Origin: a virus
DNA length: 20,767 nt
Direction: 5' to 3' (one strand)
IMG/VR virus record: IMGVR_UViG_3300032050_000990
Location: 1 to 20,767 of that record
Below, in pieces: positions 1 through 20,767 of this stretch. Both the position numbers and the translations under genes were made by a program. The stretch's first letter is position 1, and every line of letters begins with the position of its first letter. The notes below the pieces were generated by a model. That model made no database searches. It worked only from the letters and a program-made list of their open reading frames with translations, and was not told the DNA's origin.

Positions 1-200
1 AGCTGCTGATGCTCCTCCTGATCCATGAGGAGGACGTCCTCATCGGCCCCACTGTCGGAGCCCTCGACGCCATAGTGGATGATATAGTGCCCCATCGGCC
101 GCATCATCCGGGCGAACTTGTGGACCTTCTGCGTGAATGCACAATGCGACCAGTCCCGCGTGGTCACCGAGTGCGGAATGCCGAGCAAGTGGAGACGCAT
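1..200 (-). CDS. Putative glycosyltransferase, N-terminal fragment (3' end outside window)
   Basis: An ATG at 200 opens a frame that runs off the left edge without a stop, giving about 66 residues. A GGAGG-type ribosome binding site lies about 8 bases upstream, and the start is 25 bases past the stop of the tail-tip gene, so it is the next gene of the same operon. The visible residues begin MRLHLLGIPH, followed by CAFTQKVHKFARMM, GHYIIHYGVE and an acidic stretch. This resembles the first beta-strand/loop/helix of GT-B glycosyltransferases encoded by uncultured tailed phages, where similar openings (G-PH-, CAFTQKV, K-GH-V-HYG) occur. The catalytic C-terminal half is not visible, so the call rests on recall of the N-terminal pattern alone. 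If right, it would transfer a sugar from a nucleotide-sugar donor to a virion, DNA or cell-surface acceptor that cannot be determined here. Confidence 0.55.
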   Translation of the reverse strand, partial: MRLHLLGIPHSVTTRDWSHCAFTQKVHKFARMMRPMGHYIIHYGVEGSDSGADEDVLLMDQEEHQQ

Positions 201-225
201 CAGGTGCGCCCTCCGCGGTGGATGG

Positions 226-3200
226 TTAGGTCAGGAAGGTGCCGGTCCGGCTGCGGGACATCAGGACCGCGCCTGAGAGGACGGCCGAGACGGTCATCTG
301 GTAGGTCGGATTCGCCCCGATGTTGAAGCCGCTCACCACGTCTTGATTCGTGACGGTCAGCCCAGTGAAGTAGCCCTCCTCCACGTCCCCGCCGGTCGTC
401 ACGGTCCGATAGTTGAGGTCATACGTCGTACCGGTCGGGAAGCCGGAGGTCGTCCAGTCGAACTCGTAGGTCTCGGTCGTGTCGTCCGCCGTCTGTGTCC
501 CGATGGTGATCGAGGCCGACGTGATGTCCTTCGGTGGGATCGTGACGGATTCTGACGTGGTGATCGAGTCTTTCGTGACCGAGAACGCCGCCACCTGGCT
601 GTTGCCGCCGATGTCCGCCCGATTGATGGTCTCGGTGCGCGGCGATGTCCACCCGCTGACCGACTGGCTGACGCCGTCCAGATTGTAGACAATCGTGCCA
701 TCCCAGGTGATGACCAGCGAATAGCTCGAGGCGCCCGGCGTCGTCACCACCTTGAGGCTTGGTCCGACCCGCTCCTGCGGGGCCACGTCCACCGCATCCG
801 AGGTCGCGGTCCGAGCCGTCGCGGTCCCGAGGAAGGCGATGCGGCCCGGATTCGACCCGACCGCTGGCCGGTCCACCGTGAAATCCACATAACTGCCAGC
901 CGCTTCCGTAATCGTGGTGTTGGTCTCTGGCGTGATCGTTTGCGGCGAGGCCGGCGTCACGCTCGCGATTCCGGTCGTCGTGTACGCGATCGAGGCCGTA
1001 TTGGGCGACAAGGCGACCGGCGTGGCGACCGCGTACCGGATCACCTGCTGCGTGGCCGTCTGGCTGAAGATTCGAGCTCTCGAGGTGAGCGCGATCGTGT
1101 CCCGGCTGCCGTTCAGGTAGGCATACCGGTAGGGCCCCGAGACCGTGCCCGTGCCACTGGCGCCGGTATAGGCGGCGAACGCCAGATAGACCGTCACGCC
1201 AGCCGCATAAGGGCCCGAGAGCGTGATCGTGCCGTTCCGCGCATTGACCGTCGTGCCGGCCTGTGCCGCGGAATAGGCCGCCGCATCGGAGGCCCACGGC
1301 GTGGTGGCCGCGGCCCACTTGAACGAGTTGGTATCGGTGTCGGCCTGCACCGCCACCGTCAGGACGCCCTCGAGCGAGAAGGTGCCGACCGCCGTGACAA
1401 TGTTGGCGATCGCGTTGGCGTCAAAGAACTCCACATTCCCGATCGTGCGCGAGATGCCGTCCGACCCATAGGCCGTGATCTCCCACTCGATTTCCACATA
1501 GCCAGTCGCTGGAATGGTGGCGGAGTAGGTATACGGCGCGGCCGTATCCACGACCCAGCTGGACCACGCCCCGCCGTTGGTCCGCTCGCGAAACCGGACC
1601 TGCGTGACGCGGTTCTGCGGGTCGGTAATGGTCAGGAGGACCGTGGCCGTGGTGCCCGATTCGCTGGTCGTGGCGATGATGACCGGCGCCACCGCATCCG
1701 GCCGGAGCACGTCCCGCGGGACGCCGGCCGGCACCGCGGAGACCTGCGGGGTATAGCTCGAGAGGGCCAGCCCGCCCAAGGCATGGGCGATCCGGTAGTA
1801 ATAGGTCACGCCGTCCAGCGGCCGCTGGTCCACATAAACCGGCGTCGACCCGGCCACGCGAGCGATCTCGGCGAAGCCGGAGCCGCTCGTGGTGCTGCGC
1901 TCGATGACGAGGTCCAGCGACTGGTCCGAGGGCCAGAGCGCCAGGGCGATGCCGCTCGTCAGTTGGGCGTCATTGACGCCCGGAATGACGGCGAGCCCAG
2001 CGGGCCGCGTGTTGACGTCCAGCGTGGAGTTGGTCGTGACCGTGGCCGTGGCAAAGGTCCCGAGCCCGACCGCGGTCTCATAGACCACGCCCAGCGTCCA
2101 GGCGATGGAGGGCCCGGTCAGGCTGCGGACCGTGACCGAGGTAGAGCCGGCCGGCAGGTTGGCCACCCGGAACGGCGTCCACGAGCTGGGCGCTCCGCTG
2201 CCCTGATAGGCAAAGACCGCGACCGGGTAGACTGTGCTGGTGTTGGTCCAGCTCAAGGTCACGGCCGTCTGCCGGAGGTTGGAGGTCGCCAGCCCGGAGA
2301 CTGCCCCGACCGCGGCCAGCGTGACGCTGGTCCAGGCGGTCCAGTTGGAGGGTCGCCGGCCGTCCTGCTCGGAGCGGGCCCGGACCCAGACCACCGTGCC
2401 AGGCACGAGGACTGACGGCAGATTGACGGCGCCGGTCGGGATCTCCCCTGGCGCATACTCCGCATGGTTCCGGCCGCCCGTTGGCGTGGTCGGTCCCGTG
2501 GCGTACTCCACGAGCACCCGAATGACGCCGCCGGCATTGAGCGTGGCCGCGTTCGTGATCGTGTACTGCGCGATGCTCGAGGGGTTGGTGGCGTTCTGGG
2601 CGATCGTGATGGTCGGCAGCGTGGCCGGCTGGGCCGCCAGCCCGGAGTCCAGCAGCCGGAGCACCGGCCCGGCCGGCGTCTCGGTCCGCCGCACCACCTG
2701 CATGATGCGGGCTCCGACCGAGCTCTCCCCGATCCGGTAGCCTTTATTCGGGAAGGCCCCGTGCTCGTAATAGACCTCGTCCCCGACCTGCAGCGCGGCC
2801 GCCGCTGTGCCGGCCAGCACCTCCGCATCCGACGCCTGGCAGCCGCGGCCGAACCGGTCGAACATGGAGACGGCCATGCCGTCCAGCTGCAGCTGGCTGT
2901 TGGGCGTCCAGTCGCCGGCCCCGTGGATCATGCCGGTCAGCTGGTACTCGACATTCCGGCCGGTAAAGACCGCCAGATTGGGGTCGATATACTGGGCCGT
3001 CTGCCGGACCTCGGAGACCACCACGCCATCCGTTGGGACGCGGCCCTGCGTCCCTTGAATCGAGCCCGAGCTGGTCGACCGGCCCTGCACATAGGGCGCC
3101 GGCTGGAAGGCCTGCTGCGAGAGCGTGATGGCCGAGAGGGCCGTCCGCTCATCAAGGTCAAAGATCAGGCCGTTGCTCGAGCGGAGGCTGGCATTGCTTA

Positions 3201-4458
3201 GCGTGACCGCGGGCAACGTGGAGGTCCGGATGCGAGACGCGAACAGCTCTTGATTGCCGGCGCTCGTGGTCCGCGAGGCGATGCCGAACGGTCCATAGAT
3301 GGACGCCTCGAGGAACTCCGCGATGATCGGCGCCTCGGTAAACCGAAAGGCCACCCGCACGTTGTCCCCGATCAGCGCCTTGACGGTCGCAATCCACGCC
3401 CCGCCCGTGTCGTACTTGATCCGGGCGTTGGTCCAGATCGCCGTCACCAGATCGACCGGATGGGCGTCCAAGTAGAGCGGCGTCCGCTCGGTCACCTCCA
3501 CCGTGGTCAGCGAGCAATAGACGAAGGCCCCGTTGGCATGAGGGCAGCCGGGCCAGTAGAGGTAGACGTTGGAGACGCCCAGCGCCTGGTCCGCGGGCGT
3601 GACGGAATAGCCGGCAACGACCGCCCGCACAGGGGCCGCGTTCGTTTGGTTGGACCCGATCCACGCTTGGATGCCGCCGGCCACGATCCAGTCGGCCGTG
3701 GTCGGGTCGTAGATGGTGCTCGTGTACGCCGTGACATACTGCGACCCGCCGCCCACGGCGAACGGGTTGGCCTGCCGGTAGGTCTCGATCGTGTTGGCGA
3801 TGCTCTCGTGATTGACCTGGCGCCAGTCCCGCGTGGTTGGCGCATTGAGTCCCGGCTCGTACCCTTCCGCGAACCGGAGCTCGACATCGTCGCCGGACTT
3901 GAAGACCTGATACTTCCATCCGCCGCGGGCCTTGACCGGGCCCCAGTCCGCGGTAATCGGGCCGCCGGTCAGGCAGCCGCGGATGGTATAGCTGCCAAGG
4001 CTGCCGCCTTGGAAGATCGTCTGCGTCTGCTCCACCCGCCGCGTGTCCCCGATGGAGACCGCGTAGCGCATCGGCGAGACCAGCCGGATGCCCAGGACAT
4101 AGCCAGCCACCAGAGTGGACCACGCCCCGCCGTCCGTCCGGATCTCGAGGAAGGCCCGCCGCGACAGGAGCTGCTGCCGGAAGGTGGCGTCCTCGAGCAC
4201 GTTGGTGACCACGCGGATCGTGCCGGTGGCATCGGTCCCAGTGTTGGCGTCGACGATCTCCACCGTGTAGCTGCCCGTCCGGACGGCGCCGGTGATCGGG
4301 TCCACCTCCTGCCCGTCGCCGCTCGGCGCATCCGCGATGAACGGATTCGTGCCGGATGGCACCGAGCTGACCACGAGCGCGTCCGTGCTGGGCTCGGGCA
4401 CGGCCACCGTGGAGGCGACCTTGATGAGCAGGCGATACTCGAGCAGGCTGGCCGGCAT
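226..4458 (-). CDS. Large tail-tip / central baseplate protein with Fn3-like domains
   Basis: This 1410-residue protein is the largest in the window and follows the distal tail gene, the position of the tip attachment or host-specificity protein (lambda gpJ analogue) in siphoviruses. Residues 1 to about 600 look like a hub region of mixed beta content, with cysteines near 162, 305 and 315. Residues about 612-717, 718-812 and 818-912 look like fibronectin type III domains, with W and Y core positions such as PSNWTAWTSV and YYYRIAH. Residues 920-1410 continue as further Ig/Fn3-like beta-sandwiches rich in Thr and Ser. I see no C-terminal intramolecular chaperone or enzymatic motif. The ATG at 4458 lies 11 bases after the previous stop and has a weak ribosome binding site, suggesting coupled translation. 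Its likely role is to cap the tail tube and contact the host. Size, position and domains support this, but no specific J-family motif was identified. Confidence 0.75.
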   Translation of the reverse strand: MPASLLEYRLLIKVASTVAVPEPSTDALVVSSVPSGTNPFIADAPSGDGQEVDPITGAVRTGSYTVEIVDANTGTDATGTIRVVTNVLEDATFRQQLLSRRAFLEIRTDGGAWSTLVAGYVLGIRLVSPMRYAVSIGDTRRVEQTQTIFQGGSLGSYTIRGCLTGGPITADWGPVKARGGWKYQVFKSGDDVELRFAEGYEPGLNAPTTRDWRQVNHESIANTIETYRQANPFAVGGGSQYVTAYTSTIYDPTTADWIVAGGIQAWIGSNQTNAAPVRAVVAGYSVTPADQALGVSNVYLYWPGCPHANGAFVYCSLTTVEVTERTPLYLDAHPVDLVTAIWTNARIKYDTGGAWIATVKALIGDNVRVAFRFTEAPIIAEFLEASIYGPFGIASRTTSAGNQELFASRIRTSTLPAVTLSNASLRSSNGLIFDLDERTALSAITLSQQAFQPAPYVQGRSTSSGSIQGTQGRVPTDGVVVSEVRQTAQYIDPNLAVFTGRNVEYQLTGMIHGAGDWTPNSQLQLDGMAVSMFDRFGRGCQASDAEVLAGTAAAALQVGDEVYYEHGAFPNKGYRIGESSVGARIMQVVRRTETPAGPVLRLLDSGLAAQPATLPTITIAQNATNPSSIAQYTITNAATLNAGGVIRVLVEYATGPTTPTGGRNHAEYAPGEIPTGAVNLPSVLVPGTVVWVRARSEQDGRRPSNWTAWTSVTLAAVGAVSGLATSNLRQTAVTLSWTNTSTVYPVAVFAYQGSGAPSSWTPFRVANLPAGSTSVTVRSLTGPSIAWTLGVVYETAVGLGTFATATVTTNSTLDVNTRPAGLAVIPGVNDAQLTSGIALALWPSDQSLDLVIERSTTSGSGFAEIARVAGSTPVYVDQRPLDGVTYYYRIAHALGGLALSSYTPQVSAVPAGVPRDVLRPDAVAPVIIATTSESGTTATVLLTITDPQNRVTQVRFRERTNGGAWSSWVVDTAAPYTYSATIPATGYVEIEWEITAYGSDGISRTIGNVEFFDANAIANIVTAVGTFSLEGVLTVAVQADTDTNSFKWAAATTPWASDAAAYSAAQAGTTVNARNGTITLSGPYAAGVTVYLAFAAYTGASGTGTVSGPYRYAYLNGSRDTIALTSRARIFSQTATQQVIRYAVATPVALSPNTASIAYTTTGIASVTPASPQTITPETNTTITEAAGSYVDFTVDRPAVGSNPGRIAFLGTATARTATSDAVDVAPQERVGPSLKVVTTPGASSYSLVITWDGTIVYNLDGVSQSVSGWTSPRTETINRADIGGNSQVAAFSVTKDSITTSESVTIPPKDITSASITIGTQTADDTTETYEFDWTTSGFPTGTTYDLNYRTVTTGGDVEEGYFTGLTVTNQDVVSGFNIGANPTYQMTVSAVLSGAVLMSRSRTGTFLT

Positions 4459-4469
4459 GGGTCAGAGCG

Positions 4470-4904
4470 TCAGTCGTAGGTGCAGAGCATATCGGCCCCG
4501 CTCAGGTTGATGAGCGAGAGAGACAAGCTATAGGTCAGGAAGGTGGCATCCTGAAACGCCAGGCTGATGTCGCCCTCGGGGTCGATGGCGCAGTTATTGT
4601 AGGTGCGCGAGCTGGTGTCGCCCGTCGTCACGGTACAGGTGCCGCCGCCCTGCAGGTGCCGGATGAGCCGAAGGATCGTGGCTTGGCTCGTATTCGGGAT
4701 GTCCCGCATCTCGAACGTGGCGCCGTAGTCAATCCGGAAGGTGAAGCTGTACGGCGTCCCACTGGCTAGAGCCGTGGCCCGTTCGCCGATCCGCCGCGTG
4801 AACGGCACCCACGAGGCGAACCGGGACCCGACCCCGCCGGCCGTGCTAGTCAGGCCGTTGTCCAGCGTGGCACTCGTGCCATCGTTGAAGGTGATCGACG
4901 CCAT
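4470..4904 (-). CDS. Distal tail protein (putative minor tail protein)
   Basis: This 144-residue protein starts with MASITFNDGT at an ATG whose ATGA overlaps the tape-measure stop, with a strong GAGGGAG ribosome binding site upstream. It is beta-rich (TPYSFTFRIDYGATF, SLAFQDATFLTYSLSLSLINL) with two central cysteines in GGTCTV and NNCAID and a third close to the C-terminus. It sits between the tape measure and the large tip protein, where siphoviruses encode distal tail (Dit-like or lambda gpM/gpL-like) proteins that link the tube to the tip. I cannot tie it to one named family. Length and beta content would also suit a tube-like or adaptor fold. The assignment to tail structure is strong from context, the exact role less so. 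Confidence 0.6.
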   Translation of the reverse strand: MASITFNDGTSATLDNGLTSTAGGVGSRFASWVPFTRRIGERATALASGTPYSFTFRIDYGATFEMRDIPNTSQATILRLIRHLQGGGTCTVTTGDTSSRTYNNCAIDPEGDISLAFQDATFLTYSLSLSLINLSGADMLCTYD

Positions 4905-6670
4905 CAGACACTCCCTCGCCGTTGGGCGTTCCGCATGAGCTCCTGCATCTGCCGCTGGGCCGCGGGATCATTCGGGCCCACGATCGTGACATTCATGGGC
5001 GCCATGGCTGCGATCGTGGCCGAGCTGCCCGCCGCGGTCGGCCCATAAAACTGGGTGGGCAGGGTCATGGCGCCAGCCGCTGACGCCCCAAGAGCTGATG
5101 CCATCATGGCCGAGCCGCCGCCAGCAGCAGGAGCCCCGCCACCGAAGGCCGCCGTGGCTGCCCCGCGGAGGGCCGCGCCAATGGCGATCATGCCGATGCC
5201 GGCCGCCACAAGGCCCTGCGGGCTCAGCGAAAGCAACGCCGCTCGGACCTTTTCCATCAGCGCCCCGATCGGGATCAGCGCCGTGCCGAAGGTGATCAGC
5301 ATGGAGCCGAGCCCCGACAGCATGGTCTTGGTAAACTCCTTGAACCCTTGCGTGATGCTGCCAGTCGCAATGGCTGCTTCAATGCCTGCCGCGAAGGAAT
5401 CCACCATGATGTCGCGGAATGCCGTGGCGATGGCCGTGGCAAAGTCGGTCATCTCGGCCAGATAGGTCGATGCCGCCACGCCCATGAAATCCGTGGCGCC
5501 TGGCTTGAGCAAGGCCTCGAGCTTGGCCTTATCGAGCGTGATCGGCTTGGGTCCGAGCGCGGCCTGCACCGGCATGGATGTGGACTGCGCCGTCATGCGC
5601 TCGATATCGAACTTCACCGGCTTCAGGCTGTTGAGCTTGAGCTCGGTCCGCATCTCATCCGTCAGCTCCTTCTTGGCCGCGGCCACCTTCCGCGTGGCCG
5701 TTTCCTCTTTGGTCAGCCCCAGAATGATGTTCTCCTGCTCGGCTTCGTACTGCTGCAGCACCTTCATGTAGGCGCGGTACTCGTCCCCGCTCATCGTCAG
5801 GAACGCCTTGATCTCCTCAAAGAGGACGCCGGCGTTGAGCCCGAAGAGCTGAATGGCCTGCCGCACACTGGTCAGCGCGTTGTTCAGGACATTGAGCGCC
5901 TTGATGATGAACTCGATGGCGCCGACCACGCCCTCGGAGGCGCTCTCGGAGATCTCAAACAGGTCGCCGAAGGCATTGCCCAGCCGGGCGATGGCCCCGC
6001 CCAAGGTCTTGCCGGCCGCCTCCGCGGAGCCGCCGAACTGCGTCTCAAGCTCCTTGAGGATCACGGTCTGGGCCTCGGCCAGCTGATTGGTCTCCACCAG
6101 CGACGCAATCATCGCCTTCTGGTCTTCCGAAAACTGGATGCCGGACCGGCTCAGGGCGGCGATGCCATGGATCGGATCCTGCAGCGCCTTACCCACTTGA
6201 ATGGTGGCGCCCTGCAGGTCGGTCCCCATGGCCTGCGCCACGTCCGCGATGGCCTTGGTAGCCCGCGGGAAGATGTCGCCCTGCACCTTGGTGAAGGTGA
6301 GGAGCAGCGACTGCGAGGCCGTGACGGCATCGTCCGCGAAGACCGTGGTCTCCTGCAGCGCCCCGGCCATGGCATTGAGCTGGTCCACCGACTGGCCGGC
6401 CACGTTGCCCGTGCTCTTGAGCGCGGCCCGAAGCTGGGCCTGCGCGAACTGGGCCGCGGAGGTCTCGTCGATCAGCTTCTTGAAGAAGGTGCCCGCGGCG
6501 GCCAAGGTGGCCAGATTCTTAAGGCTGCCCTTGAGCTCGCTGACGGCATCGTCTAGTGCCGTGGCGTTCTTCTCAGACTCCTTGAATGACCGGCCGAGGC
6601 TCTCCACTGCGGCCTTGACCGCGGCCCCGCCCTCCTCCTTGAGCCGAAGACTCAGCGCAAAGACGTCCAT
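4904..6670 (-). CDS. Tail tape measure protein
   Basis: This 588-residue protein is helical at both ends of its first half and has the usual tape-measure core at residues 100-240: a segment resembling ALxDPIxGIxALSRxGIxFSxxQ at 162-184, then VETNQLAEAQ and LGGAIARLGNAFGDLFE at 223-239. Similar stretches occur in TP901/lambda-type tape measures. Residues 450-510 are hydrophobic (LITFGTALIPIGAL, GIGMIAIGAALRGAA), fitting the membrane-active segment of these proteins. The C-terminus is Gly/Ala-rich and then basic. The ATG lies 2 bases after the chaperone stop with a GGAG site upstream. By the rule of about 0.15 nm per residue it predicts a tail of roughly 88 nm, short for a siphovirus. It sets tail length and scaffolds tube polymerisation with the chaperones encoded just upstream. 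Confidence 0.9.
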   Translation of the reverse strand: MDVFALSLRLKEEGGAAVKAAVESLGRSFKESEKNATALDDAVSELKGSLKNLATLAAAGTFFKKLIDETSAAQFAQAQLRAALKSTGNVAGQSVDQLNAMAGALQETTVFADDAVTASQSLLLTFTKVQGDIFPRATKAIADVAQAMGTDLQGATIQVGKALQDPIHGIAALSRSGIQFSEDQKAMIASLVETNQLAEAQTVILKELETQFGGSAEAAGKTLGGAIARLGNAFGDLFEISESASEGVVGAIEFIIKALNVLNNALTSVRQAIQLFGLNAGVLFEEIKAFLTMSGDEYRAYMKVLQQYEAEQENIILGLTKEETATRKVAAAKKELTDEMRTELKLNSLKPVKFDIERMTAQSTSMPVQAALGPKPITLDKAKLEALLKPGATDFMGVAASTYLAEMTDFATAIATAFRDIMVDSFAAGIEAAIATGSITQGFKEFTKTMLSGLGSMLITFGTALIPIGALMEKVRAALLSLSPQGLVAAGIGMIAIGAALRGAATAAFGGGAPAAGGGSAMMASALGASAAGAMTLPTQFYGPTAAGSSATIAAMAPMNVTIVGPNDPAAQRQMQELMRNAQRRGSV

Positions 6671-6672
6671 GG

Positions 6673-7065
6673 TTATGCTCCTGCCGGGGTGGCGGTCGGG
6701 TGAGCCCGGAGTCGGGCCTGTTCCATCTGGTCGGCCAAGGTCAGCAGCCTCGAGCGGGTCGACTCGAGCATGGTGGACAGCTTGCCGGCGGCGGCCAAGT
6801 AGCGGAGCTCGGCCTGCTGCAGCTTGGCCGGCTCATGGAAGGCCACGGCCACGAGGCCGGCCAGATCCGTCCGCTCGCCCATCCGCTCCACCGCCGCCTC
6901 TCGCTGCATCCGGGCCACCTCCTGCCAGGTCCACAAGGTCAGCGCAAAGGACTCCGCGGCCACCGTTCGCACCGGCTGCCCGGTCCGGGTCGCCGTCTCC
7001 ACCACTACCCGCCCGACGAACTCCGCGGCCGAGCGCGTCAGCTCGACGCCCCGACCGCCTCCCCG
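6673..7065 (-). CDS. Tail assembly chaperone T-like extension, expressed by -1 frameshift
   Basis: This frame is -1 relative to the chaperone gene upstream and opens directly at the GGGAAAC heptamer at 7065-7071. After a slip at that heptamer, translation reads RGGGRGVELTRSAAEFVG and then the helical segment VAAESFALTLWTWQEVARM, ending at a TAA just before the tape measure. The fusion would have 110 residues from the upstream gene plus 130 from this frame, about 240 in all. The arrangement matches lambda gpG/gpGT, where a minority of ribosomes make the longer chaperone that recruits tail tube to the tape measure. A GTG at 7005 would give a free-standing 110-residue protein, but it has no clear ribosome binding site, and the frame is closed by a TGA at 7078-7080 immediately before the slippery site. 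The fusion is therefore the better reading. Confidence 0.78.
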   Translation of the reverse strand, partial: RGGGRGVELTRSAAEFVGRVVVETATRTGQPVRTVAAESFALTLWTWQEVARMQREAAVERMGERTDLAGLVAVAFHEPAKLQQAELRYLAAAGKLSTMLESTRSRLLTLADQMEQARLRAHPTATPAGA

Positions 7066-7394
7066 TTTCCCGCCGGCTCAGCATCCTTCGCCACCTGGGC
7101 GGCGATCATCTGCTCCACCTCGGCGATCTGGCCCCGCGACAGTTGAATGATGGCCGCGATCTGCTCCACCGAGAGCCGCTCCCGTTCCGACTTCGTGAGG
7201 TCCGGTACGAGTGGCCCCAAGATCTCGAGCAGCGCCCCGAGCATGGCCACGCCGGAGGCGTCGGCCTCCTGCACGACCGCGATGCGATGGGCCGCGGCCC
7301 CGGTCAGGGGATAGACGAGCACCTCCCGGCCGGCCAGCTTGACGCGGGGCAACCGGGAGGTATTGACGAGGGCATCAAGATCAAGGGTCGTCAT
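7038..7394 (-). CDS. Tail assembly chaperone (gpG-like)
   Basis: This 118-residue, mostly helical protein (MTTLDLDALV at the start, acidic helix SVEQIAAIIQLSRGQIAEVEQM, flexible Gly/Ala/Ser tail) lies between the tail tube and tape-measure genes, the position of the G-type chaperone in long-tailed phages. It starts at an ATG with a GAGG ribosome binding site about 10 bases upstream. The normal product stops at 7038. The slippery heptamer lies eight codons before the final sense codon, so both the short and the extended chaperone come from this start. The proteins are not expected in the virion. They coat the tape measure and help the tube subunits polymerise around it. Sequence similarity to a named family is weak, so the call depends on position, size, fold and frameshift signal together. 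Confidence 0.82.
   Translation of the reverse strand: MTTLDLDALVNTSRLPRVKLAGREVLVYPLTGAAAHRIAVVQEADASGVAMLGALLEILGPLVPDLTKSERERLSVEQIAAIIQLSRGQIAEVEQMIAAQVAKDAEPAGNGEAVGASS
7065..7071 (-). promoter_or_regulatory. -1 ribosomal frameshift slippery heptamer GGGAAAC
   Basis: Read on the minus strand the zero-frame codons are GCG GGA AAC GGG, giving the canonical X XXY YYZ pattern (G GGA AAC). Slipping back one base re-pairs the tRNAs on GGG and AAA and continues in the frame that is open to the end of the T-like extension. Lambda uses the very similar GGGAAAG at the same point. The following bases are very GC-rich and could form a stimulatory structure, but no specific pseudoknot was resolved. 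Confidence 0.85.
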
Positions 7395-7446
7395 CGGATC
7401 AGGTCCTCACGACGTGGGTGGTGGTGGCGCCCTCAGGCGCCGGCGA

Positions 7447-8010
7447 TCAGATCGTGGCGATGTACTCGATGCGGTAGGGCGCGTCCCCGACGTTGGCGCC
7501 AGAGACTGACATATCCAGGCGGGCCTCGATCTCGAGGGCGATGGCCACCTCCTGCCCATCCTGCGAGGTCACGTCGTACTTGGTCAGGAGCGCGGCCGGG
7601 AACCGGACCTGCACATAGGCGCCGGAGCCGCGAAGCCAGATGGCCCGCACGTCCGTCAGGTAGTCGCCCGACACGAGGAAGGTGCCGGCCCGCTTCGGCA
7701 GGTAGGAGGTGGACCCCGTCCACGAGCCCGAGGCCGTGACGCTGGCGCCCGGCTCCACCTGCGTGGCGTTGGTCGTGGAGAGCTGGATCACCGTGCCCGA
7801 GATCTTGGGCATCTGGTTGCCCTTGCGGTCCAGCAGCCGGACTGGCGAGCGCTTGCCGTCGAAGGTGACGTTGAGGTACTCGACGCCAGGGTCAAACTTG
7901 AGGCCGCCCTGGAAGGCCCCGAAGACCGTGGCGCCAACGTAGAGGACACCCGAGTCGACCAGGACATCGCTCGGGAAGGTGCTGGTAAACCCAGTGAGAG
8001 GAGCGGTCAT
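7447..8010 (-). CDS. Major tail tube protein
   Basis: This 187-residue protein is beta-rich and moderately sized, as expected for siphovirus tube subunits. It begins MTAPLTGFTSTFPSDVLVDSG and contains a central loop (GKRSPVRLLDRKGNQMPKI) and a C-terminal strand pair (VAIALEIEARLDMSVSG, PYRIEYIATI). It lies just before the chaperones and tape measure and just after the tail terminator, the conserved place of the tail tube gene. The ATG at 8010 has an AAGGA site about 9 bases upstream. It is preceded by one of the longer gaps in the operon, 61 bases carrying a promoter-like TGCTATATT, which would suit extra transcription of a protein needed in many copies. The call rests on size, fold impression and gene order. 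No decisive motif was seen. Confidence 0.8.
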   Translation of the reverse strand: MTAPLTGFTSTFPSDVLVDSGVLYVGATVFGAFQGGLKFDPGVEYLNVTFDGKRSPVRLLDRKGNQMPKISGTVIQLSTTNATQVEPGASVTASGSWTGSTSYLPKRAGTFLVSGDYLTDVRAIWLRGSGAYVQVRFPAALLTKYDVTSQDGQEVAIALEIEARLDMSVSGANVGDAPYRIEYIATI

Positions 8011-8047
8011 CGCGGGATCCTTCCGTTAGGGGGCAAGGGGTTGACAG

Positions 8048-8056
8048 AATATAGCA
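8048..8056 (-). promoter_or_regulatory. Candidate extended -10 promoter upstream of the tail tube gene
   Basis: On the minus strand TGCTATATT fits the extended -10 consensus TGnTATAAT at all but one position. It sits in the 61-base gap between the terminator-like gene and the tail tube gene and would put a start about 30 bases before the ATG. No matching -35 hexamer is seen 17 bases upstream. A TTGACA occurs about 30 bases upstream, too far for normal spacing. In a GC-rich genome an AT-rich hexamer in a gap is notable, but it could be chance. Confidence 0.3.
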
Positions 8057-8071
8057 ACAGCGTGGCCGGCA

Positions 8072-8584
8072 TTACGCTCGACTTGTCAAGACAACCGGCC
8101 AGAGGTACAGCGTATAGGTGGAGACCACGGCCACCGTCTGGGACTCGGCCGGCGTTGTGAACATCGGGACCGTCGCCCGGACGCGGGACCGGCTGACCAT
8201 CAGGCCGGAGGCGTTGAACGTCATGCCGGTCAGGCACTGATCCACGAGATCCATCATGGATTCCACCAGCGGGAGCTGGGATTCCGGCTTGCCCAGCGCC
8301 TGCACCTCGAGCAGGGCCGTCTCCCGGTAGCCGTTGTAGGCCGCTTGGCTGGTCCGATTCAAGAGCAAGGTCAGGTAGGGAAAGACCGCCGGCTCCGGCT
8401 GGGCTCGGACATAGATCCGCGGCTCCTGGCGGGCGTCCGGCTGCAGGAAGTCCACCAGCCGCTCATCCTGCGGGCTGCTGTAGTCCAGCAGGAGCTGCCG
8501 GATCGTGGCGTAGATCTGGACGGTCGAGGCCGTCGATGGCAGCTCGAGCGCATTGGGGACCGTGTACCGCGGCTTGAGCTCCAT
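8072..8584 (-). CDS. Tail terminator / tail-completion protein
   Basis: This 170-residue protein has an N-terminal helix (TVQIYATIRQLLLDYSS), a segment VFPYLTLLLNRTSQAAYNGYR and C-terminal beta strands (SQTVAVVSTYTLYLWPV). An early helix followed by strands and length of 130-170 residues are typical of tail terminators such as lambda gpU and SPP1 gp17-type proteins, which stop tube growth and dock the tail to the head. It lies between the gp10-like protein and the tail tube gene, exactly where HK97-like phages encode it. The ATG follows the previous stop by 3 bases with GGGGAGG about 9 bases upstream. Confidence in tail completion is good. The exact family is not proven from sequence alone. 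Confidence 0.65.
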   Translation of the reverse strand: MELKPRYTVPNALELPSTASTVQIYATIRQLLLDYSSPQDERLVDFLQPDARQEPRIYVRAQPEPAVFPYLTLLLNRTSQAAYNGYRETALLEVQALGKPESQLPLVESMMDLVDQCLTGMTFNASGLMVSRSRVRATVPMFTTPAESQTVAVVSTYTLYLWPVVLTSRA

Positions 8585-8587
8585 GCG

Positions 8588-8977
8588 TCAGGGCCTCCCC
8601 ATGAATCGGGCCACCACATAGGCGAAGGTCTTCTGCATCCGTTCCACGTTGGCCACGGCGGTCGGGACCCAGAGCTGGACCCGCTCATGCTTCCGCGTGA
8701 ACAGATTGCGGTGGCCGAGCTCCCAGTAGAGGGCCTCGATAAACTTGGTGCCCACGACCGTCTCCCATCCGGCCGGCGTCTTGTAGGGCGTCAGCCGGCG
8801 GATGGATTGCTTGACCTGCAGCGTCGACCGGAACCGGCCGCCCAGGTAATAGGTGGACCCAAAGGCCTTGCGGACCTCGTCCACGAGATGCTTGGCGGCG
8901 CCATCCAAGGCCCGCGGCACGATGTCCTCGTAGCGGGCCAGCGCCTCCCTCGAGCGGTCCACCGTGGTCACGCTCAC
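8588..8977 (-). CDS. HK97 gp10-like tail-completion (neck) protein
   Basis: This 129-residue protein has the usual layout of the HK97 gp10 family: an N-terminal helix (AKHLVDEVRKAFGS), a basic beta segment with LGGRFRSTLQVKQSIRR, the family-like GTKFIEALYWELGHRN in which the substrate 'ALYWELG' resembles the typical A-Y-E-G motif, and a C-terminal helix that often reads ER-K-F-. The start is a GTG at 8977 whose GTGA overlaps the preceding stop. There is no clear ribosome binding site, so translation is probably coupled. It is the first gene of the conventional tail block. In related phages it directly follows the head-closure gene, whereas here about 8 kb of other genes intervene. Confidence 0.8.
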   Translation of the reverse strand: MSVTTVDRSREALARYEDIVPRALDGAAKHLVDEVRKAFGSTYYLGGRFRSTLQVKQSIRRLTPYKTPAGWETVVGTKFIEALYWELGHRNLFTRKHERVQLWVPTAVANVERMQKTFAYVVARFMGRP

Positions 8978-9324
8978 TGGGCGTACCGCGGGATCGCCAC
9001 GAGGAGCGGCGTCACGACCGTGGCGTCGGCGTTCTGGCCGGCGGTCACGATCTGGTAGACCACGTCTCCATCGTAGGGCACGAGCAGGTTGGCCGAGGCG
9101 GTCGGGATCTGGGCGTAGTAGGTGCCGGCCACGCCGGACTCGGTCATGGCGAAGTTGGCCAGCCCGGCGATCGGACTAGCGCCCTGATCATCCGTGGCAA
9201 AGGTCACCGAGGCCGTGGTCCCGGTCCAGGGGATGTAGGCGTTGGTGCCGGCATTGTACCGGGTCAGCTCCTGCCGGACGAGGTAGGCGTTGTAGGGGTT
9301 GATCGTCTTGCGGGAGACCGTCAT
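8974..9324 (-). CDS. Hypothetical beta-sandwich phage structural protein
   Basis: This 116-residue protein starts at an ATG overlapping the previous stop (ATGA) with a GAGG site upstream. It opens with a basic stretch (MTVSRKTINPYNAYLVR) and continues as probable beta strands, including IPWTGTTASVTFATDDQG, MTESGVAGTYYAQIP and a DGDVVYQIV turn. The pattern of a value or type statement followed by a strand-turn-strand reminds me of small Ig-like adaptor domains such as the BppU N-terminal family, but I cannot confirm it. It closes the cassette of fibre-like and repeat proteins and is coupled to the gp10-like gene. Function unknown. A virion or appendage adaptor role is inferred from position. 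Confidence 0.6.
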   Translation of the reverse strand: MTVSRKTINPYNAYLVRQELTRYNAGTNAYIPWTGTTASVTFATDDQGASPIAGLANFAMTESGVAGTYYAQIPTASANLLVPYDGDVVYQIVTAGQNADATVVTPLLVAIPRYAQ

Positions 9325-10067
9325 GGCAAGCCCTCAGAGGTGTCACGGATGCGAACGTAGACCCCGCTCAGATCGCGGACCGCCACGAGCGGCCCGGACA
9401 GATCACGACCGCGGGCCCGGATGACCGGCCCCTTGATGAACCGGACCGGATAGCCGGTCAGGATATAGGCGCCCGCCTGGCTGAATCGGGTGCCGCGGAG
9501 GCTGGCGGCTTGGCCCTGCAGCAGGAACCCGACCGCGGACGGCTGCGCCGGTCCGAGGGACGACATCGGCTGCGAGCTGATCGGCCACTGCGGACTGGCC
9601 GACCCCAGCGCCGCGGCATCTGCCCGGAGAATGTACCGGCCGGCCACATTGGACCCGGTCAGTGTAAACGTCCCCACGCCGCCAGGTATCGAGGTCCCGA
9701 CCCGGAAGATGACCGGCTGCCCCGTAACGGCATACGCGCCCGCACCTGCCTCGAGCACCTGCCCGAGCAGTAGGTTGGCGGACTGGCCGGTCGCCTGATA
9801 GGCGCCGGCCGCGGACACGACCGACCGCCGAAATCTGGCGGACTGGCCGGTCAGCGTGAAGTCGCCCGTCTGGCACCGGAAGAAGAGCGAGGGGTCGAGC
9901 TCCGCATCCTGGCCGGTCAGCGCATAGGCTCCGGCCTCCGAGACCACCGATCGATCCCATGTGACGTCCTGCCCCGTCGCCGCGTACGCGCCCGCCGATC
10001 CGGCCATGACAATGGCCAGCCCGAGCGAGGACATCGGCGCCGCGGAGAGGGGCATGAAGCCGAGCAT
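9321..10067 (-). CDS. Repeat protein with GAYxLTGQ motifs
   Basis: This 248-residue protein consists mainly of copies of a short motif of the form GAYALTGQDA at residues 26, 46, 68, 88, 110, 132 (degenerate), 179 and 199, mostly 20-22 residues apart. Each copy looks like one beta strand plus turn, suggesting a repetitive beta-sheet rod or solenoid. A separate phrase, PMSSLG preceded by P(L/I)S, occurs at the N-terminus (6-16) and again at 162-172. The C-terminus holds a third short repeat, RDLSG, at 221 and 231 with a variant RDTSE at 241. GAYTLTGQ-type repeats are common in phage proteins annotated only as hypothetical. The ATG at 10067 has no strong ribosome binding site. A structural fibre, decoration or appendage role is inferred from composition and neighbours. 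Confidence 0.7.
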   Translation of the reverse strand: MLGFMPLSAAPMSSLGLAIVMAGSAGAYAATGQDVTWDRSVVSEAGAYALTGQDAELDPSLFFRCQTGDFTLTGQSARFRRSVVSAAGAYQATGQSANLLLGQVLEAGAGAYAVTGQPVIFRVGTSIPGGVGTFTLTGSNVAGRYILRADAAALGSASPQWPISSQPMSSLGPAQPSAVGFLLQGQAASLRGTRFSQAGAYILTGYPVRFIKGPVIRARGRDLSGPLVAVRDLSGVYVRIRDTSEGLP

Positions 10068-10078
10068 GGTCTATTCGG

Positions 10079-10282
10079 TCAGGTCGTCTTGACGAACGTG
10101 GCGCGGGCGATGTCCAGCTTCCAGCCGTCCTTCGGATCCAGCCCGTCCGATTCCAGCGCCAGCGCGGCCAGCGCCTCGCCTTCCTGCGCCATGCGCTGGA
10201 GATGATGGGCACACAGCAGCGCCACCGCCTTCGAGGCGGGCTTGGTCTCGGGTTCCTGCGGGGTCACTTCAAGGTCGGTCAT
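10079..10282 (-). CDS. Small hypothetical protein (67 aa)
   Basis: This short protein starts with an ATG and a GGAG ribosome binding site 5 bases upstream. It has an acidic, charged N-terminus (MTDLEVTPQEPETKPASK), then a helix with a Cys-His-His cluster (LLCAHHLQRM) and an Ala/Leu-rich helix, ending in WKLDIARATFVKTT. A pair of histidines beside a cysteine could bind a metal, but there is no second half of a zinc site. It is the first gene after a gap of about 90 bases. I do not recognise the family. Location within a structural operon suggests a small virion or assembly protein. Confidence 0.6.
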   Translation of the reverse strand: MTDLEVTPQEPETKPASKAVALLCAHHLQRMAQEGEALAALALESDGLDPKDGWKLDIARATFVKTT

Positions 10283-10372
10283 GGCATCTCCGTGGAGCAG
10301 GTCCGTGGAAGGGAAAGTCTGTCTTGAATAGTTGTCACGTCAGCAGATTTCAACAATCGGGTCCTGTCAAGG
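10283..10372. other. 90-base intergenic gap, longest in the window
   Basis: This gap separates the 114-residue and 67-residue genes. On the minus strand it holds TTGACA at 10365-10370, a good -35 match, but the bases 17 downstream (TCTGCT) are a poor -10. A second pair, TTGAAA and TATTCA with a 17-base spacer, is also weak. No clear terminator hairpin was found. It may carry a weak internal promoter or nothing. Confidence 0.3.
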
Positions 10373-10717
10373 CTACCCATTGACAATGGCCACCCGCTGG
10401 CAACTGCCAAGGCGCCGCAAGGCCAACGAGCCTACCTGCAGAATGACGTCGAACCGCTGGCCGATGGCCACGTTGCCGGCCGTAAGTGCCGCCAAGACAT
10501 CGGTGTCGTCATGCAGCCCAGTCCACCGCCCGCTGCCTTGACTGGTCAAGTTTTGCGTGGCCGTTGCCCCGAGCGGGGTCGTGGTATTGATCCGGCACAA
10601 AATGACCGAAACCGTGCCGGCGGCAGCCGGTGCCAAGGCCTGCCCGGTGCTTTCATCGGTCAGACTGACATCGTAAAACAGGTCATCATATCCGCTCACC
10701 ACTGAGACTATGGCCAT
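10373..10717 (-). CDS. Hypothetical Ig-like/BppU-N-like phage protein
   Basis: This 114-residue protein begins MAIVSVVSGYDDLFYDVSL and looks all-beta: a strand ending LTDESTGQAL, a strand TVSVILCRIN, a segment GSGRWTGLHDDTDVLAAL and final strands around FDVILQVGSLALRR. The order strand, 'LTD-', gap, 'W-G-HD' and final strands resembles single-domain phage adaptor proteins with an Ig-like fold, similar in style to the 116-residue protein further along the operon. The ATG has a clear AGGAG ribosome binding site 8 bases upstream. Stop TAG is followed by the 90-base gap. It may attach a fibre or decoration protein to the virion. That role is inference. Confidence 0.6.
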   Translation of the reverse strand: MAIVSVVSGYDDLFYDVSLTDESTGQALAPAAAGTVSVILCRINTTTPLGATATQNLTSQGSGRWTGLHDDTDVLAALTAGNVAIGQRFDVILQVGSLALRRLGSCQRVAIVNG

Positions 10718-10726
10718 CGGAAACTC

Positions 10727-12916
10727 CTATTGAGGCGTCACGGTCAAGGTCGCCGCCACTCGCGGCCTTCCAGTATAGGTAGCTAATCCGACCCGCAGAT
10801 GTTGGGCGCCATGAGTATCAGTCAAGACCTGCACCCGGTCGACCGCGGCTGCCTGACTCAGCCCCACGCGATCCGCTAGGCGGTCATTGCTGATCGTCAC
10901 CCGCTCCTTGCCGTCCCCGGTGCTCCCGACGCTGACTGGAATGCGGCCAGTCGCCGTGACGCCAACCTCGAGGGTCACCAGAGCGGTCACCCCAAACTTG
11001 GTCCCGGTTGCCTCAACCCCGCACACCAGGGCAGCGGTCCCCGTGGCAGTTACCGCCACGCCCGCCTGGGCAACCGTCTCAAGCGCCAGCACCGCGGTCG
11101 CCGTGGCCCGCGTGGTGACCGTCAACGTCCCGCTGGCCCCGATTGTCAGGGTCGCCGTGCCGGAGCCGGTCGTGAGCACCTGCCCGGTGGCGGTTGTGCC
11201 AAGCGCGAGCGTTGCCGTCCCGGTGCCCGACAGGTCCACCGTCCCCGTGCTGGTTGTCCCAACAGTCAGCGCAGCAGTGCCCGTGCCATCGACAACCGCG
11301 GTGACAAGAGACTCAACGCCCTGCACGATGGTGATAATCGCCGTGACGGCCGACGTATTTTCCATCGTGGCCGAGACTGCCAGATCGACCACCGCCGTTC
11401 CGCTGGCCGTGATCGGCACCTCGCCGGTGGCCGCGAGTGTATCCGTCCCGAGCTCCTGCGCGGCCATGGCACCTGCCACCAGCACGACCCCGGCCGCCTC
11501 CGCCGTGTCTGATCCGATCTCAACCGCGGCCAGCGTTCCATTAATAGCCGGATTGGTGACCTCGCCGGACGCGGCAAAGACATCCTCGCCGGTTTCCTGC
11601 GCCGCGAACGTCCCCTCAACCAGCACACTTCCGTCGGCCGACAGCAGGTCATCGCCTGACTCAACGGCTGCCAGATCGCCGACCACCGGCACCACGCCAG
11701 TCGCCGAGAGCAAGTCCTCTCCGGTTTCAGCGGCCGCTAGTGCTCCGCCAATAACCGGGCCACCCGATGCGGCGAATGTATCGCTGCCCGTTTCAACTGC
11801 CGCCACCGCACCAGACACCACGACCCCACCGGAGGCCGCAAGGCTGTCCTGTCCGGTCTCGGTGGTCGCTAGTGATCCAATGACCGTGACGCCGCCAGAG
11901 GCCGCAAAGCTATCCGAGCCGATCTCAGTAGACGCCAGCGACCCGGCCACGACGACCACTCCGACCGCCGCCGCTGTGTCGGCATCTGTTTCAACCGCCA
12001 CCAGATCGCCAGTAACTGCGGCATTTGTGACCGTTCCCGTAGCAGCAAACGTATCGTCGCCAGTTTCCGTCGCCGTAAGATCGCCGTCCACCACGACGAC
12101 ACCGGATGCCGCCAGCGTGTCCGATCCGGTCTCCGTCGCGTCCAACGTGCCGGTTCGCGCTGGCAGCGTCTCGCGGATTCGCAGCAACGCAATCGGCCCG
12201 CGAATGTTAGTGACCGTGCCGGTGGCCGTAATGCCCACCGTTGGCGCGGCACTGCTGGTGCCGGTTGTCGCCAGCGCATACGCGACGTATCCGCCGATGT
12301 CGTTGCCGTTACCGCTGTCCGGCTCGTCCAGCTTGACTGCCGTGTCGAACGTCGTGCCCGTCGAGGCCAGCGTCGGCAGCGTAAAGCCGGCCGTGAGTAC
12401 GTCGGTCGGCACGCACATCGCCCAGACCGCCAGATCGCCCGACTGCAGGGCCGGCGCCGTCGCGCCGTTGGTCAGCGTGACGGTAAAGGCTGTGCCGGAG
12501 GTTGGTGCGGTTGTTCGCGAGCCATCGGCACTGCCGTAACTAAAGGTCGCGCCAGCGCCGGCCGTAGGGACGCGAACAATGACGCCCCAGCAGACATTGT
12601 TGACGCCCACCGTCACGGTGAGCGTGCCCGTCTCCGTGCCGGTGACGGTATCCTTGCTGTAGATAAACAGGTTGGTATTGCCAGTATCAGCGCCTAGCGT
12701 CGCGCCGTACCCACCCTGTCCCGTAATAGACTCGCGCAGTGTCCAGCCGGCCGGCGTCGTGACCGTGCCGCCGTTCGCCGTCGATGGCTTCTGTCCAATA
12801 ATGAGCAGGACGACATCGTTTGCCGAGATGCCGGTCGGATAGAGCGGCGCAACCGTGGTCCCGCCTGCACCAGCGGAATAGGCTGCGCCGTTATCGGTCG
12901 GTGTTCCGAACGGCAT
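10727..12916 (-). CDS. Large tandem-repeat fibre/decoration-like protein
   Basis: This 729-residue protein has three parts. Residues 1-255 form a non-repetitive beta-rich head (PLYPTGISANDVVLLIIGQK, a W-rich PAGWTLRESI, FIYSKDTVTG) of a kind seen in phage fibre-associated proteins. Residues 256-503 are eleven tandem units of about 22 residues with consensus G-LAA-ETG-DTLAASG-V-V. Residues 505-662 switch to a second repeat of about 20 residues of the form GTGTATLTVGTTATG. The last 67 residues are non-repetitive and more charged, including KERVTISNDRLADRV and THGAQHLRVGL. Composition is strongly Thr/Ala/Gly/Val with acidic repeats in the first array. There is no signal peptide or transmembrane segment. 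The start ATG at 12916 has only a weak ribosome binding site. A rod-like virion appendage is inferred. Adhesin-like repeat proteins would be an alternative. Confidence 0.75.
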   Translation of the reverse strand: MPFGTPTDNGAAYSAGAGGTTVAPLYPTGISANDVVLLIIGQKPSTANGGTVTTPAGWTLRESITGQGGYGATLGADTGNTNLFIYSKDTVTGTETGTLTVTVGVNNVCWGVIVRVPTAGAGATFSYGSADGSRTTAPTSGTAFTVTLTNGATAPALQSGDLAVWAMCVPTDVLTAGFTLPTLASTGTTFDTAVKLDEPDSGNGNDIGGYVAYALATTGTSSAAPTVGITATGTVTNIRGPIALLRIRETLPARTGTLDATETGSDTLAASGVVVVDGDLTATETGDDTFAATGTVTNAAVTGDLVAVETDADTAAAVGVVVVAGSLASTEIGSDSFAASGGVTVIGSLATTETGQDSLAASGGVVVSGAVAAVETGSDTFAASGGPVIGGALAAAETGEDLLSATGVVPVVGDLAAVESGDDLLSADGSVLVEGTFAAQETGEDVFAASGEVTNPAINGTLAAVEIGSDTAEAAGVVLVAGAMAAQELGTDTLAATGEVPITASGTAVVDLAVSATMENTSAVTAIITIVQGVESLVTAVVDGTGTAALTVGTTSTGTVDLSGTGTATLALGTTATGQVLTTGSGTATLTIGASGTLTVTTRATATAVLALETVAQAGVAVTATGTAALVCGVEATGTKFGVTALVTLEVGVTATGRIPVSVGSTGDGKERVTISNDRLADRVGLSQAAAVDRVQVLTDTHGAQHLRVGLATYTGRPRVAATLTVTPQ
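10931..11404 (-). repeat. Second protein-level tandem repeat array (about 20-residue units)
   Basis: Codes for residues 505-662 of the 729-residue protein. Six clear units of the form GTGTATLALGTTATG plus two degenerate units upstream follow each other with a period near 20 residues. The repeats are conserved mainly at protein level, with synonymous drift between copies, and directly follow the first, different repeat family. Confidence 0.7.
11408..12151 (-). repeat. Eleven tandem 22-residue repeats (66-75 bp units)
   Basis: Codes for residues 256-503 of the 729-residue protein. Nine units are 22 residues and two (second and ninth) are 25 residues with a VTNxAx insertion. Invariant or near-invariant positions are the first Gly, the Glu of ETG, the Asp of DT, and the Gly after AAS. 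Units are diverged in DNA, so this is an old expansion maintained by selection on protein, not a recent slippage product. Confidence 0.85.
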
Positions 12917-12948
12917 ACCGGATCGCTGCTACGGCGTCCGCTCTTTAA

Positions 12949-13329
12949 TCACGCGGCGTGCGTGATGGTCGCGCTATTGATCGTGACCGTCTGCCCGGTA
13001 TTGATCGACGTGTTGTCGAGGTTAATGTCGGAGCCAGACGTCCCGACCGTCAGACCGGTGATAATGTCCGTGCCGTTACTGTCGCGAATCCGCGCCGCAG
13101 CCGCCGTGCCCGTTGCGTTGGCCGACGTATCGGACCGCGGAAATCCGGATAGGGTAAGCACCGCGCCCGACACCGTGCCGGATGGATCGGCCAGCGTGAT
13201 TTCGGCCAGCACGGTCGCCATGCCCGTCGTGCCAATCTGCAACACGCCAGCGCCCGCGCCTGCATCAATCTGATCCCGCACCGCTGTCATGCGAGCGGCT
13301 TTCACCGCCGTAGTGTAGACGACCGACAT
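12949..13329 (-). CDS. Hypothetical beta-rich phage protein (paralogue of the preceding gene)
   Basis: This 126-residue protein begins MSVVYTTAVKAARMTAVRDQ with an N-terminal helix, then GAGAGVLQIGTTG, a strand pair and the C-terminal phrase DINLDNTSINTGQTVTI. The family is common in tailed phages: helix, 'G-L-I-TG', 'LADP', 'GTA--ARI-DSNG' and 'LDNTSI--GQ-VTI'. It has no assigned enzymatic role and is presumably structural. GGAGG lies 4-5 bases upstream of the ATG. The C-terminal half aligns by eye with the neighbouring 131-residue protein, so the two arose by tandem duplication. Confidence 0.72.
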   Translation of the reverse strand: MSVVYTTAVKAARMTAVRDQIDAGAGAGVLQIGTTGMATVLAEITLADPSGTVSGAVLTLSGFPRSDTSANATGTAAAARIRDSNGTDIITGLTVGTSGSDINLDNTSINTGQTVTINSATITHAA

Positions 13330-13341
13330 CCTGCCTCCGGT

Positions 13342-13737
13342 TTAATTGCCGCTGGTAAGCGTGAACGCCGTGACCGTGACCTGCTGGCCGACGGCTATAC
13401 TGGTGTTGTCCAACTGCATATCTCCACCGCCACCGGTGGTCGTGACGGTGCCTTCCAACACGCGTGTCGATCCGACATTCAGCAGTCGGAAATATCCGGC
13501 TGTACCGGTCGCATCGGCTGACAGATCCTGCCATGTTCCGGCTTTTGTCTTTTGCCCGCCGCTGGCCGGATTGAACGCATCGGCCGGTAGCGTCATCGTG
13601 ACCAACACAGTGCCCGTCGCCGTCGCACCGGCACCTGGCGGTGATCCGGTCCGGATCTCCAACGTGCCGTTGTTGAACACCGTGTCGATCCCGTCCAGGA
13701 GATCGTTTTTCAGGTTGATATTCAGAGTGACCGACAT
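13342..13737 (-). CDS. Hypothetical beta-rich phage protein (paralogue of the following gene)
   Basis: This 131-residue protein begins MSVTLNINLKNDLLDGID and contains GTLEIRTGSPPGAG, a strand TVLVTMTLPADAFNPASG, then GTAGYFRLLNVGSTRVLEG and DMQLDNTSIAVGQQVTV. These features match a family widespread in tailed phages without known function. I chose the ATG at 13737 because GAGGTG lies about 8 bases upstream. The GTG at 13743 overlaps the previous stop but sits only 2 bases from that site. It shares its C-terminal LDNTSI--GQ-VT phrase with the next gene. A role in a virion surface appendage is inferred from neighbours. Confidence 0.72.
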   Translation of the reverse strand: MSVTLNINLKNDLLDGIDTVFNNGTLEIRTGSPPGAGATATGTVLVTMTLPADAFNPASGGQKTKAGTWQDLSADATGTAGYFRLLNVGSTRVLEGTVTTTGGGGDMQLDNTSIAVGQQVTVTAFTLTSGN

Positions 13738-13739
13738 AA

Positions 13740-14060
13740 TCACGGCACCTCGGGTGCAGGTGTTGGCGTCACGACCGGATCAGGCTCCGGCGGGTCCACC
13801 GGCTCCGGTGGCGGCGGGGGCGGGGCGGGCGGCTGTGCGACGCTGACATCGGCCACCGGCACGTTCAGCTTCGCCGCAACCGCCGCGCAGAGCTGGTCGT
13901 CCGTCCAGTCGGGGGCGAGGTCGCTGGAGAGCAGCGAGACGCTGGTCCCGACGTAGGTCGTGCCGATGCTGAGCACGACCGTCTCAATGCTGCACTGGCA
14001 GTCGGTCGTGCCGCTGGTGTAGTTGATCGTCGCGGTCGAGATGGTGACGGGGGTTGCCAT
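13740..14060 (-). CDS. Hypothetical protein with proline-rich C-terminal tail
   Basis: This 106-residue protein has a beta-rich N-terminal domain with MATPVTISTATINYTSG, a C-Q-C pair (TTDCQCSIE), a further strand ETVVLSIGTTYVGT and a helical DDQLCAAVAAKLNVP. Residues 77-106 are a disordered run dominated by prolines with acidic residues and threonines (PPPPPPEPVDPPEPDP). The ATG has a GAGG site 8 bases upstream and follows the fibre stop by 18 bases. The folded domain resembles no family I can name. The tail may be a flexible linker or an anchor for another virion protein. Confidence 0.6.
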   Translation of the reverse strand: MATPVTISTATINYTSGTTDCQCSIETVVLSIGTTYVGTSVSLLSSDLAPDWTDDQLCAAVAAKLNVPVADVSVAQPPAPPPPPPEPVDPPEPDPVVTPTPAPEVP

Positions 14061-14078
14061 ATGTCTGTCCTCGTTGAG

Positions 14079-16289
14079 TTAGTTCGGAATGCGGAGGACT
14101 TTAAAGCCCGTCCCGCCAGAATCCGCTGCGCCGACCGTGACGCGCTCCACCGTGTTGTTGTCCACATCGTACAGCAGCAGCGCCGTCTGACCAGCCGTAG
14201 ACGTATTGTCAATCCGCATCCGTTCGCTGGCGTTTGGCGCAAACACGAACGGCGCGTTGTTCAGCCCGTAGAAGCGAATGCCGTTTGTCGTAGAATCGGC
14301 AGCGATTTCAAGTCCGTTCCCGCCAGATGAATTTTCAAGCCGAAGCGTTGCGATCCCTGCACGCTCCACTTCAAGGCCAGAGCCAAGCGCAAATGCGGGA
14401 CTCGCCGTCCCAATGCCAACATCCCCCCCGCTCGTAATCCGCGCCCGCTCGGTGTTGGCCGTCAGAAACGCGAGAGCGGCAGTGCCCGTCGTGGAGCTGA
14501 TTCCGATCTGCATCCCGCCCGTCGTTTCCGACAGAATATTCGTGAACTCCGTGCCACGGAACACCACCTCGTTGATCGCATCACTATTCTGGATGTTGAC
14601 TCTTGCCGACGTCGTGGTCGTTGTTCCGATTGCCAGATACCCGTTTGCATCCAACGTCATCGCCTGCGTGAACGAGATCGCGTTCCCCGCCGTGCCGGAG
14701 GGGGCGGTGTACCATGAGTGTGCGCCAGCGGACTGCGAATACTGCGACGCCGCAGCAGTAGCAACGTATTTGTAATTGCTGCCGTCGTAGTAACCGTTCT
14801 GGATCAGATTCAATCCGCTCGTACTGAAGTTCCACAATGCGCCAGCATTCAGTTGCAACGCACGGATGCTACTTCCTGTCCCCCACGCACTCGGCGTCAC
14901 CCCGAGGCCGAGGTTGCCGGAGGCGTCGATGGTCATCCGGGTGATGTCATTCGTCCCGAAGCACAAGTTGGTTGCATTGCCTGTTTTGATGCCGGACGAA
15001 TACGCCGCAGACCCGCTAAACAACTGATTGCCAGCAGAGCCTTCCACGCCAAGAACAAACGACCCGCCCGTATTGGCAAAATTGGCGTAGTGAAACGCGG
15101 TCGTCGTCCCGTTGAACAACAGCCCTTGCGTCCCGGTTGCAGCCGAACCAGTTCGCGTAATCAGACTGTTGAACGTCGAACTTCCGCTCACCGTCAGGCT
15201 CGACAACGTGCCGACGCTGGTGAGCGAGGAGGCGGTGACGCCGCTGGCGAGCGTGTTCCCAGAGAGCGAGCCCGCCGGTGCCGCCCCGTTCAGCGTGGCC
15301 GTGATCGTGCCCGCCGAGAAGTTGCCGCTGGCATCGCGGGCCACCACCTTCGAGGCCGTGTTCGCGTCCGTCGCGTCCACCGCAAACGTCCGCGCCGCGG
15401 ACCCGTTGTAGGTGCCGCCGCTGGTCAGGTAAGTGCCCGCGGTCAGCGCGTTCGAGACCTGCGTGGCCGTGCCGGAAAGCGTGGCCGTGATCGTGCCCGC
15501 GGCAAAGTTACCGGACCCGTCCCGCAGGACGGACGTGTTCGCCGTGTTGGTCGCGGTCTCGACGTACAGCGGGGCCACCACGTTCACCGCAATAACACCG
15601 TTGCTGGCGTTTGCCCGCACGATCCAGCCGAGCGCCTGATACAGCCCGCTCGACGGCTTGGTCTCGGTGAACCCGCCCGAGCCGTTGCTGTAGATGATAT
15701 TGCCGACCGTGAAGCCGTTCGTGTTGACGTCAAACAGCTCGCCAATTACGACCGCCAGCCCGAACTGGCCCGTCGTCAGCGCCTGCTCGGAGATGCCGAG
15801 CACCAGATCCGTCGCGCTGGTGACGACCGCCACCTCGATCGCCTGCTCACCAGGATTGTAGCCGGTCGCCTTGACGACCGAGCCTTTGCTGATCGTGCCG
15901 GTCGCCTTGATCCGGAAATGCGTGGAGTTGGCCCCGATATTATTCGTGTAGTCGTCGATCGTCTTGTTCGTCAGCGTCGCCGCGTCCACCGTCGTGACGG
16001 CCCGGTCCGCGACGTACGAGCAAAAGACGTCTTTGACGCCCGCGGAGAACGGGACCAGCGCATCGGCGTTGGACGACTGGAGGACCTGCGTCCGCGCCAG
16101 CGTGCCGGTGCCGGTCGTGCCAATCCCGATCTCGAACTCGGCCCCGCCTTGTATGACGTAGTAGACCAGCGAGCCGTTGGCGAACGCCGTATTGAAGGAC
16201 TGGAATCCGGCCGGAGCACCCGCCAGCGAGACCGTGCCCGTGCCTGTCGTGGTCGTCGTTTCCTTGACGCGATCTGCGAGGAGTGCCAT
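14079..16289 (-). CDS. Fibre-like protein (putative tail or head fibre)
   Basis: This 736-residue protein starts MALLADRVKETTTT, as many phage fibre N-termini do, with a beta-rich head domain up to about residue 130 including FSAGVKDVFC. Residues 131-250 form a second domain (GTISKGSVVKATGYNPGEQA, SNGSGGFTETKPSSGLYQALGW). A repeated phrase, RD-SGNF-AGTITATL-G, occurs at 254-273 and 316-335, then Ser/Thr-rich shaft segments. The C-terminal 300 residues carry DASGNLGLGVTP, DANGYLAIGTT, SGGDVGIGTASP and ERMRIDNTS, typical of trimeric fibre or receptor-binding tips in environmental phages. No peptidase S74 intramolecular chaperone is seen, so folding would need another factor or none. AAGG precedes the ATG. 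Its place between head-closure and tail-completion genes is unusual for a tail fibre, leaving a head or neck fibre as the alternative. Confidence 0.75.
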   Translation of the reverse strand: MALLADRVKETTTTTGTGTVSLAGAPAGFQSFNTAFANGSLVYYVIQGGAEFEIGIGTTGTGTLARTQVLQSSNADALVPFSAGVKDVFCSYVADRAVTTVDAATLTNKTIDDYTNNIGANSTHFRIKATGTISKGSVVKATGYNPGEQAIEVAVVTSATDLVLGISEQALTTGQFGLAVVIGELFDVNTNGFTVGNIIYSNGSGGFTETKPSSGLYQALGWIVRANASNGVIAVNVVAPLYVETATNTANTSVLRDGSGNFAAGTITATLSGTATQVSNALTAGTYLTSGGTYNGSAARTFAVDATDANTASKVVARDASGNFSAGTITATLNGAAPAGSLSGNTLASGVTASSLTSVGTLSSLTVSGSSTFNSLITRTGSAATGTQGLLFNGTTTAFHYANFANTGGSFVLGVEGSAGNQLFSGSAAYSSGIKTGNATNLCFGTNDITRMTIDASGNLGLGVTPSAWGTGSSIRALQLNAGALWNFSTSGLNLIQNGYYDGSNYKYVATAAASQYSQSAGAHSWYTAPSGTAGNAISFTQAMTLDANGYLAIGTTTTTSARVNIQNSDAINEVVFRGTEFTNILSETTGGMQIGISSTTGTAALAFLTANTERARITSGGDVGIGTASPAFALGSGLEVERAGIATLRLENSSGGNGLEIAADSTTNGIRFYGLNNAPFVFAPNASERMRIDNTSTAGQTALLLYDVDNNTVERVTVGAADSGGTGFKVLRIPN
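15285..15530 (-). repeat. Two-copy repeat inside the fibre gene
   Basis: Bases 15471-15530 and 15285-15344 encode the same 20-residue phrase (RD-SGNF-AGTITATL-G) with few differences and closely similar DNA. The copies are 186 bases apart, start to start. This short duplication is characteristic of phage fibre shafts. Confidence 0.7.
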
Positions 16290-16300
16290 CGGTCAGTCCC

Positions 16301-16726
16301 TTACTGGAGCGTGAGGACGCCAGTGCTCGGGTCGAAATCGACCGCGAACGTATCGCCAGCGCCGAGCGTGATCGAGGTGCCGTAGTCCCACCAGCCGATC
16401 AGGTTGCCGCTCGCCGTCGTGCTGTTATAGAGCACCGCATACCGGAACGGCCCAATGCTGCCACCGGCGGCCGTCCAGGTCGCCGGATCCGCCAGCACCA
16501 GCTTGTAGACGCCGCCCGTCTGGCTGCTCGAGGTCTGGGTCGCCACATTGCCGCCGGCCGTGTAGCCATTGCCCGGCGTGATCTCGGCGAGGTCCGCGAA
16601 GACCGCATCGGCCGCGGCGTCCGGCGTGGCGTTGGTCAGGTACACCTTGAGCGTGTCGGAGCCCAGGTTGTGCGTCTTTTCGGCCAAGGCCTCGACGAAG
16701 GCCTGAAACTTGTTGTAGGTCGCCAT
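16301..16726 (-). CDS. Conserved phage structural protein of unknown function
   Basis: This 141-residue protein has phrases I recognise from many tailed-phage genomes: MATYNKFQAFVEALAEKTHN, LGSDTLKVYLTNATP, DLAEITPGNGYTAGG, YKLVLADPATWTAAGGSIG and FRYAVLYNSTTASG followed by LIGWWDYG. The family is usually found near fibre or decoration genes and has no proven role. It begins at an ATG with a GAGG site 8 bases upstream, 10 bases after the previous stop. The protein looks all-beta apart from its N-terminal helix. Directly next to it is the 736-residue fibre gene, suggesting the two work together, for example as attachment base and fibre. That pairing is inference. Confidence 0.75.
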   Translation of the reverse strand: MATYNKFQAFVEALAEKTHNLGSDTLKVYLTNATPDAAADAVFADLAEITPGNGYTAGGNVATQTSSSQTGGVYKLVLADPATWTAAGGSIGPFRYAVLYNSTTASGNLIGWWDYGTSITLGAGDTFAVDFDPSTGVLTLQ

Positions 16727-16736
16727 CGGGTTGTCC

Positions 16737-17006
16737 TCAGTGTAGGTAGGTCGTGGCGCCCATCTCCACGCTCTGGGCCACCAGCTGCAGCACCTCGGAT
16801 GGATCGGTCCCTTCCGCGGCGACCGCCTGCCCGGACGGGTCCGTCCACTGCACCACGAGCCCGGCCGTCCCGACTGGCCTGAGCTCCAAGATACCGCCGT
16901 ACCGAGCGCACAATGCCTCGGCTCTTGCCTGATCGCTTGGCGCCCAGGTCAGCCGGCGCTGGTCGCGGTTGACCACCTGGCGGATGTCCTCCGGAATGCG
17001 GGTCAC
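16737..17006 (-). CDS. Small hypothetical protein (89 aa)
   Basis: This protein begins with a GTG at 17006, 1 base after the head-closure stop, with GGAG about 7 bases upstream. It starts with a basic helix (MTRIPEDIRQVVNRDQRR), then an alpha-beta region with YGGILELRPVG, TAGLVVQWTDPSG and EVLQLVAQSVEMG. Nothing resembles a catalytic motif. It may be a small neck or cassette protein. I do not recognise the family. Tight coupling to the head-closure gene suggests a virion-assembly role. Confidence 0.6.
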   Translation of the reverse strand: MTRIPEDIRQVVNRDQRRLTWAPSDQARAEALCARYGGILELRPVGTAGLVVQWTDPSGQAVAAEGTDPSEVLQLVAQSVEMGATTYLH

Positions 17007-17007
17007 G

Positions 17008-17412
17008 TCAGGTCTCCGTCAGGAGGTGATAGCCGTCTTTCACCTCGACGGCCTCGTAGATCTCGAAGGTGGCGTACTCGGTCGGGTCCACGAGCTCGAG
17101 CGTCAGCCGCTGGCATCGGAGGGCCCGTTGCAGGTAGACGCCCCGGATCATGTACAGCGGCCCGTCGCCCTCGCGGAGGGCCCCGAACTTGGGCACCTCG
17201 ACGTAATCGGCGACCGTGGCGACCGCCGCGGTCCGGCTCTCGAGATGACTCTGCGGGGCCAGCGGGATCTCTTGGGCGTCCGCCGTATCGTCCAGACGGC
17301 CCCACCATTCCCCGGTCTTGACGTAGACCGGCCGGCCGAAGCCACCGCCGCCGGCCTCCTGCCGCTCGTACAGGGTCAGCCGGCGATCCAAGAGCCCCGG
17401 CGCCACGGTCAC
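17008..17412 (-). CDS. Head-closure / head-tail adaptor protein
   Basis: This protein of about 134 residues contains GLLDRRLTLYERQEAGGGGF, GEWWGRLDDTADAQEIPL, and DYVEVPKFGALREGDGPLYMIRGV, ending with ALRCQRLTLELVD. The opening 'L--R-TL-', the W-R segment and the late 'Y-I-GV' match SPP1 gp16/HK97 gp7-type head-tail joining proteins, which close the connector ring after DNA packaging. I place the start at GTG 17412, where GTGA overlaps the connector stop. A longer frame from GTG 17454 exists but would overlap more with no better ribosome binding site. It directly follows the connector gene as in related phages. Confidence 0.78.
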   Translation of the reverse strand: MTVAPGLLDRRLTLYERQEAGGGGFGRPVYVKTGEWWGRLDDTADAQEIPLAPQSHLESRTAAVATVADYVEVPKFGALREGDGPLYMIRGVYLQRALRCQRLTLELVDPTEYATFEIYEAVEVKDGYHLLTET

Positions 17413-17969
17413 TGGGCCACCCCGAGCTTGAGGAGGCGCAGCGTCTTCATGCACCGGGCCACGGTCTCGCGGCTGGCGTCCCAGGTAATTGAGGTGCCGG
17501 CAGCCGTCTCGGAGGCGGCGCCCGGCGTCCGGCGCTGGTACAGGTCCGCGGCGAGGTCGATGATGACCTCATTGAGCAGCGGCTCGAGCGCGGCGTAGTC
17601 CTGCCGAAGCGAGAGCCCGACGTTGGCCGTGATCGTGTAGGGGCCATAGGGGAAGGTGACCCCATCCTTGCCATAGATGACGCCGGAGCGGCCGTCGACC
17701 CAGTAGTCCGCGGCCGAGACGGCCATGCCGTCGCTGTCCACGATCGCCGTGACGGCGCACGGCCGGCGCGGGAAGACGAGCGAGGTGACTGGCAGGTCCA
17801 GCGCGTCCGCCCGGTCAATGGCCGACTGGCTGGTCGCCGTAATGGGCGTATCGGTCCAGAGCTCGAGCATGGCCTTGGCCCGGCCGAGCAGCGCCGTTAG
17901 GAGGGCGTTCTCGGCCGACGACTCGATGCGGAGGTAATCCTTGAGGTCAGAGAGGGTTGGCAGGGCCAC
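17409..17969 (-). CDS. gp6-like head-tail connector protein
   Basis: The protein (about 186 residues) contains LSDLKDYLRIESSAENALL followed by LLGRAKAMLELWTDTPI, the typical N-terminal helices of the HK97 gp6-like connector family. Later come FPRRPCAVTAIVDSDG, YWVDGRSGVIYGKDG and FPYGPYTITANVGLSL, then a C-terminal helix LLNEVIIDLAADLYQRRTPG, all in family order. Twelve or thirteen copies would form the ring beneath the portal. I start at GTG 17969, with GAGG upstream, which overlaps the glycosyltransferase gene by 23 bases. An ATG at 18047 would add 26 residues (MSMCAGCMIIEPSAPS) unlike the family, so I prefer the short start. Confidence 0.85.
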   Translation of the reverse strand: MALPTLSDLKDYLRIESSAENALLTALLGRAKAMLELWTDTPITATSQSAIDRADALDLPVTSLVFPRRPCAVTAIVDSDGMAVSAADYWVDGRSGVIYGKDGVTFPYGPYTITANVGLSLRQDYAALEPLLNEVIIDLAADLYQRRTPGAASETAAGTSITWDASRETVARCMKTLRLLKLGVAQ

Positions 17970-19293
17970 GGCCCAGAGCCTCGCGGAGGAAGGTGGCGTA
18001 CTGGGCGCCGACGGCTCGATAATCATGCAGCCGGCGCACATACTCATGCACCCGGACCGCCTCGGCCCGGTAAAACATCGCGTCTTGCGCCAGCCGCCGG
18101 ATGACGTAGCGCAGCGTCTCTTTGTCGTTGGCGTAGGTCCACGGGATCAGGTCGCCATTCAGGCGGGCCGCCTCGTCTGCGGCGAGCGGATCGCCGGCAA
18201 TGACTGGCTGGCCCATGGCCGCGCCCTCGAGGCCGGAGCCCTGCATCCCGAGCCAGAAGCTGTCAAAGGTGGCGTGGCAGGTGGCCTTCCGCCGGAGCGC
18301 CTCGCCGTGATCCATGTTCTCAATGAGGACGACCTCGCACCGGACGTCGTCCAGCACCTTGCATTCCTCGACCGCCTCGAGGAGGACGCTCGTGCCCTTG
18401 ATGGCCCGCTTGGTCGGGCTGTGCGCGATGCGAAAGGGGCCGCTCGCCGGCTTGGCCACGAGCGGCAGGTAGTCGTCCACCGGCACCGGGATCGGCAGAT
18501 ACCGCGTGATGCCGTGCCGGCCGTGGTACGGACGAGCCCCGAACTGGATGGCCCGGTTGCGGCGGTCCGCGTCCTCGTCGACGTAGGTCTTCCGCGGATC
18601 ATCCGGCAGCATCGACCCGTGATAGGTGATGGCCACCCGCTGATCCGGCCAGAGGCTGTACTTGAGATCCTGATGCAGCGTCCGGTAGTCCATGTGGACG
18701 TGGATGACGTCAGCCGTCATCGCCAGAAACTCCACCGTCTGCCGGTGCAGGTCGCCATCCCACTGCCGGAGGTGGCAGTGCGGGTTGCTGTAGCCCCAGC
18801 GGGCGAAGGCCGAGACCACGCCGGGGTCGGTGTTGGCCGCGGCATGGTAGCGGTAGGCCGCCGCGCCGGGATCATAATGGGTGAGCTGCAGCACGCGGAT
18901 GGCATCCGGCGCCGGCGTCGCGGGCGCATAGAGCGACGGCACACCTTCCGGCGAAAGGATCCGGCCAGCCGCGGCCCAGAGCTGGGCGGCCTTCTGATCG
19001 TCCACCACGAGCGTCTGCGGGGTCAGGCTGGGCCGCGTGGCGGCCATCTCGCGCCAAAGCGCGGCCCCGGTCGGATGCATCAGCTCGAAGAACGCATCCG
19101 GCATAACGTGCCCAACGGCTGCCAAGGCATCGGCCCGATCCTTTCGGACGCGGAACCGTTCGCCAGGAGCCCGTCGGACGTTGTCCACAATGCACCGCGC
19201 CACCGCCGTCACGTCGACCATCTCCTCCAGTCGACCCAACGGCAGGGCCGCCGAGGAGACCGAAGCCTCCCCGGCGTCCTGCGTCTGGCTCAT
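17947..19293 (-). CDS. Glycosyltransferase-like protein (GT-B fold) within the head module
   Basis: The frame from ATG 19293 gives 448 residues. Residues 133-290 and 290-430 look like the two Rossmann-like halves of a GT-B glycosyltransferase. Signs are RVLQLTHYDPG at 133, TADVIHVHMDYRTLH at 193, the phrase FRIAHSPTKRAIKGTSVLLEAVEE at 287 that resembles GT4 and related proteins (H-P-NR-IKG---L-EA), and GLEGAAMGQPVIAGDPLA at 354, the donor-binding E-x-G-x-P-V-like region. Residues 1-130 are an extra N-terminal region not found in most GT-B enzymes. The gene lies between capsid and connector genes, after a 4-base gap, with a weak ribosome binding site. An upstream in-frame ATG at 19317 would overlap the capsid gene. 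It probably adds sugar to a phage or host acceptor, unknown from sequence. Confidence 0.75.
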   Translation of the reverse strand: MSQTQDAGEASVSSAALPLGRLEEMVDVTAVARCIVDNVRRAPGERFRVRKDRADALAAVGHVMPDAFFELMHPTGAALWREMAATRPSLTPQTLVVDDQKAAQLWAAAGRILSPEGVPSLYAPATPAPDAIRVLQLTHYDPGAAAYRYHAAANTDPGVVSAFARWGYSNPHCHLRQWDGDLHRQTVEFLAMTADVIHVHMDYRTLHQDLKYSLWPDQRVAITYHGSMLPDDPRKTYVDEDADRRNRAIQFGARPYHGRHGITRYLPIPVPVDDYLPLVAKPASGPFRIAHSPTKRAIKGTSVLLEAVEECKVLDDVRCEVVLIENMDHGEALRRKATCHATFDSFWLGMQGSGLEGAAMGQPVIAGDPLAADEAARLNGDLIPWTYANDKETLRYVIRRLAQDAMFYRAEAVRVHEYVRRLHDYRAVGAQYATFLREALGRGPANPL

Positions 19294-19297
19294 CCGA

Positions 19298-20653
19298 TCA
19301 GGACGAGGCCGGGACATCGAGGACCACGAACGGCGAGTGCGGGTCCACCTTGTTCCCCGAGCCGTCCACCTTGTAGGCGTAGGTCGAGGTCGGGAGGGGG
19401 ATACCGCCGCCACGCGCCACGAAGCGGTAGGTCGTGACGTCCTGCACGAACGCGACGTGGATCGAGGACTCCACCGTCAGGGCCTGCCGGAGCCCCATGG
19501 CGTAGAAGTCGCCGTTCACCAGCGCCACATCGCCCTTGGTGCCGATCGTCGGGAGCAGGTCGGTGACGATGACCGGCAGCCCGAGGAGCAGCATCTGCGG
19601 CTTGTCGCGCAGGTTCGCGATCCAGGTCACCATGGTGTTGTTGGTGGTCTGGAGGGCGAACAGCTTGGCCAGCACCCGGCGGGAGACCATCCAGACCGAG
19701 TTGGGGCCATGCGTGTGCTGCTGGTACATCGAGAACGCATCCGCCGCGGTGAACGTGTCGGCCGTCGCCCGGTTGACGGCGATGAGCGACGTGTTGTTAT
19801 CGTTCAGCGCCCCGAGCGGCTGGCTCGAGCCCGTGCCGTCGATCGTGATGTCTTCATTCATCTTGTTCACGATCTGCCCGCCCACGGCCGTGGTGACCTC
19901 GCTGGGCAGCTCGCCCGTGAAGTCGTCGCCCAGGAGCTCGTCGCCGAACTGGGTGATGGCCGCGTACTTGTACATCGTCAGCAGCCGCTGGCCGAACGTC
20001 GGCTCGCGGGTCGGCTTGGTTGAGCCTTCGCCCACGATCGTCACGTTGGCGATCTTACCGGCCATCGGACGGTTGAGGGTCGTGGTGCCCTCATCCTGCA
20101 CGAGGTACGGGATGCGGAGCGACCGGCCCGGCACGTTGTACCGGCGGGCGTACTGAAACAGGCCAGGCTGCTGGTTCGAGACCGAGAAGATCTCCGGCAC
20201 CTGCGTCAGCGGGAGCAGGTACTCGCCGCCGTTGGTGGAGCCGGTAATCGTGCGGGTCATCAGGTCCACCTGCTTCAGCGCCTCAGCCTCGCGGCCGTTG
20301 GCCGGCCCGCGGGTGGCCGCCCGGATGTAGCTGCCCACATTCGGGAACGCCTGCACGATGGCCGAGCGCACCTCGGTCATGGCATCGGCCATGCCGGAGA
20401 ACTCGCTGCGGTCAGCGCCGGCATCGACCCGGACCAGCTCGGCATCGCCGCCCTGGCGGGAGACTTCGGCATCCGGCGTAAACTCGGCGGCCGTCTGGGC
20501 CCGCATCTCGAGGGACCGGATCTCGGAGGTCATGCGCTCAACCTCTTCGGCCGTGTAGCTGTTGGTCGGGTCGACCAGGTCGTGACGGATCTTGTGGGCC
20601 TGCTCGCGGAGCGCCGCGGCCGCCCGGTTCTTGGAAACCAGCGGGGTCTTCAT
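19298..20653 (-). CDS. HK97-fold major capsid protein with N-terminal delta domain
   Basis: This 451-residue protein has the length and order of HK97 gp5-type capsid proteins. Residues 1-100 are charged and helical (ALREQAHKIRHDL, YTAEEVERMTSEIRSLEMR), the delta or scaffold domain that prohead protease removes in this family. From about residue 135 come TRTITGSTNGGEYLLP, then QVPEIFSVSNQQPGLFQYAR, IPYLVQDEGTTTL, VGEGSTKPT and FGQRLLTMYKYAAITQFGDELL, the classical E-loop/P-domain order, and later SVWMVSRRVLAKLFAL, GLPVIVTDLLP, ALVNGDFYAMGLRQALTVESS and FVARGGGI. It starts at ATG 20653 with GAGGTG upstream, and this ATG overlaps the TGA of the preceding gene. It forms the icosahedral shell. Whether it crosslinks is not known. 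Confidence 0.93.
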   Translation of the reverse strand: MKTPLVSKNRAAAALREQAHKIRHDLVDPTNSYTAEEVERMTSEIRSLEMRAQTAAEFTPDAEVSRQGGDAELVRVDAGADRSEFSGMADAMTEVRSAIVQAFPNVGSYIRAATRGPANGREAEALKQVDLMTRTITGSTNGGEYLLPLTQVPEIFSVSNQQPGLFQYARRYNVPGRSLRIPYLVQDEGTTTLNRPMAGKIANVTIVGEGSTKPTREPTFGQRLLTMYKYAAITQFGDELLGDDFTGELPSEVTTAVGGQIVNKMNEDITIDGTGSSQPLGALNDNNTSLIAVNRATADTFTAADAFSMYQQHTHGPNSVWMVSRRVLAKLFALQTTNNTMVTWIANLRDKPQMLLLGLPVIVTDLLPTIGTKGDVALVNGDFYAMGLRQALTVESSIHVAFVQDVTTYRFVARGGGIPLPTSTYAYKVDGSGNKVDPHSPFVVLDVPASS

Positions 20654-20767
20654 GGGATCACCTCTTCGGTGGAATGACGAAAGGACTGGCGCACCGCCTC
20701 GAGGCGGATGGCCATGGAGACTGCCGACCCATGCGTGGTGGTCGCCGGACTGGTTGCCGGATGGGCG
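20650..20767 (-). CDS. C-terminal fragment of an upstream head gene (possibly protease or portal)
   Basis: In the frame ending at the TGA of 20650-20652, 38 residues are open from the right edge (ending HSTEEVIP), with the stop overlapping the capsid start as ATGA. That coupling is the main evidence. The other two minus-strand frames are also open over most of this stretch because of high GC. The visible residues are low in information. In HK97-like phages the gene before the capsid gene is usually the prohead protease, which would suit the delta domain seen in the capsid protein, but this cannot be confirmed here. Confidence 0.5.
   Translation of the reverse strand, partial: AHPATSPATTTHGSAVSMAIRLEAVRQSFRHSTEEVIP

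Follow-up and report, generated by a model that had tools for sequence, protein, structure and literature searches.

The window analysed here, a stretch of 20,767 nucleotides corresponding to positions 1 to 20,767 of the IMG/VR virus record IMGVR_UViG_3300032050_000990, encodes on its minus strand an HK97-type major capsid protein (MCP, 19298..20653; PF05065 at 5.6e-24, phrog_10 at 1.2e-31) and a gp6-like head-tail adaptor (17409..17969; PF05135 at 1.8e-6, phrog_442 at 8.4e-17). The slot between these two genes is filled by a minus-strand ORF that is open without interruption from 17947 to 19293 and encodes 448 aa from ATG 19293. In an earlier note on this DNA, it had been read as a glycosyltransferase (GT) gene lying 4 bases from the capsid gene and overlapping the connector. 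In agreement with this description, the ORF contains both phrases quoted there, IKGTSVLLEAV and GLEGAAMGQPVIAG, the MCP stop is found 4 bases upstream of ATG 19293, and the adaptor ORF, which reaches up to ATG 18047 (17409-18047), overlaps the GT ORF by 101 nt. The gene limits can be refined by comparison with relatives. At 19317, an in-frame ATG (MSRPRPDR-MSQTQ..) extends the GT frame into an overlap of 20 nt with the MCP gene, and as a start at this place is shared by most GT-bearing relatives and by the stand-alone small gene of a GT-free clade described below, a GT gene of 17947-19317 encoding 456 aa is likelier than the shorter version. Likewise, the adaptor family begins with GTG-ALPT, so that GTG 17969 is probably the true adaptor start, leaving an overlap with the GT gene of about 23 nt. 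With the revised starts, the GT gene is thus likely to overlap both neighbours by about 20 nt each.

Naming the GT protein (P0002) by annotation is impossible, as it does not match anything in Pfam, PHROG, NCBIfam, PDB sequences or the 50,697 phage records of INPHARED; a lone NCBIfam hit and several hits among PDB profiles (ADC beta-lactamase, mL53) were at chance level and have been dropped. Nevertheless, the ORF is not a chance product, considering the 76 residues invariant over 25 non-redundant members and the NG86 dN/dS values of 0.22-0.37 in six pairs, which indicate purifying selection. The AF2 model obtained from a 12-member alignment (pLDDT 80, pTM 0.76) shows two Rossmann domains with an inter-domain cleft in residues 129-443 of the 448-aa form (17965..18909, minus strand), that is, a GT-B fold. 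Best Foldseek matches are PimA (E 1e-10), sucrose-phosphate synthase, BA1558, PglA, BshA and HepE (E 1e-8 to 1e-10). By VIA-align, 260-300 residues, all located within 129-443 and hence outside the N-terminal domain, can be aligned with retaining GT4/GT5/AGT enzymes at Z values of 18-22.5 (BshA 22.5, T4 AGT 22.1, PglA 20.9, PimA 20.8). The structure prediction that had been proposed as a check consequently yielded a GT-B fold with Z values of 18-22 to solved GTs, and a GT fold of the gene product is near-certain.

The accompanying profile search against GT families gave a divided result. Whereas P0002 itself lacks any Pfam match, several family members show subthreshold matches to PF13692, PF00534 and PF13524 (best 0.0026), so that the curated cut-offs of GT4, PF00534, PF13692 and PF13524 are reached neither by P0002 nor by its phage kin. 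A profile built from the family, however, retrieves cellular GT4-type proteins from 399 genomes of the order to which a Burkholderiales MAG with the gene belongs, at E values of 1e-14 to 1e-21 over the C-terminal domain (1e-15 to 1e-23 for L285-L291), and one of these proteins (L288) exceeds the PF00534 cut-off. The signature HAPTNR..KGT / D..xxG.yG..xxE.mA.GKPV is common to the cellular kin and the phage GT. Specifically, the cellular GT-like proteins L285-L291 ('VHAPTNR-KGT .. DQ-IGWYG-AVE-MA-GKPV') share it with the phage C-terminal domain but are encoded in bacterial genomes, possess no DUF7210-like domain and are not alignable in their N-terminal half. Taken together, the GT-B fold and the profile links to GT4-type proteins sustain the glycosyltransferase reading of the gene, which is very probably correct.

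Invariant residues of the family are H225 (YHG), K299 (IKG), D344 and E356. Compared with BshA, PimA and PglA, the phage GT has in common the two-Rossmann GT-B fold (Z 20-22) and keeps the catalytic-type His and Lys as well as the second Glu of the EX7E motif (E356), but it is only 10-17% identical, bears an extra N-terminal domain and has, in every member, an invariant Leu348 in place of the first EX7E Glu. Hence, the motif does not guarantee catalysis, and the protein is labelled here as a GT4-like GT-B enzyme and not as a GT4 member. This Leu would fit a catalytically dead GT-B domain that serves the head only as a structural or binding element. Such a role is highly improbable given that H225, K299 and E356, all of cleft type, are among the 76 invariant residues and that the cellular kin also show D-x(4)-G..E without the first Glu, by which the Leu replacement looks like a subfamily feature. 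The best explanation of the model is a retaining, GT4-like GT-B glycosyltransferase, as a predicted activity.

A small DUF7210-like domain precedes the catalytic region (residues 25-66 of the 448-aa form; 19096..19221, minus strand) and can be delimited from subthreshold PF23843 matches and a homologous stand-alone gene. PF23843 (DUF7210) hits four of ten family N-termini (best 4.3e-4) and the stand-alone protein (0.0043), i.e., five of 11 sequences at the same stretch each time, all below the cut-off (14-20 bits versus 27 bits). The stand-alone gene, whose product of about 80 aa (MSRRRKPTATDEVVGGTPPTASP..GVRRLPGEVFEISAERAAVWRQKGLI..) is a homologue of the GT N-terminal region, occupies the MCP-adaptor slot in a GT-free clade (L134, L136, L138, L146, L147, L154 and kin), termed 'small' in the following. 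Because the N-region homologue stands alone in this clade and both it and several GT N-termini give subthreshold DUF7210 matches, the homology shows the predicted GT-B domain to be joined to the C-terminal side of a small, DUF7210-like domain native to the MCP-adaptor slot. Variations of this arrangement were observed as well. The GT of L019 lacks the N-terminal domain, its MCP has no serine tail, and a small membrane-protein-like ORF (MFILALLLGTAVVLGGLWLVHHYL..) is inserted between the MCP end at 5770 and the GT start at 5962. In the distantly related cultured Caulobacter phage W2, the MCP-connector slot is filled by a hypothetical protein of 244 aa (gp007, L292:4381-5115), a part of which (YRVKHQYTDKHTGRTHDAGSLVALTDKRHKELREDGGAGVV) resembles the small domain by eye while giving no Pfam match. 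Broken GT reading frames, due to either decay or sequencing error, were found in L089 (between the N-terminal and the GT domain) and in L082 (near the C-terminus).

A survey of the capsid-GT-connector order, as suggested in the earlier note, was performed on about 90 loci from viral contigs and from two MAG contigs (Burkholderiales, Gemmatimonadota), and nearly all of them show the order MCP-GT-adaptor, wherever flanks are present. The claim of an uncommon position has to be qualified. On the one hand, no published report of exactly this order and no paper describing an MCP-adjacent fused GT was found in the literature searched. On the other hand, GT genes in the head operon are known from cluster O mycobacteriophages such as Corndog, where they are located between portal and protease (PMC4351075), in contrast to the single GT found here between MCP and adaptor and fused to a DUF7210-like head-slot domain. 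Among 25 non-redundant GT-bearing loci, mean pairwise identity amounts to 79% for the mature MCP, 63% for the adaptor, 60% for the GT core and 36% for the N-terminal region. Scanning with the MCP alignment also revealed MCPs of about 80% identity without GT in the slot. Besides the 'small' clade, these comprise a second kind (L110-L118, L139, L144, L201 and kin) in which the slot is reduced to a short spacer. In the MCP tree, GT-free clades are nested among deep lineages that carry the GT, which requires four changes, most simply explained by four GT losses, the direction of change on this tree without inferred root being our inference.

Presence of the GT is mirrored at the very C-terminus of the MCP, which in the window ends with ..VPASS* (Ser450-Ser451 codons at 19301..19306, minus strand; the MCP itself gave a structure model of low confidence, pLDDT 44). 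MCPs of GT-bearing loci terminate with ..VPASS, VPAS, VVASS, PASA, NTASA, DTASA, DATS, EPAS or VVAS, those of GT-free loci with ..DAVTP, DVVTA, EPAA, EPGA, EPAGP or LN. When mapped on a tree calculated after exclusion of the tail columns, a Ser within the last three MCP residues is present in 25 of 26 GT-bearing versus none of 15 GT-free MCPs, and in an enlarged tree in 31 of 38 versus none of 15. Loci fetched after the idea had been formed follow the same pattern, with no Ser in 11 GT-free rows (ends GDEA, GDEE and DAVTP; most are from a new lineage, and two or three show the same contig a second time) and TASA as MCP end in the GT-bearing L276. Likewise, the Ser (DVPAS, DDVVAS, DGALS, DDVVTS, DDAVAS) is retained in the distant GT-bearing loci L301-L304, L311, L312 and L343. 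Ser is lost on all four inferred GT-loss branches, which make up 0.59 of the tree length of 11.7, and this is the sole rule of this kind among 1040 column-by-residue rules. The chance that four of five Ser losses coincide with GT-loss branches is about 3e-5 raw and about 0.03 after correction for the 1040 rules, while an independent-pairs test points in one direction in four of four pairs (two of two on well-supported branches), too few events to reach 0.05. Second-best in tracking the GT is MCP residue 326 (window numbering), which is Arg in all 25 GT-bearing MCPs first compared and Asn, Met or Lys in most GT-free ones.

As the MCP tail adjoins the GT gene, some of these changes could be joint deletions. 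Accordingly, the association might be a linkage artefact in which the GT has another role and a single deletion or recombination event altered the adjacent MCP tail. The overlap of the MCP 3' end with the GT 5' end in the window and the whole spacer being different in the 'none' clades would be compatible with this. However, in the 'small' clade the gene for the N-terminal domain is intact and the missing GT domain would start more than 200 nt downstream, yet Ser has been replaced (DEPAS to DEPAA/DEPGA); compared with the GT-bearing sister L065 (DEPAS*), the tails of this clade (DEPAA*/DEPGA*) differ at just the Ser residue. Moreover, deep GT-bearing lineages with non-overlapping genes retain the Ser (L017 with a tRNA in between, L091 and L301). 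Linkage is therefore an unlikely explanation. Nor can the tail be regarded as a by-product of frame overlap dictated by the start codon of the next gene: the 'small' clade has Ala instead of Ser although its frames overlap, and L017, L051, L091 and L301 show the reverse, a Ser without overlapping frames.

A universal rule that GT implies a Ser tail is ruled out by one deep clade (L019, L295-L300), to which all seven Ser-less GT-bearing MCPs belong. Their tails are truncated, with six L019-related contigs ending with ..FVYLQ/N/D or similar. In this clade, either the acceptor is different or the hypothesis is wrong. The exception is also what would be expected if the target was a different protein of the virion or neck, such as adaptor, tail tube or fibres, with the N-terminal domain directing the GT to the neck and the MCP being marginal. 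The adjacency of GT and adaptor genes, the location of a second GT beside the tail genes and the glycans at tail-tube as well as capsid C-termini of mycobacteriophages, reported in PMC12619734 (citing Freeman 2023), agree with such a target. Conversely, no GT-linked Ser is seen at the C-terminal ends of the adaptor or other virion proteins where both states are comparable, GT-free tails of the major tail protein (phrog_885) being too few for comparison, and the MCP tail is the sole MCP column tracking all four losses, which makes another virion target distinctly unlikely. Regarding the proposal of the earlier note that the enzyme acts on virion proteins, the comparative data thus lead to a single candidate acceptor, the Ser at the MCP C-terminus, with the reservation of one GT-bearing clade not possessing it. 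With this in mind, we consider the MCP C-terminal Ser, O-glycosylated by the GT, to be a reasonably likely acceptor.

Most phage GTs of known function modify DNA bases or host surface polysaccharide, and the GT studied here might do the same, its place in the operon being incidental. T4 AGT, acting on hydroxymethylcytosine DNA, is indeed among the closest solved folds (Z 22). Resemblance at the level of GT-B is generic, however, the profile kin are cellular GT4-type proteins, and a DNA or O-antigen substrate would not predict the constant location between the MCP and adaptor genes, the fusion to a head-slot domain or the tracking of an MCP residue. The original assertion that neither DNA bases nor O-antigen are modified is therefore favoured by position, fusion and Ser tracking, leaving these substrates as a quite improbable rival.

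The second, separate GT gene begins just after the tail genes and is cut by the window edge (3..200, minus strand; MRLHLLGIPHSVTTRDWSHCAFTQKV..). It is complete in relatives, where its homologue L281:6508-7623 clearly belongs to Glycos_transf_1 (PF00534 at 1.8e-18), and it is doubled in some of them (G012, G015-G018). By hhalign, no usable match was obtained between this protein and the MCP-adjacent family. As cause of the Ser tail, the second GT (P0003/P0004 family) was rejected, since it is also found in several phages without MCP-adjacent GT (G001-G005, G027), of which G001-G005 are all devoid of the Ser. One relative carries a C5-cytosine methylase.

Assuming that the MCP tail is the acceptor, the GT would be synthesized during late expression, take a nucleotide-activated host sugar (presumably an NDP-sugar) and O-glycosylate the Ser in the extreme C-terminal tail of the HK97-fold MCP, by which each subunit would receive a glycan and a capsid would display hundreds of short glycans. 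The N-terminal domain might be a relic of the slot protein of the sister phages, plausibly holding the GT on the head/neck assembly, and in lineages losing the GT the Ser tail would no longer be maintained. Tentatively, we propose that a hitherto undescribed family of head-tethered GTs decorates the MCP C-terminal Ser in widespread uncultured phages, and that at least four lineages have jointly lost enzyme and acceptor.

Phage capsid glycosylation has been demonstrated mainly in mycobacteriophages and is discussed as antibody shielding. As the phages considered here stem from environmental metagenomes (soil, water), antibodies are an unlikely reason and the trait should pay otherwise, possibly by particle stability, adhesion or interaction with the host surface. 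If true, capsid glycosylation would be a selectable trait that has been abandoned several times, in a setting outside animal immunity. Natural sister pairs with and without GT that differ in one acceptor residue (DEPAS versus DEPAA) make both substrate and benefit directly testable, and tail-residue tracking could serve as a cheap predictor of acceptors for other phage GTs. According to PMC12363180 and PMC11256854, glycosylated virions together with phage GTs are known from the mycobacteriophages Che8 (gp110), Corndog (gp38) and Myrna. These systems resemble the present one in the phage-encoded GT and the HK97-type capsid, the C-terminal glycans being reported there and proposed here; unlike them, the phages of this study are uncultured and have MAG links to Burkholderiales and Gemmatimonadota. 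By analogy, the function would be of the same kind as in mycobacteriophage capsids but accomplished by another enzyme family, with a domain fusion, another gene order and in other hosts.

Additional elements were noticed at the MCP-GT junction. In L017, a tRNA-Met (CAT) gene is located between MCP and GT (5842-5916), while a tRNA suspected by eye in L091 was not confirmed by ARAGORN. Directly 3' of the MCP stop, and in the window inside the GT frame, a GC-rich hairpin is predicted (19249..19276, minus strand; z -3.6). Corresponding z values of -2 to -4.3 were obtained in 14 of 15 loci (besides the window L007, L008, L010, L016, L023, L035, L051, L062, L065, L067, L112, L136 and L139), the hairpin being absent from the L201 lineage, and an alignment of 14 loci shows paired changes at seven of nine stem pairs. 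Often having a TTCG loop, the hairpin is kept within the coding frame of the GT or the small gene as well as in empty spacers of GT-free loci. Due to the missing T-run in the window, it is not interpreted as a terminator; rather, it may represent an mRNA-processing or attenuating element that could hold the GT level below that of the MCP.
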